Shown: positions 1 through 64,000 of the stretch, one piece after another | Numbering within the stretch: the first letter of the stretch is position 1 | How the letters are laid out: each line of letters opens with the position of its first letter | Assembly (NCBI GenBank): GCA_025965975.1 | Contig: JAOPVX010000188.1 | Coordinates: 1-64,000, forward strand | Direction of reading: 5' to 3' | Length of the DNA stretch: 64,000 nucleotides | From: Mycobacterium sp. | GTDB lineage: Bacteria > Actinomycetota > Actinomycetes > Mycobacteriales > Mycobacteriaceae | Notes under the pieces: model-generated | What the model was told of the DNA's origin: nothing | Seen by the model: only the letters and a program-made list of their open reading frames with translations | The model's database searches: none | Program-made: the position numbers and the translations under genes

Positions 1-1314
1 TCCATTCCCGTCGGGCCTTTCGTGGTCGACGGTGAGCATGCCGGCTACGCCAGACCCGCGCGATCGGTTGGCGCGGACGAAGCCGCATGGGCGACACGAC
101 CTACCGTCGCCTCGTCGGCAGGTGGCCCGGCAGACCGGCCGTTTGAGGGCATGCGGATCCTTGACCTCGGCGTCATCGTGGCAGGCGGGGAGCTGGGCCG
201 GCTGTTCGCCGACCTCGGTGCGGAGGTCATCAAGATCGAGAGCGCCGCATATCCCGACGGACTGCGCCAGACGCCGCCGGGCCAGGTGATGAGCAGGTCG
301 TGGGCGTTGACCCACCGCAACGAGTACAGCATGGGCCTTGACCTGCGGCATCCGTCGGGCGCCGAGATATTTCAGAAACTGGTCGCAGGTGCCGACGCGG
401 TGCTCGCCAACTTCAAGCCGGGAACGCTTTCCTCGCTCGGGTTTTCCTACCAGCGGATGCAGGAGCTCAACCCGCGCATCGTGCTCGCCGAGAGCAGCGC
501 GTTCGGAGCCACCGGCCCGTGGAGCGAGCGGATGGGCTACGGCCCGCTGGTGCGCGCCACCACCGGTGTCACCTGGCTGTGGACCTCCGAAGACACTGAA
601 GCCGCCCCGCGCGGCAGCTTCTATGACGCCACCACCATCTTCCCCGATCACGTCTCGGCCAGGATCACCGCGATCGCCACACTGGCGGCGGTCATCGGCC
701 GTGAGCGCACCGGAACCGGTGCCCACGTGCACATTTCGCAGGCCGAAGCGGCGGTGAACCAACTCGCCACCGCCTATGTCGCCGAGGCCGCCCGCGCCGC
801 GCGCCTGCCGGTGGCCGACGACTCCGCGGTGCATGCGGTCTATCCGTGCGACGGCGACGACGAGTGGTGCGTGATATCGCTGCGGTCAGACGCCGATCGC
901 GTTGCGGTCGCCGCGACGATGGGCCGTGCCGCCCTTCCGCGTGACCGCGCCGAGCTCGTTGCCTCGGTCTCGGAGTGGACATCGAACCGGGACAAGGCCC
1001 TCGTCGCCGATGTGCTGCAGCGCGCGGGAGTCCCCGCCGCGCCGATGAACCGCGCCGTCGATGTGCTGGCCGATCCGCAGATCACCTTCCGAAAGGTGTT
1101 CAGTGACATGACCCATCCGCTCTTTGACGCGCCGATGGCCACCGAGACCGGCCCCGCGCCGTACCTGCACATTCCACCCGCCGAGCTTCGGCCCGCGCCG
1201 ATGCCCGGTGAGCACACCCGCGAGATCTGTCAGAAGCTGCTCGCCCTTGACACCGACGAGACCGATCGACTGATCGCGGAAGGCGTCTTGTTCACTTACC
1301 AAGGGAGGCCATGA
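1..1314 (+). CDS. Family III (CaiB/BaiF) CoA transferase, C-terminal part, cut by window start
   Basis: The reading frame is open to the first base of the window, so the 5' end is missing; the GTG at position 22 is probably internal. The visible protein has the family III CoA-transferase fold: an N-terminal strand-turn (GMRILDLG), the FADLGAEVIKIE segment, the NEYSMGLDL stretch and the NFKPGTLSSLG motif before the active-site region. These enzymes move CoA between carboxylic acids. The leading residues look like an interdomain linker, which suggests the second half of a two-domain protein of roughly 780 residues, as in M. tuberculosis Rv1866 (recalled). It runs straight into an aldehyde dehydrogenase frame with a 1-base overlap and a thiolase-like gene follows, so a role in acyl-CoA catabolism is inferred. 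The substrate is unknown. Confidence 0.85.
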   Translation, partial: SIPVGPFVVDGEHAGYARPARSVGADEAAWATRPTVASSAGGPADRPFEGMRILDLGVIVAGGELGRLFADLGAEVIKIESAAYPDGLRQTPPGQVMSRSWALTHRNEYSMGLDLRHPSGAEIFQKLVAGADAVLANFKPGTLSSLGFSYQRMQELNPRIVLAESSAFGATGPWSERMGYGPLVRATTGVTWLWTSEDTEAAPRGSFYDATTIFPDHVSARITAIATLAAVIGRERTGTGAHVHISQAEAAVNQLATAYVAEAARAARLPVADDSAVHAVYPCDGDDEWCVISLRSDADRVAVAATMGRAALPRDRAELVASVSEWTSNRDKALVADVLQRAGVPAAPMNRAVDVLADPQITFRKVFSDMTHPLFDAPMATETGPAPYLHIPPAELRPAPMPGEHTREICQKLLALDTDETDRLIAEGVLFTYQGRP

Positions 1315-2738
1315 TGGCGCGGTTGTTCATCGGCGGGGAATTCCGCGAAGCCGACAAGGTCGAGCCGTTATCGAGGCGGCGACCGGTGACCCGCTCGGCG
1401 ACGGCTCGGCCGCAACGGAATCCGAGATCGATGACGCCGTGGCCGCGGCCCGCTCGGCATTGGACGGCTGGCGCTCGACCCCGGCAGCCGAGCGAGCCGA
1501 CATGCTCAATCGGCTCGCGGATGCTCTTGCGGCGCGGGCCGCGGACACCAACCAGCTGTGCACCCGCGAGAACGGCATGCCGATCCGGTTGTCGCGCGGC
1601 GCCAACGGCGTCTTCCCCGCGGCGCTGCTGCGCTACTACGCCGACATGATCGCCAATGCCGAAGACGAAGAGATACGGCCAAGCATGATCGGGCACACCA
1701 TCGTGCGCCGCGAGCCCGTCGGCGTGGTTGGCGCGATCACCCCGTGGAACTATCCCCAGGCGCTGGCGGCCATGAAGATCGCGCCGGGCCTGGCCGCTGG
1801 TGCCGCCATGGTGCTCAAGGCAGCGCCCGAAACCGCCTTGGACGCGCTGATTTACGGTGAGGCCGCGGCCGAGGCGGGCCTGCCGCGCGGGGGTGCTCAA
1901 CATTGTCGCCGGTGGACCGGCCGCCGGTGCACATCTGGTCTCCCATCCCGGCGTGGATAAGGTGGCGTTTACCGGTTCGACGGCGGCAGGCCGGCTGATC
2001 GGCGAGATGTGTGGCAGGTTGATGCGCCCGGTCACCTTGGAATTGGGCGGCAAGTCGGCGGCGATCGTGCTCGACGACGCCGACCTGGACGCGACGATAC
2101 GCGGGCTGAAGTCTGCGTCGTTCGTCAACAACGGGCAGACCTGCTACCTGAATTCGCGCATCCTGGCTCCGCGATCGCGATACGACGAGGTCGTCGATGC
2201 CGTCGCGGCCCTTGCCGAGGGCCTGACCGTCGGCGATCCGCTTGACAAGGCCACCGACATCGGTCCACTGGTCAGCTCACGGCAGCGTGACCGGGTGCTC
2301 AACTACATCGACATCGGCAAATCCGAAGGGGCGAAACTCGTTGCGGGCGGGTCGGTTCCGGCTGACCAGCCGCGCGGCTGGTTCGTCGCACCCACGGTAT
2401 TCGCCAACGTCGACAACCGCGCGCGCATCTCGCAAGAGGAGATCTTCGGCCCGGTGCTCACCGTCATCCCGTACGAGAACGACCGGGACGCCGTCGACAT
2501 CGCCAACGACACCGAGTTCGGCCTTGGCGGATCGGTGTGGTCGACCGACGTCGAGCGGGCCACCAAGATAGCGCGCTCGGTGCGCACCGGCACGATCGGC
2601 ATCAACGACTATCAGATGGACATCGCGGCGCCATTCGGTGGCGTCAAGGCCAGCGGCATCGGCCGCGAGCTCGGCCCGGAGGGGCTTGCCGCCTACCAGA
2701 CCCTCAAATCGATCTACCGGGTCGGCCCGGCAAACTAG
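1314..2738 (+). pseudogene. NAD-dependent aldehyde dehydrogenase with two compensating frameshifts
   Basis: Read across three frames this is a full-length aldehyde dehydrogenase of about 475 residues. Frame one gives MARLFIGGEFREADKVEP; one base is missing near 1366-1369, after which a second frame carries the PWNYPQ segment and the substrate tunnel. An extra G in the G5 run at 1889-1893 returns it to the first frame for GVLNIVAGG, the FTGST cofactor motif, the LELGGKS catalytic glutamate region and the NNGQTCYLNSR region with the catalytic cysteine. The second shift is in a homopolymer, so sequencing error is a real alternative to true inactivation. All conserved motifs remain intact on either side, which argues for a recent or artefactual lesion. 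It lies between the CoA transferase and the thiolase-like gene and probably oxidises an aldehyde intermediate of the same pathway. Confidence 0.85.
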
Positions 2739-2743
2739 AACCC

Positions 2744-4219
2744 ATGCGCATCGACCCCATGACGCCGGTGCTCATCGGCTACGGCCAGGTCAACCAACAC
2801 GACGACCACCCAGGGGTGGAACCCGTTGACCTGATGGTGGCGGCCGCCCGCGCCGCCGCGGATCCACGGGTGCTCGAGGCCATCGACTCGGTGCGCGTGG
2901 TCAACGTGCTGTCCTGGCGCTACCGCGATCCTGGGCTGCTGCTCGCCAAGCGGCTGCGCGCCAAGAACGCCGCGACCCGCTACACCGGAGTCGGCGGCAA
3001 CGTCCCGCAGTCGCTGGTCAACCAGGCGTGCCTGGACATCCGGGCAGGCCGCGCCGACGCGGTGCTGATCGCCGGCGCCGAAACCTGGCGTACCCGAACG
3101 CGATTGCGTGCCAGCGGTGCCAAGCCTGACTGGACGAGTCAAGACGAGTCCGTTCCGATGGCCGAGGGTGCCGACGACGGCGTGCCGATGGCCGGTGCCG
3201 CCGAGATCCGGATCACGTTGGACCGGCCTGCCTACGTCTATCCGATGTTCGAGCAGGCCCTGCGGATCGCTGCGGGCGAGCCCGCGGACGAGCACCTGCG
3301 CCGGATCGGCGAGCTGTGGTCGCAGTTCAGCGGGGTGGCCGCGAAGAACCCGCACGCGTGGAGCCGTGACCCGCTGGCGCCCCACCAGATCTGGCAACCC
3401 AGTCCCCGCAACCGGATGATCAGCTGGCCCTACACCAAGCTGATGAACTCCAACAACATGGTCGACCAGGGCGCGGCGCTGGTGCTCGCCTCGGTCGATA
3501 AGGCGACCCATCTGCAGATTCCTTCGGACCGCTGGGTTTTCCCGTACGCGGGCACCGACTCGCACGACACCTATGCCATTGGCGAGCGGGAGGAGTTCTA
3601 CCGCTCGCCTGCGATCAGGATCGCGGGGGAGCGGGCGCTGCAACTGGCCGGCCTTGGCGTCGACGACGTCGACTTGATCGACGTCTACTCATGCTTCCCG
3701 TCCGCGGTGCAGGTGGCGGCCAACGAATTGGGGCTGCCGGTCGGCGACCCGAGCCGGCCGCTGACGGTCACCGGCGGCCTTACCTTCGCCGGCGGACCGT
3801 GGAACAACTACGTCACCCACTCGATCGCCACGATGGCCGAGCGACTGGTCGCCAAACCCGGCCTGCGCGGATTCATCACCGCCAACGGCGGGTACCTGAC
3901 CAAGCACAGTTTCGGCGTGTACGGCACGGAGCCACCGAGCCACGAGTTCCGTTGGGAAGACGTGCAATCCGAGGTGGATCGAGAGCCGACCCGCGCCGCT
4001 GCAGTCGAGTGGTCGGGTGTCGGCACCGTTGAGTCGTGGACCACGCCGTTCAACAGGACCGGTACCGCCGAAAAGGCTTTCCTCGCCGTGCGCACCCCCG
4101 ACGACTCACGGGTGCTCGCGGTGATCCCCGATCCTGCGGAGGCCGACGCGACCATTCGCGACGACATCGCGGGCGCCAAGGTGCAGGTCAACGCCGACGG
4201 CACCGCGACACTGCGTTAG
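2744..4219 (+). CDS. Thiolase-like acetyl-CoA acetyltransferase (TLP1 / Rv1867-like)
   Basis: A 491-residue thiolase-superfamily protein starting at the ATG just after the dehydrogenase stop. It begins MRIDPMTPVLIGYGQV and has the thiolase core with the DVIDVYSCF-like DLIDVYSCFPSAVQ segment, followed by a C-terminal extension (about residues 400-491) resembling the extra OB-fold-like domain of mycobacterial thiolase-like protein type 1. Length and order match Rv1867 (about 494 residues, recalled). Such proteins bind acyl-CoA or lipid and may not be classical thiolases. The gene is downstream of the CoA transferase and aldehyde dehydrogenase, in the same direction and closely spaced. It converges on the SDR gene with a 4-base overlap of stop regions. 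Confidence 0.85.
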   Translation: MRIDPMTPVLIGYGQVNQHDDHPGVEPVDLMVAAARAAADPRVLEAIDSVRVVNVLSWRYRDPGLLLAKRLRAKNAATRYTGVGGNVPQSLVNQACLDIRAGRADAVLIAGAETWRTRTRLRASGAKPDWTSQDESVPMAEGADDGVPMAGAAEIRITLDRPAYVYPMFEQALRIAAGEPADEHLRRIGELWSQFSGVAAKNPHAWSRDPLAPHQIWQPSPRNRMISWPYTKLMNSNNMVDQGAALVLASVDKATHLQIPSDRWVFPYAGTDSHDTYAIGEREEFYRSPAIRIAGERALQLAGLGVDDVDLIDVYSCFPSAVQVAANELGLPVGDPSRPLTVTGGLTFAGGPWNNYVTHSIATMAERLVAKPGLRGFITANGGYLTKHSFGVYGTEPPSHEFRWEDVQSEVDREPTRAAAVEWSGVGTVESWTTPFNRTGTAEKAFLAVRTPDDSRVLAVIPDPAEADATIRDDIAGAKVQVNADGTATLR

Positions 4220-5010
4220 AGAAGGTCGGCAAGCAGGCCGTCCACCCGCCGGCGCACCACCGCCTCCGTACCGGGTCCGACGATGGCGTGCACCCGGTCG
4301 GCCTCGACGGCTTCGATGGCGGCCTGCGCCACCACCGCGGGGCTGATCGCGCCGGCCGGCATGCCGCCGACGTCGTCGGGCGTCGCGGCCGCACCCGGCG
4401 GAACGAGCCTCGCCGAATTGGCGCCCAGCGGGGTGTCCACCATTCCGGGGCACAGCACCGTCGCTCCCAAAAGTGCTGACACCGAGCGCAGTTCGGCGTT
4501 CAGCGTCTCGGTCAGCCCGACGACCGCATGCATGGTCGCATTGTAGGGCGCCAGCGTCGGCAGCGGCATCAACCCGCCGGCCGACGCGGTGTTCAGGAAG
4601 TGGCCGCAGCCTTGCGCGATGAGCAGCGGCGCAAAGGTGCGCACGCCGTTGACCACACCCATCAGCTTGACGTCGATCAGCCAGCGCCACGTCCCTTGTC
4701 GCTGTTCCCACGTCGGCGCCTGTTCACACACCACCCCGGCGTTGTTGCAGACGAGATCGACGCGGCCGAACCGTTCGACGGTTTCATCGGCCAGCGCGTC
4801 CACGTCCGCATCGACGCTGACGTCGGCCCGCACTCCCGCAGCCCGGCCCGGTTGACCCGACAGCGCGTCGACGACGACGGGGATCGCATCCTCCCGGATG
4901 TCGGCGATCATCACGTTCACGCCGCGCCGCACCAACGCTTCGGCGATCGCGAAACCGATGCCGCTGGTCGCGCCGGTCACCACGGCGACCTGTCCCGTTT
5001 CGATCCTCAT
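4216..5010 (-). CDS. Short-chain dehydrogenase/reductase lacking the catalytic lysine
   Basis: A 264-residue classical SDR. The nucleotide-binding glycine motif TGATSGIG is at residues 12-19, the NNAG motif at 89-92, the catalytic serine at about 143 and the catalytic tyrosine at 156. The expected YxxxK reads YNATM, so position 160 is methionine (ATG) rather than lysine (AAG), a one-base difference. Without the lysine the usual proton relay and ribose contact are lost, so the protein may be a poor dehydrogenase or have another role; this is inference. The rest of the fold is intact, with no stop or frameshift. The gene is followed at 18 bases on its 5' side by the lipoprotein gene and converges on the thiolase-like gene. 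Confidence 0.88.
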   Translation of the reverse strand: MRIETGQVAVVTGATSGIGFAIAEALVRRGVNVMIADIREDAIPVVVDALSGQPGRAAGVRADVSVDADVDALADETVERFGRVDLVCNNAGVVCEQAPTWEQRQGTWRWLIDVKLMGVVNGVRTFAPLLIAQGCGHFLNTASAGGLMPLPTLAPYNATMHAVVGLTETLNAELRSVSALLGATVLCPGMVDTPLGANSARLVPPGAAATPDDVGGMPAGAISPAVVAQAAIEAVEADRVHAIVGPGTEAVVRRRVDGLLADLL

Positions 5011-5027
5011 GCCGGTCTCCTCGACGG

Positions 5028-5633
5028 TTAGGGCGCGTTGGCGGGTACGTCCGTGTATTGCGGCGTATATCCCCGCGCGGAGAAGGTGAAGCCCTTACCA
5101 CTCGTTTCGCTCCGACAGGACACGCCGGACTCCTGCACGTTGCAGCGAAATCCGGCCGCCGCCAGGATCTTGTTGAACTGCAACGCGTTGGCGGGGCCTG
5201 GCACCAGCCAGAACTCCGGCTGCCCAAGCGCGACGAACTGCGGATCACCGTCGGGGTCGACGACGATCGCGTTCGGTGTGGTGGCGTGCGCAGTGGCGTC
5301 GGGCACGGAATCGGGTTCACCGGCGATGCCGAGGCCGGATTGCCAGCTGCTCGACGCCTGACAGCCCGCCTTGGCGCGCGTCAGAATCGCGCACCGCCAC
5401 TTGCCGCTAGGGGTGGTGAAGTAGTAGCCGGTGACGTCGCCGACGTGCGCGACGTAGTCGAACGCATTGACGAGGTGCACGTTGCTTGACGGTGCCGGCG
5501 CCGCTGTCGATGGGGCGGCGGCGCTGTGGGCCGGCGACTCCGACGTGTTGACGATGCGTTCTCCCGAGCAGCCCGCAATGGCCAGCATCGCGACGGCCAC
5601 CGCCGGGAGCGCGGCCAGGTTTCGGCGGATCAA
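5028..5633 (-). CDS. Putative secreted lipoprotein
   Basis: About 201 residues if translation begins at the TTG that overlaps the reductase stop (TTGA). This start gives a good lipoprotein signal: two arginines, a hydrophobic stretch and a lipobox IAGC at about residues 19-22. A Ser/Ala/Pro-rich linker follows, then a globular domain with paired cysteines and the motifs GKWRCAI and FRCNVQESGVSC, as in several uncharacterised mycobacterial surface proteins. The protein is therefore predicted to be exported and anchored in the cell envelope. Longer upstream starts exist but lie inside the reductase gene. The tight overlap suggests translational coupling to the reductase. Function is unknown. 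Confidence 0.7.
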   Translation of the reverse strand: MIRRNLAALPAVAVAMLAIAGCSGERIVNTSESPAHSAAAPSTAAPAPSSNVHLVNAFDYVAHVGDVTGYYFTTPSGKWRCAILTRAKAGCQASSSWQSGLGIAGEPDSVPDATAHATTPNAIVVDPDGDPQFVALGQPEFWLVPGPANALQFNKILAAAGFRCNVQESGVSCRSETSGKGFTFSARGYTPQYTDVPANAP

Positions 5634-6856
5634 GCGGAAGCCAATGGCTGCTGCGGGTCGGCCAACCGATCGGGGTCGACGGGGGTGCGGGACCGGATGA
5701 GCGACTTGACGTCGTCGAGCACGTCCCAGATGTTGACGTTCATCCCTGCCAGCACCCGGTTGTCCCGGTCCAGCCAGAACGCCACGAACTCGCGACCGTC
5801 CACGTTGCCGCGGAAGACCACGCGCTCGTAGTGGGGTGCGTGACCGGTGTACTCCATGCCGAGGTCGTACTGATCGGTGAAGAAGTAGGGCAGTTCGGTG
5901 TATTCCTGTGGCTTTTCCAGCATGCCCGCCGCAGCGACCGCGGGCTGCTTGAGCGCGTTGGCCCAATGCTCGGTGCGGATGCGCATGCCGAACAGCGGGT
6001 GCTCGGCCGCGGCGATGTCACCGACGGCGAAGATGTCGGGGTCGCTGGTGCGCAGCGACGAATCAACCAGCACGCCGCCGTCGCCGAGGGCCAGACCCGC
6101 TTGTTCGGCCAGCGCGGTGTTGGCCGCCGCGCCGACCGCGACCAGCACGGCGTCGGCGTCGACGGTGGACCCGTCGCCGAGCTTGAGCCCGGTCGCTTTG
6201 CCGCCGGCAGTGGTGATTTCCTGCACGGATGTTCCCAGCCGAAGGTCGACGCCGTGTTGGCGGTGTAGCGCGGCGAACACCTCGCCGACCTCGCGGCCGA
6301 GCGCGGCCATCAGCGGCAGCTCCGCCATTTCGACGACCGTGACGTTGACGCCGCGGTCTCGGGCGCCTGCTGCGACCTCGAGGCCGATCCACCCGCCGCC
6401 GACGACGGCCAGCGAAGAACCTTCGGCCAGTGCCGAATTCAGTGCATCGGCATCGTCGACGGTGCGCAGGAAGTGCACGCCCTCGGCGTCTGCGCCGGGG
6501 ATCGGCGGCCGGCGCGGCTGCGAGCCGGTGGCCAGCAGCAGCTTGTCATAGCGCACGGCGCTGCCGTCGGGCAGTGAGACGGTGTGGGCGCGCGGATCGA
6601 TCGCGGACACCTCCGTGCCGAGCTGCAGCTCGACGTGGTGGTCGCGGTACCAGGCGGACGAGGCGACGGTGAAGTCACCGAGTTCCTTCTTTCCTGCCAG
6701 GTACTCCTTGGACAGCGGGGGACGCTCGTATGGCAGATGTTCCTCTGCGGCAAACAATACGACGTGACCGTCGAAATCCTTGTCGCGCAATGCTTCTGCG
6801 GCCTTGGCACCGGCGAGGCCGCCGCCGACGATGGCAAAGGTGGACGACGTTGTCAT
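5630..6856 (-). CDS. FAD-dependent NAD(P)H oxidoreductase, ferredoxin reductase type (Rv1869c-like)
   Basis: A 408-residue flavoprotein starting at the ATG of MTTSSTFAIVGGG. It has the N-terminal FAD-binding GGGLAG motif at about residues 11-16, the ATGSQPRRP segment, a second Rossmann motif VVGGGWIGLEVA for NAD(P)H, the FAVGDIA FAD contact, and a reductase C-terminal domain. Such enzymes pass electrons from NAD(P)H to ferredoxins, rubredoxins or P450 partners. Size and position next to the lldD2 neighbourhood match Rv1869c (recalled). No ferredoxin gene is adjacent; the Bfd and P450 in this window are far away. The stop overlaps the TTG start of the lipoprotein gene. Confidence 0.88.
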   Translation of the reverse strand: MTTSSTFAIVGGGLAGAKAAEALRDKDFDGHVVLFAAEEHLPYERPPLSKEYLAGKKELGDFTVASSAWYRDHHVELQLGTEVSAIDPRAHTVSLPDGSAVRYDKLLLATGSQPRRPPIPGADAEGVHFLRTVDDADALNSALAEGSSLAVVGGGWIGLEVAAGARDRGVNVTVVEMAELPLMAALGREVGEVFAALHRQHGVDLRLGTSVQEITTAGGKATGLKLGDGSTVDADAVLVAVGAAANTALAEQAGLALGDGGVLVDSSLRTSDPDIFAVGDIAAAEHPLFGMRIRTEHWANALKQPAVAAAGMLEKPQEYTELPYFFTDQYDLGMEYTGHAPHYERVVFRGNVDGREFVAFWLDRDNRVLAGMNVNIWDVLDDVKSLIRSRTPVDPDRLADPQQPLASA

Positions 6857-6925
6857 GTCGTGGAAGCCTACTCGCACGAAGTTGTCACCGGGGCAAGGAT
6901 GGGTGCGGGCTGCTGCATCGCCGCT

Positions 6926-7660
6926 TCAGCCGACCCGCGCCGACAGCAACTCCTTGAGCTTCCTGGCGTTGCGGATGGCGTGTCCACCGAGGTCGTTGTT
7001 GAAGTAGACGAGCACCCGTCGGCCTTCTGTATGCCATTCGCAGATGCGGTCGGCCCACTGGCGCAACTCGTCGTCGGGGTATGACCCGGCGTACATGGAA
7101 TCCTGGGAGGGTCCATGCATCCGGATGTATGCGAGGCCGCTGGTTGCCCTCGGGATGCATCGCATCGCTGCGCCGCTCATGACCACGTATGCGGTGTGGT
7201 GTCGTTCAAGCATGGCGTAGACGGCGGGGTCGTCCCACGACGGATGGCGCAGCTCCATCGCCACTGGAATCGAGTCGGGCATCACGCTCAAGAAGTGGTC
7301 GAGCCGCGCGTCGTCACGTTCCATCGCCGGATGCGGCTGTACGAGCAGCGCTTCGCGCCGACCGCCCAGCGCGGTCCAGCACCGCTCGAACCGCTCTACC
7401 CATGGTTCCGGTGAACCCAACCGCCGGAAGTGCGTCAGCCCGCGATGCGCCTTGACCGACATCGTGAAGCCGTCGGGCAGCCGCTCTCGCCAGCCGGCGA
7501 ACGTGGCGTCTTTGGGCCAGCCGTAGAAACTGGCGTTGAGCTCGACGGTATCGAACTCCTCGACATAACGGGCCAGTCGCTTGGCGACCGGCAGGCCGGG
7601 CCGATACAGCACGTCGGCCCAGTGGTCGTAGGACCACCCCGAGGTGCCGATTCGGATCAT
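6926..7660 (-). CDS. DUF72 family protein
   Basis: A 244-residue DUF72 protein. It opens with RIGTSGWSY, the signature start of the family, and has VELNASFYGWP and the PVAMELRHPSW segment; it ends with VYFNNDLGGHAIRNA, also typical. The family has a TIM-barrel fold related to endonuclease IV, but no biochemical role is established. The gene lies between the reductase and the TfoX-like gene on the same strand, with about 70 bases before the reductase start and 35 bases after the TfoX stop, so co-transcription is possible. Confidence 0.9.
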   Translation of the reverse strand: MIRIGTSGWSYDHWADVLYRPGLPVAKRLARYVEEFDTVELNASFYGWPKDATFAGWRERLPDGFTMSVKAHRGLTHFRRLGSPEPWVERFERCWTALGGRREALLVQPHPAMERDDARLDHFLSVMPDSIPVAMELRHPSWDDPAVYAMLERHHTAYVVMSGAAMRCIPRATSGLAYIRMHGPSQDSMYAGSYPDDELRQWADRICEWHTEGRRVLVYFNNDLGGHAIRNARKLKELLSARVG

Positions 7661-7695
7661 CGTTACTGGCTAGCCCCTGCCTGCCTGCCGAAAAC

Positions 7696-8028
7696 CTATT
7701 TGGCCGGCAGGCTGTTGGCGTAGCCGACGCCGCGGGTGACCCAGGCCTGCAGCTGGCGTTTGGTCTTGACGCCGTCGGGCGAGACCCGTAGCCAACCGCG
7801 TGTCTCGCGGCCGGCCATCACCATCGGCTCGACGTGGTCGCGCGCCAGCAGTTTCTCTGTCTCGTCGGGCGGCACCCTTACCATCAGCCCGCCGCGGCCG
7901 CTGGCGGCCACCGACATGTTGCCGTTGATCAGGAACGCCAGCCCGCCGAACATCCGCTTTTCCTCGACGCCGCGTTCGGCGGAGATGAGTTCGCGAATCC
8001 GGTCAGCCAGGTGTTCGTCGTAGGCCAT
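7696..8028 (-). CDS. TfoX/Sxy N-terminal domain protein
   Basis: A 110-residue single-domain protein similar to the TfoX N-terminal domain, with the family landmarks EKRMFGGLAFLINGNM and a terminal helix ending in YANSLPAK. In proteobacteria TfoX regulates competence, but the many short actinobacterial members have no known function, and no competence genes lie nearby. It sits 15 bases downstream of the LLM oxidoreductase stop on the same strand, suggesting a lon-LLM-TfoX transcription unit. The start is the first ATG in frame. Confidence 0.85.
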   Translation of the reverse strand: MAYDEHLADRIRELISAERGVEEKRMFGGLAFLINGNMSVAASGRGGLMVRVPPDETEKLLARDHVEPMVMAGRETRGWLRVSPDGVKTKRQLQAWVTRGVGYANSLPAK

Positions 8029-8043
8029 GATGCGACGGTATCG

Positions 8044-9066
8044 CTACCGGGCTGGTGTCCAGCCCAGCTTGGGTCCGAGCTTTTCGGCCATGTCGGTGAC
8101 GATCTGCGCGTAATCGGCCTCGTCGAAGGTGAATGGCAGTGCGAACGCGACCTCGTCGGCCCGCTGAAAGCCGGCGTGCGCGTATAGCGCGTCGGCAAGT
8201 TCGTCGGAGCTGCCGACGTAGTCGGGGGAGAAGAGCATGCCGCGCGGGCCCTGCGGTGTCTTGGTCCGCTCGAAGCGTGTCGCCGCATACGCGCGGTACT
8301 TCTCGATCTGCGCCCGAGAAGCCGAATCGGTGGGGATGACCACTAGGCCGTGGGAGACCCTTGCGGTTTCCGGTTGCGGGTGATGTGCGCGGAACGCGTC
8401 GATGTACTCGGCCTGAATGGTCGCGAAGTCACGCGACTCAGTGCCTTCGATGCTGACCACCGAGCTGGTCAGGTAGTTGATGCCCTGCTGGCCGGCCCAG
8501 ATCGCCGACGACAGCCCGCCGCCGTACCAGACGCGCGAGGCCAGCCCCGGCGAGTGCGGCTGCACCCGACGGGAGAATTGCTCGATTCCGACGGTGCCCT
8601 CGAAGTCGCTGACCGGATCGCCGCGCAGGCACTCCAAGAGGCGCTGCACCCGATCCTTCGAGAAGTTCTCCAGCTCGTGGGTTTCCGGGTACAGCTTGGT
8701 CTTGAAGTGGTCGTAGTTGATGGGCACGCCGACCGACACTCCCGGGTTGATCCGACCGCCCGACAGGACGTCAACGGTGGCCAGGTCCTCGGCCAGTCGA
8801 AGCGGGTTCTCCAGGCCCAGCGGGATCACTGCGGTGCCCAGTGCGATGCGGCTGGTTCGCTGAGTGGCCGCCGCCAGGATGGCGATCGGCGACGAGATAC
8901 CCGGCTGCAAATGCCGGTGGCGCAGCCAGACGCTGTCGAAGCCGAGCGCTTCGGCACGCTCGATCATCGACAGCGTCTGCTCGTGCCCGGGTCCCGGGTC
9001 GGCCTCGTCGAATCGGCCGATGGTCAGGAACCCGAGCTTGCGCAACGGCTTTCCCCGCCCTGGCAC
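8044..9066 (-). CDS. LLM-class flavin-dependent oxidoreductase
   Basis: A 340-residue luciferase-like monooxygenase fold protein, starting at GTG. Recognisable parts are KLGFLTIGRF at the N-terminus, the AEALGFDSVWLRH segment, the IALGTAVIPL strand and LSGGRINPGVSVG. Members use FMN or F420 as cofactor; which one is used here cannot be told by eye. The gene lies only 3 bases after the lon stop and 15 bases before the TfoX-like gene, so it is probably transcribed from the lon promoter. Substrate is unknown. Confidence 0.88.
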   Translation of the reverse strand: MPGRGKPLRKLGFLTIGRFDEADPGPGHEQTLSMIERAEALGFDSVWLRHRHLQPGISSPIAILAAATQRTSRIALGTAVIPLGLENPLRLAEDLATVDVLSGGRINPGVSVGVPINYDHFKTKLYPETHELENFSKDRVQRLLECLRGDPVSDFEGTVGIEQFSRRVQPHSPGLASRVWYGGGLSSAIWAGQQGINYLTSSVVSIEGTESRDFATIQAEYIDAFRAHHPQPETARVSHGLVVIPTDSASRAQIEKYRAYAATRFERTKTPQGPRGMLFSPDYVGSSDELADALYAHAGFQRADEVAFALPFTFDEADYAQIVTDMAEKLGPKLGWTPAR

Positions 9067-9069
9067 GGA

Positions 9070-11421
9070 TCAGGCCGCGACGGTGGCGGCGTCCGCGGCC
9101 GGCTCCAGCGCCTGCAGGATGATGTCGGCGACGTCGGTCATCGGCTTGACTTCCAGCGCCTCGAGCACATCGGCCGGGACGTCGTCCAGGTCGGGCTCGT
9201 TGCGTTGCGGGATGAAAACCGTTGACAGACCGGCCCGTTGCGCGGCCAGCAGCTTCTGCTTGACCCCGCCGATCGGCAGCACGCGCCCGTTCAGTGTCAC
9301 CTCGCCGGTCATGCCGACGTCGGAGCGCACCTGACGCCCTGTCGCCATCGACACCAGCGCGGTCACCATCGTCACACCCGCCGAAGGGCCGTCCTTGGGC
9401 ACCGCGCCCGCGGGGACGTGCACATGGATCCGACGGTCCAGCGCCTTGGGGTCGACGCCCAACTGCTCGGCGTGCGAGCGCACGTAGGACAGCGCGATCT
9501 GCGCCGACTCCTTCATCACGTCGCCCAATTGACCCGTCAGCTGCAGACTCGGCTCGCCGTCGGTGGCGCCTGCCTCGATGTAGAGCACGTCACCGCCGAG
9601 ACCCGTCACCGCCAAGCCGGTGGCAACACCCGGCACCGCCGTGCGTTCGGCCGATTCCGGCATGAACCGCGGACGGCCAAGGTAGCCAACGAGATCCGGC
9701 TCGTCGATGGTCAACGGGGCCGCCGGGTTGGCGACATCAGATTGGGCGCGGCTTTGCTCTAATTCCGTCGTCGCCTTGCGCAGCGCCTTGGCCAGCAGCC
9801 GCTCGAACTGCCGAACTCCCGGCTCGCGGGTGTAGTCAGCCGCGATCTTGCGTAGCGCGTCCTCGGTCACCGTGACCTCTTCGACCGTCAGCGCCGCCTT
9901 CTCCCGCTGCCTCGGCAGCAGGAAGTCGCGGGCGATCGCGACCTTGTCGTCCTCGGTGTAGCCGTCGAGCTGCACCAACTCCATGCGGTCCAGCAGTGCA
10001 GACGGGATGTTCTCGATTACGTTGGCCGTCGCCAGGAACACGACGTCGGACAGGTCAAGGTCCAGATCCAGGTAGTGGTCGCGGAACGTGTGGTTCTGCG
10101 CCGGGTCCAAGACCTCAAGCAACGCCGCCGACGGGTCGCCACGGTAGTCGGAGCCGACCTTGTCGATCTCGTCGAGCAGCACGACAGGGTTCATCGAACC
10201 CGCCTCGCCGATCGCCCGCACGATGCGGCCAGGCAGCGCGCCGACGTAGGTGCGCCGATGGCCACGGATCTCCGCTTCGTCGCGCACGCCGCCAAGCGCG
10301 ACACGAACGAACTTGCGGCCCAACGCCCGTGCCACGCTCTCGCCCAGTGACGTCTTGCCGACACCCGGCGGACCGGCCAGCGCCAACACGGCGCCTGACC
10401 CGCGTCCGCCGACGACCGCCATCCCGCGGTTGGCGCGACGCGCCCGCACGGCGAGGTACTCGACGATGCGGTCCTTGACGTCGTCCAGCCCGTGGTGGTC
10501 GGCATCCAGGATCTCGCGGGATCCCTTGAGGTCCGTCGAGTCTTGCGTGCGCACGTTCCACGGCAGATCCAGCACCGTGTCCAGCCACGTGCGGATCCAG
10601 CCGCCCTCCGGGCTCTGCTCACTGGACCGCTCCAGCTTGCCGACCTCACGCAGCGCGGCCTCACGTACCTTTTCGGGTAAGTCGGCGGCCTCGACGCGGG
10701 CCCGGTAGTCGTCGGACCCGTCGGGCTCACCCTCGCCGAGCTCCTTGCGGATCGCGGCGAGCTGCTGGCGCAGCAGGAATTCCTTCTGCGTCTTCTCCAT
10801 GCCCTCACGCACGTCTTCGGCGATCTTGTCGGTGACCTCGACCTCGGCCAATTGGTCGCCGGTCCAGTCGATCAGCGCCCGCAGCCGCTCGGTCACGTCG
10901 GGCGTTTCCAGCAGCTGCCGCTTCTGCACCTGCGTCAGGTAGGACGCGTATCCGGCCGTGTCGGCCAGCGCCGACGGGTCGGTGAGCTGGTTGACGAAGT
11001 CGATGATCTGCCACGCCTCGCGCCGCTGCAGCATCGCCAGCAGCAGCTTCTTGTATTCGGCTGCCAGCGCGATAGTCCCCTCCGGCGCGTCATCCTCGAT
11101 GACCTCGGTCACCTCGACCCACAGCGCCGCACCGGGTCCGTTCGCGCCGGCCCCGATGTGGGCGCGCCCCTTACCCCGCACCACCGCGGCCGTACCGCTG
11201 CCGCCCGCGATCCGGCCGACCTGCACGATCGACGCAAGCACACCGTAGGACGCGTAGCGGTCTTCCAGGCGCGGCGCGATCAACAGCTCACCGGACTCGG
11301 TGGCCCTTGCCGCGTCGACGGCGACGCGCGCGGCGTCGTCGAGCTCGATCGGAACCACCATTCCTGGCAGCACGATCGAGTCGCTCAAGAACAAAACCGG
11401 CACTGACTTGGCTTCAGCCAT
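9070..11421 (-). CDS. lon: ATP-dependent protease La (Lon)
   Basis: A full-length 783-residue Lon protease. The N-terminal substrate-recognition domain (about residues 1-200) is followed by a helical region, a AAA+ module with Walker A GPPGVGKTS and Walker B VVLLDEIDKV, and a C-terminal serine-lysine protease domain with PKDGPSAGVTM (catalytic serine) and the downstream GGVKQKLLAAQRAG (catalytic lysine). Lon degrades misfolded and some regulatory proteins. It is found in fast-growing and other environmental mycobacteria but not in M. tuberculosis, which helps place the organism. The ATG is preceded by a strong ribosome site (ggaggg). It is divergent from the GNAT-AAA+ gene across a 121-base gap. 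Confidence 0.97.
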   Translation of the reverse strand: MAEAKSVPVLFLSDSIVLPGMVVPIELDDAARVAVDAARATESGELLIAPRLEDRYASYGVLASIVQVGRIAGGSGTAAVVRGKGRAHIGAGANGPGAALWVEVTEVIEDDAPEGTIALAAEYKKLLLAMLQRREAWQIIDFVNQLTDPSALADTAGYASYLTQVQKRQLLETPDVTERLRALIDWTGDQLAEVEVTDKIAEDVREGMEKTQKEFLLRQQLAAIRKELGEGEPDGSDDYRARVEAADLPEKVREAALREVGKLERSSEQSPEGGWIRTWLDTVLDLPWNVRTQDSTDLKGSREILDADHHGLDDVKDRIVEYLAVRARRANRGMAVVGGRGSGAVLALAGPPGVGKTSLGESVARALGRKFVRVALGGVRDEAEIRGHRRTYVGALPGRIVRAIGEAGSMNPVVLLDEIDKVGSDYRGDPSAALLEVLDPAQNHTFRDHYLDLDLDLSDVVFLATANVIENIPSALLDRMELVQLDGYTEDDKVAIARDFLLPRQREKAALTVEEVTVTEDALRKIAADYTREPGVRQFERLLAKALRKATTELEQSRAQSDVANPAAPLTIDEPDLVGYLGRPRFMPESAERTAVPGVATGLAVTGLGGDVLYIEAGATDGEPSLQLTGQLGDVMKESAQIALSYVRSHAEQLGVDPKALDRRIHVHVPAGAVPKDGPSAGVTMVTALVSMATGRQVRSDVGMTGEVTLNGRVLPIGGVKQKLLAAQRAGLSTVFIPQRNEPDLDDVPADVLEALEVKPMTDVADIILQALEPAADAATVAA

Positions 11422-11466
11422 CAGATTCCCTCCAAAGTTCAGTCTGATCGACTCAACCCTGCGGTG

Positions 11467-11496
11467 GGGTGATTTGTTCCCCCGTCGGGATCACCC
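11467..11496. promoter_or_regulatory. Inverted repeat in the divergent lon / GNAT-AAA promoter region
   Basis: GGGTGAT at 11467-11473 is matched by ATCACCC at 11490-11496 with a 16-base spacer. It is in the middle of the only intergenic space between lon and the GNAT-AAA+ gene, so it could be a shared operator. It does not match a regulator consensus that I recognise, and chance occurrence is possible in GC-rich DNA. Confidence 0.3.
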
Positions 11497-11542
11497 ATCC
11501 GGGCGATGCAGCGTGCCCGCTCAAGCGGTATCCCTGACGTCC

Positions 11543-12820
11543 ATGCCCCCATGGCGCTTGCGCGATTTTCACGCGGACGACCTCGACCAGGCGATCTCCG
11601 TCTGGGACCAGAGTCGTCGCCCCGACGAGTCCCATCCGGTTTTTCCGGTGTCGGAGGTGGTGTCGGCGGCCAAGTCCGGGCAGCCCGCGGTCGTCGCGGT
11701 TGTCGGTGACCAGCTGGTGGGCATGGCCGTGGCGCAACAGCACGGCGAACGCGCCTGGATCTCGATGGTCGCCCTGAGCAACCGGTGGCGGGATCGAGGC
11801 ATCGGCAGCGCGCTGCTCAGCGATCTAGAGGTACGGCTTCGCACCCTCGGGGTGCGACGTATCAGCGCGCTGCTGGCGGAGGACGCCACAGGGACGGCTG
11901 CGCTGCGCAACTCCGGCTACGCCGAACGCAGCGACCTGCTCTACTTCGAGAAGCTCGACCACGTCGGGGCATCCGACGCCGGCCTGCTCGCCGCGCTCGG
12001 TGGGCAGGTCATGCCTCGCGGACTATGGCAGGCGCTGGCCGGCATGGAGGCAGAAAAGCGGGTGATCGAACGGCGGATCGTGCTGCCCCTCGCCGAGCCC
12101 AATCTGGCTGAGCAGTATGGGGTCTCGCCGCCCAAGGCGGTCATCCTGTTCGGGCCGCCTGGCACCGGCAAGACAAGTTTCGCCAAGGCCGTCGCCGGCC
12201 GGCTCGGCTGGCCGTTCGTGGAGGTGTTCCCCTCGCGCCTCGCCGCGACCGACGTCGCGATGACTACGGCGCTGCGAGAGGCGTTCGTAAATCTCATGGA
12301 GCTCGAGGCGGCGGTCGTCTTCATCGACGAGGTGGAAGAGATCGCCGGCTCCCGGTCCGGTATTCCGTCGGATCCCGCCCACGGGGTGACCAACGAGCTA
12401 CTCAAGCTCATCCCGGCGTTCCGCCAGCGCGACGAGCGGTTATTGATATGCGCGACGAACTCCGTGCGGTCGCTGGATTCGGCCTTTCTGCGTCCTGGCC
12501 GGTTCGACTACATCATTCCGGTCGGGCCGCCCGACGATGTGGCCCGCGCCGCGATCTGGAAACGGTATCTGGGCGCCACCGCCGAATCGGTCGAGGTCGC
12601 CAAGCTGGTCGAAGCGAGCGTGATGTTCACCCCCGCGGATATCGAGTTTGCGGCCCGAAAGGGCGCTCAATCGGCGTTTGAGCGCGAGATCGAGTTCCGC
12701 CGCGGCGAACCCGCTTGCACCGACGACTACCTGGCCGCCATCGCCGACACCCGCCCCACCTTGACCGACGAGATGGTCGCCGAGTTCGAGGAGGACATCG
12801 CCGAGCGCACCCGACTGTGA
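11543..12820 (+). CDS. GNAT acetyltransferase-AAA+ ATPase fusion protein
   Basis: A 425-residue protein with two domains. Residues about 1-140 form a GNAT acetyltransferase domain with an intact acetyl-CoA pyrophosphate loop (RWRDRGIGSAL, 81-91). Residues about 165-400 are a classical-clade AAA ATPase: Walker A GPPGTGKT at 204-211, Walker B VVFIDE at 258-263, and a second region of homology ending in FLRPGRFD near 315-322 with candidate arginine fingers. The C-terminus has a lid-like helical part. The ATG at 11543 is chosen because it begins right before the GNAT fold; upstream codons overlap the lon promoter. It is divergent from lon, suggesting a role in protein quality control or an acetylation-linked remodelling step, which is inference. 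A terminator hairpin follows its stop. Confidence 0.88.
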   Translation: MPPWRLRDFHADDLDQAISVWDQSRRPDESHPVFPVSEVVSAAKSGQPAVVAVVGDQLVGMAVAQQHGERAWISMVALSNRWRDRGIGSALLSDLEVRLRTLGVRRISALLAEDATGTAALRNSGYAERSDLLYFEKLDHVGASDAGLLAALGGQVMPRGLWQALAGMEAEKRVIERRIVLPLAEPNLAEQYGVSPPKAVILFGPPGTGKTSFAKAVAGRLGWPFVEVFPSRLAATDVAMTTALREAFVNLMELEAAVVFIDEVEEIAGSRSGIPSDPAHGVTNELLKLIPAFRQRDERLLICATNSVRSLDSAFLRPGRFDYIIPVGPPDDVARAAIWKRYLGATAESVEVAKLVEASVMFTPADIEFAARKGAQSAFEREIEFRRGEPACTDDYLAAIADTRPTLTDEMVAEFEEDIAERTRL

Positions 12821-12838
12821 AGCTGCGCCCACAAAGCA

Positions 12839-12874
12839 GGGAGCCTGCCGTTCGGGGGTGGACGGCAGGCTCCC
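12839..12874. terminator. Bidirectional terminator hairpin
   Basis: A perfect 13-bp stem (GGGAGCCTGCCGT at 12839-12851 paired with 12862-12874) with a 10-base loop, between the convergent GNAT-AAA+ and antigen 85 genes. There is no long T-tract, as is common in mycobacteria, but stem length and position support termination in both directions. Confidence 0.85.
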
Positions 12875-12890
12875 TGGTTGTGGGTGGTCG

Positions 12891-14090
<1,200 letters not shown>

Positions 14091-15335
14091 CTAACCGTCG
14101 AGCCAGGGCGCGCCGCGCCCAAACCGGTACAGCTGTGTCACGTGTTGCGGCGTCAACTCCTCAAGCGAGGTCACGCCGAGCAGCCGCATCGTGCGGCTGA
14201 CCTGCCCGGACAGTATCTCGATGGCCCGGTCGACGCCTGCCTCGCCACCGGCCATCAGGCCGTAGAGGTATGCCCGGCCGACCAGGGTGAACCGCGCGCC
14301 GAGCGCCACAGCCGCCACGATGTCGGCGCCGGACATGATCCCGGTGTCCAGCAAAACCTCCGTGGCACCGCCGAGCTCGCGCGCGACGGTGGGCAGTAGA
14401 TGGAAAGGCACGGGTGCGCGGTCCAGCTGGCGGCCGCCGTGGTTGGACAGCAGCACGCCGTCGACACCGAGATCAACGACCGCGCGGGCATCATCCAACG
14501 TCTGGATTCCCTTGACTACCAACTTGTTCGGCCACTGCGTCTTGATCCAGGCCAGATCCTCGAACGTCACCGTCGGGTCGAACATGGTGTCCAGGTACTC
14601 GGCGACCGTTCCCGGCCAGCGGTCAAGCGACGCGAACGACAGCGGCTCGGTGGTCAGCAGGTCGAACCACCAGCGCAGGTGCGGCACCGCGTCCATCACG
14701 GTGCGCAACGTCAGCGTCGGCGGGATGGACATGCCGTTGCGGGTGTCACGCAGCCGCGCACCGGCCACGGGAACGTCGACGGTGACTAACAGCGTGTCGA
14801 AGCCCGCCGCGGCCGCCCGCCGGACCAGCGCCATCGACCGATCGCGGTCCTTCCACATGTATAGCTGAAACCAATTGCGGCCGTGCGGGTTTGCACCCTT
14901 GACGTCCTCGATCGAGCTGGTGCCAAGCGTCGAAAGGGAGAACGGAATACCAGCCCGGGCTGCGGCATGGGCGCCGGCGATCTCGCCCGAGGTGTGCATC
15001 AACCGGGTGAAGCCCGTCGGCGCTATCCCGAACGGCTGAGCGACATTGTCGCCGAGCACGGTCCGGCCGGTGTCGACCTTCGCGACGTTGCGCAGGATCG
15101 TCGGGTGAAATTCGATGTCACGGAACGCTTGTCGGGCGCGAGCCAGCGAGAGCTCCTCCTCGGCGGCGCCATCGGTGTAGTCGAACGCGGCTCTCGGGGT
15201 GCGGCGCTTCGCAATTCGGCGTAAGTCGTCGATGGTGAGCGCCGTCGACAGCCGTCGCGCAGTCGCGTTGAATTCAGGTCTCTTGAAGCCCATGAGCGCA
15301 CCGATCTCGCCGGGCCTAGGGAAACGTCGCTTCAC
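14091..15335 (-). CDS. lldD2: FMN-dependent L-lactate dehydrogenase (LldD2)
   Basis: A 414-residue FMN-dependent alpha-hydroxyacid dehydrogenase, the same length as M. tuberculosis LldD2 (Rv1872c) and matching it in long recalled stretches such as [25 protein letters not shown] and WFQLYMW. The SNHGGRQLD motif carries the catalytic histidine and the substrate-binding arginine; [11 protein letters not shown] and GRAYLYGL form the phosphate-binding end of the barrel. The enzyme oxidises L-lactate to pyruvate and feeds electrons to the respiratory chain. The start at 15335 reproduces the conserved N-terminus. It follows the MscS-like gene on the same strand with a 17-base gap, so read-through from the cyclase/channel operon is possible. 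Confidence 0.95.
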
Positions 15336-15352
15336 CGAACCGCTCTTTTGCG

Positions 15353-16756
15353 CTAATCGTCCGCCGCGGCGAGCGCGCGCCTGACGTGGCCGCGCCGCTC
15401 CTCGATGAGGCGGCCGAACTCCTGAAGCAGCAACGGCTTTTGCTGCAACAGTTCTTCGATGTGCTCGCGACCGATTTGGACCGCGGTGACTTCGACGATC
15501 GCCCGTGCGGTGGCCAGAACCGGTTCACGGGTCAGCGTCGTCTGGCCGAGGAAAGATCCTTCGTTGAGCGTCGTGACCGGCACAAGCGCCCCATCCTCGG
15601 TCGGCGCGGTCACTCGAACCCGACCCGACACGATGAAGGTCATATGCGCAGGCACCTCACCAAGGTGCTCAACGATCTCATCAGCGCCATACCTCACCAC
15701 CGTCGCATTGGGGGCGAGCTTCTGCTGATCCGCCGGGGTCAGCCGCAGCGCAGGCGCAACCACCCTGCGCAGCGCGGCCGCCACGACCTCCGGCGCGCAA
15801 AAGTCATCCACGGCTTCGTCGAGGTGAAGCCCTTCCCGGCGCGCGGCGTACCAGATCCACCGCAGGAATGTCGCCTTCGCGTCACCGTCGTCGGCCGGTG
15901 ATCGCAGTGGAATGCTCGTGCGGTATTGAATCCCCCCCAGCGGCACCGTCTTCGGTGCACGGTCGGGCTTGAGCTGCGGCAGCTCGCCCGCCACCCGGGT
16001 GAGCATCGCGCAGACCCGGTCCGGAGGGTCGTCCAACGAGAAAACGGTCGGGATTTTGATTTTGTATGCCCCGGGCGGGCGGCTCAGATTCGTGAACGAG
16101 GCGACCGCCAAAACGGAGTTCGGGGTGATCTGCAATCCCGAGCCGGTATCGACGTGTACTGCGCGCCAATTGACTTCGACGACACGCCCGCGTGCCGCCG
16201 AGCTCTCGATCCAGTCGCCCAGCCTGAAGGGCTGTTCGAACAGCATCAGCAGCCCGGAGATGATCTGGCCCACCGAGTGCTGCAACGTCAGACCGATGAC
16301 GATCGAGCCGACGCCAAGGGCCGTGAGCAGGCCGCCGATGCGGGCACCCCAGATGTAGGAGAGAATGATCGCCAAGCCGATGGCGATCAGCAGGAAGCGT
16401 GCGACGTCGACGAAGATGGCGGGGATCCGTTTTCGCCAGGTTCCCTCGGGCGCCGACTGGAACACGGTCGCGTTGACACCCGACAGCAGCAGCACCATCA
16501 CCACGAAGCCAAACAGCGTCGCGACCACCTTGACGGGGGTTTCCTGCGTCGGGATCTGCGTTGCCTTGACGAGCAGCAGGAGCAGGGCCCCGATCGGCAA
16601 CAAGTAGTTGCGCAGCAGGTTGACAGGCATGGCAAGGAAGCTATTCCGACGCTCCAGTGCGTGCTGCCACTCGGTGAGAACGATGAGCGCTACGGGCAGT
16701 CCTACTGCAACACCGACGGCCCAGTAGAACCACGAAGAAGACCAAACACTACTCAT
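15353..16756 (-). CDS. MscS-type channel with C-terminal cyclic-nucleotide-binding domain (Rv2434c-like)
   Basis: A 467-residue membrane protein beginning at the ATG that overlaps the cyclase stop (ATGA). Several transmembrane helices occupy the first ~190 residues, and the pore region [23 protein letters not shown] plus the beta domain [11 protein letters not shown] mark an MscS channel. From about residue 340 to the end is a CAP-type cyclic-nucleotide-binding fold. Its phosphate-binding cassette reads [19 protein letters not shown], so the canonical glutamate is glutamine and the canonical arginine-serine pair is valine-leucine; cAMP binding in the usual way is doubtful. Length and neighbour match Rv2434c (recalled). 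Coupling to the cyclase suggests a nucleotide-controlled or scaffolded osmotic channel. Confidence 0.88.
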
Positions 16757-18987
16757 TGCTGACGCTCCGACACCCGCCAGATCGGCTGCTCCACCCCATC
16801 CATTGTGATAGCTCCAGCAGGTGTGAACGCTGCCATGTCGCCGATGGTTTCGTATACCCGCTGGGTCACATAGATTCCGTCTTGGGGCGAGCCGCTTTGA
16901 ACGCGGTAGGCGAGGTTGACCGCGGCACCCCACATGTCGTAGACGATCGAGGACCGACCTATCAACCCGCTGCTGACCCGGCCCGCGTCGATGCCGGCAC
17001 GCAGGCTTAGGTGGCGGCCGGTCTCGGCGTTGAACCGGTCGATGATGCGCTGGGTCTCGAGAGCGAAATCAACAGTGCGCCGGACGTTGTCCAGCCGCGG
17101 AACGTTGAGCCCACAGCTTGCCAGGTAACCGTTGTGCACGCTTCGCACCGGCTCGACGCCCAGCTCTTCTGCGGCGGCATCCATTTGGCGCGCTAACTCG
17201 TTGATGATGGACAGCGACTGTTCGGAGGTGAGTTCGGCTTGCAGCCGATCCAGGCCGACGATGTCGGCGAAGATCACGCTGACGTCCTGATGATCCTGGG
17301 CGATGATCTCCTCGCCCTGCCGATAACGCTCGACAACCCGCTCCGGCATCAGCAACGACAACAGCCGATCGTTCTCCCGGCGCTGCTCGTTGAGAAGATC
17401 TTCCTTGATACCCAGATTGCGGGTCATCTCGTTGAAAGCCTGTGTCAGGTCGCCGATCTCGTCGCGCGATTCCAAGGGGATGGCGACGTCGTAATCGCCG
17501 CCGCTGATTTTCCGCGCCCCGGCTTCCAATCTTCTGATGGGTCGCACGAATACCTGTGCCGCGAACATCGCCGCGAGACAGACGACGAAAATGATTGCCG
17601 CGGTGGAAATCACCATCGTCTTGGCGAACGCCGCCTCCCGAGCGAAGGCCTCTGCCGTGTCGAGCTTCGCAACGATCGACCAGTGCAGCCCGCTGTCAGG
17701 AATTTGCACGGGAGCATAAGCCTGCAGAGTCTGGTGACCGAGGTAGTCGGTGGTGATCATCGTCCCTGACTCGCCGCGTTGCGCGGCGCGCGTGGCTTCG
17801 GCTCCAACGGGCTGTATGAGAGTGGTCATGCCAAGGCGAATCGCGGTGTCGGCAATGTCGGGAGGTGTGCCTGCACGCACCACGTCGTGCTTGTACTGGG
17901 CCGGATTTTCCAGAATCAACCGCGAATCAGAACGCATCAGATCGTCTGGGCCGGCAAGGAACGTCTCGCCGGTGGCGCTCATTCCGGACGCAGCCCACTC
18001 CTTGTCGAAGGTCATCAGCCTGTTGATCTTCGTGATCGGGAATTGCAGTGCCATCACGCCTTCGGTGCGGCCATTGGCGCTTACGGGTGAGACCATCCAG
18101 GCTGTGGGCTGTCCCTCCGCGGGTTGATAGATCTCGAAGTCGGTAATCCCAACATAGTCGTCGGAGTTGGACGCCAATGCCTTTTCGTACGCGCCGCGCA
18201 GCAGGGACGAGTTGTACGGCCCGGTCAGGATGTTCGTGCCGAGGTCGACGTCTTTAAAGGCGGAATAGACGACGTTTCCGCGGGTGTCGAGGAGCAGGAC
18301 ATCCTGGAATTCGAACCGCTGGACGATCTGACGAAAGAAATCCTGATAGCGAGCGTTGGCCGCCGACCACGCACTGCCGTCGTGTGCGTCGTCAAGCGTG
18401 ACGGCGACATCATCGGACTTTCGCTGTGCGGTGTAAATCGCCTGTAGATACCTCTGCGTGTTCGTTGCCGGCAACACCGCATTCAGGTCGGGCTTCACGC
18501 TGCTGTACTGCTCGATTTCCTTCATGAATGTGCTGTTGTAGTAGTCGGCGATCGACTGTTGCTGCGCTGGGTTGATGGGTGCGTCGGCGAGCTCGTCGAA
18601 GCCTGCGATGAACGCCTGGATCGCGGGGACGGCGATGGCGCCGTGGGAGTAAAGGACCAGCGAATTCTTGAGGTCCTTGAATTCGCTCCCCAGCGCGCGT
18701 GACTGCGATTCGCGCACCTCGGTCAGCCGGTTGAAGACCGCAGAGCGCAACGAGCTCCGGCCAGCCTGGAAGGCGATCAGGCCGACGACCGTCGCGGCGA
18801 TGATCGTGCACAGCACCATCATCAGCACGAGCTTTGACTGAATGGAGAAGCGCGAGAGCAGCCTGCGTCGCCGGAGCCGGCCGAACCGTCGCGCCTTGAG
18901 CTGCTCCTGCGCGACGGGCTCGTCGGTAATTTGGTTCTCCGTCGGCCGATCCGTCACCGCATCTTCGTCACCAGACGATTGCGGCAT
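16753..18987 (-). CDS. Membrane class III nucleotide cyclase with CACHE-like sensor and HAMP (Rv2435c-like)
   Basis: A 744-residue protein starting at an ATG with an excellent upstream ribosome site (aaggaag). TM1 is about residues 52-73; a large extracytoplasmic CACHE-like domain follows, then TM2 near 435-462, a HAMP domain and a C-terminal class III cyclase domain. In the catalytic domain the first metal aspartate is present (IFADIVG), but the substrate lysine position is arginine, the second metal aspartate position is asparagine (VHNGYLASCG), and the adenine-specifying aspartate before VN is alanine (WGAAVNLAYR); the transition-state asparagine and arginine remain. Activity is therefore uncertain. 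Order and size match Rv2435c next to Rv2434c (recalled). It probably senses an extracellular ligand. Confidence 0.9.
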   Translation of the reverse strand: MPQSSGDEDAVTDRPTENQITDEPVAQEQLKARRFGRLRRRRLLSRFSIQSKLVLMMVLCTIIAATVVGLIAFQAGRSSLRSAVFNRLTEVRESQSRALGSEFKDLKNSLVLYSHGAIAVPAIQAFIAGFDELADAPINPAQQQSIADYYNSTFMKEIEQYSSVKPDLNAVLPATNTQRYLQAIYTAQRKSDDVAVTLDDAHDGSAWSAANARYQDFFRQIVQRFEFQDVLLLDTRGNVVYSAFKDVDLGTNILTGPYNSSLLRGAYEKALASNSDDYVGITDFEIYQPAEGQPTAWMVSPVSANGRTEGVMALQFPITKINRLMTFDKEWAASGMSATGETFLAGPDDLMRSDSRLILENPAQYKHDVVRAGTPPDIADTAIRLGMTTLIQPVGAEATRAAQRGESGTMITTDYLGHQTLQAYAPVQIPDSGLHWSIVAKLDTAEAFAREAAFAKTMVISTAAIIFVVCLAAMFAAQVFVRPIRRLEAGARKISGGDYDVAIPLESRDEIGDLTQAFNEMTRNLGIKEDLLNEQRRENDRLLSLLMPERVVERYRQGEEIIAQDHQDVSVIFADIVGLDRLQAELTSEQSLSIINELARQMDAAAEELGVEPVRSVHNGYLASCGLNVPRLDNVRRTVDFALETQRIIDRFNAETGRHLSLRAGIDAGRVSSGLIGRSSIVYDMWGAAVNLAYRVQSGSPQDGIYVTQRVYETIGDMAAFTPAGAITMDGVEQPIWRVSERQQ

Positions 18988-19075
18988 CGGCTTCCTTCTC
19001 TCGCTGGCTCTCGCTGGCAACGTCGATCACGCAGCAGACTAGCTTGAAAACCGCTGATCCAAAGGGAGGACAGCT

Positions 19076-19513
19076 GTGAATGGCGCAGATCAGTTTGACT
19101 TGCAGCGCTTCGTTGACGCCCAGCACCCCGTCTACGACACGGTGCTCGCCGAACTGCGCGGTGGCGCCAAGCGCAGCCACTGGATCTGGTTCGTGTTTCC
19201 GCAGCTGCGGGGCCTCGGCCGCAGCCCGACCGCTGCGCACTACGGCATCGCGTCGCTCGACGAGGCGAGGGCCTACCTGGCGCACGACGTGCTCGGTCCG
19301 CGGCTGGCCGAATGCACGCGACTGGTTCTGGCGATCGACGGCCGCTCGGTCGAGGACATCTTCGGCTGGCCCGACAACCTGAAGGTGCGCTCGTCGATGA
19401 CGCTGTTCGCGTACGCGACCGACGACAACGCCGATTTCCGCGGCGTGCTGGACAAGTTCTACGGCGGCGAGGAGGACCCGGCCACCGTCGAGCGGCTCAG
19501 CCAGGCGCGATGA
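19076..19513 (+). CDS. DUF1810 family protein (Rv1873-like)
   Basis: A 145-residue helical DUF1810 protein with a GTG start preceded by gggagga. Landmarks are DLQRFVDAQHPVYDTVLAEL, SHWIWFVFPQL and the LKVRSSMTLF segment. Length and context next to lldD2 match Rv1873 of M. tuberculosis (recalled, a solved structure without known function). It is divergent from the cyclase gene across 88 bases and converges on the amylase gene with a 17-base overlap. Function is unknown. Confidence 0.9.
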   Translation: MNGADQFDLQRFVDAQHPVYDTVLAELRGGAKRSHWIWFVFPQLRGLGRSPTAAHYGIASLDEARAYLAHDVLGPRLAECTRLVLAIDGRSVEDIFGWPDNLKVRSSMTLFAYATDDNADFRGVLDKFYGGEEDPATVERLSQAR

Positions 19514-20789
19514 TCAGCCAGCCGTGCGGCGCGATCTCGGCCTCGCCAACGACCGACTGCGGCGGCGCGCCCGACCCTGCGACGATCTGGCCAGCACCGA
19601 AACCGAGTTCGGGCAGCGACAGCGACAACGGCGCATCGTCGATGTTGAGCGCCACCAGAAGCGCGTCGGCACCGTTGCGGGTCGCATACACGTACTGCAT
19701 GTTGGTCAGCCGCACCGGCGATGTCCGCGCGGTGTGCAGCCACGGATGGCGCCTGCGCAACCCGATCAGGTACTGGTGCAACCGGAACACATCATGGCCT
19801 CGCTCGTCGACACCCATTAGGGGAGCGGTGAATTCGGGTCGCACGGCGTCGTCGCCGCCGAGCCGCTCCTCCTTGACGCCGCGGTAGGCAGACTCGTCGC
19901 CTGCGTATACGCTCGGTGTGCCGCCCGTCGTCAACAGGATCACCAGCGCGTGTTCGAGGTGGCGGGTGTTGTCAAGGCGGCTGGCGATGCGGGTGACGTC
20001 GTGATTTCCGACGAAGGTCATCGGCACGAAATCGTCGAGAAACTCGTTGTGCCGCACCAACGCCCAGTCGAGTTCGTGGAAGTTGCCGTCGTTGAGGCTG
20101 CTCCACATCGCTTTCCACAGCTCGTACTGGGTGACCGAATCGAAGCCGGACTCTCGCACCCGCGCCGAGTAGTCGCCGTGGATGACCTCCCCGACGAACC
20201 AGGCGTCGGGAAACGCCTGCCGAACCTGGGGGAGGACCTGCGCCCAGAACCGGTCTGGCACGGCGTAGGCGGCGTCGAGGCGCCAGCCGTCGGCACCGCG
20301 GGCCAGCCAGTGCGTCATCACGTCGACGGTGTATGCGACGACGGCAGGGCTGTCGTGGTTCAGCGCGATCAGCTCGCCGTGTCCCTCGAAGGTGTCAAAG
20401 GTGTTGCCGCGCTGACGAAACCACGCCGTATCGCCATCGCGGTAGTGCGCGAAATCGGTGCCGACGTGGTTGAACACGCCGTCGAGCAGCACCCGCAACC
20501 CGCGCTGGTGGGCTTCGGTGATCAGGTGGTCGAAGTCGGCCTCGTCGCCAATGCGCGGGTCGATGCGGTAGTGGTCGGTGGTGTCATAGCCGTGCGTGCG
20601 CGACGCGAATACGGGGCCAAGCGCGATCCCCGACGCGCCGAGTTCGACGGCGTGGTCCAGCCAGTCGACGATCCGCCGCAGCCGGTGCTCGTCGGGGGTT
20701 GGCGGCGGGTCGGCGGGATACGCGCCGACGAAGCCCATCGGGTAGACCTGCCACCAGATCGCGTGCTTGACCCAGGCCGGTTCGGTCAT
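19497..20789 (-). CDS. GH13 alpha-amylase family glycosidase
   Basis: A 430-residue GH13 enzyme starting at the ATG of MTEPAWVKHAIWWQVYP. The four GH13 regions are visible: DGVFNHVG, GWRLDAAYAV with the catalytic aspartate, FVGEVIHGDY with the catalytic glutamate, and FVGNHDVTRI with the transition-state aspartate. No signal peptide is seen, so it acts inside the cell, probably on short maltooligosaccharides, glycogen-derived sugars or trehalose-type substrates; the exact specificity is unclear. The start overlaps the deaminase stop by ATGA, so the two are translationally coupled. Longer upstream in-frame sequence belongs to the deaminase gene. Confidence 0.92.
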   Translation of the reverse strand: MTEPAWVKHAIWWQVYPMGFVGAYPADPPPTPDEHRLRRIVDWLDHAVELGASGIALGPVFASRTHGYDTTDHYRIDPRIGDEADFDHLITEAHQRGLRVLLDGVFNHVGTDFAHYRDGDTAWFRQRGNTFDTFEGHGELIALNHDSPAVVAYTVDVMTHWLARGADGWRLDAAYAVPDRFWAQVLPQVRQAFPDAWFVGEVIHGDYSARVRESGFDSVTQYELWKAMWSSLNDGNFHELDWALVRHNEFLDDFVPMTFVGNHDVTRIASRLDNTRHLEHALVILLTTGGTPSVYAGDESAYRGVKEERLGGDDAVRPEFTAPLMGVDERGHDVFRLHQYLIGLRRRHPWLHTARTSPVRLTNMQYVYATRNGADALLVALNIDDAPLSLSLPELGFGAGQIVAGSGAPPQSVVGEAEIAPHGWLIIAPG

Positions 20790-21265
20790 GCCAGGAACTT
20801 CGCCTCGTACAGGGCTTTCATCGCGTCGGCGAGCTCGGGCGCGGGGCCGTCGACAACAAGGGCGGGAGCAACCATGGTGATCGGCAGCGCCGCCACCGGC
20901 GACGGCGGTGCGTCCCACTCGGCGCGCCACCGGCTCAGCTGCGCCGACGAGGTGGCGTACACGATGCGGCCGAGGCCGACCCAGGCGTGCCCTGCCGCGC
21001 ACATCGGGCAGTGCTCACCCGAGGTGTACACGGTGGCGCTGGCCCGCTCGTCGGGAGTCAGGTTCTGCACGGCCCACTTGGCGATCGCGAATTCCGGGTG
21101 GCGGGTGTGGTCGCCATCTTTGATGCGGTTGCGGTCCTCGTAGAGCGTCGCGCCGCGGGCATCGACCAGGATCGAGCCGAACGGTTCGTCGCCCTGCTCG
21201 AGGGCCTCACGCGCGAGTTCCACGCAGCGGCCGAGGCGTTCGAGGTCGTCGTCGCTGATCGCCAC
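20786..21265 (-). CDS. Nucleoside/tRNA-type cytidine deaminase-fold protein
   Basis: A 159-residue zinc deaminase with the catalytic HPEFA motif (glutamate acid-base; the usual HAE has proline here) and the zinc-binding SGEHCPMC cysteines. N-terminal EPFGSILVD is typical of the guanine/cytosine deaminase (CMP/dCMP) group. It would deaminate a free base or nucleoside; a tRNA substrate is less likely because of the long C-terminal tail. It is translationally coupled (4-base overlap) to the GH13 gene downstream, although no metabolic link between the two is obvious. Confidence 0.87.
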   Translation of the reverse strand: MAISDDDLERLGRCVELAREALEQGDEPFGSILVDARGATLYEDRNRIKDGDHTRHPEFAIAKWAVQNLTPDERASATVYTSGEHCPMCAAGHAWVGLGRIVYATSSAQLSRWRAEWDAPPSPVAALPITMVAPALVVDGPAPELADAMKALYEAKFLA

Positions 21266-21298
21266 AGGCGGTGAGTTTACGCAGCCGCAGGCGGTGGG

Positions 21299-21910
21299 TT
21301 ACGCAGCCGCGGGCGCACGGCGGCGCGACCGGGTCAGCGGATAGCAGGCCAGACCCAGGCCGACAGCGCAGAGGTGGCCCACCCCGGTGAAGTTGGTGCG
21401 CAGGGCAAGGGCGATGCCGAACACCAGTACTGTGCCCGCCAGATAGACCCAGCGCCACGGGCGGGGGAGGTGATACGTCAGCACTGCGACGATGCCCGTC
21501 ACGAAGTAGCTGACCCCGATGTCGCGAGCGTCGATCAGCCGCGGCGAGGCGATGGCCTCCTGGATCGTCCAGTAGAGGTAACCCTCGCTCAGATACGTGG
21601 ATCCGATATGACACACGAGCCCAACGAGCAGCCATCGCAGATGACCCAGCCAGCGCTCGGCCGGCGCCAGGAACAGCGTGAAGACGATGAGGTAGGGCCA
21701 CCAGTACTTGCCATCGATCCACAGCAGGCTTTGGACCAGCACCCGGATGGGATCGGAGGCCAAGTGGTGCAGGTTCGTCGACTCCTTCCGCAGGAGCGCA
21801 TGCAGCCGCCTGGCGGGGATGGTGTGCTGGACGATCGTCGTAAGGAGCAGCAGGACGAGCCACGAGTAGGTCAGCGGTGCGCTTTTCACATAACGCCAAA
21901 CCGTCTTCAC
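21299..21910 (-). CDS. Rhomboid-like membrane protein
   Basis: About 203 residues from a GTG start; an ATG at 21973 would add 21 residues, but neither start has a strong ribosome site. Five to six hydrophobic helices are visible. A rhomboid-type pattern is seen: DIGVSYFVTG in a middle helix, where the serine could be the nucleophile (the usual GxSG is GVSY), and GVGHLCAVGLG near the C-terminus with a candidate catalytic histidine. If active, it would be an intramembrane serine protease; it could also be an inactive pseudoprotease. It is 33 bases before the deaminase start on the same strand. Confidence 0.65.
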   Translation of the reverse strand: MKTVWRYVKSAPLTYSWLVLLLLTTIVQHTIPARRLHALLRKESTNLHHLASDPIRVLVQSLLWIDGKYWWPYLIVFTLFLAPAERWLGHLRWLLVGLVCHIGSTYLSEGYLYWTIQEAIASPRLIDARDIGVSYFVTGIVAVLTYHLPRPWRWVYLAGTVLVFGIALALRTNFTGVGHLCAVGLGLACYPLTRSRRRAPAAA

Positions 21911-22018
21911 GCCTGACGACGATAGAGGCTTGGTCTTGCGATGAGTCTGGCGCTCCGCGACGGTCGACCCCATTGGAGGTGATGGTGTGACAAAACAGCT
22001 GGTTGGTGAGGTGCCCGC

Positions 22019-22663
22019 ATGACGCTCGATTTCGACAGGCACTGCGCCGAGGTCGTCACGCAGACGTCGTTGTTGATCGGCCACTTGAACGGCGCCGACC
22101 TGACCGTGCCGGTGCCGACGTGCCCGGGCTGGAATGTGTCTCAGTTGGCACGCCACGTCGACGGCGGTCAGCGCTGGGCACGCGAGATCGTCGCCACGCG
22201 GGCGTTGGCGCCACCCAGCGATGTGGCGCTGCGCGACCTATCCGATGCCGCCGACTACGATCCCGACACCGTGTCTGCGGCACTCACCGAGGCGGCCGCG
22301 GCGCTGGCTCTCGGCCTGTCGTACTCGCTCGAACCCGACGTCGCGGCGGACGCTGTCGACGAGTGGATGGAACTGGGGTGCATGCCTTTCCATTTCGAGG
22401 TTCACCCGTGGATGCGCGAGCTTCTCGCGCCCGGTCGCACGATCGGGTTGCACGCCACCGACACGGACGCACATTGGCTGCTCGACCTGACCGGGGACGT
22501 CATCGCGTGGCGGCGCGCCGACGAGCCGGCGGCTGCGGAGATCCTGGCACCGGTCACGGACCTGCTGTTGACGATCTACCGCCGTCGCCCCGCAGCAGGT
22601 CTTGACGTGACCGGTGACGCGGCGCTCGTCGACTTCTGGCTGGAGCGAGTCGCTTTCGGGTGA
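22019..22663 (+). CDS. Mycothiol-dependent maleylpyruvate isomerase-family (DinB fold) protein
   Basis: A 214-residue protein with the mycothiol-dependent isomerase N-terminal domain: FDRHCAEVV helix, VPTCPGWNVSQLARHV motif and later the C-terminal domain ending FWLERVAFG. The family has a DinB four-helix bundle and is common in actinobacteria that use mycothiol. The substrate is not known here and no aromatic ring-cleavage genes adjoin. It is divergent from the rhomboid-like gene and followed by two hairpins. Confidence 0.85.
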   Translation: MTLDFDRHCAEVVTQTSLLIGHLNGADLTVPVPTCPGWNVSQLARHVDGGQRWAREIVATRALAPPSDVALRDLSDAADYDPDTVSAALTEAAAALALGLSYSLEPDVAADAVDEWMELGCMPFHFEVHPWMRELLAPGRTIGLHATDTDAHWLLDLTGDVIAWRRADEPAAAEILAPVTDLLLTIYRRRPAAGLDVTGDAALVDFWLERVAFG

Positions 22664-22676
22664 GGCTCTGGGTGAT

Positions 22677-22715
22677 GGTTGGCCGAATTGCCAACCTCGC
22701 AGCGACAAAGTCGCT
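22677..22715. terminator. Two consecutive hairpins between convergent genes
   Basis: GGTTGGC (22677-22683) pairs with GCCAACC (22690-22696) around a 6-base loop, and AGCGAC (22701-22706) pairs with GTCGCT (22710-22715) around AAA. They lie just after the DinB-fold gene and before the end of the TPR gene. No T-tract is present. The remaining 200 bases to 22915 hold nothing else I recognise. Confidence 0.6.
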
Positions 22716-22915
22716 CGAATCGCCAATGCGTGTCTCCTGAGTCCACAGCCGCGTTGTCGCTCGGCGGCCGACAGAACACCCTCTCATGCCCGGCTCAGCG
22801 GGAAACAACGGCCCGGGCAGCTGCCGAAACGTCGAGCGGACCTGGCTGATCCTGATCGACCAATTCTGCGGTGCAAGGCGTTCCAAGCGGCCTAAGCGAA
22901 CAGAACGACCAAGGC

Positions 22916-24607
22916 TCAGTGGCAGGGATCGGCGACCTCTAGCCGGCATGCGCACGACGCCAGAATCGGCACGTCTGCGCGGGCGATGGCGATTTCAAGT
23001 TGTTGACCGATGATTGCCGCCTCGTCGGTGCGGCCCAGCCGTTTTAGGCATTCCAGGTAGCCGTGCAGGCTCCACACGTTGCCAGGGTGCTGGCACGGCC
23101 GAGCAAGCGTAGGGTCCAGCCCGAGGTCTGCGGCATACACCTGCGCGGCTTGTTCGACACGGCCCTGCTCGAGCAGCAGCGCGCCATAGGCGTGCCGCGT
23201 CGGGCTCATCCACCCCCATGGTTCGTCGTAAGGAAGCGAATCGTCGAGTTCGATCGCGCGCCGCAGGTGGGCGAACGCGTCGTCGAATCTGCCGTCCCGG
23301 TAGGTGATTTCACCGTCGAGCATTTCCTGCGCGATGGCCAGCACGTCGCGCGCGGTGTTGTTGAACAGGTAGCGCGTATCGGGGACACGAGCGTAGGCCG
23401 CGGCGAACGCCTCACGCTCGGCTCGCGCCTGAGGGAGTTGTCCCCTGGCGGCGTGCGCGAGGCCGCGGCCGTAATGAATTGTGGTGGCGGTGGTGCAGTA
23501 CAGGTCGAGATCCTCGGGCAGCGGCTGGGCGATCAGGTCGTCCCACCGCCCGAATCGAACCAGCACATGGGTTCTCAACGGCACGAACGCTTCCAGCCAG
23601 TCCGCCATCGGCGGCGACTCGATCGCCAGCAGCTCCTGCGTCAGCTGATCTGCGAGTTCATCGGCGGCGTCGAGAGCGGCGCGCGAATTGCCTTCGAACA
23701 TGGCCGAATAGACGATGAAGTGCAGGTTGTGCGCGCGGTACAGCGAGTAGAAGTTCAGCGGCCCTTGACGCCCGACGAATCGCCGATCAGCTTGCACTGC
23801 AGACAGATTCGACACCACCGAGTCGCGGTAATTACCGCACAACACGTCGATATGGCTGGGCATGTGCTCAAGGTGACCGGCGTCGGGTACCAGTCCGCGC
23901 AGCAGGTCGGCAGCGGGCAGCGCCTCCTGCGGGGCGCCCGACATCTCCATCGTATGCAGATAAAGGTGCAGGGCACCGGGGTGTTTGCGGCCCGCCGGGA
24001 TGGCCAGGGTGTCCTCGAGGATCCGTTTGGCCGCCACCACCCGCGAGCCTGGCGCAGGCCGGCCTGTCCTGGTGTCCCACAACGCCCATGCCGTGACGTT
24101 GACGAGCGCGTCGGCGGCCAGCACCTGCACGTCGATGTCATCGGGATAGGCGTCGGCCAGCGCCACCATGCCATCGGCGTAGGCGGCGTGCCCGGCCTGC
24201 AGCGCGTCGACGTTATTCGGGTCGTCGGTGGGGAAGCGGGCCTGTAGCGCCTCGATCAAGCCCTGCTCGATGGCCGTTGCGCGCCCTGTGACGGCCAGGC
24301 TCAGTTCCATTCGCGCCCGGGCCAACGAGGCGGACAGGTCAACGGGGTCGAACGCCTCCCACGCCTTGTTGTAGTTGGGTCCTGTCGAGTAGGCGACACC
24401 CCAGCGAGCGATCGCGAGGTCGGGGTCGAGCTCCAGCGCGCGGTCGAAGCAGCGGATCGCCTCTTCATGGTTGAACGCGTAGGCCCAGACCATCCCGCGG
24501 TCGAACCACACCTGCGCCTGTGGCGACGGCGTCTCAATCGGCCGGTGATAGGAGCCCAGGTCGTAGTAGGGCTCGCTGTCGCCCGGCAAGACTGAGGCAA
24601 CGCTCAT
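22916..24607 (-). CDS. TPR-repeat protein
   Basis: About 563 residues from an ATG; a GTG nine bases upstream is an alternative. Tetratricopeptide-type helices are seen near residues 30-65 (FDRGMVWAYAFNHEEAIRCFDRALELDPDLAIA) and again in the C-terminal third (FAHLRRAIELDDS and LLEQGRVEQAAQVYAADLGLDP). The middle contains histidine-rich LHLYLHTMEMSG and HLEHMPSHIDVL segments typical of a family of TPR proteins seen in actinobacteria. TPRs mediate protein contacts; partners are unknown. The upstream membrane-protein gene overlaps its start by about 70 bases, so expression is probably coupled. Confidence 0.82.
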   Translation of the reverse strand: MSVASVLPGDSEPYYDLGSYHRPIETPSPQAQVWFDRGMVWAYAFNHEEAIRCFDRALELDPDLAIARWGVAYSTGPNYNKAWEAFDPVDLSASLARARMELSLAVTGRATAIEQGLIEALQARFPTDDPNNVDALQAGHAAYADGMVALADAYPDDIDVQVLAADALVNVTAWALWDTRTGRPAPGSRVVAAKRILEDTLAIPAGRKHPGALHLYLHTMEMSGAPQEALPAADLLRGLVPDAGHLEHMPSHIDVLCGNYRDSVVSNLSAVQADRRFVGRQGPLNFYSLYRAHNLHFIVYSAMFEGNSRAALDAADELADQLTQELLAIESPPMADWLEAFVPLRTHVLVRFGRWDDLIAQPLPEDLDLYCTTATTIHYGRGLAHAARGQLPQARAEREAFAAAYARVPDTRYLFNNTARDVLAIAQEMLDGEITYRDGRFDDAFAHLRRAIELDDSLPYDEPWGWMSPTRHAYGALLLEQGRVEQAAQVYAADLGLDPTLARPCQHPGNVWSLHGYLECLKRLGRTDEAAIIGQQLEIAIARADVPILASCACRLEVADPCH

Positions 24608-25604
24608 AGGCGGCACGATAATTCACGCGCGAAGCGGTGGCGAGGATTGCGAGCAAACAGCCGACCGCGCCCCAGATCGCCAGCGTCACAAGCGGCGTCT
24701 GCGCGCCGTGACCGCCGAAGTAGGAGACGCTGCGCAGCAGCGAGACGCCCGAACCTTGCGGCACGATCGTGGTGAACGTCGAATAGAAACCCGACAGCAG
24801 CGGCCGGCCCACCGGACCAGCGGCCGCGGCGTTGCCGATCACGACCAAAAACGCGGTCAGGGCCATCGACGCGACCGAGCCGAACGCCGCGGCGACACCG
24901 GTGACCGCTCCACCGACGGCCATCGCGTATAGCCACAGCGCGGCGAACAACTGCCAGGTGTGACCCGTCAGTGCGGCAAGAATCACGTCGACGTAAAGGG
25001 TCACGCCTGCAGCCAGCAGCGCCGAATAGCCGGCCAGTGTCGCGGTCCGCAGCGCGAGCGTCAGCGGCTTGCGAACGGTGCCCATGACACGCCCCAACAC
25101 GGTCGCGCCGACGGAGGCACCGATCGAGATGAAGATGATCGCGTAGAACTCGACGGTGCCGGACGGATCACCGGCCGACGCGGGCGCGACGTCCTCGACG
25201 GTGGCAGCGAGGCCAGCCTTGGCGGCGATGGTGCGGCCGACCGTCTCGGCGGCTGTGGCGACACTGTGGCCGCCGCCGCCCGCCACATAGATCTTCATCT
25301 GACCGGCCGGTGCGACGACGAACGCTGCGTCGGTCTTGCGCTCGTAGACCTGCTCGCGGGCGGCTGCGGCATCGCCAACCGTATCGACAGCCAACGCATC
25401 TTGGCCGCGAATGCCGTCGACGACCTGTTGCGGGCCTGCCACGGCGACGGTCATGTGGTGCAACGTCGGTTTGGCGAACGCTCCCGAGTAGCTGGCGATC
25501 ATGGCGATGACGAAGAGTGTCAATCCGATCATCGCGAGCGCCGTGGTGCGGATGGCGGCGCGATCGTGCACGGGGTGCCGATCGGGGGCTTGGTGTTTAG
25601 CCAT
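24534..25604 (-). CDS. ABC-2/YhgE-like multi-pass membrane protein
   Basis: A 356-residue membrane protein. One helix near residues 22-45 is followed by an extracytoplasmic domain of about 130 residues and then five to six helices, the layout of ABC-2-type and YhgE/Pip-type permeases. No ATPase gene is next to it. It is cotranscribed with the TetR gene (8-base overlap: its ATG lies inside the TetR stop region) and overlaps the TPR gene, giving a TetR-membrane protein-TPR operon. A role in export of a hydrophobic or toxic compound under TetR control is inferred. Confidence 0.75.
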   Translation of the reverse strand: MAKHQAPDRHPVHDRAAIRTTALAMIGLTLFVIAMIASYSGAFAKPTLHHMTVAVAGPQQVVDGIRGQDALAVDTVGDAAAAREQVYERKTDAAFVVAPAGQMKIYVAGGGGHSVATAAETVGRTIAAKAGLAATVEDVAPASAGDPSGTVEFYAIIFISIGASVGATVLGRVMGTVRKPLTLALRTATLAGYSALLAAGVTLYVDVILAALTGHTWQLFAALWLYAMAVGGAVTGVAAAFGSVASMALTAFLVVIGNAAAAGPVGRPLLSGFYSTFTTIVPQGSGVSLLRSVSYFGGHGAQTPLVTLAIWGAVGCLLAILATASRVNYRAAYERCLSLAGRQRALLRPGLLSPAD

Positions 25605-26187
25605 GTTGGGAACCTTTCGAAGGTGCGGTGAGGCCGAGTAGTGCGTTGACGGTGTCGAGCGCCGCGCTGACGCGCCCGCTGAGGTCGGTCGAGTCCGGGT
25701 CGTCCATCCAGGACCGCAGCACCTCCATGAACCCGCCGACGAGAAATCGGGTGACCGACTCAGGGGTCAGGCTGGCGATCGGGGAGACCACCGGCATGGA
25801 CTGCTTCGCGATCTGGACGCAGGCCGGCTGCAGTTCGGCGCGGAACGCCGTCACGACGCGTTGCGTCACCGCGCTCGGCACGATGTTGCGGTACATGGAC
25901 CGGTGCTCGGCGGCGAAGTCGAACAGCCGCAGGATGCGCCCGGGGGCGTCGCCGTCGATGTCGGCCGTCGCCGCGGCGAACGCGACGGTGAAGGCGGTCG
26001 CGACGGCGTCGTCGCGGTCGCGGAAGTGTTGGTAGAAGACCTGCCGGCTGACCTCGGCGCGGGCGACGATGTCGCCGACCGTCATCTCGTCCACCTGGCG
26101 CTCGTGGGCCAGCGCGAACGCCGCCTCCCGCAGCCGGGTGCGGACCCGTTCCGCGCGGGGATCGACGCTGTGCGCTCGTGCTGCCAT
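25597..26187 (-). CDS. TetR/AcrR-family regulator
   Basis: About 196 residues from the ATG of MAARAHS. The N-terminal helix-turn-helix is clear: ERVRTRLREAAFALAHERQVDEMTVGDIVARAEVSRQVFYQHFRDRDD, residues about 14-60. The rest is an alpha-helical ligand-binding domain. As first gene of an operon with the membrane protein, it probably represses its own transcription. An earlier in-frame start gives six more residues. The inverted repeat at 26206-26227, just upstream, is the candidate operator. Confidence 0.9.
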   Translation of the reverse strand: MAARAHSVDPRAERVRTRLREAAFALAHERQVDEMTVGDIVARAEVSRQVFYQHFRDRDDAVATAFTVAFAAATADIDGDAPGRILRLFDFAAEHRSMYRNIVPSAVTQRVVTAFRAELQPACVQIAKQSMPVVSPIASLTPESVTRFLVGGFMEVLRSWMDDPDSTDLSGRVSAALDTVNALLGLTAPSKGSQHG

Positions 26188-26205
26188 ACGTGCAGCGTAA
26201 GTCAC

Positions 26206-26227
26206 TTCGTAGACAGTTGACCACGAA
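26206..26227. promoter_or_regulatory. Candidate operator of the adjacent TetR gene
   Basis: TTCGT at 26206-26210 and ACGAA at 26223-26227 form a 22-base interrupted palindrome, 19 bases upstream of the TetR start codon. Position is right for autoregulation, but the arms are short. Confidence 0.35.
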
Positions 26228-26278
26228 AGTTTAGGTAATCTAAGACACCTGTTTACGCAGTGTGTGACGGCCGCTACG

Positions 26279-26626
26279 TCAGAGCGTGTGCAACACGGCG
26301 GTGGCGGCCGCGAGTGCGAGCCCGATCACGGCCGGCGCGGTGTCGGCGACGCTGTCGGACGCACGCAGATGGAAAGCGATGGCGCCGATCGACAGCAGCG
26401 CAAGACCGATCGCCGCGGCGATTCCGATCGGCGCCCACATCAGACCGACGAGCGCTCCCGCGACGCCTGCGAGTTCGCACACGCCGATGAGCCGCCACTG
26501 GACTGGGTTGACGCCAAGGTGATCGCGGATCGCCAGGGACTGGGAGACACCGAGCAGTTTGATGCTTGCGGCGAACGTGAAGAGCGCCGCGAGCAGTAGC
26601 GTCACGATTACGGTTGCGGTGTCCAT
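26279..26626 (-). CDS. DoxX-like membrane protein
   Basis: A 115-residue protein of four transmembrane helices starting MDTATVIVTLLLAALFTFAASIKL. The pattern, with FAASIKLLG in the first helix and NPVQWRLIGVCELAGVAGALVG in the second, is that of the DoxX-like family. Members are linked to thiol redox stress complexes in mycobacteria, but here no partner gene adjoins. It is divergent from the cupin gene across 41 bases. Confidence 0.8.
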   Translation of the reverse strand: MDTATVIVTLLLAALFTFAASIKLLGVSQSLAIRDHLGVNPVQWRLIGVCELAGVAGALVGLMWAPIGIAAAIGLALLSIGAIAFHLRASDSVADTAPAVIGLALAAATAVLHTL

Positions 26627-26667
26627 CACGAGCAGGGTAGAAGCTCGCGGTCTGCAGGGAGCCGGAA

Positions 26668-27051
26668 TTGATCCGATGTGTTCGCTTATGGACGGGTTCG
26701 GACGACGCCTCACACGTGCAGATCGGCCGGCTCGACATGCGGCCAGGCCGCAACGCCGATCTGGTGTCGGGCACGATGTCGACGTCGCATGTGACCGTCG
26801 AGGAGACCTCCAGCGGCGGGTCGCTGGCCTGGCACACCGCGCCGGTGCGCCAACTCGTCGTCACGCTGGCGGGCACGCTGATGTTCTCGACCCGCGACGG
26901 TGAGCGGTTCACACTGCGACCGGGCGATGTGCTGCTCGCCGAGGACACGGCGGGATCGGGCCACCGGTGGCGGCTGGAGGGATCCGACCCGTGGCGCCGC
27001 ATGTACGTCGTGCTCGCCGAGGGTGCCGATGTCGCGTTCGTGCCCGACTGA
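26668..27051 (+). CDS. Cupin-domain protein
   Basis: A 127-residue single-cupin protein. A TTG start at 26668 is chosen because a ggag ribosome site is correctly spaced; a GTG at 26716 is an alternative that would drop 16 residues. The cupin core is visible in VRQLVVTLAGTLMFSTRDGERFTLRPGDVLLAEDTAGSGHRW, with the second-motif GDVLLAEDTAGSGH. The first-motif metal histidines are not obvious. Function is unknown. Confidence 0.75.
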   Translation: MIRCVRLWTGSDDASHVQIGRLDMRPGRNADLVSGTMSTSHVTVEETSSGGSLAWHTAPVRQLVVTLAGTLMFSTRDGERFTLRPGDVLLAEDTAGSGHRWRLEGSDPWRRMYVVLAEGADVAFVPD

Positions 27052-27077
27052 CGTCATCGGGCACCTACCGTGCAGGC

Positions 27078-27698
27078 GTGCTGCAGATAATTCTCAACTA
27101 CGCCGGCATTGCCGTGTTCGCCTCGTCGGGCGCGACCGTGGGAGTGCGTAAAGGGTTCGACCTGTTCGGAATCGCGACGCTGGGCGTGCTCACCGGTGTC
27201 GGCGGAGGCGTGCTGCGCGATCTGCTGCTCGACAGATCTCCGTATTCAATCCAGCACTGGCCGAACATCGCGGTCGCAGTGCTCGCCGTCGCGATCGCCA
27301 CCGTGTTCGCTCGAGTCCTGATGCGGATGAACGCGGCGGTGTTGGTCCTCGACGCGATCGGGATGGGATTCTTCGCCACATCCGGCGCGGCCATCGCGGT
27401 CGACGCGGGCGCCAGCTGGTTCGCGGCAGGCATGATCGGCATGCTCACCGCCATCGCCGGCGGGATGCTGCGTGATGTGATCGCCCGCGAGGTCCCGTAT
27501 GTCATGGGCCCGGACGATCTGTACGCGATTCCGGCCATGCTGGGCGCGGCGACATACGTCGCGATTGACTACTTCGGCCCGCAGTGGATCGGCGTCGCGG
27601 TCGGCACCATACTGGCAACGCTGCTTCGGCTGGCGGCGCTGGCGTTCCACTGGCGGCTACCGACGGGCCCACGGGAATTGATCGCGCCTGAAATGTAG
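27078..27698 (+). CDS. TRIC cation-channel family (UPF0126) membrane protein
   Basis: A 206-residue protein with seven hydrophobic helices and two TRIC-family repeats, each with a GGGxLRD motif (GVGGGVLRDLLL and IAGGMLRDVIARE), where the arginine-aspartate lies in the pore region. Bacterial TRIC homologues form potassium-permeable trimers. The GTG at 27078 fits the predicted first helix; the longer frame overlaps the cupin gene. It is convergent with the NCS2-like gene, separated only by the tandem repeat. Confidence 0.88.
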   Translation: MLQIILNYAGIAVFASSGATVGVRKGFDLFGIATLGVLTGVGGGVLRDLLLDRSPYSIQHWPNIAVAVLAVAIATVFARVLMRMNAAVLVLDAIGMGFFATSGAAIAVDAGASWFAAGMIGMLTAIAGGMLRDVIAREVPYVMGPDDLYAIPAMLGAATYVAIDYFGPQWIGVAVGTILATLLRLAALAFHWRLPTGPRELIAPEM

Positions 27699-27700
27699 TC

Positions 27701-27818
27701 AGTGGCCCGCGACTGGGGCTCGATTTAGTGGCCCGCCACTGGGGTTCGATTTAGTGGCCCGCCACTGGGGTTCGATTTAGTGGCCCGCCACTGAAGCCCG
27801 ATTTAGTGGCCCGCCACT
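27701..27818. repeat. 26-bp tandem repeat with a hairpin in each unit (4.5 copies)
   Basis: Units at 27701-27726, 27727-27752, 27753-27778 and 27779-27804 are each 26 bases; a partial fifth copy covers 27805-27818. Each starts AGTGGCCCGCCACT (first copy has one change), whose arms AGTGG and CCACT can pair. Units two and three are identical. The last copy is coding: it encodes the C-terminal VAGH and stop of the permease gene. The array therefore looks like an outward duplication of the gene's 3' end, filling the gap between the two convergent genes, where the hairpins could act as terminators. Confidence 0.95.
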
Positions 27819-29407
27819 ATGTCCGCCTCGTCGACCTCGACCGGGTCCTTGGCGCCAGGCAGGAATGAGTACGCCACGCAGACGATCCCGAAGAACAGGT
27901 AGCCAAGCGCGACTTGCGGATTGGCCGCCCACGCCACTTCGGGTGCGTGAATCAGGCCGATGAACGACAGCACCGCGCCGACCGCGGATGCGATCGCGGC
28001 GTAGAGGAACTTCTTATCGAGAATGAACGTCACCATCGTGCCGAGCACCAGGCCGACGAGGATTGCGCCCTCACCGAGCGTCTGCAAGCCGTGGTAGACG
28101 ACGCCCGCCTTGTTCAGCGCGTCGGCGCCGACCTTGCCGGCAGACGTACCAGCCGCATTCAACGCGTTGTCGATCAACCCGCTGGCCCACTGGGCGAGGT
28201 TGGGCAGCAGCGCGGCAACGACCGCGACCGCATGCAACCGCGGCACCGCCTGGAACGCTTGCGCGCCGATCAGCAGGCCGATGTAGAGGAGGATCGGAAC
28301 GATCGCGGGCACCGGCAACAGCGCCTCAAGAACCCCGAAAAGCCCCAGGAAACACAGGATTCCGATTACCACGCCGCTGGCCAGCGAGTAGTTGGCGCGG
28401 CCACCCGCGTCCTTCCATCCCGGGTGGCCGATGTACACCGCGGGCGGGAACGGCGATCCGAACGCCGAGCCGATGACGGCGCCCGCGCCATCGGCAAGCA
28501 GCACGCTGCGCAGGTTGAAGTTGTCGCCCGCCGCGGCGGCGCTCTCCACATTGCTCATCGCCTCGGTGAAGTTGTAGACGCCCAACGGGATTGCGGTGCC
28601 CAGTAGTGGCGCCAGATTCGACAACCCGTGGAAGAGCAGGTCGAAGCGCAGGTTCGGAATGCCGATGGCGATGTCGGAGATGGCGTGTCCCACATCGGGC
28701 GCGGACATGAAGCCGCCGATCCACCCAATCGCCGTGCCGACGAGCAGCGCCGCGAGGCCGACCGGGATGCCGAATGGCAGCCTCACGTCGGTGAAGAAGC
28801 CAATCAGGATGATGGCAAGCACCGGCAGGCCGATCCAGGCCGCCTCCCACATCTGCGCGGCGGGGCGCATGGAGATGAACGTGATGGAGATTCCGGCGAG
28901 CGTGCCGAGCATCGCAGCGCGCGGGGTCAGTTTGCGGATGTACGGCCCGACGAACGCACCGATCATCACGATGACGCCGATCATGAACGCCCACGCGAGC
29001 CCGGCCGACCAGGCCTGGATCGGGTCCTTGGTTTTGAGGTACACCGGCAGCATCACGACGAACACCACGATGAACATGTGCGGCACGCTGGGGCCGTACG
29101 GCAGCGCCGTGACGTCGGCACGGTTCTCGCGCCGGGCAAGTCGCCTGGCGAGGAACGTGTAGTACAGGTTGCCCAGGATCAGCGCCACCCCGAGTGCAGG
29201 CAGCACGGTGCCGAGCACATCGCCTGAGGGCACCGACACGACGCCGATCATCAGGCCCGTCAGAGTCAGGACGTTGACCAAAATATTGAAGCCGAGGCCG
29301 AAGAACGCGTTGGTGTCGCCGCGGGTCCACAACGGCAGCGACGTGGGCGCGGGGGCCGGCGGATCTACCGGCGGGTCGGCGGCAGGCTTTGTGACGTCGG
29401 TGGTCAT
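27803..29407 (-). CDS. NCS2-like permease of the biuret cluster
   Basis: A 534-residue membrane transporter with about 12-14 hydrophobic helices and a proline-rich N-terminal tail. The early TALPYGPSVPHMF segment and the SNVESAAAAGDNFNLRSVLLADGAGAVIGSAFGSPFPPAVYIGHPGWK stretch resemble the NCS2 nucleobase permease group. It starts 12 bases after the biuret hydrolase stop, so it is the last gene of the GntR-allophanate hydrolase-biuret hydrolase unit and probably imports the nitrogen compound degraded by them. The stop is inside the tandem repeat. Confidence 0.8.
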   Translation of the reverse strand: MTTDVTKPAADPPVDPPAPAPTSLPLWTRGDTNAFFGLGFNILVNVLTLTGLMIGVVSVPSGDVLGTVLPALGVALILGNLYYTFLARRLARRENRADVTALPYGPSVPHMFIVVFVVMLPVYLKTKDPIQAWSAGLAWAFMIGVIVMIGAFVGPYIRKLTPRAAMLGTLAGISITFISMRPAAQMWEAAWIGLPVLAIILIGFFTDVRLPFGIPVGLAALLVGTAIGWIGGFMSAPDVGHAISDIAIGIPNLRFDLLFHGLSNLAPLLGTAIPLGVYNFTEAMSNVESAAAAGDNFNLRSVLLADGAGAVIGSAFGSPFPPAVYIGHPGWKDAGGRANYSLASGVVIGILCFLGLFGVLEALLPVPAIVPILLYIGLLIGAQAFQAVPRLHAVAVVAALLPNLAQWASGLIDNALNAAGTSAGKVGADALNKAGVVYHGLQTLGEGAILVGLVLGTMVTFILDKKFLYAAIASAVGAVLSFIGLIHAPEVAWAANPQVALGYLFFGIVCVAYSFLPGAKDPVEVDEADIVAGH

Positions 29408-29419
29408 GGCGAGGTCCTC

Positions 29420-30112
29420 TCAGGCGGCGGTGGTGGTCAGCGCGTGCAGCGCGGGTACAACGGCGGTGGTGTCGGCGACCCAGCCGAAAATGCCGCCCTG
29501 GGCCTTGATCATCTCCAGGCCGACGCGCTGGAACTCGGGGAAATACGAACCCACGCAATCGGCTACGACCAGGCACTCGTAGCCTCGGTCGTTGGCCTCA
29601 CGCGTGGTGGTGTGCACGCACACCTCGGTCGTCACGCCGGTGATCAACAGCTGGGTGATCCCGCCTGCGGTGAGGATGTCCTGGAGTTCGGTGGCGTAGA
29701 ACGCGCCCTTGCCCGGCTTGTCGATGACGACCTCGCCGTCGATCGGTGCGAGCTCGTCGACGATGTCGTGCCCATACTCGCCGCGGATCAGGATGCGGCC
29801 GTATTTGCCCTCATCGCCAATGCGTTTGGACGGGGCGCCGCGGCTGAGTTTGGCCGGCGGGCAGTCAGACAGGTCGGACTCATGCCCCTCGCGGGTGTGG
29901 ATCACCATGATCCCCGCCGAGCGGGCCGCCGCGATCAGCTCGGCCAACGGCGGCACCACCTTGAGTAGCCGATCGACGTCGTTGCCGAGGCTTTCGCCAA
30001 AACCACCGGGCAGCAGGAAGTCTCGCTGCATGTCGATGACGATCAGCGCGGTCTTGCCCGCCACGAGTCGAAACGACGACGGCTCCGCGGGCACTTCGAC
30101 GGGCTGGCTCAT
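29420..30112 (-). CDS. Isochorismatase-fold cysteine hydrolase, probable biuret (or triuret) hydrolase
   Basis: A 230-residue isochorismatase-like hydrolase with the catalytic triad of the family: aspartate in VIDMQRDF, lysine in VIDKPGKGAF, and cysteine in GVTTEVCVHTT. It sits with an allophanate hydrolase, which degrades the product of biuret hydrolysis, so biuret hydrolase is the best reading; triuret hydrolase and ureidoacrylate-type hydrolase are close alternatives. The start overlaps the amidase stop by ATGA. It acts in the cytosol, releasing ammonia for nitrogen assimilation. Confidence 0.75.
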   Translation of the reverse strand: MSQPVEVPAEPSSFRLVAGKTALIVIDMQRDFLLPGGFGESLGNDVDRLLKVVPPLAELIAAARSAGIMVIHTREGHESDLSDCPPAKLSRGAPSKRIGDEGKYGRILIRGEYGHDIVDELAPIDGEVVIDKPGKGAFYATELQDILTAGGITQLLITGVTTEVCVHTTTREANDRGYECLVVADCVGSYFPEFQRVGLEMIKAQGGIFGWVADTTAVVPALHALTTTAA

Positions 30113-31506
30113 ACACGCTCCTCGGTCACGATCGGTAAACGGGACGACACCTCGCGCGGTTCGTCGAGAACCTGCGCCGCCAGCTGCAGCACGGTGTCAT
30201 CGGTGCGCGCCGCGCCAAGCAGCATCGCGCTGTACGGCCTGCCGTCGCTGGTGACGCCGAGCGGAACGGCCACACCCACCAGGTCCAGCAGGTTGCCGAA
30301 GTGCGTGTAATGGCCGAGCATCGTGTTGCAGTCGATCGGCGCCGCGAGCACCTCCTCGACGGTGAACGTGGTGCCGATCGTCGGCACCACCAGAACGTCC
30401 ATGTGCTGCCAGATCCGCGCCGCCAGCGCCTTGAGTTCGGCAAGCCGCTGCAACGACGCGAACGCGTGGACCGCGGTGTACTTCTGGCCGCCGCGCAGGA
30501 TCTCCCTGACCACGGGATGGATCGAGTCCGGCTGGGCGGCCAGGAAATCGCCGAACTCCACCAACCGCTCGGCGACCCACGGCCCCTGGTAGAGCAGCGC
30601 CCCGGCGGCAAGGAACGGCTCCAGCGAGACATCGACGACGGTGGCGGTGCGGGCCAGGTGTTCTCGGAAACCCAAGTGGGCATGCCGCATCTGTTCGTCG
30701 CCGAAAAACTCCAGCTCGTCGGCGGGCGGCAGTGCGACCCGGATCGGTGAGCCGTCGTAGCGCGGTCCGCGATCACGCGACCAGGCGTCCTTGTCGTCGC
30801 GCGCGGCCATCACATCGAAGACTCGGTCAACATCGTCGATCGAACCCGCCATCACGCTGATGCAGTCCAACGACTTGCACGCCGGGACCAAACCGACTGT
30901 GCTGATCAGCCCGCGCGAGGGTTTGAACCCGACCACCCCGTTTAGCGCCGCAGGCACCCGCCCCGACCCCGCGGTGTCGGTCGCCACTGCGAACGGCACC
31001 TGGCCGAGTGCGACCGCCAGCGCAGAACCCGAACTCGAGCCGCCGGAGATCATCTCGCCGCCGTACACGCTGCGCGGGATGGTGTACGGCGTGCGTGTGC
31101 CGTTGAGTCCGGTGGCGAACTGGTCAAGATTCGTCTTGCCGACGTACAACCCGCCTGCGTCGACCAGGCGGCGCACCACCGGAGCGGTCGTCGACGCGAC
31201 GTAGGCGTAGTCGGGGCAGGACAGTGTGGTCGGCACGCCCTCGACGTCGATGCTGTCCTTGACTGCGAACGGCACGCCGTAGAGCGGCAAAGTCCGCGCA
31301 CCGGAACGTGTTTCGATCGCTTCGGCAGTGGCAATCAGCTGATCGCGGGGCACCGTCGACAACCAGGTGCCGTCGTCGCCGCGGGCCGCGATCGCGTCGG
31401 CGACACGTGCGGCCGTCTTGGTGGGCGAACCGGTACCGCCGGCGTGTGACGCCAGGATCTCGGCAACGGACGGCCCGGTCGACGGTCCGCGCGCGTCACT
31501 GGCCAT
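30109..31506 (-). CDS. atzF: Amidase-signature allophanate hydrolase (AtzF-type, short)
   Basis: A 465-residue amidase-signature enzyme. The Ser-cisSer-Lys triad is visible: lysine in VKDSIDV, the cis-serine in GGSSSGSA, and the nucleophile serine in TDTAGSGRVPA. The TAGSGRVPA and FKPSRG stretches are typical of allophanate hydrolases, which split allophanate to CO2 and ammonia. Classical AtzF is about 600 residues and has an extra C-terminal domain; this protein ends after the amidase fold, so it is a short form. Its neighbour is the biuret hydrolase-like gene. A palindrome lies directly upstream of its start. Confidence 0.82.
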   Translation of the reverse strand: MASDARGPSTGPSVAEILASHAGGTGSPTKTAARVADAIAARGDDGTWLSTVPRDQLIATAEAIETRSGARTLPLYGVPFAVKDSIDVEGVPTTLSCPDYAYVASTTAPVVRRLVDAGGLYVGKTNLDQFATGLNGTRTPYTIPRSVYGGEMISGGSSSGSALAVALGQVPFAVATDTAGSGRVPAALNGVVGFKPSRGLISTVGLVPACKSLDCISVMAGSIDDVDRVFDVMAARDDKDAWSRDRGPRYDGSPIRVALPPADELEFFGDEQMRHAHLGFREHLARTATVVDVSLEPFLAAGALLYQGPWVAERLVEFGDFLAAQPDSIHPVVREILRGGQKYTAVHAFASLQRLAELKALAARIWQHMDVLVVPTIGTTFTVEEVLAAPIDCNTMLGHYTHFGNLLDLVGVAVPLGVTSDGRPYSAMLLGAARTDDTVLQLAAQVLDEPREVSSRLPIVTEERV

Positions 31507-31508
31507 GC

Positions 31509-31525
31509 CTGTCGATTGTCGACAG
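31509..31525. promoter_or_regulatory. Predicted FCD/GntR operator
   Basis: CTGTCGATTGTCGACAG is a perfect 7-bp inverted repeat with a 3-base centre, lying directly upstream of the allophanate hydrolase ATG and downstream of the GntR gene. It has the TGT-centre-ACA pattern of FadR/FCD-type sites, so autorepression or control of the biuret genes by the neighbouring regulator is likely. Confidence 0.55.
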
Positions 31526-31563
31526 AATGATGGCGATCGCGGGTCCTGCGTGTGTCGTTTGTG

Positions 31564-32244
31564 TTAGCTGTGCAGTTCGAGGTCGAGGTAGTGCAGGTGG
31601 CCGTGGTCCCGCAGGGCCTCGATGACGACGGCGGGGTCGTTGGTTGCAAGCGCCAACAGGATCGCCTCGTGGCGTTCGATGCCGTCGCGCGCCCGGTGGT
31701 GGCGGGCCTCTTCGCGCATGTTCATCGCCATCGGCAGCTGGAGTTTGAGCAGGATGGGCTCGAGTGCGATGTCGAGCTGACGGTTGTCGGCCAGGCCCAC
31801 CACGGCCGCATGGAAGACGCGATGCGTATCGTCACGCTCGAGATCATCGGTGGCCGCACGCATCTGGGCCAGCGCCGCGCGGACGGGCGGCAAGGCCGAT
31901 GCGGGATCGGCAAGCGGCAGCGCGTTCTCGATGGCGTGACTTTCCAGCACATGCCGCAGCGCGAAGAGTTGCATGATGTCGGTCGGCGACCAGTCGGCGA
32001 CGCGGGAGCCGCGCCGGGGGAGATGCTCGACCAGGCCCTGCTGTGTCAGCAGCCGCAGCGCCTCGCGCAGCGGCGCCCTGCTGATGCCGAAGTCCGCGCA
32101 CAGCTGTTCCTCGACGATTTTCTCCCCGGGTTGCAGATCGCCGCTGAGGATGGCGTCGCGCAACCGACGCCCGACGACTTCGACCAGCGTTGCGGGCAAC
32201 GCGTGTCCCGAACCGTCATGCCCTGGTCCAACCATGGCAGACAA
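31564..32244 (-). CDS. GntR-family regulator, FCD subfamily
   Basis: A 226-residue regulator. The N-terminal winged helix covers about residues 15-85 (LVEVVGRRLRDAILSGDLQPGEKIVEEQLCADFGISRAPLREALRLLTQQGLVEHLPRRG), and the rest is the helical FCD ligand-binding domain with candidate metal residues (FHAAVVG and RHEAILLALA). It is the first gene of the biuret unit, separated by 57 bases from the allophanate hydrolase gene. It probably responds to a pathway metabolite. Confidence 0.92.
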   Translation of the reverse strand: MSAMVGPGHDGSGHALPATLVEVVGRRLRDAILSGDLQPGEKIVEEQLCADFGISRAPLREALRLLTQQGLVEHLPRRGSRVADWSPTDIMQLFALRHVLESHAIENALPLADPASALPPVRAALAQMRAATDDLERDDTHRVFHAAVVGLADNRQLDIALEPILLKLQLPMAMNMREEARHHRARDGIERHEAILLALATNDPAVVIEALRDHGHLHYLDLELHS

Positions 32245-32293
32245 TGGTAGGAACGATCGACCGGCCGCGCTTCGTTAAGTGCGCCCCTGCGGC

Positions 32294-33106
32294 TCAGCCC
32301 TGGCGCTCGACACCGACGCCGTGCGCGGCGCCGACGAACGGCAGGACCGTTTCCAGCCACGCAACCGGTTCAGACGAGAAGACGACATGACCCGTCGGCA
32401 ACGCCTCGAATATCGACCCGCCGATCGCGGCCTGTACGGCCTTACCCCAGCGCGGCGGGGCACTGACGTCCTTGGCGCCCCAGGTGATCAGCACCGGTGC
32501 GCTGATCTGGGCGGCCCGCGTGCGCAGGTCGTGTCCGGGTTCGGTGAAGCTCTTCCACAGCGCCGCCGCGGTCCGCGCGCCGGCCTCGGTCTTGGCCCGT
32601 GCCACGACGCGGTCGACGACGGCCTTGTCCGTCGGGTTCTTGGCCCGCATGTAGGCACGCACGAACGCCGGGAACACCGCCTTGATCACTGCGGGGCGGC
32701 CCAGCACCGCGCAGAAGAACCGAGTGAAAACGCTGTGCGGCGTGAAGCCGCCGGTGTTGACGAGCACGACGCCTGCGACGCGTTCGGGTCGCTCCAGCGC
32801 GAGCCGACACGCCGCGTAGCCGCCCACCGAGTTACCGACGATGACGGTGTTGCTCAGGTCAAGTCGGTCGGCGAATTCGATGAGCAGATCGCCGAATTCG
32901 ACGGCGCGCAGCGGGGTGGCGGGTAGGGGAGACTCGCCGTGGCCGGGCCAGTCGAGAGCCAGCACCCGCCTGCCGTTAGCGAGCGCCTCGGTGACCGGCA
33001 TGTAATCGGTCCGGTCGTGCAGCGCCGCGGGTAGCAGCACGATCGCCGGGCCGGAGCCTTCGTCGGTATAGGAAACCGCGCCGAGTGAGGTCTGCATCAT
33101 TGGCAT
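32294..33106 (-). CDS. Alpha/beta hydrolase
   Basis: About 270 residues from the ATG that follows gaaagg. The alpha/beta-hydrolase layout is clear: IVLLPAALHDRTDY oxyanion strand, LDWPGHGESPL, nucleophile elbow VGNSVGGYAA, the acid region LITWGAKDVSAPP, and the C-terminal histidine in PTGHVVFSS. It is divergent from a TetR gene with a shared palindromic operator, so it is probably repressed by it. The substrate is an unknown ester, lactone or epoxide-type compound. Confidence 0.88.
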   Translation of the reverse strand: MPMMQTSLGAVSYTDEGSGPAIVLLPAALHDRTDYMPVTEALANGRRVLALDWPGHGESPLPATPLRAVEFGDLLIEFADRLDLSNTVIVGNSVGGYAACRLALERPERVAGVVLVNTGGFTPHSVFTRFFCAVLGRPAVIKAVFPAFVRAYMRAKNPTDKAVVDRVVARAKTEAGARTAAALWKSFTEPGHDLRTRAAQISAPVLITWGAKDVSAPPRWGKAVQAAIGGSIFEALPTGHVVFSSEPVAWLETVLPFVGAAHGVGVERQG

Positions 33107-33121
33107 TAGCGAGCCTTTCAT

Positions 33122-33139
33122 TGACCGGTCGGTCGGTCA
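33122..33139. promoter_or_regulatory. TetR operator in the divergent hydrolase/TetR region
   Basis: TGACCG at 33122-33127 and CGGTCA at 33134-33139 form an 18-base palindrome in the 48-base gap between the hydrolase and TetR start codons. The TGACC/GGTCA type is common for TetR regulators, and the location fits dual control of both genes. Confidence 0.65.
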
Positions 33140-33154
33140 GTTACACTAGCGCAC

Positions 33155-33709
33155 GTGGAGGTTGTGAACAAGAGACTGGCGGCCGCACAGCAGACGCGCG
33201 CGAACCTGATCGAAACCGGGCTGGTGCTGGCCGAGGAACTCGGGCTTCAGCGGCTGTCGGTGAACGCCGTCGTCGAGGGTGCCGGCGTTTCGAAAGGAAC
33301 GTTCTTCCACCACTTCCCGGATCGGGTGTCCTACCTGGTGGCACTGCACCGCCGCTTCCACGATGTGCTGTTCGACGAGGTGATGTCGGTCATCGGCGAG
33401 ATGGAGCCTGGTAAGGACCGGCTCGCCGCGGCCGCCACCACATATCTGGACGGCTGCCTGCGCGACCGCGGGGTCAAGGCACTGCTGCTTGAGGCGCGTG
33501 GGCATCTACCGATCGCGGAAGAAGTGCTGCGCCGCAACCGAATGAACGTCGACGTGGTGGCCGCCGACTTCGAGGTGCTCGATTCGCGGCATCCGCGCGA
33601 AGCCGCGCGACTGTGGATCGCGGCAACGGCGGAATGCGCATTGATGGAGCTCGAAGGCGGCCGCCGCGTTCCGGCGGCCCGCTCGGCGCTCAATGCCCTT
33701 GTGGAATGA
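33155..33709 (+). CDS. TetR-family regulator of the alpha/beta hydrolase
   Basis: A 184-residue TetR protein with a GTG start preceded by ggagg. The helix-turn-helix is LIETGLVLAEELGLQRLSVNAVVEGAGVSKGTFFHHFPDRVSYL, residues about 18-60. The C-terminal domain has many helices and RNRMNVDVVAADF. It is divergent from the alpha/beta hydrolase and shares the 33122-33139 palindrome with it. It converges on the FAD monooxygenase gene with a 20-base overlap. Confidence 0.9.
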   Translation: MEVVNKRLAAAQQTRANLIETGLVLAEELGLQRLSVNAVVEGAGVSKGTFFHHFPDRVSYLVALHRRFHDVLFDEVMSVIGEMEPGKDRLAAAATTYLDGCLRDRGVKALLLEARGHLPIAEEVLRRNRMNVDVVAADFEVLDSRHPREAARLWIAATAECALMELEGGRRVPAARSALNALVE

Positions 33710-35189
33710 GCCACCGATCGAGCCACCGGGACAGCGCCGGCCCGTCATCGGGTCCGCCGGCGGCGGCGAGGTAGCCATCGGGGCGGACCAGCAGCCAGCC
33801 CGCGGGCATGGCGTCGATCGACACCCGGCGCAGCGCGAGGATGCCGCGCCAGGGCCTGTACGCCTCGGGCATGCCGTCGCCGGTGACGAACAGGGTCAGT
33901 GTCGACAGGTCGAGCAGGTCGTAGAGCCGTCCATCGCCAACGCGCAGATCGGGGACGCGGTCGCCCGCACGCAGCGATCCGATGTGCCCGCCGCCCTTGG
34001 TAATTGGACAACCGCGGTAGCCTGCAGCGAGTTGCCCCAGCCGTGGCGCGGCGTTGTCCTGCACCCTGGAGCGGGCCAACACCATCGGGGCCAGCCGGGT
34101 GATCGCGGCGTGCATGAGCGGATTGGTGGAGTTGAACGCCCTTGTGGCCCGTTCGGTCATCCGGACCAGCTGGCGGATCACCGGCAGCCGGTCTGACTGG
34201 TAGGTGTCGAGGAGCTCCGGGCGGGCCTGGCCGTTGAGCACCAACGCGAGTTTCCACGACAGGTTGATCATGTCCTGGATGCCGGCATTCATGCCCTGGC
34301 CGCCAGCGGGACTGTGCACGTGTGCGGCGTCGCCGCCGAAGAACACCCGGCCGTCGCGCAGCGTGGTCATGTGGCGGCTGTTGATCCGGAAACGCGAACT
34401 CCAGTTCAGGTTGTAGAGCCGGGCGGGCAGGTGCACGCTGCGGTCATACAGCCGCTGAATGTCCTCAAGCGTTGGATCGCCGGACTCGCCGGTGATCCCG
34501 CCGGGGTCGGTGGCCATGAACCGGAATCGGCCGTCACCCATCGGGAAGACGGCAAGAAAGCCGTTGCGGGCCAAGAAGATCGACAGCTGATCCTCCGGTA
34601 CGTCCCCGGCCATGTGTAGGTCACCCAGGACGTAGTGCTGCGTCAGCGATCTGCCCGTGAACGGTAGCCCGAGTGTCTTGCGGATCGCGCTGTGCGAGCC
34701 GTCGGCCGCGATCAGATACGACGCGTCAAGCACTTCCTCGGCGCCGTCACCACTACGCAGCACCGCGGTGACGCCGTCGGCGTGGCGGGTCAGCGCGATC
34801 AGCTCGACGCCCCGTTCGATCTTGACGCCCTGTCGGTTGAGCTGTTGGGTGAGCAGCCGTTCGGTCTCCGACTGAGCCAGCAGCAGCAAGTAGTTGAATT
34901 CGCTTGGCATCCGGTGCAATTCAATAGCGGCCAGCTTCTGGCCCTCCGAGTAGAGCGTCGTCGCTCTCGCGGGGTTGCCCAGCCGCAGCATCTCGTCGCC
35001 CACGCCGCGCACCCGCAGCAGCTCCACGGTGCGGGCTTGGATGCCGAGCGCCCGCGACGTGAGGGACCGTTCGAGCGCGCGGTCGACGATGCGGACGCCG
35101 ATCCCGAGTCGCGACAGCTCGAGTGCGGCGGTCAGGCCGGTTGGACCTGCGCCGACGATCAGGACGGGCACGTCATGCAAAGGGTTCAT
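33690..35189 (-). CDS. FAD-dependent aromatic monooxygenase
   Basis: A 499-residue class A flavoprotein monooxygenase. It has the N-terminal GAGPTGL dinucleotide motif, the FAD/NADPH motif YLIAADGSHSAIRK, the FAD ribityl-contact GDAAHVHSPAGGQGMNAGIQDMINLSWKL, and a C-terminal thioredoxin-like domain from about residue 390, as in phenol hydroxylase and MhpA-type enzymes. It would hydroxylate an aromatic or polyketide-like substrate; there is no ring-cleavage gene nearby. It is divergent from a second TetR gene, with two operator copies in between, so it is likely induced by a substrate. Confidence 0.9.
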   Translation of the reverse strand: MNPLHDVPVLIVGAGPTGLTAALELSRLGIGVRIVDRALERSLTSRALGIQARTVELLRVRGVGDEMLRLGNPARATTLYSEGQKLAAIELHRMPSEFNYLLLLAQSETERLLTQQLNRQGVKIERGVELIALTRHADGVTAVLRSGDGAEEVLDASYLIAADGSHSAIRKTLGLPFTGRSLTQHYVLGDLHMAGDVPEDQLSIFLARNGFLAVFPMGDGRFRFMATDPGGITGESGDPTLEDIQRLYDRSVHLPARLYNLNWSSRFRINSRHMTTLRDGRVFFGGDAAHVHSPAGGQGMNAGIQDMINLSWKLALVLNGQARPELLDTYQSDRLPVIRQLVRMTERATRAFNSTNPLMHAAITRLAPMVLARSRVQDNAAPRLGQLAAGYRGCPITKGGGHIGSLRAGDRVPDLRVGDGRLYDLLDLSTLTLFVTGDGMPEAYRPWRGILALRRVSIDAMPAGWLLVRPDGYLAAAGGPDDGPALSRWLDRWLIPQGH

Positions 35190-35207
35190 GGTTGGCTCCT
35201 CACCAGT

Positions 35208-35227
35208 AAGTCAACAACCGGTGACTT
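35208..35227. promoter_or_regulatory. First copy of duplicated operator (monooxygenase side)
   Basis: AAGTCA at 35208-35213 and TGACTT at 35222-35227 are inverted arms of a 20-base site. It lies 19 bases upstream of the monooxygenase ATG. The same core recurs 44 bases away, beside the TetR start. Confidence 0.65.
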
Positions 35228-35251
35228 AGACCATAAGCCAGCACACTAGCT

Positions 35252-35271
35252 ATGTCAACGATCGGTGACTT
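35252..35271. promoter_or_regulatory. Second copy of duplicated operator (TetR side)
   Basis: The sequence repeats the first site's GTCAAC....CGGTGACTTA core with two base changes in the centre, and ends 12 bases before the TetR ATG. Two such copies in a divergent promoter region indicate control of both genes by the TetR protein. Confidence 0.65.
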
Positions 35272-35282
35272 ATCCTCGTTGC

Positions 35283-35846
35283 ATGGCATCGCAGCGCACA
35301 CGCAACGCCACCCGGACCCGAGCCGACATCCTTGCGGCCGCACGGCTGCGGTTCGGGTCCGACGGCTACGAACGGACCACGCTTCGTGCGGTGGCCGCCG
35401 ATGTCGGCGTCGACCCCGCTTTGGTCATCCGGTACTTCGGCAGCAAGCAGGACCTTTTCGCCGCCGCCGCGGAGTTCACCATTGACCTGCCGGACTTGAC
35501 CGCGGTACACCCCGATGACGTCGCAGATGCGTTGTTGCCCAGCTTCTTTGCCGTATGGGAGAACGACACCACGTTCGTGGCGTTGCTGCGCGCGGCGATG
35601 ACCAGCCCGACCGCTGCGCACACCATGCGCCGGATTTTCGCTACCCAGGTCGCCCCGAAGCTGGCCGCCGTCACACCCGACCACCCGGCCCAGCGTGCCG
35701 GCCTGATGGGCGCGTTCGTCATCGGGTTGGCCACCACCCGCTACGTGCTGGCCAACCCCGCCGTCGCCGACCTCGGCCACGACGAGCTCATCGGGTGGGC
35801 CCGCCCGGTGATCCGCCAGCTGCTCGTTGGCCGGGCGCCCGGTTAG
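35283..35846 (+). CDS. TetR-family regulator of the FAD monooxygenase
   Basis: A 187-residue TetR protein from the ATG at 35283. The HTH region is RADILAAARLRFGSDGYERTTLRAVAADVGVDPALVIRYFGSKQDLFAAA (residues about 13-62). The C-terminal domain is the TetR_C type with FVIGLATTRYVLANPAVADL. It is divergent from the FAD monooxygenase, with two operator copies between. The ester cyclase-like gene follows 8 bases later and may be cotranscribed. Confidence 0.92.
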   Translation: MASQRTRNATRTRADILAAARLRFGSDGYERTTLRAVAADVGVDPALVIRYFGSKQDLFAAAAEFTIDLPDLTAVHPDDVADALLPSFFAVWENDTTFVALLRAAMTSPTAAHTMRRIFATQVAPKLAAVTPDHPAQRAGLMGAFVIGLATTRYVLANPAVADLGHDELIGWARPVIRQLLVGRAPG

Positions 35847-35854
35847 ATGGCGCC

Positions 35855-36301
35855 ATGACAACTGATGCCGGCGAGGCCGCGAAGGCGATTGTGCGACGCA
35901 ACACCCAGGACGTGCAGGGTGGAGGCGACTCTGGCTTGTTCGACGAAGCCTTGTTCGACGAACTGTTCGCCGACGACTTCGTGGACCACACCCCGCAGCC
36001 CGGCACCACCCCGGACAAGGAAGGTGTCCGCCAGCTCTACACCTCACTTCGCAAGGCGTTCCCCGACTTTCGTGCCGAGATCGGCTGGCAGACCGTCGAC
36101 GGCGACCTGGTGACCACCTACAAGGTGTACTACGGCACCCACCTCGGCAACTTCCTCGGCGTTGAACCGACCGGCCGCGCGATTGCGTTCGAAACCGTCG
36201 ACGCGATGCGCGTGCGCGACGGAAAGATCACCGAACACTGGGGCGTGGCCAACCTGTTCTCGGTTCTGGCCCAGCTCGGTGTGCTTGCTCTGCCCGGCTA
36301 G
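35855..36301 (+). CDS. SnoaL-like ester cyclase-type protein
   Basis: A 148-residue protein of the SnoaL/NTF2 fold. FADDFVDHTPQPG and FPDFRAEIGWQTVDGDLVTTYKVYYGTHLGNFLGVEPTGR are the family signature, and DGKITEHWGVANL is at the C-terminus. Such proteins include polyketide cyclases and many of unknown activity. The start is the first ATG after the TetR stop. The stop overlaps a KstR-type box. Its link to the monooxygenase is inferred only from position. Confidence 0.82.
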   Translation: MTTDAGEAAKAIVRRNTQDVQGGGDSGLFDEALFDELFADDFVDHTPQPGTTPDKEGVRQLYTSLRKAFPDFRAEIGWQTVDGDLVTTYKVYYGTHLGNFLGVEPTGRAIAFETVDAMRVRDGKITEHWGVANLFSVLAQLGVLALPG

Positions 36302-36312
36302 AACGTGTTCTA
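36299..36312. promoter_or_regulatory. KstR-type operator before the thioesterase
   Basis: TAGAACGTGTTCTA fits the KstR consensus TnnAACnnGTTnnA exactly and is a perfect inverted repeat (flanking bases extend it to CTAGAAC-GT-GTTCTAG). It covers the stop codon of the ester cyclase-like gene and ends 24 bases before the thioesterase ATG, so it probably controls the thioesterase as part of the cholesterol/lipid regulon. Confidence 0.65.
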
Positions 36313-36335
36313 GTGCAGGTGTGCTGGACTGGACC

Positions 36336-36941
36336 ATGGAGAACCTCAGCGCCGACGATGTCGCCCGGTTGCGTGCTATGTATGAGCCGCTCACCGAGTC
36401 GGTGCGGGCGCTGATCGACGCGACCATCCGCACAGAGGTGGGCGCCGAAGCAGTTGCCGCCGCCAAGTCCGAGATCGATGGGGCGACGGCACGACTGCGC
36501 AGCGAGCAACTCGACGGCCCGTTCGGCATCCGGTTCACCACCGACGGCGACCAAATGCCGTGGGGCAATGTCGTGATCGGGGTACGCAATCCCGTCGCGC
36601 CGCCCCTTGTGGTCGAGCAGAGCGAAAGCGGGGTGTTCACCGACTTCCATCTGGGCGCGGCCTACGAAGGTCCGCCCGGCCACGTACATGGGGGAGTCGC
36701 TGCGTTGGTGCTCGACCATGTCCTTGGCGCCGCCGCCAGCCGCCCGCAGAAGCCACGGCTCACCGGCACCATCACGCTGCGTTACCTGCGTATCACGCGG
36801 CTGGGAAACCTGCACGCGGAAGCCCGGATTACGCGGACCGACGGCGTGAAGACCTTCACCACAGGACATCTCGCCGACGATGAAGGCGTCACCGTCGAAG
36901 CCGAAGGTGTTTTCATTCAGCCGCGGTGGGCTCGCGAATAG
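36336..36941 (+). CDS. PaaI-type hotdog thioesterase
   Basis: About 201 residues from ATG; a GTG at 36321 would add five. The hotdog fold is clear in the C-terminal two thirds: GAAYEGPPGHVHGGVAALVLDHVLG contains the HGG motif and the catalytic aspartate of PaaI-type thioesterases, followed by LTGTITLRYLRITRLGN. The N-terminal 90 residues are an extra helical part. It would release acyl groups from CoA. A KstR-type box upstream suggests it is expressed during sterol or fatty acid breakdown. Confidence 0.87.
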   Translation: MENLSADDVARLRAMYEPLTESVRALIDATIRTEVGAEAVAAAKSEIDGATARLRSEQLDGPFGIRFTTDGDQMPWGNVVIGVRNPVAPPLVVEQSESGVFTDFHLGAAYEGPPGHVHGGVAALVLDHVLGAAASRPQKPRLTGTITLRYLRITRLGNLHAEARITRTDGVKTFTTGHLADDEGVTVEAEGVFIQPRWARE

Positions 36942-36948
36942 GCTGAGA

Positions 36949-36967
36949 AGCGTTGGGCACCAACGCT
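36949..36967. terminator. Terminator hairpin between convergent genes
   Basis: AGCGTTGG (36949-36956) and CCAACGCT (36960-36967) form a perfect 8-bp stem with a GCA loop, between the thioesterase stop and the HNH gene end. An outer CTGAGAA/TTCTCAG pair could extend the structure. Confidence 0.75.
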
Positions 36968-36984
36968 GTCAGGGCCGACCTTTC

Positions 36985-38367
36985 TCAGTCCTCGTCGTCG
37001 GGTGGGTCGGTGTCGCCGCGGAGGAGTTCTTCGGGGTGGTGCGCGTGGTTGATTTCGGGTGGTTGGGTGCCGTCGGTCCAGGCGAGGCGGCCGGTATCGG
37101 TGACGATGGTTTGTCGGTGGCCCTTGGTGACGAGGTCGTGATCGGGGGCGCAGGCGAAGAACAGTTTGTCGGCATCGGTGGCGCCGTTCGGTGACCAGTC
37201 CGGGCTGTGATGGACCTCGCAGTGGTAGCCAGGCTCAAGGCAATTCGGATGCGTGCAGCCGCCGTCGCGGGAATAGCAGATGATGCGTTGGTCAGTAGTG
37301 GCGATGCGGTTTTGGCGGCCCAGGTAGATGGGTCGTTCGCTGTGGTCGTCGAACACCGCCAGGTAGTGGATACCGTCGACGCCCATCCGGAGCAGATCTC
37401 GCATCGGAAGCGCGGTGTCACCGCCGGTGCGCGCCGGCGGAGGCATCGGGATGTCCGGATTGGCGACAGCATGGGCGGCCTGGTTGAGTTCGGCGAGCGT
37501 GGTGCGCACGATCACGGTGACCGGGTGGCCGCGGTGCTGGCCCATCGCACCCGAGGCGATCCCGGCCTTCAGTCCGAGCTTGATGCCGTCGTGGCAGCGC
37601 TGGGCCGCGCTGCGCTCATCACGCACCTCGGCCACCGTGCCGTCGGGCAGGTGCCTGCCGGGACGGACGGCCGCGGTGACCGCCTCCACATAGCAGCGAG
37701 TTTCCGGGTCGATCCATCCCGACAGCCGCGACATGCCGTCCGGTCCCTGCTGCCCGAGCTGTAATCCGCGGCGGCGGGCCCGGTCGGCTTCGTCGTAGTG
37801 GCCGTCGGGGTTGAAGATGTCGTCGATGTGCCTGCCGACGGCCTTGACGATCTCGACGTCATTCTTGGTGGCTTCTCGCACCAGGCTGCGCTCAACATCT
37901 TCGCGATCGACGGCCGATACGCACGAGGGCAGCACGTCGATGGCGCGGCAGATAGCGCGCAGGTGATCCTCGCCGATGGTGCCGGCTTCGAGGGCCTGTG
38001 CCACTCGGGGCAGCTCGGGTGCCAGCGGTGGACCGGTGAGTTGGCGCCGCGGCCGGATGCGACCGGCCACCTTTATGCGGCGTTTGATCTCCCTTGGCGG
38101 GATACGCAATCGCGCGCACAGTTTGCCGGCCAGTACGGGCACGTACTCGACCTCATCGGGTGGGTCGGCGATCTCGCCGAACACCCGATACATCAGTCCG
38201 CGGTTGGTGCGCTCCTGGGTCTCCAGGTGCTCGGCCATCTGGACCCGAAACTCGTTGCCCACCCCGTCAGAGGACAGGGACCGCATTTCGTCGTGGGCGG
38301 CGTCAACCTGGCCCAGCAGCTCGCGAAACCGCTCGCGCGCCGTTTCTCCGGTGACGAATTGGCCCAT
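36985..38367 (-). CDS. 13E12-repeat family (DUF222) HNH endonuclease protein
   Basis: A 460-residue member of the mycobacterial REP13E12 family. The long N-terminal DUF222 domain (about residues 10-340) is followed by an HNH motif near 380-425: CTHPNCLEPGYHCEVHHSPDWSPNGATDADKLFFACAPDH, which has the zinc cysteines and catalytic histidines. These genes are multi-copy and can serve as phage or plasmid integration sites; no att repeat was found here. No frameshift is visible, so it may be functional. It is flanked by unrelated genes with no other mobility functions. Confidence 0.92.
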   Translation of the reverse strand: MGQFVTGETARERFRELLGQVDAAHDEMRSLSSDGVGNEFRVQMAEHLETQERTNRGLMYRVFGEIADPPDEVEYVPVLAGKLCARLRIPPREIKRRIKVAGRIRPRRQLTGPPLAPELPRVAQALEAGTIGEDHLRAICRAIDVLPSCVSAVDREDVERSLVREATKNDVEIVKAVGRHIDDIFNPDGHYDEADRARRRGLQLGQQGPDGMSRLSGWIDPETRCYVEAVTAAVRPGRHLPDGTVAEVRDERSAAQRCHDGIKLGLKAGIASGAMGQHRGHPVTVIVRTTLAELNQAAHAVANPDIPMPPPARTGGDTALPMRDLLRMGVDGIHYLAVFDDHSERPIYLGRQNRIATTDQRIICYSRDGGCTHPNCLEPGYHCEVHHSPDWSPNGATDADKLFFACAPDHDLVTKGHRQTIVTDTGRLAWTDGTQPPEINHAHHPEELLRGDTDPPDDED

Positions 38368-38532
38368 ACCGCAAAGCTATCGAACACCTGTGCCAAACAC
38401 CGACGGTCAGCCCGGGCCGACGCTCGGCCTGTGGACCAAATCGGGTTTGTGGATAACTCACCACGCGAGATTCCAACATGTCAGTGCATTTCGGTGCCAG
38501 ATGGTGTCTGCACGTGTTGCGAGGCAAGTCGA

Positions 38533-40506
38533 TCAGGACGAGGTGGGCTCGTGACTAGCGGCGATGCCGGCCAGGCTCCTCGTGATCGTGTCGACCTCGG
38601 TGACGAGCACCCGCGCCGCCGCGTTGTCGGCGGCAAGCCGTGCCCCTTGCTCGCGCACCTGCTGACTCGCCGCGATCAACTCGTCGACGTCGACGGTCCA
38701 CGGCGTGGCCGCGCTCGGCGGTGCGCCTCGCAACGCGTCGACGTAATCATCTAGGGCGGCGACGAATTCGGGCGTCAGCGCCGTCGACGGTTCGCTGGAC
38801 AGGGTGCTTTCCAGAGAGGTGCATGCGCTGGTGACGGCGTTCAGCGCCGCTCGATACGACCGCAGCCACCGACGCAGCTCACGCGAATCCGCCCGTGTCG
38901 CGCCGGATGCCGCTTCAAACGCCGCGCGAGCCCGGAACGCTCGCTGCCACGCCGCCGACAACGCTTCGGCCGGGTGATCGAGTTCATGCGCGAACGCCTT
39001 GACGACCGCTGCCGCGTAGTCGATTTCGGACTTCAGCAGTTCGCCGGCGCGCTGGCGGAGCCGAATCAACCCGTGATCGGGCAGCACGACATGGGCCACC
39101 ACCGCCAGGCCGCCGCCGATGACCACCGCGAACAACACGTCTTCGATGGCCGGACCTGTCGCCGCGGCGTCGATGTCGAGCAGGAACACGATGGTCGCGG
39201 CCAACGCCGCAGTCATCGCGAGATATCCGACCCTTGCGACTCCGTACGTCACCGCAAGAAACACCACCGCCGCGAGGGCCGCCGAGGAACCCGTCGGCTG
39301 CCACACCAAAGTCAGCGCCGACGCGACCACGATCCCGGCGGCGGTGCCCGCCACCCGTCCGACGCAGCGGGTGTAGGTGTGTGCCGTCTCGGGGCGCAGC
39401 ACCATCAGCACGGTCAACGCGATCCAGTGGCCGTGTGCGACGCCACCGAACCGGTCCGCAGCCACTCCCAACGCGGTGGCCGACGACAGCCGGACGGCGT
39501 GGCGCAGCACCGGCGACGTCCACGTCAGGTGGCCACGCACCACGCCGGCGGCCGCGAGCAGCGAGCCGATCAGGTCGGGGCGACGGAATTCACCGAACCG
39601 CGAGGCGGAGGCCTCGTGAAGTTGTTGTGAAAACCGTTGCGCGCCTGCCGCTTGCGGCCCTGTCACCGCGGCCGCCGCGACATCGACGCGGGCGAGCGCG
39701 TATTCGGCGTCGCGCCGCGCGGTGTGGTTGTGCTTCGCGATCGCGTCCAGGAAATCCGCGGCAGGGGACAGCACCTGCGAAACCCCGTCATCGCCATCGC
39801 GCATGGCGCCCAGTGTCGCGGTGATCCGCTCGGGCAGCCGGTAGCCGCCGTGATACGCCAGCGGGCGTCGGGTCGCCTCGCTGTCGACGAACGCTTCCCG
39901 CAGCGACGTAAGCGGGGCGGTGCCCACCGCGGCCTGACGGTCGGCTGCGACACGGCGAGCGTCCGCGGCCAGTCCACGGTAGGTGCGCGTCAGCGCGGCG
40001 CGCTGCTCCCGCCAGCGCTGAGGCGGCCATACCGCGATCAGCGCCGCCTGAACGCAACCGGCGGCCACGGTCAAAAGCGTCGAGGACACCACCGCGGACA
40101 GCGAAGGGGCAACCGGCGGCGAGATCACCAGCAGCGCAGCGGTGGCGGCCGCGACCAGGCCCGGTTTGCTGCCCAGCGCCCACTGCATACCTGCCGCGAA
40201 GCACCACACCGCGACGACGGCGATGAACACCACCTTGTGGGACGCGGTCAACGCGCCGAGAAGTACGACGGCGCCCAGTTGCAGCGACACCACCACGACA
40301 AGGGGCACCCGTCCTGCGGGACTGTCCTGCATGGCGATCGAGCCAGCGATCGCCGCCGCCCCTGCTGCCCACACCGCAGCCGACGGAGAACTCGACGCCA
40401 GCGCGGCCGCCACCATCGCAAGCACTCCGAGCAGGCTGCGCGATACCGCGCCGACGTCGGGCGTGGTCACGCGCAGTGCGTCGATCACCCGGCCGCCCGT
40501 GGTCAC
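38533..40506 (-). CDS. FUSC-family membrane protein
   Basis: A 657-residue protein with two blocks of transmembrane helices (about residues 20-165 and 340-475), each followed by a helical cytoplasmic domain, the layout of the FUSC/aromatic acid exporter family. The second block contains HWIALTVLMVLRPETAHTYTRCVGRVAGTAAGI, the family signature. These proteins may export aromatic acids or other anions. It is monocistronic; the 165-base gap upstream of the HNH gene end has no recognised feature. Confidence 0.87.
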   Translation of the reverse strand: MTTGGRVIDALRVTTPDVGAVSRSLLGVLAMVAAALASSSPSAAVWAAGAAAIAGSIAMQDSPAGRVPLVVVVSLQLGAVVLLGALTASHKVVFIAVVAVWCFAAGMQWALGSKPGLVAAATAALLVISPPVAPSLSAVVSSTLLTVAAGCVQAALIAVWPPQRWREQRAALTRTYRGLAADARRVAADRQAAVGTAPLTSLREAFVDSEATRRPLAYHGGYRLPERITATLGAMRDGDDGVSQVLSPAADFLDAIAKHNHTARRDAEYALARVDVAAAAVTGPQAAGAQRFSQQLHEASASRFGEFRRPDLIGSLLAAAGVVRGHLTWTSPVLRHAVRLSSATALGVAADRFGGVAHGHWIALTVLMVLRPETAHTYTRCVGRVAGTAAGIVVASALTLVWQPTGSSAALAAVVFLAVTYGVARVGYLAMTAALAATIVFLLDIDAAATGPAIEDVLFAVVIGGGLAVVAHVVLPDHGLIRLRQRAGELLKSEIDYAAAVVKAFAHELDHPAEALSAAWQRAFRARAAFEAASGATRADSRELRRWLRSYRAALNAVTSACTSLESTLSSEPSTALTPEFVAALDDYVDALRGAPPSAATPWTVDVDELIAASQQVREQGARLAADNAAARVLVTEVDTITRSLAGIAASHEPTSS

Positions 40507-41111
40507 CTGCCTATTCTGACTCCATCAAGGTCACCGAAGGGTGCAGTACACGCGCCAAATCCCGGCCGGATGTCCGAGCGTCTCGACAGTGGCGAGGCAA
40601 GCCCAGCAGATGGCGTCCGTTGTACCTGCACTCGTGAATGTGTCTGTCGGCGCCAAAAAACTGAGCTCGCGCGTTGAAACGGATCGGCCCGGGCCAGGAA
40701 CTGCGAAGCGGCCGGAATGGGCTCATTTCGCCTGCTGCTGGAACCAGCAAACGCTGCAGGACCGCATCTTTGCATCGCACGTGCAGTACGAGCCGATTTG
40801 ACGCCAGAGGGATATCTGCGATGGAAATTGCGCAGCAGTCAAATGCTTTGCGGCACAGCACATACCCCTCGGCATCGTCCTTCACGCGACAGATTTCGGT
40901 GAAGATTTCGATCGGCCTCCGTTTTGACTTCATGAAGCGGGTTGTCGGAGGTACGGTCAGCTAACCGGATCAGATGAGCAACCGTGGAGGTGCCGATCCC
41001 ATGGATTTCGCCTCATGAGGTCCTGGCCGCGTTTTGCGAGGCGTTGCGCCGAGTCTTACCACCGATAACGCCTCACCTGCTCAAAATGTCCGAATACCGA
41101 ACGGAGCTTTC
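40507..41111. other. Gene-poor stretch before the thiocyanate hydrolase operon
   Basis: About 600 bases with no convincing gene: overlapping short frames on both strands lack a recognisable domain, and codon bias is weaker than in its neighbours. A perfect 10-bp palindrome CCTCATGAGG is at 41011-41020, about 90 bases before the first operon gene, and could be an operator. The promoter of the thiocyanate hydrolase genes must lie in this stretch. It may also hold a remnant of older coding sequence. Confidence 0.5.
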
Positions 41112-41948
41112 ATGAGTACGGCCGCCGAGCGTGCTGCGCAATTGGACCTCGTAGCCCGACTCAAGTCCGCATATCCCGAGCTTCCCGATGCACCGACTCC
41201 TGATCTGCTTGACCACGAGCGCATCACCGCCTACCTCAAGCCCGTCCACGACGTGGGCGGTGAGCCGGATGCGCCGATGAAGTATGAGGACAAGCAGTAC
41301 GAGCTCTGGGAGCACATGACCTATGTGATCTGCGAGGTCCTCGCGTGGCGCGGCATCTGGTTGTCGGAGGAGCGTCGCCGGATCGGCAACGTCGACGTCG
41401 GTCGGGCGCAGTATTTGGGGCTGCCGTACTACGGCCGCTGGCTCCTGGCCGTCGCCCGTGTCCTCGTTGAGAAACACCACATCGGCCTGACTGAGTTGAG
41501 CGAACGGATGGCCGAGGTCAAGGCGCGCTACGGGGGCGGTCTTGCCGGAAAGAAGTTGGACGCCACGCCGAAGTCCCAAGGCGACGGGTCGCAGGTCAAA
41601 CGCAACGAGCACCACAAGCGCGCGGTGGGCGAGGGCGATCCGCAGGTGTATGCCGGTCAGGCCGGGCAGCCGAAGTTCAAGGTCGGCGACGCCGTGGTAG
41701 TACGCGAACTGCCGGTGATCTTTTACACCCGCACCCCGGAGTACGTGCGCGGCGCGAAAGGCGAAATCGCAGCGGTCGCGTACGAAAGCCCGGCCGCTGA
41801 GGACGAGACCTGGGACCGTCCCGCGACGCCGGAATGGTTCTACGTCGTTCGGTTCAACATGTGCGAGTTGTGGTACGGCTACACCGGAACCACCGATGAC
41901 GTCGTCCAAACCGAAATTCCCGAACACTGGCTGCAAGCCGCCCCCTAA
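41112..41948 (+). CDS. Thiocyanate hydrolase beta-alpha fusion subunit (nitrile hydratase beta-like)
   Basis: A 278-residue protein, ATG preceded by ggag. Its first half (about residues 30-150; MKYEDKQYELWEH, VLAWRGIWLSEERRR, YLGLPYYGRWLLAVARVLVEK) corresponds to the beta subunit of Thiobacillus thioparus thiocyanate hydrolase, and its second half (about 180-278; FKVGDAVVVRELPVIFYTRT, RGAKGEIAAVAYESPAAEDE, EIPEHWL) to the alpha subunit. In that enzyme these are separate proteins; here they are joined by a linker of about 30 residues. The enzyme hydrolyses thiocyanate to carbonyl sulfide and ammonia. The gamma-like gene follows 30 bases later. A nitrile hydratase acting on other substrates is an alternative. 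Confidence 0.85.
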   Translation: MSTAAERAAQLDLVARLKSAYPELPDAPTPDLLDHERITAYLKPVHDVGGEPDAPMKYEDKQYELWEHMTYVICEVLAWRGIWLSEERRRIGNVDVGRAQYLGLPYYGRWLLAVARVLVEKHHIGLTELSERMAEVKARYGGGLAGKKLDATPKSQGDGSQVKRNEHHKRAVGEGDPQVYAGQAGQPKFKVGDAVVVRELPVIFYTRTPEYVRGAKGEIAAVAYESPAAEDETWDRPATPEWFYVVRFNMCELWYGYTGTTDDVVQTEIPEHWLQAAP

Positions 41949-41978
41949 ACCAGCTTCGGTGTCCAGAAAGGAATTCGC

Positions 41979-42698
41979 ATGACCGACCATGGTCACGATC
42001 ACGATCACGATCACGATCGCACCGTTAAGCCGATGGTCGACGAGATCACCGACTTCGAAGTCCTCGAGATCGCGCTGCGTGAGCTATGCATCGAGAAGGG
42101 AATCTTCACCGCCGAGGAGCACCGCCGCTTCACCGAATTCGCCGAACAGATCGGCCCGACGCCCGCGGCGCACTTGGTCGCCAAGGCGTGGCTGGACCCC
42201 GAGTTCAAGAAGCTTGCTCTGACCGAACCGATGACGGCCAGCAAGGAGGTCGGTGTCGACTGGATGGAACCGACGGGGTTCGGCACACCCAGCGACTTCA
42301 CCGCGTTCCAGATTCTCGCTAACACGCCAACGGTGCACAACGTGATCGTGTGTGCGTTGTGCTCGTGCTATCCGCGACCGATCCTCGGCAATTCGCCCGA
42401 GTGGTACCGCACGCCCAACTATCGCCGACGCTTGGTCCGTTGGCCACGCCAGGTGCTCGTCGAATTCGGGCTCTACTTGCCCGACAAGATCTCCGTCCAC
42501 GTGCAGGATTCCAACCAGAAGCATCGCTTCATGGTGATGCCTTTGCGGCCTGAGGGCACGCAGGACTGGACCGAAGCACAGCTGGTGGAAATCATCACGC
42601 GTGACTGCCTGATCGGTGTGGCATTGCCGAAGGCCGGCGTCACCACCAACGTGATCACAGATACCCGTCCTGCCGTCCATCCATGGACCGCGGGATGA
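41979..42698 (+). CDS. scnC: Thiocyanate hydrolase gamma subunit-like metal-binding protein
   Basis: A 239-residue protein homologous to nitrile hydratase alpha and closest, from memory, to thiocyanate hydrolase gamma: it has the His-Asp N-terminal run (residues 4-13), the FGTPSDF segment, NSPEWYRTPNYRRRLVRWPRQVLVEFGLYLP and the TRDCLIGVA tail. The metal-binding motif is CALCSC at residues 125-130, followed by YPRPILG. The usual second residue of this motif is threonine (cobalt) or serine (iron), so alanine is unusual. The three cysteines that bind the metal are intact. It lies between the fused subunit and the activator gene. Confidence 0.87.
   Translation: MTDHGHDHDHDHDRTVKPMVDEITDFEVLEIALRELCIEKGIFTAEEHRRFTEFAEQIGPTPAAHLVAKAWLDPEFKKLALTEPMTASKEVGVDWMEPTGFGTPSDFTAFQILANTPTVHNVIVCALCSCYPRPILGNSPEWYRTPNYRRRLVRWPRQVLVEFGLYLPDKISVHVQDSNQKHRFMVMPLRPEGTQDWTEAQLVEIITRDCLIGVALPKAGVTTNVITDTRPAVHPWTAG
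41994..42019 (+). repeat. CACGAT short tandem repeat in the gamma-subunit gene
   Basis: The 6-base unit CACGAT is repeated about four times at the start of the gamma-like gene and encodes alternating histidine and aspartate. Such a tract can change length by slippage without shifting frame. The same His-Asp run is known from the Thiobacillus gamma subunit. Confidence 0.75.
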
Positions 42699-43066
42699 GC
42701 GCTGCGGGGGATCCGGGTTTGACCGAGCACGTCGACATCGACGCCCTGAAGCAGATCGTGCACCGCGATCAGACCTGGCCGCGGATGGCCGCCAAGTACG
42801 GCGTCGAAAACCCCGTGCCGCCATGGAAGACGAGTCTGGACGGCCTCTGCGACGCGCTCGACCAGGCCAGCTGCGATGCGAACGTGCCCAATTTCAAGGA
42901 GCGCCGTGACGAGGAAGACACGCTGTCGGCAACCCTCTACTCGGGCCTGCCCTACCCGGAGAATCAGCTGGTCTCGCTGGCCCACTCGCTGGTCGCTCGC
43001 GGCATCATCGACGAGGCAGCGCTGAAACGACGGCTCGCCAGTATCCGCGAGAGGCTCGAAGCATAG
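42695..43066 (+). CDS. P15K-like activator / nitrile hydratase beta N-terminal-like protein
   Basis: About 123 residues (14 kDa) from the ATG overlapping the gamma stop by ATGA; an ATG at 42683 would add four residues. It has helices RDQTWPRMAAKYGVENPVPPWKTSLDGLCDAL and YPENQLVSLAHSLVARGIIDEAALKRRLASIRERL, the latter like the nitrile hydratase beta N-terminal bundle. The size and place match P15K, the protein that helps load cobalt into thiocyanate hydrolase, and nitrile hydratase activators. It lacks the CxCC-type metal motif seen in some activators, so the assignment relies on context. Confidence 0.7.
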   Translation: MSAAGDPGLTEHVDIDALKQIVHRDQTWPRMAAKYGVENPVPPWKTSLDGLCDALDQASCDANVPNFKERRDEEDTLSATLYSGLPYPENQLVSLAHSLVARGIIDEAALKRRLASIRERLEA

Positions 43067-43075
43067 ATTCAGATC

Positions 43076-43789
43076 GTGGAAAAGGTCATCATCACCCTCA
43101 GGGCGGCCGATGCGGATGAGAGGTGGTGCACCCGACTCCGCCTCCAAGTCGCGGCCGACCTACTCGAAACCGGCGCGCCCGGGCTCGCGGTCAATGTGCG
43201 CGACGACGCGGTGCGGGAATCACTGATGACGCTGACGACGCTGGATCCACCGGTAGTCGGGTTCGTCACGTTGTGGACGCAGCAGTCCTATGGCGATCAG
43301 GTGCGCTCCGCGATAACGCGGTTGGAAGAGGAGTGCGACGACGTGGCGGCCTACCTGGTGACCGAATCGGTGCCACTGCCGCCACCGATCACCGCTCCTG
43401 GCGAGCGCAGCCCTGGGTTGGCGAACGTCGCGCTGCTTCGCCGGCCCGGCGACCTCGACGCCGCGACATGGCGGCAGCGCTGGCACATCGACCACACCCC
43501 CGTCGCCATCGAGACGCAGTCGACATTCGGGTACACGCAGAATGCGGTGGTACACCCGCTGACGCCATGGGCGCCCGTCATCAACGCGATCGTCGAGGAA
43601 CTCTTCCCGATCGAGGCGACATCGGATCTGCAGGTGTTCTTCGGTGCCGCAGACGACGACGATCTGCGTGACCGGATGGAGCGCATGGTGGCCAGCACCG
43701 CTGCATTCGGTGCAAATCGCGACGTGGACACGGTGCCGACGAGTCGCTACGTGCTCCGGACGCCGTTCGTTGGAAGGGGACACGAATGA
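43076..43789 (+). CDS. EthD-domain protein
   Basis: A 237-residue protein with a GTG start. The C-terminal half matches the dimeric alpha-beta-barrel/EthD pattern: LRRPGDLDAATWRQRWHIDHTPVAIETQSTFGYTQNAVVHPLTPWAP, with the WRQRWHIDHTPVAI motif. EthD proteins occur in catabolic operons and their activity is unclear. It is 9 bases after the activator gene and overlaps the next gene by ATGA, so it could be part of the thiocyanate operon or belong to the Rv1875-like pair. Confidence 0.82.
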   Translation: MEKVIITLRAADADERWCTRLRLQVAADLLETGAPGLAVNVRDDAVRESLMTLTTLDPPVVGFVTLWTQQSYGDQVRSAITRLEEECDDVAAYLVTESVPLPPPITAPGERSPGLANVALLRRPGDLDAATWRQRWHIDHTPVAIETQSTFGYTQNAVVHPLTPWAPVINAIVEELFPIEATSDLQVFFGAADDDDLRDRMERMVASTAAFGANRDVDTVPTSRYVLRTPFVGRGHE

Positions 43790-44229
43790 CCACGCTTGAC
43801 GACGCGGTTGCGCTGGCGTCCGACGAGAGCGGCCTCGCGGTGGTCTCGACTCTGCGCGCCGACGACACCATCCAGGCCTCGCTTGTCAACGCGGGAAAGT
43901 TGGCACATCCGGGCACCGGAGCGCAGGCCGTTGCGTTTGTAACCTACGGCCGAGTGAAGCTGGCGAATCTGCGGGCGCGTCCCCAGCTGGCCGTGACCTT
44001 CCGCAAGGGTTGGCAGTGGGCGACCGTCGAGGGAAATGCCGAGCTTGCCGGACCGGACGATCCGCAGCCCTGGCTCGCCGACGCCGAGCAACTCCGGCTG
44101 CTGCTGCGCGAGGTCTTCACCGCCGCGGGCGGAACACACGACGACTGGGACGAGTACGACCGGGTGATGGCCGAACAGCGCCGCACCGTGGTGCTTGTCG
44201 CACCCAGTCGGGTGTACAGCAACGGTTAA
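43786..44229 (+). CDS. Pyridoxamine 5'-phosphate oxidase-fold flavin/F420 protein (Rv1875-like)
   Basis: A 147-residue split-barrel protein: SDESGLAVVSTLRADDTIQASLVNAG, FVTYGRVKLANLRARPQLAVTFRKGWQWATVEGNAEL. The length equals Rv1875 (recalled) and the genomic order supports it. Such proteins bind FMN or F420 and reduce varied substrates. The start is coupled to the EthD gene by an ATGA overlap. Transcription continues toward the enoyl-CoA hydratase gene after a 43-base gap. Confidence 0.88.
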   Translation: MTTLDDAVALASDESGLAVVSTLRADDTIQASLVNAGKLAHPGTGAQAVAFVTYGRVKLANLRARPQLAVTFRKGWQWATVEGNAELAGPDDPQPWLADAEQLRLLLREVFTAAGGTHDDWDEYDRVMAEQRRTVVLVAPSRVYSNG

Positions 44230-44272
44230 CGCTTACGCTGCTGCCGTGACGCGCGCATGCGAGGAGCAAGAA

Positions 44273-45031
44273 ATGACCCTGCAGATCAGCGACGACAACC
44301 GGGTGCGCACGCTCACCCTCAACCGGCCCGACGTGCTCAACGCATTCAACGAGGAGCTGTACGAGGCCACCACGATCGCGCTGCGGGAGGCGGCCACCGA
44401 TCCGGACGTGGCGGTCGTGCTGCTGACCGGCGCGGGAAGGGCGTTTTCTGCGGGCAACGACCTGAACGAGATGCAGAGGCGCATCACCGATCCCACGTTC
44501 AATGAGCAGGGCAGTCACTTCTCCGCGATGATCGATGCCCTCACCGACCTTCCCAAGCCACTGATCTGCGCGGTCAACGGCGTTGGAGTGGGCATCGGCG
44601 CAACCGTTCTCGGCTACGCGGATCTGGTGTTCATGTCATCGACGGCGCGGCTGAAGACGCCATTCACCAGCCTTGGCGTCGCGCCCGAGGCGGCATCGTC
44701 CTACCTCCTGCCACGGTTGATGGGCAGGCAGAATGCGGCTTGGCTGCTGATGTCGTCGGAGTGGGTCGACGCCGAGGAGGCACTCCGAATGGGTCTGGCG
44801 TGGAAAGTCTGCGAACCCGACGACCTGTTGCCACAGGCCCGACGGCACGCGGATATCCTCGCCTCCCGGCCAATTTCGAGCCTGATGGCGGTGAAACAGA
44901 CCATCGTCGAGCCGACCCGCGCGGAGATCGGCGCTGCGACCGCCAGAGAAATCGAGCACTTCGCAGAGTTGATGGGTGCCGCGGCGAATGCTGCGGCGCT
45001 TGCCGAGTTCGCCCAAAAGCGCACGAACTAG
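44273..45031 (+). CDS. Enoyl-CoA hydratase/isomerase family protein
   Basis: A 252-residue crotonase-fold protein. The oxyanion-hole sequence AFSAGNDL at about residue 62 and the second segment ICAVNGVGVGIGATVLGYADLVFMSS are typical; LGVAPEAASSYLLPRLMG contains one of the family's catalytic glutamate positions. ATG chosen with gaggagc upstream. It acts on an unsaturated acyl-CoA, substrate unknown. The phosphotransferase gene follows 5 bases later, so the two likely form an operon, as often seen in mycobacteria. Confidence 0.87.
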   Translation: MTLQISDDNRVRTLTLNRPDVLNAFNEELYEATTIALREAATDPDVAVVLLTGAGRAFSAGNDLNEMQRRITDPTFNEQGSHFSAMIDALTDLPKPLICAVNGVGVGIGATVLGYADLVFMSSTARLKTPFTSLGVAPEAASSYLLPRLMGRQNAAWLLMSSEWVDAEEALRMGLAWKVCEPDDLLPQARRHADILASRPISSLMAVKQTIVEPTRAEIGAATAREIEHFAELMGAAANAAALAEFAQKRTN

Positions 45032-45036
45032 CCGAC

Positions 45037-46113
45037 ATGGGCTCACGGTCCGCGCCGGCCGCACGCAGACGCCCCGCGGCGGACGAGATCGCGGCACGGC
45101 TCGAGCCGATCGCGCGCCAGAACATTGCCGGCGCCGCCCATGCGCGCATCGCCAATTGGCGCGCCTCCGACCGCGGCCTGTCCACCGAGACGTTCCTTTT
45201 CGACCTACAGCAGGACGGGGATGACGGGCCAACGACGGTGAAACGATTGGTGTTTCGGCGACCTCCCGCGGTCAGCCTTTACCCGGACTACGACCTTGCA
45301 CGTCAGGTGTTAGTGATGAACCGGCTGCGGGACACGCCGATCACCGTGCCGACCGTGTGCTGGTTGGACCGCGACGACAAGGACCTTGGTACGCCGTACT
45401 ACGTGATGGAGCAGGTGACGACGATCGGCACCGCGAGCGACTTCCCCTCGTATCACTCGACCGGCCTGTATTTCGACGCCACCCCCGAGCAGCGAGCCAC
45501 CATGTGGTGGGGCTGCCTGCAGGCCATCGCCGATGTCCACGCTCTTGACTGGCGCAGCCTTCGCCTTGACAAGCTGCTGATGCCGCAGCGGGGCGCGCAC
45601 CCGCTGGAACAGGTCGTCGCCTACTGCGCCGAGTTGCTGCTGTGGGGGTCGCCGGGCAGTCAGCGCCAGGAGCTCACCGATGCCGTGAAGTGGTTGCAGG
45701 ACAACATCTATGAGCCCGAACACCTCGTGCTGTGCTGGGGCGACAGCCGGCTGTCCAACATCCTGTACGGCCCACAATTCGAAGTCGCCGCGGTGGTGGA
45801 CTGGGAGATCGCCTTCATCGGTGACCACGAGGCCGATTTGGCGTGGATGCTATTCGTCGACTGGGCCTGCTCAGAGTACGAGGGCGTACCCCGCCTTGAC
45901 GGGACGCCGAGCCGGGCGGAAACCGTCGATCGCTACGAGCAATTGTCAGGTCGCGCAGTGCGAAACCTGCGTTACAACGAAGTGCTCGCGGCCGTCGAGC
46001 TCGGCATCCCGGTGTCGCGGCTGGAGACCAGGCTGCGCAACGAGGGAGTGCTTTCCGCCGATTTCGACTTGGCCGGGTTCTGCGTTGAACGAATCCGCCA
46101 GCTCTTGGGCTAG
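45037..46113 (+). CDS. Aminoglycoside phosphotransferase-fold kinase-like protein
   Basis: A 358-residue protein of the APH/choline kinase family. VKRLVFRRPP holds the ATP lysine, VLCWGDSRLSNILYG is the catalytic loop (the usual HGD is WGD, a variation seen in mycobacterial members such as Rv3168), and VVDWEIAFIGD is the metal motif. Such proteins may phosphorylate an acyl-chain or small-molecule hydroxyl; drug resistance is not implied. It is coupled by a 5-base gap to the enoyl-CoA hydratase gene and converges on the bfd gene immediately. Confidence 0.85.
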   Translation: MGSRSAPAARRRPAADEIAARLEPIARQNIAGAAHARIANWRASDRGLSTETFLFDLQQDGDDGPTTVKRLVFRRPPAVSLYPDYDLARQVLVMNRLRDTPITVPTVCWLDRDDKDLGTPYYVMEQVTTIGTASDFPSYHSTGLYFDATPEQRATMWWGCLQAIADVHALDWRSLRLDKLLMPQRGAHPLEQVVAYCAELLLWGSPGSQRQELTDAVKWLQDNIYEPEHLVLCWGDSRLSNILYGPQFEVAAVVDWEIAFIGDHEADLAWMLFVDWACSEYEGVPRLDGTPSRAETVDRYEQLSGRAVRNLRYNEVLAAVELGIPVSRLETRLRNEGVLSADFDLAGFCVERIRQLLG

Positions 46114-46311
46114 TCAGCGGCTCAAGGTTTCCGACGCGCAGCCGTTGACTCGATAGTGCGCTTCGATGATCCCCCGCAGGGTGCGCCTGCACCTCCCGCA
46201 CTCGCCGCCCGCGCCGCAGGCCTCGGCGATCTGCTTCGACGTTTTGGCGCCGTTGGCCACGACGTCGTTGACAACGTGGCTGGTGACTCCCGTACACAAG
46301 CAGACGAACAT
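46114..46311 (-). CDS. bfd: Bacterioferritin-associated ferredoxin (Bfd)
   Basis: A 65-residue [2Fe-2S] protein with four cysteines in the Bfd arrangement: CLC at residues 4-6 and CGRC at 38-41, with helix motif TSKQIAEACGAGGECGRCRRTL. In other bacteria Bfd passes electrons to bacterioferritin to release stored iron. bfrA lies about 0.9 kb away on the other strand. It begins 2 bases after the Rv1874-like stop, so both share a promoter that carries an IdeR-like box. The ATG is the only suitable start. Confidence 0.93.
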   Translation of the reverse strand: MFVCLCTGVTSHVVNDVVANGAKTSKQIAEACGAGGECGRCRRTLRGIIEAHYRVNGCASETLSR

Positions 46312-46313
46312 GA

Positions 46314-46946
46314 TCAGCCCTGCCCGTCGATGCTCATCAGGTGGGTGAACCTGCCGACGAATTGGGTGGGGTACTCGCCGAGGCCCGCGTGCGACATCCA
46401 CTCGGCGACGGCATCGGGGTGTTCGATCCAGTGCCTTGCGGTGGTCTCGTCCTCGATCTCCTGCAGGATCATCACTTCCCGCCCGTCGTCCAGCGCGCGG
46501 TATACCCAGATCTTGCGGATCCCTCCGCGCTTGAACCGCTCGGCTCCGTCGTGCACCTTGGCCATCAACGCAGAGACGTCCTCGACCGACGCCATCACCC
46601 CGACGACGACGCGGCCAACGTGGTCCTCGGGTGACGGCCCGAACAGGTCGACCTTCTCGACGACCTCACCGCCGAATATCGGCGGAATGTCGTCGGCGCC
46701 GGAGATGTCGAACCATTCGAATATCGCGGGGGAGCGCAATACGTCGCGAATTGAGCGGGCCTGGCGAATACCGATCGTCACCAATACCCGCCCTGGCTCC
46801 CAGATCGATGAATACAGAACGACATGATGGGCGCCGATTGACGCCAGCGGATCGCGATGCTTCTTGAGCCATGTCCACATCCGGTCGACATCGTCGACGC
46901 GGAAATCACACGCGAGGATGAGTGAGTGTAGATCGTACTCACCCAT
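46314..46946 (-). CDS. Rv1874-like dimeric alpha-beta-barrel type protein
   Basis: About 210 residues from the ATG preceded by aggaaa; a start 27 bases upstream has no ribosome site. It contains two similar halves (VLVTIGIRQARSIRDVLRSPAIFEWFDISG and VMILQEIEDETTARHWIEHPDAVAEWMSHAG), consistent with a duplicated ferredoxin-like barrel domain of the antibiotic-biosynthesis monooxygenase type. Position between Rv1875-like and bfrA homologues suggests equivalence to Rv1874 (recalled). Function unknown; the link to Bfd and an iron box suggests a role in iron metabolism. Confidence 0.75.
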   Translation of the reverse strand: MGEYDLHSLILACDFRVDDVDRMWTWLKKHRDPLASIGAHHVVLYSSIWEPGRVLVTIGIRQARSIRDVLRSPAIFEWFDISGADDIPPIFGGEVVEKVDLFGPSPEDHVGRVVVGVMASVEDVSALMAKVHDGAERFKRGGIRKIWVYRALDDGREVMILQEIEDETTARHWIEHPDAVAEWMSHAGLGEYPTQFVGRFTHLMSIDGQG

Positions 46947-46979
46947 GGTTTCCTGCCTGTCGGGAGCGGCCACTAACTG

Positions 46980-46998
46980 TTAGCGCAGTCTAACCTTA
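46980..46998 (-). promoter_or_regulatory. IdeR-type iron box
   Basis: TTAGCGCAGTCTAACCTTA agrees with the 19-base IdeR consensus (TTAGGTTAGGCTAACCTAA) at 14 of 19 positions, including the strong TTAG and CTAACCT halves. It lies 33 bases upstream of the ATG of the Rv1874-like gene and about 200 bases from the bfrA start, so it may regulate one or both directions. In M. tuberculosis the bfrA promoter is IdeR-activated. Confidence 0.6.
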
Positions 46999-47195
46999 CT
47001 TAGCCTAGGCAGTCCACCATCGGTAGCCCGCGATGATGCCGGAGCCGAAGTTGGTTGGCAGAGCAGGCGAAACACGCCGTCATCGGGTTTGAAGTAGTCG
47101 CTAGCGCCCAACTGCTGCACTAGATTGGACTCGCGTGGCAGACGTGACACTTGACCGATACTTGACCAGCCCCTCAAGGTTCTTAGGAGCGATCC

Positions 47196-47681
47196 ATGCA
47201 AGGTGACCCCGACGTTTTGAAACTGCTCAATGAGCAGTTGACAAGCGAACTCACGGCCATCAACCAGTATTTCCTGCATTCCAAGATGCAGGCGAATTGG
47301 GGATTCACCGAGATCGCCGAGCATACCCGCAAAGAATCGTTCGAGGAAATGCAGCACGCGGAGGAAATCACCGACCGCATCCTGATTTTGGACGGGCTGC
47401 CGAATTATCAGCGCCTTTTTTCGCTGCGGGTCGGTCAGACTCTGCGCGAACAGTTTGAAGCCGACCTTGCCATCGAGTACGAGGTGATGGCGCGGCTGAA
47501 GCCAGGCATCGTCATGTGCCGCGAGAAGGAAGACGCCACCACGGCGAACCTGTTCGAGAAGATCCTCGCCGACGAAGAGGATCACATCGACTACCTCGAG
47601 ACCCAGCTGCAGCTGATGGACAAGCTCGGCGAGCAGCTCTACCTCGCGCAGTGCGTGTCGCGGCCGCCGACGTCGCTTTAG
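47196..47681 (+). CDS. bfrA: Bacterioferritin BfrA
   Basis: A 161-residue bacterioferritin that matches M. tuberculosis BfrA (159 residues) almost throughout. It has the ferroxidase ligands Glu18, Glu51, His54, Glu94, Glu127 and His130 and the heme-ligand Met52. It assembles into 24-subunit shells that oxidise and store iron. Ribosome site ttaggag precedes the ATG. The bfd gene lies on the other side of the divergent promoter region, so storage and release proteins are adjacent and probably regulated together. Confidence 0.97.
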   Translation: MQGDPDVLKLLNEQLTSELTAINQYFLHSKMQANWGFTEIAEHTRKESFEEMQHAEEITDRILILDGLPNYQRLFSLRVGQTLREQFEADLAIEYEVMARLKPGIVMCREKEDATTANLFEKILADEEDHIDYLETQLQLMDKLGEQLYLAQCVSRPPTSL

Positions 47682-47732
47682 GGCAGCCGCGCCGGTTACC
47701 TGCGCCGGATCGGCCCACCGTGCGACCGCGGT

Positions 47733-47770
47733 AACTCTTCTAGCTTGTCTAACGATATGGCTAGAGAGTT
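47733..47770. promoter_or_regulatory. Long inverted repeat in the leader of the MFS exporter
   Basis: AACTCTTCTAGC on the left is mirrored by GCTAGAGAGTT on the right (one extra T), around a 15-base centre. It ends 18 bases before the exporter start codon. It could be a repressor operator or a 5'-leader hairpin. The regulator gene is not adjacent. Confidence 0.5.
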
Positions 47771-47788
47771 CGACGACGGAAGGCAGCT

Positions 47789-49843
47789 ATGACGAGTACG
47801 GCAGCGACGGTCACTGCCGAGGATCCCGAATCCGGCAGTGCCATGATCGGTCCCCAGCGCCGCAACTTCATCTTTGTTGCGGTGCTGCTCGGCATGCTTT
47901 TGGCCGCGCTTGACCAGACTATTGTCGCCACCGCGCTGCCCACGGTGGTGGCGGACCTCGGCGGTGCCGGCCACCAGTCCTGGGTGGTGACCAGCTATCT
48001 ACTGGCCTCGACGATCGTCACCGCGATCGTTGGCAAGCTCGGCGACTTGTTCGGCCGCAAGTTCGTCTTCGCCGCGGCAGTGGTGTTTTTCTTGGCCGGC
48101 TCGATACTGTGCGGGCTGGCGGGCTCGATGACCATGCTGGTGGCGTCGCGAGCACTGCAGGGCATCGGCGGCGGCGCCATCATGGTGACGGCCACGGCGC
48201 TGATCGGTGAGGTCATCCCGCTGCGCGATCGCGGCCGGTATCAAGGCGCCCTTGGTGCGGTGTTCGGCGTCACGACGGTGGTCGGACCGCTGCTCGGCGG
48301 CTTCTTCACCGACCATCTCAGCTGGCGCTGGGCGTTCTGGATCAACGTTCCGGTGGCCGTCGTGGTCTTCGTCGTAGCCATTCTGACGATCCCGGCGCTG
48401 GGCAAGACCACGCGCCCCGTCATCGACTACGCCGGCATCGTGTTCGTCGGCCTCGGCGCGTCCGGCCTCACGCTGGCCACCAGCTGGGGCGGCGGGGAAT
48501 ACGCGTGGAGTTCGCCGGTGATCATCGGGCTGTTCGTCGCTTCGGCCGCCGCGCTGGCTCTTTTCGTGTGGGTGGAACGCCGTGCGGCAGAACCGATCCT
48601 GCCAATCCGGCTGTTCCGCAGTCCGGTGTTCACGGTGTGCTGCATGCTGTCGTTCATTGTCGGGTTCGCGATGCTTGGCGCGTTGACGTTCCTGCCCACC
48701 TTCATGCAGTTCGTCGACGGGGTGTCGGCGACGGTGTCGGGGCTGCGGACGCTGCCGATGGTCGCGGGCCTGCTGCTGACATCGATGGGCAGCGGCGTGA
48801 TCGTGAGCCGCACCGGCCGCTACAAGATCTTCCCGGTCGTCGGGACCGCGGTGATGCTCGCCGGCTTTGTGCTGTTGTCGCGGATGGATGCCGCTACACC
48901 GATGCTGGTGCAGTCGCTGTATCTGTTCATCCTCGGCACCGGGATCGGAATGTGCATGCAGGTGCTCATCCTGATCGTGCAGAACACATCGAGCTTCGCC
49001 GATCTCGGGGTCGCGACGTCCGGCGTCACGTTCTTCCGGACCATCGGAAGTTCGTTCGGCGCAGCGATTTTCGGGTCGCTGTTCACGAACTTCCTCGGCA
49101 GCAGAATCGGTCCGGCGCTGGCGGCGGGCGGGGCACCCCCTGCGGCGGCGCGGTCCCCGCAGGTGTTGCACCAGCTACCCCACGACGTCGCCGCGCCGAT
49201 CGTCAACGCCTACGCGGATTCCCTTGGCATGGTGTTCCTGTGCGCGGCCCCGGTGGCCTTCGTCGGGTTCATCGTGGCGCTGTTGCTCAAAGAGGTCCCG
49301 CTGCGCGAGATGGACGCCGTCTCGGCCGGCGATCTCGGCGAGGGGTTCGGCATGCCAGGAACCGAATCACCCGACAAGGTGCTTGAGATCGCCATCGGCC
49401 GGATGATGCGCCACTCACCGGAGATCAGGCTGCGCAACATCTGCGAAAAGCCCGGCTGTGACCTCGACGTGGCGCGGTTGTGGGCGCTGATCCAGATCTA
49501 TCGGAACAACCAGGTATTCGGGTCGGCGCGGCTGACCGACATGGCGGACCGCCTTCGGGTGCCGTGCGAGGTGCTCGAGCCGACGTTCGATCGGCTGGTC
49601 GACACCGGCTACGCGCTGCGCACGGGTGATCTGCTGTGGCTGACCCAGGCGGGCGCCAAGCAGGTCGACGCGGTCTCGTCGGCATTGATCAACCGGATCG
49701 TCGAGAAGCTGGCCTCCTCACCGACGTTCGAAGGACTCCCGGACCGCGCCGCGGTGGAGGCGGCGCTTGAGCGCATCGCACACCGGGTGCTTGTGCAGCG
49801 GGACTGGGCCGACGAGCCGGCACAGCTCGCGGCCGCCAGCTGA
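47789..49843 (+). CDS. DHA2-type MFS drug exporter with C-terminal winged-helix domain (Rv1877-like)
   Basis: A 684-residue protein: 14 transmembrane helices of the DHA2/EmrB group (residues about 25-505), with ALDQTIVATALPTVV in the first helix and GRKFVFAAAVVFFL and WRWAFWINVP loops, then a cytoplasmic C-terminal domain of about 150 residues that has a MarR-like winged-helix appearance (FGSARLTDMADRLRVPCEVLEPTFDRLVDTGYALRTGDLLWLTQAGAKQV). It probably exports hydrophobic drugs or metabolites by proton antiport. Length and position match Rv1877 (recalled). It begins 107 bases after bfrA, with an inverted repeat in the leader. Confidence 0.92.
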   Translation: MTSTAATVTAEDPESGSAMIGPQRRNFIFVAVLLGMLLAALDQTIVATALPTVVADLGGAGHQSWVVTSYLLASTIVTAIVGKLGDLFGRKFVFAAAVVFFLAGSILCGLAGSMTMLVASRALQGIGGGAIMVTATALIGEVIPLRDRGRYQGALGAVFGVTTVVGPLLGGFFTDHLSWRWAFWINVPVAVVVFVVAILTIPALGKTTRPVIDYAGIVFVGLGASGLTLATSWGGGEYAWSSPVIIGLFVASAAALALFVWVERRAAEPILPIRLFRSPVFTVCCMLSFIVGFAMLGALTFLPTFMQFVDGVSATVSGLRTLPMVAGLLLTSMGSGVIVSRTGRYKIFPVVGTAVMLAGFVLLSRMDAATPMLVQSLYLFILGTGIGMCMQVLILIVQNTSSFADLGVATSGVTFFRTIGSSFGAAIFGSLFTNFLGSRIGPALAAGGAPPAAARSPQVLHQLPHDVAAPIVNAYADSLGMVFLCAAPVAFVGFIVALLLKEVPLREMDAVSAGDLGEGFGMPGTESPDKVLEIAIGRMMRHSPEIRLRNICEKPGCDLDVARLWALIQIYRNNQVFGSARLTDMADRLRVPCEVLEPTFDRLVDTGYALRTGDLLWLTQAGAKQVDAVSSALINRIVEKLASSPTFEGLPDRAAVEAALERIAHRVLVQRDWADEPAQLAAAS

Positions 49844-49862
49844 ACTACCAGCTCTTTTGGCG

Positions 49863-49883
49863 CACGTTCTAGAACGTGTTCCA
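49863..49883. promoter_or_regulatory. Overlapping palindrome and KstR-type box before the AhpD-like gene
   Basis: CACGTTCTAGAACGTG (49863-49878) is a perfect 16-bp palindrome, and TAGAACGTGTTCCA (49870-49883) fits the KstR pattern TnnAACnnGTTnnA. Three alternating GTTC/GAAC half-sites therefore overlap. The element lies 31 bases upstream of the AhpD-like ATG and after the exporter stop. Confidence 0.6.
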
Positions 49884-49913
49884 ATTCTTGACGGCCCGGC
49901 GTACGATTCCGCC

Positions 49914-50396
49914 ATGAGTCGAATTGGACCCTTTGCCGACGATGACGCCGCTGCCTGGGTGGTGAAGTCTCCCGACATCGGAGTCGCGATGGCCGGTTAC
50001 ACGAACGCTGTCTACACCAAGAACCGATTGCCGCTGCGGGTCCGAGAATTGGCCCGCATGGTGATCGCGCTCGACAACGAATGCGTGGTGTGCCAGAACA
50101 CTCGCGACTCGGATGGCATCGCGGCAGGCGTCGACGAGGACCTCTACGACCATGCTGCCGAATGGCGGACGTGGCCCGGGTACAGCGCGCAAGAGCGCGT
50201 TGCCGCGGAGTTCGCCGAACGGTTCGCCAGCGATCACACCGGCCTGCGCGACGACGAGGACTTCTGGGCGCGCTGCCGCGAGCAGTTCGACGACGAACTG
50301 CTGACGGACCTTGCTCTGTCCTGTGCCATGTGGCTTGGCATGGGCCGGATGCTGCGCACGCTCGACATCGGCCAGAGCTGCAAGATCACGCTTTGA
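49914..50396 (+). CDS. Carboxymuconolactone decarboxylase/AhpD-like protein
   Basis: A 160-residue protein of the AhpD-like fold: LPLRVRELARMVIALDNECVVCQNTRDSDGIAAGV carries the CxxC (C-V-V-C) pair and family histidine position is replaced by arginine-aspartate. Such proteins either decarboxylate muconolactone or act as thiol peroxidase partners. No peroxiredoxin gene is near. A KstR-like box lies upstream, so a link to sterol or fatty acid metabolism is possible. ATG chosen because the upstream frame overlaps the exporter. Confidence 0.85.
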   Translation: MSRIGPFADDDAAAWVVKSPDIGVAMAGYTNAVYTKNRLPLRVRELARMVIALDNECVVCQNTRDSDGIAAGVDEDLYDHAAEWRTWPGYSAQERVAAEFAERFASDHTGLRDDEDFWARCREQFDDELLTDLALSCAMWLGMGRMLRTLDIGQSCKITL

Positions 50397-50485
50397 CGTG
50401 CTCCTGGCCTTGATGACCGGGTGGCCGACTGCAGGCCCGTCCGTCTCGAGCAAGAGAGCTGTAATTCACGCCGCCACATTGGACA

Positions 50486-51847
50486 ATGACTGCCATGGCA
50501 GCCAAACCCCTCGCAGCAGCGGCGATCGCCCAGCTGGAGGCCGACGGGGTCGCCACGCTGATCGGCACGGTCGTCAACGCGGCCGGGCTCACGCATGCCA
50601 AAACGGTTCCGCTCCGGCGGATGAGCACATTCGCCGATCCCGGACTCGGTGCGAGTCCGGTCTGGCACGTCTTCGCTATCGACCAGGTGGGCATCGTGTT
50701 CGGCGATGCCATCGGCGTGGTGGGGGACCAGCGGATCCGCATCGACCTGAGCGGGCTGCGGATCCTCGGTGACGGATTGGCTTGGGCTCCTGGCGCTTTC
50801 TTCAATCAGGACGGTTCGGCTGACCCGTATTGCAGCCGCGGCGTGCTGCACCGGGTCGAGAAGCGGTTGTCGAAAGCCGGCATCGAAGCGGTGGTCGGCC
50901 ATGAGGTGGAGTTCGTCCTCGTCGGCCCCGACGGCAGCGCACTGCCGTCACACATGTGGGCACAGTACGGCCTGGCCGGGGTGCTCGAGTTCGAAGGGTT
51001 CGTGCGGGACGTCACCGACGCCGCGACCAGCTCCGGTGTAGCGATCGAACAATTCCACCCGGAGTACGGCGTGAACCAGTTCGAGATCTCGCTGTCCCCG
51101 CAGTCACCCGTTGCGGCAGCCGACCAACTGGTGCTGACGCGCATCATCATCGGCAGGCTGGCCCGGCGCTACGGGCTGCGAGTGAGCCTGTCACCAGTAC
51201 CGTTCGCGGACAGCGTCGGATCGGGTTCGCATCAGCACTTTTCGATGAAACGCGGCGAGACTTCATTGTTCTCCGACGGATCGGGGGCGGCAGGCATGAC
51301 TTCGGACGGGGAGTCCGCCGTCGCCGGACTCCTCGCGGGCCTGGCCGGCGCGCAGGGCATATTGTGCGGCTCCGTCGTGTCGGGACTGCGGATGCAGCCG
51401 GGTCATTGGTCGGGGGCATATGTCTGCTGGGGCACGGAAAACCGGGAAGCCGCTGTGCGATTCCTGATGGGCGGACCGAGCAATCCACACGGCGCGAACG
51501 TCGAGGTGAAGGTCATCGATCCGTCGGCCAATCCGTACTACGCGACCGCGGCAATACTTGGGCTCGCGGTTGACGGCATCGAACGCAGCATGCCGCTGCC
51601 GCCAGAGACGACCGTCGACCCCGCCAAACTCACCGACGACCAACGCAAGCAGGCCGGCATCAAGCTGCTGGCCTCCAGCCAGGCGGAGGCGCTCGATGCG
51701 CTTGACCAATCCGCCTTGTTGCGAGGCATTCTCGGCGACGAGCCGGTCGACGCTGTGATCGCGGTGCGACGCTACGAGCAGGAGAACTTCAGCCACCTGA
51801 GCCCCGACGAACTGGCCGAGAAGTTCCGTCTGGCCTGGAGCGTATGA
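50486..51847 (+). CDS. glnA3: Glutamine synthetase-like enzyme GlnA3
   Basis: A 453-residue glutamine-synthetase-family enzyme like mycobacterial GlnA3 (Rv1878, about 450 residues). VVGHEVEFVLVGPDG corresponds to the GS metal glutamate region, GSGSHQHFSM to the ammonia/metal histidine loop, and NPYYATAAILGLAVDG to the C-terminal glutamate part. In related actinobacteria GlnA3 acts on polyamines or another amine rather than being the main assimilatory enzyme, so it may be a gamma-glutamyl ligase. The stop overlaps the amidohydrolase start (ATGA), suggesting a two-step pathway. Confidence 0.92.
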   Translation: MTAMAAKPLAAAAIAQLEADGVATLIGTVVNAAGLTHAKTVPLRRMSTFADPGLGASPVWHVFAIDQVGIVFGDAIGVVGDQRIRIDLSGLRILGDGLAWAPGAFFNQDGSADPYCSRGVLHRVEKRLSKAGIEAVVGHEVEFVLVGPDGSALPSHMWAQYGLAGVLEFEGFVRDVTDAATSSGVAIEQFHPEYGVNQFEISLSPQSPVAAADQLVLTRIIIGRLARRYGLRVSLSPVPFADSVGSGSHQHFSMKRGETSLFSDGSGAAGMTSDGESAVAGLLAGLAGAQGILCGSVVSGLRMQPGHWSGAYVCWGTENREAAVRFLMGGPSNPHGANVEVKVIDPSANPYYATAAILGLAVDGIERSMPLPPETTVDPAKLTDDQRKQAGIKLLASSQAEALDALDQSALLRGILGDEPVDAVIAVRRYEQENFSHLSPDELAEKFRLAWSV

Positions 51848-52956
51848 GTGTGTCGGCGCTGGCGAGTCACATCGACAGCGTCGCGCTGATCGATCACCAC
51901 ATGCACGGCTGCTCGCTGCGGGCTGGTGATCGCCACCGGTTTGAAAACGGGCTCAACGAAGCCAATGTCGAACCGCTGGCCGACTTCGATTCGGCGTTCG
52001 ACACACAGATCGGCTTCGCGGTGCGGGCCCACTGTGCTCCGCTGCTCGGGTTGCCGCGTTACGCCGACGCGGACGCCTACTGGAATCGTCGCAGCGAGCT
52101 GGCCGAGTGCGAGCTTGCCCGGCTGTTCCTCTCGGAAGCCAAGGTGTCCGACTGGCTGGTGGACACCGGATTCGCCAGTGGCGTTGCTGATCTCGATGCG
52201 CTGGCGGACCTGTCGGTCGGGCGTGTCCACGAGATCGTCCGATTGGAGTCGGTGGCCCAAGAGGCCATTGAGGCATCCGACGACTACGCGACGGCGTTCG
52301 CCCGACTCCTTCACGAGCGGGCGAAGACCGCGATCGCCACCAAGTCGATACTGGCCTACCGAGGCGGATTCGACGGCGATCTGAGCGCGCCCTCACCCGC
52401 CGAGGTGGCCGCAGCGGCGCAGCGATGGCGGGACAGAGGAGGCACCCGACTGACCGACCGGGTGCTGCTGCGCTTCGGCCTCCATGAGGCCCTGCGCTTG
52501 ACTATGCCGCTGCAGTTTCACGTCGGCTTCGGCGACCGCGACTGCGATCTGCACAGAGCGAATCCGCTGTATCTGCTGGACTTTCTGCGAGTCAGCGGTG
52601 ACACACCGATCATGCTGCTGCACTGCTATCCGTATGAGCGGGAGGCCGGCTATCTGGCGCAGGCATTCAACAACGTCTACCTCGACGGCGGGCTGGCAAT
52701 CAACTACCTCGGCGCGCGCTCGGCATCATTCATCGGCCGCTTGCTGGAGATGGCGCCCTTCCGCAAGATCCTGTACTCCTCGGACGGATTCGGTCCGGCC
52801 GAACTGCACTATCTCGGAGCGCGGCTGTGGCGCAACGGAATCCGGGACACTCTGCAGGGGTTCGTCGACGCCGGCGAATGGAGTGAGGCCGACGCGGTCC
52901 GTGTCGTCGACCTGATCGCCCGAGACAACGCGCGGCGCGTGTACGGGCTCTGCTGA
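51844..52956 (+). CDS. TIM-barrel amidohydrolase (Rv1879-like)
   Basis: A 370-residue amidohydrolase-2-type protein. IDHHMHGCSL at residues 16-25 carries the metal histidines, LQFHVGFGDRDCDLHRANP the later metal region, and FRKILYSSDGFGPAELHYLGA the final aspartate. The gene is translationally coupled to glnA3, the same pair seen as Rv1878-Rv1879 (recalled). It may hydrolyse a gamma-glutamyl amide or another amide; the substrate is unknown. It converges on the D-aminoacylase-like gene with no gap. Confidence 0.87.
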   Translation: MSVSALASHIDSVALIDHHMHGCSLRAGDRHRFENGLNEANVEPLADFDSAFDTQIGFAVRAHCAPLLGLPRYADADAYWNRRSELAECELARLFLSEAKVSDWLVDTGFASGVADLDALADLSVGRVHEIVRLESVAQEAIEASDDYATAFARLLHERAKTAIATKSILAYRGGFDGDLSAPSPAEVAAAAQRWRDRGGTRLTDRVLLRFGLHEALRLTMPLQFHVGFGDRDCDLHRANPLYLLDFLRVSGDTPIMLLHCYPYEREAGYLAQAFNNVYLDGGLAINYLGARSASFIGRLLEMAPFRKILYSSDGFGPAELHYLGARLWRNGIRDTLQGFVDAGEWSEADAVRVVDLIARDNARRVYGLC

Positions 52957-54720
52957 CTACCGCACGCCCCTGACCAACCGCCCCGGCCTTGCGCCGGTGT
53001 CGACCCCGTGGCGCCGGGTCACCGCCCCGCTGACCACGGTTGCGTCGTAGCCTCTTGCGCTCTGGATCAGCCTGCGGCCACCTGCTGGCAAGTCGTAGAC
53101 CATGCGCGGCAACTCGAGGGTCAGGGCATCCATGTCGATGACGTTTATATCGGCCTTCTTGCCCACCGCGATAACCCCACGGTCGGAGAGGCCGTAGAGC
53201 GTGGCGGTGTCCAGCGTCTGCTTGCGCACCACGTACTCCAGCGAGAACTTCGGGCCGCGGTGACGGTCGCGGGCCCAGTGGGTCAGCAGGAATGTCGGAT
53301 ACGAGGCATCGCAGATCAGCCCGCAGTGGGCACCGCCGTCGGACAGCCCCGAGACGCCCGCGGGGTGCGTCATCATCTCGTAGATCACGTCGTGGTTGCC
53401 CGCGGCGTAGTTGTAGAACGGCAGCATCAACAGCGCCGAGGCGTCGGATTCGAGCATCAGGTCGTACATCGTGGCCAGCGGGTCCTCGCCGCGGCTCTCG
53501 GCGATGGCCGCCACCGTCTGCTCGGCCGTCGGCTCGTAGTCGGGCGGATCGCCGATGGCATAGATGCGTTTGGCGCTGTGCTGGATGAGAGCGTACATGC
53601 CATCAAACAACGGAAGCGGCTGCGGTGGAAGGTCATCCTCGGACAGGATCGCCGCGCGCACCGCGGGTTCGGCCAGGCGACGCGCCAACTCGTCGCGGTC
53701 CAGTTCGGCCTTGAGCCTGCGGAAGGTGGGCCGATGGGTAAACGCGTGATATCCGGGGAAGCCGAACAACATCCCGAACGGTCGCGCCGCGATCTGCGCG
53801 TAGACCTCGATGCCGTTCTCGAGCGCCTTGCCCGCACGATCCAGTTGGTCCCGCCACAGGTCAGGGAGCCCGGACGACTGGATCATGGCGAACGACACCG
53901 GCCGTTCGATCTCGCCCGCCAGCTTGGTCATCCAGTCGAGTTCGCGCATCGACGCCTCCGCGGGACTCTCACCGGCCACGCCCTGCGGAGCCACTTCGAA
54001 GACCGCACGGCCGCCCGCGGCCATCGCCCGTCCCAGGCCGAACAGTTCCTGTTCGACGGCGTACGTTCCCGGTACCGCCTCGCCGTCCACCGCACGGTGG
54101 CCCTCCGTGCGTGACGTGGAGAAGCCGAGTGCGCCCGCCTCGACGGCCTCCTGGACGATGCGAGCCATCACCGCAATGTCGTCTTCGGTGGCTTCCTCGT
54201 TGCGTGCTCCGCGATCGCCCATCGCGTACCCACGTACCGCGCCGTGCGCGATCTGGGTGCCGAAATCGACGGCCAGCGGGCGTTTCTCGATCGCGTCGAG
54301 GTACTCGGGGAAGGTTTCCCACTCCCACGTGAGCCCTTCTGCCAGTGCGGACCCGGGAATGTCCTCGACGCCCTCCATCAGTTCGATGAGCCACTGTTCG
54401 CGACCGGGCGAAACCGGCGCGAATCCCACTCCGCAGTTCCCGCCGACCACCGTGGTCACACCGTGCAGGCTCGACGGCTCCAACAGTGGGTCCCAGCTGA
54501 CCTGCCCGTCGTAGTGGGTGTGGATGTCGACGAACCCCGGCGCCACAATGCGCCCCGTGGCGTCGAGGGTTTGGGCCGCGTCGCCGGCCATGCCCGCGTC
54601 GTCACCGCTTCGCCTGCGCACCTCGACGATGCGACCGTCCTTGACGCCGATGTCGGCGCGGTATCGGTCGGCACCCGTTCCGTCGACGACGGTCCCGCCG
54701 GTGATTTTCAGGTCATACAT
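52957..54720 (-). CDS. N-acyl-D-amino-acid deacylase-type amidohydrolase (first)
   Basis: A 587-residue metal-dependent amidohydrolase. The N-terminal beta-sandwich begins YDLKITGGTVVDGTGADRY, the metal histidines are in GFVDIHTHYDGQ, and the late motif SDGGAHCGLICDAS carries the catalytic aspartate region. The D-aminoacylase family cleaves N-acyl-D-amino acids, but many mycobacterial copies have no tested substrate. The NTF2-like gene precedes it by 9 bases on the same strand, and the second similar enzyme lies upstream, so the three form an operon. Confidence 0.9.
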   Translation of the reverse strand: MYDLKITGGTVVDGTGADRYRADIGVKDGRIVEVRRRSGDDAGMAGDAAQTLDATGRIVAPGFVDIHTHYDGQVSWDPLLEPSSLHGVTTVVGGNCGVGFAPVSPGREQWLIELMEGVEDIPGSALAEGLTWEWETFPEYLDAIEKRPLAVDFGTQIAHGAVRGYAMGDRGARNEEATEDDIAVMARIVQEAVEAGALGFSTSRTEGHRAVDGEAVPGTYAVEQELFGLGRAMAAGGRAVFEVAPQGVAGESPAEASMRELDWMTKLAGEIERPVSFAMIQSSGLPDLWRDQLDRAGKALENGIEVYAQIAARPFGMLFGFPGYHAFTHRPTFRRLKAELDRDELARRLAEPAVRAAILSEDDLPPQPLPLFDGMYALIQHSAKRIYAIGDPPDYEPTAEQTVAAIAESRGEDPLATMYDLMLESDASALLMLPFYNYAAGNHDVIYEMMTHPAGVSGLSDGGAHCGLICDASYPTFLLTHWARDRHRGPKFSLEYVVRKQTLDTATLYGLSDRGVIAVGKKADINVIDMDALTLELPRMVYDLPAGGRRLIQSARGYDATVVSGAVTRRHGVDTGARPGRLVRGVR

Positions 54721-54729
54721 CGGGCCTCC

Positions 54730-55185
54730 TCAGACCAGACCGGTCGCGTCGAAGATCCACGACGTATCGGCTTTGGCGAAGTCTTCCATCCAGGTCGCCG
54801 GGGCATTGTTGGCCAGCGCCGCCATGTCCCAGTAGTCCTTCCACAGCGTGATTCTGCCGTTCTCCACGCGGTGCACGGTGACGAACTGCAGCACCGCGGA
54901 TTCGCCCGTGGGCCATCGCCATTCCTCGTGGTGCTCATACATCACGTCGGTGCCGTTGTCGACCATCAGCCCGGGAAAGTTCTCATAGGACGTCAACGAT
55001 TCGAGTCCGATCTTGAGTCGCTTCACGATGTCTTCGGGTCCGCGGGCGGCCGCGGTCGGGCCCACCGGCACGTCGAGATAGATGCAGTCGTCGGACAGAA
55101 ACGTCTTCAGCTCATCCCAGTCGCGCGCAGACAGCGCCTTCCACATGCCGAGAACGGTATCCTCAACTGACACTTGCCAACTCAC
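54730..55185 (-). CDS. NTF2-like / limonene-epoxide hydrolase-type protein
   Basis: A 151-residue NTF2-fold protein related to limonene-1,2-epoxide hydrolase: MWKALSARDWDELKTFLSDDCIYLDVPVG, VHRVENGRITLWKDYWDMAALA. It keeps the HRVENGRITLWKDYWD segment, which contains the arginine and aspartate positions of the hydrolase, but whether the catalytic triad is complete is not certain. It lies between two D-aminoacylase-type genes (23-base overlap on the upstream side). Alternative: a polyketide cyclase-like binding protein. Confidence 0.82.
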   Translation of the reverse strand: MSWQVSVEDTVLGMWKALSARDWDELKTFLSDDCIYLDVPVGPTAAARGPEDIVKRLKIGLESLTSYENFPGLMVDNGTDVMYEHHEEWRWPTGESAVLQFVTVHRVENGRITLWKDYWDMAALANNAPATWMEDFAKADTSWIFDATGLV

Positions 55186-56959
55186 CTTCTTCGAGCATGG
55201 GCACGGCCGGAGCCTTGTGCGCGGCGCGCAGGAACCGGCCGGTGCGCCGCTTGCCGACGAGATCGGTCGCCTTGCCGTCGAGGAACACCGCGCGGCCGCC
55301 GACGAATACCGCGCTGACGGTCCCGTCGTTGCGATTCACCATGCGCGACAGCCCGCCGTACTGTTCGATGCGATCCTCGGCGTAGCCGTCAAGCGTCGCG
55401 TCCAGCCGCACGGGGTCGATGACGACGACGTCGGCTCGGTCGCCGATGCGCAGGTGGCCCGCGTCGATGCGATACCAGTCGGCGAGTTCGCCGGTCAACC
55501 GGTGCACCGCCCGCTCGATGGTGATGAACGGCTCGCCTGCCTTCCCGGCATCCCGCACATGCCGCAGCAGCCGCAGGCCCATGTTGTAGAACGCCATGTT
55601 GCGAAGGTGAGCGCCTGCGTCCGAGAAGCCCATCTGGATGCCTGGGTCGCCTGCCAGCTTCTTGAGCACTTCGGGCCGGTGATTGGAGATCGTCGTGCGC
55701 CAGCGCAACGCCCTGCCGTGTTCGAGGACGAGATCAAGGAACGCATCGACGGGGTGCAGGCCCCCGCGGGCCTGCCCGACCTCACCGAACGACTTGCCGA
55801 TCACCGTCGCGTCTGGGCAGCCCACGATTTCGGCGTCGAAAAAGTCGCGGTGCCACACCCGCACGCCGAATTTGCTTTCGTATTGCTTGCGGAACGCGCG
55901 GCGATATGACTCGTCGCGCATCAGCTCGTTGCGTTCCATCTCGTCGCGCAGGTGCAGTGCCGCCGCGCCCGCGCCGAATTCCTCGAAGATCACCAGGTCG
56001 ATGCCGTCGGCGTAGACCTCGAACGGCACCGGCAGGTGCTGCCAGCGGAAGTTGCCGCCGAGACGGTTGATCAGCCGGGCGACCGGTCCCATGGCCCAGA
56101 TGGCGTACGGGTTGGCCTTGACGTCGGCGGCCGACAGCAGGCTGGTCTTGAGCGGGTTGCGGAAGACGCCCAGCGACTGCACGATCTGCGACCCGAGGTT
56201 GAAGGGGTTTCCAATGTCGGGGCCCGACTGCAGGATCCGTCCGGCGCGCCGCAGCAGGGACTTCAGCCGGCGCAGTTCGCGCGGCTTGGCATATGTCGAC
56301 GGCAGTGTGCGCGAGCGGCACACCTCACCGTCGAGCTTGTCGAAAAGCAGTTGCTGCGAGGACATTCCGATGAAGCCGGCCCGCAACGCCTCCGAAAGCA
56401 TCCGCTCCATCGTGGCCTGTTCGCGCTTGGTCGGGCGCTCGGTCTTGGAAGTGGCCCGATTCAGGCCCATGGCGGCCGCCCGCATGTCTGAGTGCCCGAC
56501 GAAGGCGGCCAGGTTGGGCCCGAGCGGCCGCGCTTCCAGCGCCTGGATGTACTCCTCGGCGTTCGTCCAGGTCTTGTGCTCGTCGACGGCGCTGATGACG
56601 TGTTCGCGGGGGATCGCCTCGACCCTGCCGAAGATGTCGCCGGCATCTACACCGTCGATGTGGATGGTCGACAGCGAACATGATCCGAGCATCACGGTCG
56701 TCACGCCGTGGCGTAGTGACTCCGAAAGGGACGGTCCGTTGAGGACTTCGATGTCGTAGTGGGTGTGGATGTCGAGCATGCCAGGCAGCACCCATTTGCC
56801 GGTCGCATCGATGACCCGTTGGCACTCCGCGTCGTCGAGGTCGTGCTGCGAGATCGCCACGACATGGCCACCGCGGATGCCGATGTTGCGCACCGCCGAT
56901 GGGGCGCCGGTGCCGTCGAACCAGCGGCCGTTGCGGATGATCGTGTCGTAGGTCACCAA
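55163..56959 (-). CDS. N-acyl-D-amino-acid deacylase-type amidohydrolase (second)
   Basis: A 598-residue amidohydrolase with a GTG start. Metal histidines are in GMLDIHTHYDIE; GFSDAGAHLRNMAFYNM is the late metal aspartate motif; the C-terminal part has GDRADVVVIDP and AVFVGGRAVF. It is similar in architecture to the 52957 protein but clearly divergent, so a recent duplication is unlikely. It is the first gene of the three-gene unit; an 85-base gap separates it from the SDR gene stop and should hold the promoter. Substrate unknown. Confidence 0.9.
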   Translation of the reverse strand: MVTYDTIIRNGRWFDGTGAPSAVRNIGIRGGHVVAISQHDLDDAECQRVIDATGKWVLPGMLDIHTHYDIEVLNGPSLSESLRHGVTTVMLGSCSLSTIHIDGVDAGDIFGRVEAIPREHVISAVDEHKTWTNAEEYIQALEARPLGPNLAAFVGHSDMRAAAMGLNRATSKTERPTKREQATMERMLSEALRAGFIGMSSQQLLFDKLDGEVCRSRTLPSTYAKPRELRRLKSLLRRAGRILQSGPDIGNPFNLGSQIVQSLGVFRNPLKTSLLSAADVKANPYAIWAMGPVARLINRLGGNFRWQHLPVPFEVYADGIDLVIFEEFGAGAAALHLRDEMERNELMRDESYRRAFRKQYESKFGVRVWHRDFFDAEIVGCPDATVIGKSFGEVGQARGGLHPVDAFLDLVLEHGRALRWRTTISNHRPEVLKKLAGDPGIQMGFSDAGAHLRNMAFYNMGLRLLRHVRDAGKAGEPFITIERAVHRLTGELADWYRIDAGHLRIGDRADVVVIDPVRLDATLDGYAEDRIEQYGGLSRMVNRNDGTVSAVFVGGRAVFLDGKATDLVGKRRTGRFLRAAHKAPAVPMLEEGELASVS

Positions 56960-57044
56960 GTCATAGAACAGCGCGCGCTTGCGGGTGTCAACGATATCGG
57001 TGAACAGATCTAAGGAAATGTCTACTATTGTTGCTGACCTGCGG

Positions 57045-57971
57045 CTATAGCGGCGCCCAGGCGTCGGGCTGGCGGCCGTCGGTATCGGTGAAGCCGTACT
57101 CGCGGGCCAACTCGGCGGAGGTGACCGAGCGCTGGTTCCAGCGGGACCGGCGCTCGTCGGCGGCGATGGCCGCGACGCCGCGTCCGACGTATCGCGGCGT
57201 CTCCGATTCGGCGAATCCGGGGGGAGCGGTGGGATGTCCGTCAGAGCGACCCGGGTTCAGCGCGGTGTGCCAGTTGTCCTCGCTGACGCCCCAGTTGTCG
57301 AGCATCATCTCCGAGCGCAACCAACCGGGTGTGACAACGACGGCGGTAGCGCCGAACGGCTCGAGCTCGTGGCCGAGGCCGTAGCCGAGCCTGTTCACCG
57401 CGACCTTCGACAGATCGTAGAAGGCGGAGATTCGGTAGGTTTCATCGTTATATTCCTTTGTCCCGTCGGTCACTTCGACGTGCAGTCCGCCTCGGCGAGT
57501 GACCAGCAACGGAAGCAGGCTGTGGGCGGTGATCAGGTGGGTGTCGACGCCGAGCCGGAGTATTCGCAGGCCGTCGTCGAGGTCGTGTTCCCAGATCGGC
57601 CGGTTCCATGTCGGAGGGTGACCCTTGAGGACCTCGGCGCCCCAGATGTCGTTGACGAGAATGTCGACGGCGCCGTGTTCCTCGCGAACGCGGTCGGCAA
57701 GCGCGCGCACCTGGGCGACGTCGAGGTGATCCACCTGGATGGCGATACCGACTCCACCCAGCGACGTGACCAGTTCGGCTGTCTCTTCGATGGTTTCCGG
57801 ACGGTCGTAGTCGGACTCCGCGTTGCCGGACACACTGCTGCGGCCGGTGCAGATCACCGTCGCGCCTGTCTCGCCGAGCGCCGCGGCGATACCCCGGCCC
57901 GCCCCGCGGGTGGCCCCGGCCACCAGCGCGACGCGACTGCGCAGGGCATCCCCATCCGGCGTCCAGTCCAT
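57045..57971 (-). CDS. Short-chain dehydrogenase/reductase (DHRS1-like)
   Basis: A 308-residue SDR. The cofactor motif is AGATRGAGRGIA, the NAG position reads VNDIWG, and the catalytic YxxxK is intact as YDLSK. Larger than typical SDRs and with an extended C-terminus, it resembles DHRS1-type members. Cofactor and substrate cannot be told. Its start is 18 bases from that of the divergent dienelactone hydrolase gene, so the two promoters must overlap. Confidence 0.9.
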   Translation of the reverse strand: MDWTPDGDALRSRVALVAGATRGAGRGIAAALGETGATVICTGRSSVSGNAESDYDRPETIEETAELVTSLGGVGIAIQVDHLDVAQVRALADRVREEHGAVDILVNDIWGAEVLKGHPPTWNRPIWEHDLDDGLRILRLGVDTHLITAHSLLPLLVTRRGGLHVEVTDGTKEYNDETYRISAFYDLSKVAVNRLGYGLGHELEPFGATAVVVTPGWLRSEMMLDNWGVSEDNWHTALNPGRSDGHPTAPPGFAESETPRYVGRGVAAIAADERRSRWNQRSVTSAELAREYGFTDTDGRQPDAWAPL

Positions 57972-57989
57972 AAGGGCATACTCGCGAAC

Positions 57990-58901
57990 GTGACACCCTT
58001 ACAGCGCTATATCGCCGAAGAAATCGCCACCGATCATGTCGATGGCTTGTTGTCTCGACGCGAAGCCCTGCGCCGGCTGGCCCTGCTAGGACTGGGCACC
58101 GCAGCGGCCAGCGCCCTGATCGCCGCGTGCAGCGAAAGCAGCAAGCCGACCGCGAATGCGCCAGTGACCTCCTCAGGGGCCGCCACGTCGAGCGCCAAGC
58201 CCCCTGGGATGGACACCGCGCTGACCACCACCCCGATCACCTGGGCCGGCCCGCAGGGAGACCTCGAGGCGGCGTGGGCCGAGGCGCCCAACGCGCGCGG
58301 CGCGGTGCTGGTCATCCACGAGAACAAGGGCCTCAACGACTGGGTGCGGTCCGTGGCGGGCCGGTTCGCGGGCATCGGCTACTCGGCTCTGGCGATCGAT
58401 CTGCTCTCGGCGCAGGGCGGGACGGGGAAGTTCGCCGACCCGGCACAAGCCACCGCCGAGCTGGGCAAGATTCCCACTGAGGTGTTCACGGCCAACCTCA
58501 AGTCCGGCGTTGGCGAGCTTGCGCGGCGAGTTCCCGACAAGAAGGTCGCGGTGGTCGGCTTCTGTATGGGCGGGGGCCTGGTATGGCAGTTGCTTGGTTC
58601 CGGTGAACCGCAATTGGCCGCCGCCGTTCCGTTCTACGGGCCCGCACCGGACAACCCCGACTTCGCCGGCTCGAAAAACGTTGCGGTGTTGGCCTTCTAC
58701 GGTGCGCTGGACCAGCGCGTGACATCTACCCAGCCGATCGTGAAGGCCGCGCTTGACAAGGCGGGTATGGTCAACGAACTCGTCGTCGAGCCCGACGCCA
58801 ACCACGCCTTCTTCAACGACACCGGGGATCGGTACAACGCCACCGCGGCCAACGACGCATGGCGTCAAGTGCAGGACTGGTTCACCAAATACGTGGGCTA
58901 G
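57990..58901 (+). CDS. Dienelactone hydrolase-fold lipoprotein
   Basis: A 303-residue protein with GTG start. Residues 22-47 form a Tat-type lipoprotein signal: SRREALRRLALLGLGTAAASALIAACS, with twin arginine and lipobox LIAAC. The rest is dienelactone hydrolase fold with nucleophile cysteine in GFCMGGGL, acid in YGALDQRV and histidine in PDANHAFFND. It is predicted to be exported folded and anchored outside the membrane. The substrate is unknown. The long upstream frame is the shadow of the SDR gene. Confidence 0.88.
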   Translation: MTPLQRYIAEEIATDHVDGLLSRREALRRLALLGLGTAAASALIAACSESSKPTANAPVTSSGAATSSAKPPGMDTALTTTPITWAGPQGDLEAAWAEAPNARGAVLVIHENKGLNDWVRSVAGRFAGIGYSALAIDLLSAQGGTGKFADPAQATAELGKIPTEVFTANLKSGVGELARRVPDKKVAVVGFCMGGGLVWQLLGSGEPQLAAAVPFYGPAPDNPDFAGSKNVAVLAFYGALDQRVTSTQPIVKAALDKAGMVNELVVEPDANHAFFNDTGDRYNATAANDAWRQVQDWFTKYVG

Positions 58902-58991
58902 ATCTGCCGAGCGTGCGTGTTCATGACCTGTTCTCCCAACGGTTGGTGTCGCGTTGTTGACCGCACACGCGTGCCGGTTCTGATTCAGCTC

Positions 58992-60098
58992 ATGCGGGTT
59001 GTTCAGGTTGCGAACTTCTACGGCCCGCGCTCGGGGGGCCTTCGTACGGCGGTGGATCGCCTCGGCGCGGAATACTGCGCCGAGGGTCACGAGGTCTATC
59101 TGGTGGTGCCGGGGCCATATTCCGAATGGCGTGAGCTCGGATCGGGTGTCGTCCGTATTTCTCTGCCCGCCAGGCTGATCCCGTTCACCGACGGCTATCG
59201 GGCGGTGCTGCCGGGACCCGTCACGTCCCTGCTCGCAGAGCTCTCACCCGACGCGCTTGAGGTGTCGGACCGGCTGACCCTGCGATCGCTTGGCGGATGG
59301 GGTCGACGAAACGGCGTAGCCACCGTGATGATCTCCCACGAACGTCTCGATCGCCTTGTCGGGCAGATACTTCCGGCTCGCATCGCGCGATCGGTCGCCG
59401 ATGCCGCCAATCGCAGGACCGCGGCCAGCTACGACGCCGTGGTGTGCACGACGGCGTTCGCGCGCGAAGAGTTCGACCGCATCCACGCATCAAACGTCCT
59501 CACCGTGCCCCTTGGCGTCGACCTTGACCAGTTTCATCCGCGCCGCCGCTCCGCAACGGTCCGGCAGCGTTGGGCACACCCTGGACAGACCCTGCTGGTG
59601 CACTGCGGCCGCCTGTCGGTTGAGAAGCACGCCCATCGCAGCATCGATAGCGTTGCCGCGCTGCGTGATTCCGGTGTCGACGCCAAGTTGGTGGTCGTCG
59701 GGGAGGGTCCGCTTCGGGCGCGGCTCGAACGGCAGGCCGCCGGACTGCCCGTCGACTTCACCGGCTTCATCGGCTGCCGCGACACCGTCGCAACCATCCT
59801 TGCGACCGCGGACGTCGCGCTCGCACCCGGCCCGCACGAGACGTTCGGTCTTGCGGCGCTGGAGGCGCTGGCGTGCGGCACGCCTGCCGTGGTGTCCAGA
59901 ACATCGGCGCTGGCCGAGATCCTCACCACCGACAGCGGGGCCACCGCCGACAACGACCCGGACGCCATCGCTCGCGCGGTCACGTCGATCATCAGCCGGC
60001 CGGAACGCCTGCGGCGCAACAGCGCACGACGACGCGCCGAACAGTTCACCTGGCCGCGGTCGGCCGCGGGCATGCTCAACGCACTTGGCGCGGGCTAG
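58992..60098 (+). CDS. pimC: GT4 glycosyltransferase, PimC-like mannosyltransferase
   Basis: A 368-residue GT4/GT-B protein starting MRVVQVANFYGPRSGGLRTAVDRLG, which agrees with recalled PimC of M. tuberculosis CDC1551. GEGPLRARLE and the PGPHETFGLAALEALACGTPAVVS segment form the donor-binding site with the EX7E glutamate pair. PimC adds a mannose to phosphatidylinositol mannosides; PimC is absent from H37Rv. The ATG begins exactly at the conserved N-terminus. DUF1275 follows 33 bases later. Other GT4 mannosyltransferases are alternatives. Confidence 0.75.
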   Translation: MRVVQVANFYGPRSGGLRTAVDRLGAEYCAEGHEVYLVVPGPYSEWRELGSGVVRISLPARLIPFTDGYRAVLPGPVTSLLAELSPDALEVSDRLTLRSLGGWGRRNGVATVMISHERLDRLVGQILPARIARSVADAANRRTAASYDAVVCTTAFAREEFDRIHASNVLTVPLGVDLDQFHPRRRSATVRQRWAHPGQTLLVHCGRLSVEKHAHRSIDSVAALRDSGVDAKLVVVGEGPLRARLERQAAGLPVDFTGFIGCRDTVATILATADVALAPGPHETFGLAALEALACGTPAVVSRTSALAEILTTDSGATADNDPDAIARAVTSIISRPERLRRNSARRRAEQFTWPRSAAGMLNALGAG

Positions 60099-60131
60099 GC
60101 ACGGCGCGCGACGCCAGGTTAGGTTGTCCCG

Positions 60132-60821
60132 ATGGGTGGCCCCACAGTCGGCCCGAAGGACACCGAGCGAACGAGAAGCCTGTGGTTCGCCCTTCTGCTG
60201 ACGCTTGCCAATGGATTCCTTGACGCCCACACCTACTTGGTGCGCGGCGGCGTGTTCGCCACCGTCCAAACCGCCAACGTCATCTTCTTCGCCATCGACA
60301 CCTCAGAACGAAAGTTCACGGCGGCGCTGGCCCACGTCTGGCCGCTGCTCGCGTTCATCGCCGGGGTGACACTGGCGTCTCACATCAAGTCCGGCCGCGT
60401 GGAGCGGACGGTGCCACGCCCGCTCGTCTGGACGATGGCCATCCAGGCTGTTGCGCTTGTGGTCATCGGATTCGTCCCGGCGTCGGTGCCGCGCAGCTAC
60501 GTCACCGTGCCGATCAGCTTCCTGGCGGCGATGCAGATCGGTCTGTTTCGCAACATCGGCGACCTGGTGTATCTGCCCGTCGCGACGACCGGCAACCTGA
60601 TGCGCTTCGTGGAAGCGGGATACGACGGCTTCGTCGAGAGGCACGCGCCGTCACGCCGGGCGTTCGGGGTTTACGGCGCCCTGATACTCGCGTTCGCCGC
60701 AGGCGCACTGACCGGCGCCGTCGCCAGCCTGGCGTTGGGAGTACACGCGATCTGGCTGCCTGCCGGAGTCCTTGCCATCACCCTGTGTCTGTTCATCATC
60801 GATGAGCGCCACCTGCGGTGA
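60132..60821 (+). CDS. DUF1275 (YoaK) membrane protein
   Basis: A 229-residue protein of about six transmembrane helices. NGFLDAHTYLVRGGVFATVQTANVIFFA near the N-terminus and FRNIGDLVYLPVATTGNLMRF are the family signature. It is a putative transporter-like family with no known substrate. It follows the PimC-like gene by 33 bases and its stop overlaps the alternative GTG start of the next gene, so the three may be one transcript. Confidence 0.88.
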   Translation: MGGPTVGPKDTERTRSLWFALLLTLANGFLDAHTYLVRGGVFATVQTANVIFFAIDTSERKFTAALAHVWPLLAFIAGVTLASHIKSGRVERTVPRPLVWTMAIQAVALVVIGFVPASVPRSYVTVPISFLAAMQIGLFRNIGDLVYLPVATTGNLMRFVEAGYDGFVERHAPSRRAFGVYGALILAFAAGALTGAVASLALGVHAIWLPAGVLAITLCLFIIDERHLR

Positions 60822-60835
60822 ACTACCATCCAGGG

Positions 60836-61234
60836 ATGATGCGGGCGCTGATGGTTCTCACCGCCGCAGGGGCATTGGCATTCGCCGGAACCGCTGCGGC
60901 GCCCGGCGCATCGCCAAGCCCGCCGCCGTGCTCATACACGCTGTCGCCGCCACAGGTCGTTGCGCTTTCCGGCACCAATATGGTGACGGCGACGATGTCA
61001 CCCGCCGGCTGTGACCGCGCCACCGCGTACCTGACCGTGGCGTGCGTGCAACTGCAGGGCAGCGACGGCCCGGGCCAATGCCAGCAGGCAAACGGAATTC
61101 TGACGGCGCAGGTGTTCTACCAGCCGTACCGGCCAGGAGCGACGTATACGTCCACCGGGAGGGGATGCGCCACCACCGGCAATCCGCCGCAGCCCGTCTG
61201 CCAGCCGACGGGCCCGCTGACGGCGACCCTGTAG
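60836..61234 (+). CDS. Small secreted cysteine-containing protein
   Basis: About 132 residues from ATG at 60836 (a GTG at 60818 overlaps the DUF1275 stop). The signal peptide is MMRALMVLTAAGALAFAGTAAA, followed by a mature part with about six cysteines (PPCSYTL, AGCDRAT, VACVQ, QCQQ, RGCATT, PVCQPT), suggesting disulfides outside the cell. No domain name is recognised; similar small exported proteins occur in many mycobacteria. Function unknown. Confidence 0.72.
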   Translation: MMRALMVLTAAGALAFAGTAAAPGASPSPPPCSYTLSPPQVVALSGTNMVTATMSPAGCDRATAYLTVACVQLQGSDGPGQCQQANGILTAQVFYQPYRPGATYTSTGRGCATTGNPPQPVCQPTGPLTATL

Positions 61235-61887
61235 AGGTCAGGCGCCACGAGCACCCGCGCCCGCCGCCAGATGCTGGGACGAGCGGGCCTTGCGCGCCCG
61301 CACGCCGGGCACCGAGTGCGCGATCTGCCTGCCGAACTCGTCGGCCAGTTGTGCTGTCCGACTTGGCAATTCCGCCGACCCAGCAGCGCCGTCGAGGACC
61401 AGCACCACCCGGACTGCCTCAGCTGGTGGCGTCGCGGGCCGCAGTGCGGCTTGGTGCGCCCGTTTACTGTCGCAACCCGGCAACCGGTCGGGGACAGGGG
61501 TCTACTTCGGCATGAGCGCAACTCAGAACGCCGCCAGCACCTGCCCGGCATAGGTTGCTCGCGATGAACTCGCGAGTGGATTCACAGTTCGACGCCTCGG
61601 CGAGCGCGCTGCCGAAATCGACGCCCCCTTCCATCGCCTGGCTGCACGGACCGCAAACTAAACCTGGACCGGCTTTGGCGAAACACCCGCACCGTTGCAA
61701 GGCCATAATCCGTTGGCCTACAAGGCGTAGGTCGCAGGCAACTACGCCGTCAACGGTGTGTGGCTGCCAGCCAGCGGCTACTCTGAAGTCCCGCGCACGC
61801 CCATTCATACCGCGAAATTGGTCCTCTTTGAACCAATTCGGATCGATAATCGTGTCTTTCGCGAGGGTCCAATCGAGAGGGGTCAGT
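61235..61887. other. Gene-poor stretch upstream of the cupredoxin gene
   Basis: About 650 bases without a convincing gene. A minus-strand frame of 81 codons at 61238-61483 (VRVVLVLDGAAGSAELPSR) has protein-like features but no ribosome site or domain that I can name. The 61560-61760 part shows broken coding-like stretches on either strand and could be a decayed gene. The promoter and strong gagagggg ribosome site of the cupredoxin gene are at its end. Confidence 0.4.
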
Positions 61888-62301
61888 ATGAAGAGATTCG
61901 GTTTGTTCTGGGTCGCCATCTTTCTCGTCGCGGCGTTTGCCACGGCGTGCGGCGGATCCAGCACCTCCACACCGGAACAGAAGACCGGGACCGCGACGAT
62001 GACGGCCAGTCCGACAGGCACCGCGGAGCCCACGAGCGGACCGGCGGCGACCGGCGCTGCAACAATCACGATCGAGAACATGAGCTTCGGGGAACCCATC
62101 ACGGTGTCGCCGGGAGCCAAGGTCGCTATCAAGAACAACGACTCGGCCGAGCATTCGGTGACGTCGGACACGGCGGGCAAGTTCGACGCTGATGTGGAGG
62201 GCAAGGGGCAGGGAACGCTTACCGCGCCGACCGAACCTGGCCAATACGCGTTCCACTGCAAATACCATTCCTCCATGCACGGGACGCTGATCGTCAAGTA
62301 G
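61888..62301 (+). CDS. Cupredoxin-domain lipoprotein
   Basis: A 137-residue exported protein. The signal peptide ends in a lipobox FATAC at residues 17-21; a Thr/Pro/Ser-rich linker follows, then a plastocyanin-like domain from about residue 60. Copper ligands are recognisable: histidine in DSAEHSV, then cysteine, histidine and methionine in FHCKYHSSMHG. It is probably a type 1 copper electron carrier anchored outside the membrane. ATG chosen because it starts the signal peptide and follows a good ribosome site. Redox partner unknown. Confidence 0.88.
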   Translation: MKRFGLFWVAIFLVAAFATACGGSSTSTPEQKTGTATMTASPTGTAEPTSGPAATGAATITIENMSFGEPITVSPGAKVAIKNNDSAEHSVTSDTAGKFDADVEGKGQGTLTAPTEPGQYAFHCKYHSSMHGTLIVK

Positions 62302-62343
62302 TCGCGGGGGAGAACCGCTCCCATGCCGACTGGCGCGACATGC

Positions 62344-62622
62344 CTAATGCCGCGCCGATTCTTGCCCATGACACGTCGCGGTCGCGCAGTTCGTGAACGC
62401 GATCGCGATGAACGGAATCCGTTGCAGCAGTTCGTTATCCGATAATGTCGCCCACTCGGGCAGCGACGGCGGTTCGGCGTGCGTGGTCTCAGCAAGAATG
62501 TCGACGCACAGGTTGACGCAGCCGTCGCAGATGTAGATGCCTTGGCCCGCGATGAGCTTGGCGACGTCGGTGTGCAGCCGGCCGCACAACGAGCAGCGCA
62601 TTTCGAACGGCTTGGTCGGCAT
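62344..62622 (-). CDS. Free-standing ClpX-type C4 zinc-finger protein
   Basis: A 92-residue protein whose N-terminal 45 residues match the ClpX zinc-binding domain: [36 protein letters not shown], with the two CxxC pairs. It has no ATPase part; the C-terminal half ([35 protein letters not shown]) is unlike ClpX. A gaggg ribosome site precedes the ATG, and the P450 stop is 8 bases upstream, so both are cotranscribed. It may be an adaptor that competes with or helps substrate choice by ClpXP, or simply a zinc protein of other use. Confidence 0.85.
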
Positions 62623-62630
62623 CGGAACCC

Positions 62631-63914
62631 TCAGTTCGGCGGAGTCCATGACACCGGCAGCCGTTTGATGCCGTGGATGAACGCCGACTGCAGCCGATCC
62701 GGTTCCTCCGTTGCGGTGATGTCGGGTATCTGCCGATGCAGCTCCTCGAAGGCGACGGTGATCTCGCGGCGGGCCAGGTTGGCGCCGAGGCAAAAGTGCG
62801 CGCCGCCGCCGCCGAAGCCGACGTGGGTATTGGGATGGCGGCGCACGTCGAAGGTCCAGGGATCGGCGAACCGCGACTCGTCACGGTTGGCGGATCCGTA
62901 CCACAATGTCAACTTGTCGCCCTCAGCAATTTTCACGCCGCGCAGCTCGGTGTCCCTCGCGGCTGTGCGGCGCATGTAGACCACCGGCGACGCCCAGCGG
63001 ACGATCTCTTCGACCGCCGTCGGCGCCACCTCGTCGTAGCTGCTCCACCAGTCGTTGCGCTGATCCGGGTACCGGCTGAGCGACAGGACCCCATGACTGA
63101 TGGCGTTGCGAGTGGTCTCGTTGCCCGCGACCACCAGCAGGATGAAAAACGATGCGACCTCACCCGAGGTCAACCGCTCGCCGTCGAGCTCGGCCTGCAC
63201 GAGGCTGGTGGTCAGGTCGTCGCCGGGCCTGCTCCGGCGGTCCTCGGCCAGCGCGGTGGCGTAGGCACCGATGTCCATCGAAACCCCGAAGAACTCGTCG
63301 AAGTCCGTAGCGATGTCGGGATCGCCGAAACCCAGAATGACATTCGTCCAGTGGAAGATCCGCTGATGGTCCTCTTCGGGGATGCCCATCATGTCGCAGA
63401 TGATCTGCAGCGGCAGGGGACCGGCCAGGTCGGTGACGATCTCGCCCGTGCCGTCGGGATGGTTCTCGACCATAGCTGCGACCAGCCGCCGGGCCCGGTC
63501 GCGCACCGAATCCTCGATCATCGCCAGCACCCGCGGGGTGAACGCGCTACGGACGATGTTGCGCAGCCTGCTGTGCCGCGGGTCGTCCGTCGCGATCATC
63601 GAGCCGAAGTACTCCGCGAGCTCCGGATTCTGGTCGCCGATCGTGATACCGGCAGCCGAGCTGAAGTCCTCGGGGTGACGGCTGGCATAGAACACGTCGT
63701 CGTAGCGGGTGAGGGCCCAATGGCCGGCGATCGCGGAGAAGCCGTCGCCGATGAACGACTCGTGGAACGAGATCGGCGCGTCACGGCGCAACGTGGCGAA
63801 CGTCCCGTCGCGAACGTCGTCGTCGCGGCCCCAGAAGTCCCACGAGCCCAGGTTGATGTCGGTCAGGGGTATGTCGGGCGGAGCCGCTCCGTTGATCCGA
63901 GTCGCGATACCCAC
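62631..63914 (-). CDS. Cytochrome P450
   Basis: A 427-residue class I bacterial P450. The heme-binding loop [17 protein letters not shown] has the axial cysteine, EEIVRWASP is the ExxR helix, and [13 protein letters not shown] the oxygen-activating I helix. Overall it resembles the CYP125/CYP142-like group of sterol and lipid oxidisers, but the family cannot be fixed by eye. It needs a ferredoxin and reductase; neither is adjacent. The zinc-finger gene is directly downstream. Only 86 bases of upstream sequence are inside the window. Confidence 0.93.
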
Positions 63915-64000
63915 CCCGCCGAGACTAGGCCGATCGCCGGCCGAGCAGACGCAATCTCGCCCAATCTGTCGGTGTCAGTCGAAGATCGGTGCGAGTTTGC

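Follow-up and report, generated by a model that had tools for sequence, protein, structure and literature searches.

The closest described counterpart of the locus reported here is the thiocyanate hydrolase (SCNase) of Thiobacillus thioparus (PDB entries 2dd4, 2zzd and others), a complex of three polypeptides encoded in what we take to be the order B-A-C. In the solved enzyme the metal site of gamma is a Co(III) centre within a CxLCSC motif with oxidised cysteines, and arginines of the beta chain adjoin this site. A review gives the T. thioparus subunits as alpha-beta-gamma and describes an activator gene after gamma, as at the present locus (PMC7193024). Cobalt nitrile hydratase (NHase), comprising beta, alpha and the activator P14K, shares with the locus its superfamily, a two-chain layout and a beta-like activator. 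Two papers describe beta-alpha fused NHases in Monosiga and other eukaryotes, and a P. putida NHase that was engineered as a fusion (PMC4709657, PMC7193024). These have in common with the locus the joining of superfamily chains in one polypeptide, but they join beta with the metal-bearing alpha, whereas here the metal subunit is separate. In two further papers, MSMEG_6266 and MSMEG_6267 of M. smegmatis are named thiocyanate hydrolase beta and gamma (PMC4617892, PMC11001197). These consecutive locus tags are likened to our genes by name only, and homology and fusion in M. smegmatis are deduced from those names; the absence of alpha from this two-gene annotation agrees with a beta+alpha fusion. 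No description of a fused beta-alpha SCNase was found in the open-access literature searched. The two-chain layout is a variant of a known enzyme; databases already name close relatives of it, and as far as these searches go the fusion is undescribed. Our impression of the literature is that SCNase is treated chiefly as an enzyme of specialised sulfur oxidisers; judged by gamma, about two-thirds of the genomes sampled in the genus have the two-chain form.

Here we describe an SCNase locus within the window, the whole stretch of 64,000 nucleotides of Mycobacterium sp. DNA that was analysed (contig JAOPVX010000188.1). The locus very probably encodes an NHase-superfamily thiocyanate hydrolase with a Co(III)-bearing gamma subunit, a fused beta+alpha chain and a P15K-like chaperone, releasing ammonia for use as nitrogen. 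The features of the locus are as follows.

41112..41948, plus strand: fused scnB-scnA gene (beta+alpha), 278 residues, of which roughly 9-144 form the beta domain, 145-163 the linker and 164-276 the alpha domain; EERRR lies at 86-90
41979..42698, plus strand: scnC (gamma) gene, 239 residues; CALCSCYPR at 125-133 and a His/Asp-rich N-terminus
42695..43066, plus strand: P15K-like accessory gene, 123 residues, a relative of the beta N-domain
43076..43789, plus strand: gene for an EthD-like protein that matches Pfam weakly (E 0.086), separated by 9 nt from the end of the P15K-like gene
38533..40506, minus strand: FUSC-family membrane protein gene, divergent from the SCNase operon

Gene layout and family assignment

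The gene structure of the locus is established. The fused gene and the gamma gene, both with purine-rich ribosome-binding sites, are separated by 30 nt, and the P15K-like reading frame overlaps the end of gamma by 4 nt (ATGA, 42695-42698) if it starts at 42695. This start is the probable one; an alternative ATG upstream at 42683 would yield a protein of 127 residues. The preliminary description had placed a P15K-sized gene after gamma at short spacing, and the reading frames, ribosome-binding sites and gaps agree with it. The placing of beta and alpha in one chain is a real fusion. Gene order and the single beta+alpha frame recur across the genus beyond chance, and a P15K-like match lies downstream of gamma in 136 of the 138 SCNase loci compared (109 fused and 29 split, with the window included four times).

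Homology is likewise established for the beta and alpha domains of the fused chain. By phmmer against the PDB, residues 9-144 match the SCNase beta chain 2dd4_B (E 1.8e-40) and residues 164-276 the alpha chain 2dd4_A (E 2.5e-31), which bears out the earlier proposal of beta followed by alpha within one 278-residue protein; the best NHase beta match has E 3.7e-11. The preliminary description had also proposed a gamma-like protein with a CALCSC motif and a His/Asp N-terminus, and by curated cut-offs it is a true SCNase gamma, scoring 379.4 bits against TIGR03887 (cut-off 291.45). Its match to 2dd4_C has E 2.4e-106, compared with 1.6e-52 for the best NHase alpha. In alignment-derived numbering the cysteines of CALCSCYPR correspond to 128, 131 and 133 of 2dd4_C and the arginine to 136, where entry 3vyg has Trp, and EERRR of the fused chain aligns with 88-92 of the 2dd4 beta chain. 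The motif ending in YPR and EERRR are kept in all 138 loci, representing 119 distinct gamma stretches. The locus resembles the T. thioparus enzyme in its three domains, CxLCSC-YPR, beta EERRR and the gamma N-terminus, and differs from it in carrying beta and alpha in one reading frame. Sequence comparison and curated cut-offs support assignment to SCNase, and so do the active-site motifs and the position in the gamma tree.

A rival reading is an ordinary cobalt NHase whose substrates are organic nitriles and whose beta subunit is unusual; it would share the superfamily and the two-chain layout, and the Pfam names are indeed those of NHase families. We consider this very unlikely, given that gamma reaches only 201.1 bits against the curated NHase alpha model (cut-off 249.85) and the fused chain 83.4 bits against the NHase beta model (152.2), both falling short of equivalog level while the SCNase cut-off is passed. 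The PDB matches prefer SCNase chains by many orders of magnitude, and the result that the preliminary description named as counting against it, ordinary NHases as closest homologues, did not occur. In the gamma tree (84 rows) the locus lies in a different clade from the NHases, within a single SCNase clade with 100/100 support. The NHases compared carry Trp after CYP where gamma of the locus has Arg, and the other three NHase-alpha-type genes of the same genome also have Trp in place of this arginine. The arginine is not diagnostic by itself, as it also occurs in 16 three-chain enzymes below the SCNase cut-off.

These 16 CTLCSCYPR enzymes (L088-L094, L096, L097, L100, L102-L104, L110, L117, L118) have separate beta halves, fall below the SCNase gamma cut-off, and are annotated or scored as nitrile-hydratase-like; their substrate may be other than ordinary nitriles. 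The alpha chains of L117 and L118 also exceed the cut-off of the NHLP leader-peptide model TIGR03793 (about 73.5 bits). The gamma subunit of the window scores 49.1 bits against this model, just under the cut-off of 50.9, and has a weak match to a TOMM peptide model. Such NHLP/TOMM matches are expected given the known origin of these leaders.

Modelling the fused chain on the solved complex, as the preliminary description had suggested, succeeded for the alpha half alone. For this C-terminal half NHase beta chains lie only about 1 Z below SCNase alpha. The model of the N-terminal half is poor, with a mean pLDDT of 64.0 and values below 50 at residues 46-63, 143-169 and 171-175.

Activators of the P14K/P15K type are expected to look like relatives of the beta N-domain, and the P15K-like protein, encoded next to gamma, is such a relative. 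Alone, it matches 2dd4_B marginally in the PDB (phmmer, E 0.12) and lies under the Pfam cut-off for NHase_beta_N (17.2 against 21.5 bits). A profile of 18 family members reaches 2dd4_B at E 1.3e-6, and 17 of the 18 touch NHase_beta_N at E up to 1 (best 1.6e-5). Its structural model (pLDDT 69.5) returned no significant Foldseek match, the best being an NHase beta at E 1.5. Traits of P14K/P15K-kind activators described in PMC4709657 agree with its profile, and it is a probable cobalt-loading chaperone.

From these homologies we infer a scheme for activity, cobalt loading, the chaperone step, two-chain assembly and physiological role. Gamma would hold Co(III) at its CALCSC motif, with the cysteines oxidised as in the solved enzyme. 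The P15K-like protein probably binds gamma, assists cobalt insertion and passes gamma to the fused chain, which would close the active site in place of the separate Thiobacillus beta and alpha chains, including the arginines of the metal site. By analogy with the known enzyme, the most likely products are carbonyl sulfide and ammonia from thiocyanate, with the ammonia presumably consumed when nitrogen is short. As the fusion joins the NHase-beta-like halves, gamma stays free and subunit swapping is still possible. According to PMC4709657, an engineered NHase with beta joined to the metal-bearing alpha is unlikely to swap subunits and still requires its activator. The locus had been described as a simplified two-subunit enzyme; by sequence it is predicted to have two chains, but the layout is that of an ordinary two-chain NHase with its beta halves joined, and it is therefore simplified only relative to Thiobacillus. 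The two-chain SCNase offers a simpler enzyme for structural work and bioremediation and, with beta fused to alpha, a natural case for testing the action of a P15K-type chaperone.

Distribution and genomic neighbourhood

Of 297 genomes sampled in the genus, 204 have an SCNase gamma that passes the cut-off. The phylum sample yielded five of 296, all from the family of the window and with its own genome (G000) among them. At the stricter limit of E 1e-75, the gamma model matched 35 of the 98 genomes from a second genus of the family, 9 of the 19 from a single gammaproteobacterial order, and one of 398 Pseudomonadota, namely the centre genome itself. None was confirmed in virus contigs. With the fused chain as query, 132 of 198 genomes of the genus gave a match, and by hand count 128 of these carry it as a single frame of nearly full length, a figure that takes in three shorter chains of 240, 260 and 253 residues. 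The remaining four comprise G170, with a split enzyme of a different lineage, G119 (L186), where the gene is broken in the assembly, and G029 and G046, where it is partial. The partial or broken genes of G029, G046 and G119 suggest loss in some lineages. Named genomes were covered by a single scan, also queried with the fused chain, so that split SCNases are under-sampled. In the neighbouring genus of the family, 3 fused and 18 split forms were counted among 21 loci, which were the best-scoring of the 35 matching genomes and hence no random sample. A survey of Mycobacteriaceae had been proposed at the outset, and the three-gene layout does recur across the genus. The description of the operon as one in a mycobacterium is correct for its presence there, but not as a single-strain peculiarity, since it is genus-wide and genes of M. 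smegmatis had already been named.

The genes on either side of the operon are probably each other's usual neighbours and lie outside the enzyme. The FUSC gene is present in 88 of the 198 genomes searched, and in at least 77 of these it lies close to an EthD-like gene on one contig; among the matches listed, 10 are without EthD and one has it on another contig. In these 77 genomes, again among the matches listed, the gap between the pair measures 22-282 bp in 56 and 1993-2569 bp in 21. Hand comparison placed an SCNase operon within all 21 of the long gaps listed. In 20 the operon is fused and directed towards EthD, while that of G170 (L187) is a split SCNase of a distant actinobacterial lineage in the opposite orientation. 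The slot (40506-43076 in the window) has therefore received two unlike operons, and may be a permissive site, a place of in-place replacement or the sign of a functional link. FUSC and EthD were also considered as parts of the pathway, a reading not adopted: in 56 of the 77 genomes, among the matches listed, the two genes are neighbours with no SCNase between them.

On the far side, the FUSC gene is adjoined by a gene for a 460-residue protein (36985-38367, minus strand), which we take to resemble the mycobacterial 13E12 repeat family. It has no NCBIfam match, and a 64% match to it lies at the start of L035. A 13E12-like gene beside FUSC is a possible sign of local mobility.

Origin of the fusion

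Fused forms comprise the mycobacterial clade, L085, L087 and L147 from the neighbouring genus, and one plasmid locus each from Azospirillum ramasamyi and Roseomonas marmotae, where the chain is annotated as an SH3-like domain-containing protein followed by scnC. The plasmid enzymes resemble the locus in having one beta+alpha chain with gamma and a P15K-like gene downstream. They differ in their identity of about 40%, in a longer and unlike linker and in their separate place in the gamma tree. Among split enzymes, scnA begins 8 nt inside scnB in nine genomes of the gammaproteobacterial order, and the two genes overlap by 4 nt (ATGA or GTGA) at 19 actinobacterial loci, one of them from Mycobacterium (L019, genome G170). 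The mycobacterial linker spans 19 residues, close to the combined length of the unaligned tails of the Thiobacillus beta and alpha chains (about 22 residues by phmmer alignment ends), which agrees with the joining of two genes. The gamma tree places the mycobacterial fused clade (99/93) as sister to the Thiobacillus-type split clade (98/88), which holds the T. thioparus enzyme, with joint support of 100/91. The plasmid forms branch outside these two (98/94), and the actinobacterial split clade (98/79) lies outside all other SCNases.

The best gamma tree implies two changes between fused and split state. A single clade of all fused forms is not rejected, with p-AU 0.302 for gamma and 0.429 for beta+alpha, and two origins of fusion are therefore not claimed; the beta+alpha tree is poorly resolved, and five rows whose cut point could not be located were left out of it (L010, L140, L097, L100, L088). 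The fused state could instead be the old undivided condition common to NHase beta, with the Thiobacillus-type enzymes splitting later. That NHase beta is one chain and that a single origin is not rejected are consistent with this, but in the gamma tree both the closest outgroups and the SCNases that branch off first have separate chains, the mycobacterial linker has about the length of the joined Thiobacillus tails and the Azospirillum/Roseomonas linker differs. An ancestral fused state is accordingly unlikely in our judgement.

The plasmid loci have neighbours of their own. In Roseomonas marmotae, CbtB- and CbtA-like genes come after the plasmid-borne scnC; in Azospirillum, a HupE/UreJ family gene takes that place. 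A TauE/SafE family gene lies near scnC at both plasmid loci (L115, 2118-6644; L116, 4808-8765). These neighbours hint at linked metal uptake and sulfur export.

Nitrogen supply and the fate of carbonyl sulfide

The two-chain SCNase probably serves nitrogen scavenging. Thiocyanate is toxic and the SCNase reaction removes it, and detoxification of thiocyanate, or of thiocyanate derived from cyanide, could be the main use of an enzyme so widespread in the genus. Against this, the M. smegmatis genes so named respond to nitrogen limitation: in PMC4617892, MSMEG_6266 and MSMEG_6267 rise 3.68- and 3.42-fold, beside cyanate hydratase and amidases. PMC11001197 gives an increase of about 2.4-fold for the same pair in a PII mutant on nitrate. 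We regard detoxification as the main use as somewhat improbable; the published expression data lend nitrogen supply indirect support.

Direct control of the fused gene by GlnR was considered but gained no support, since GlnR-like sites are not enriched upstream. The consensus in PMC3662644 is Gn2AC-n6-GnAAC, or AC-n9-AC. Across 300 bp upstream of the fused genes, in 87 distinct stretches compared with 50 single-base shuffles, AC-n9-AC occurred in 73 against 73.6 in shuffles; a stricter form gave 19 against 16.8 and a still stricter one 7 against 5.9. One GlnR-like site, GGTACGGTCAGCTAAC, lies 162 bp before the fused gene of the window; L035, the nearest relative of that gene, has it with one base changed, and the remaining matches of this form are unlike GGTACGGTCAGCTAAC. 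The M. smegmatis SCNase genes are unmentioned in the main text of the GlnR regulon paper.

Another product of the window's genome is an Rv1284-type beta-carbonic anhydrase (E 6.1e-86). Its best match is a carbonic anhydrase, and carbonyl sulfide hydrolase ranks sixth (E 2.2e-36). By sequence similarity it is a candidate consumer of carbonyl sulfide, which it may hydrolyse as the SCNase product. A broader proposal has SCNase reverting to the two-chain NHase layout at least twice, once in Mycobacteriaceae and once in Rhodospirillales, through fusion of overlapping scnB and scnA genes, and joins this with genus-wide nitrogen scavenging in mycobacteria and intracellular consumption of carbonyl sulfide by beta-carbonic anhydrase. 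As a whole this is possible, and we advance it tentatively; if true, soil mycobacteria would be hidden sources and sinks of carbonyl sulfide. The two-chain SCNase alone would make mycobacteria a possible overlooked source of this gas in soil. According to PMC7308577, Mycobacterium sp. THI401, which was isolated from soil, breaks down carbonyl sulfide.
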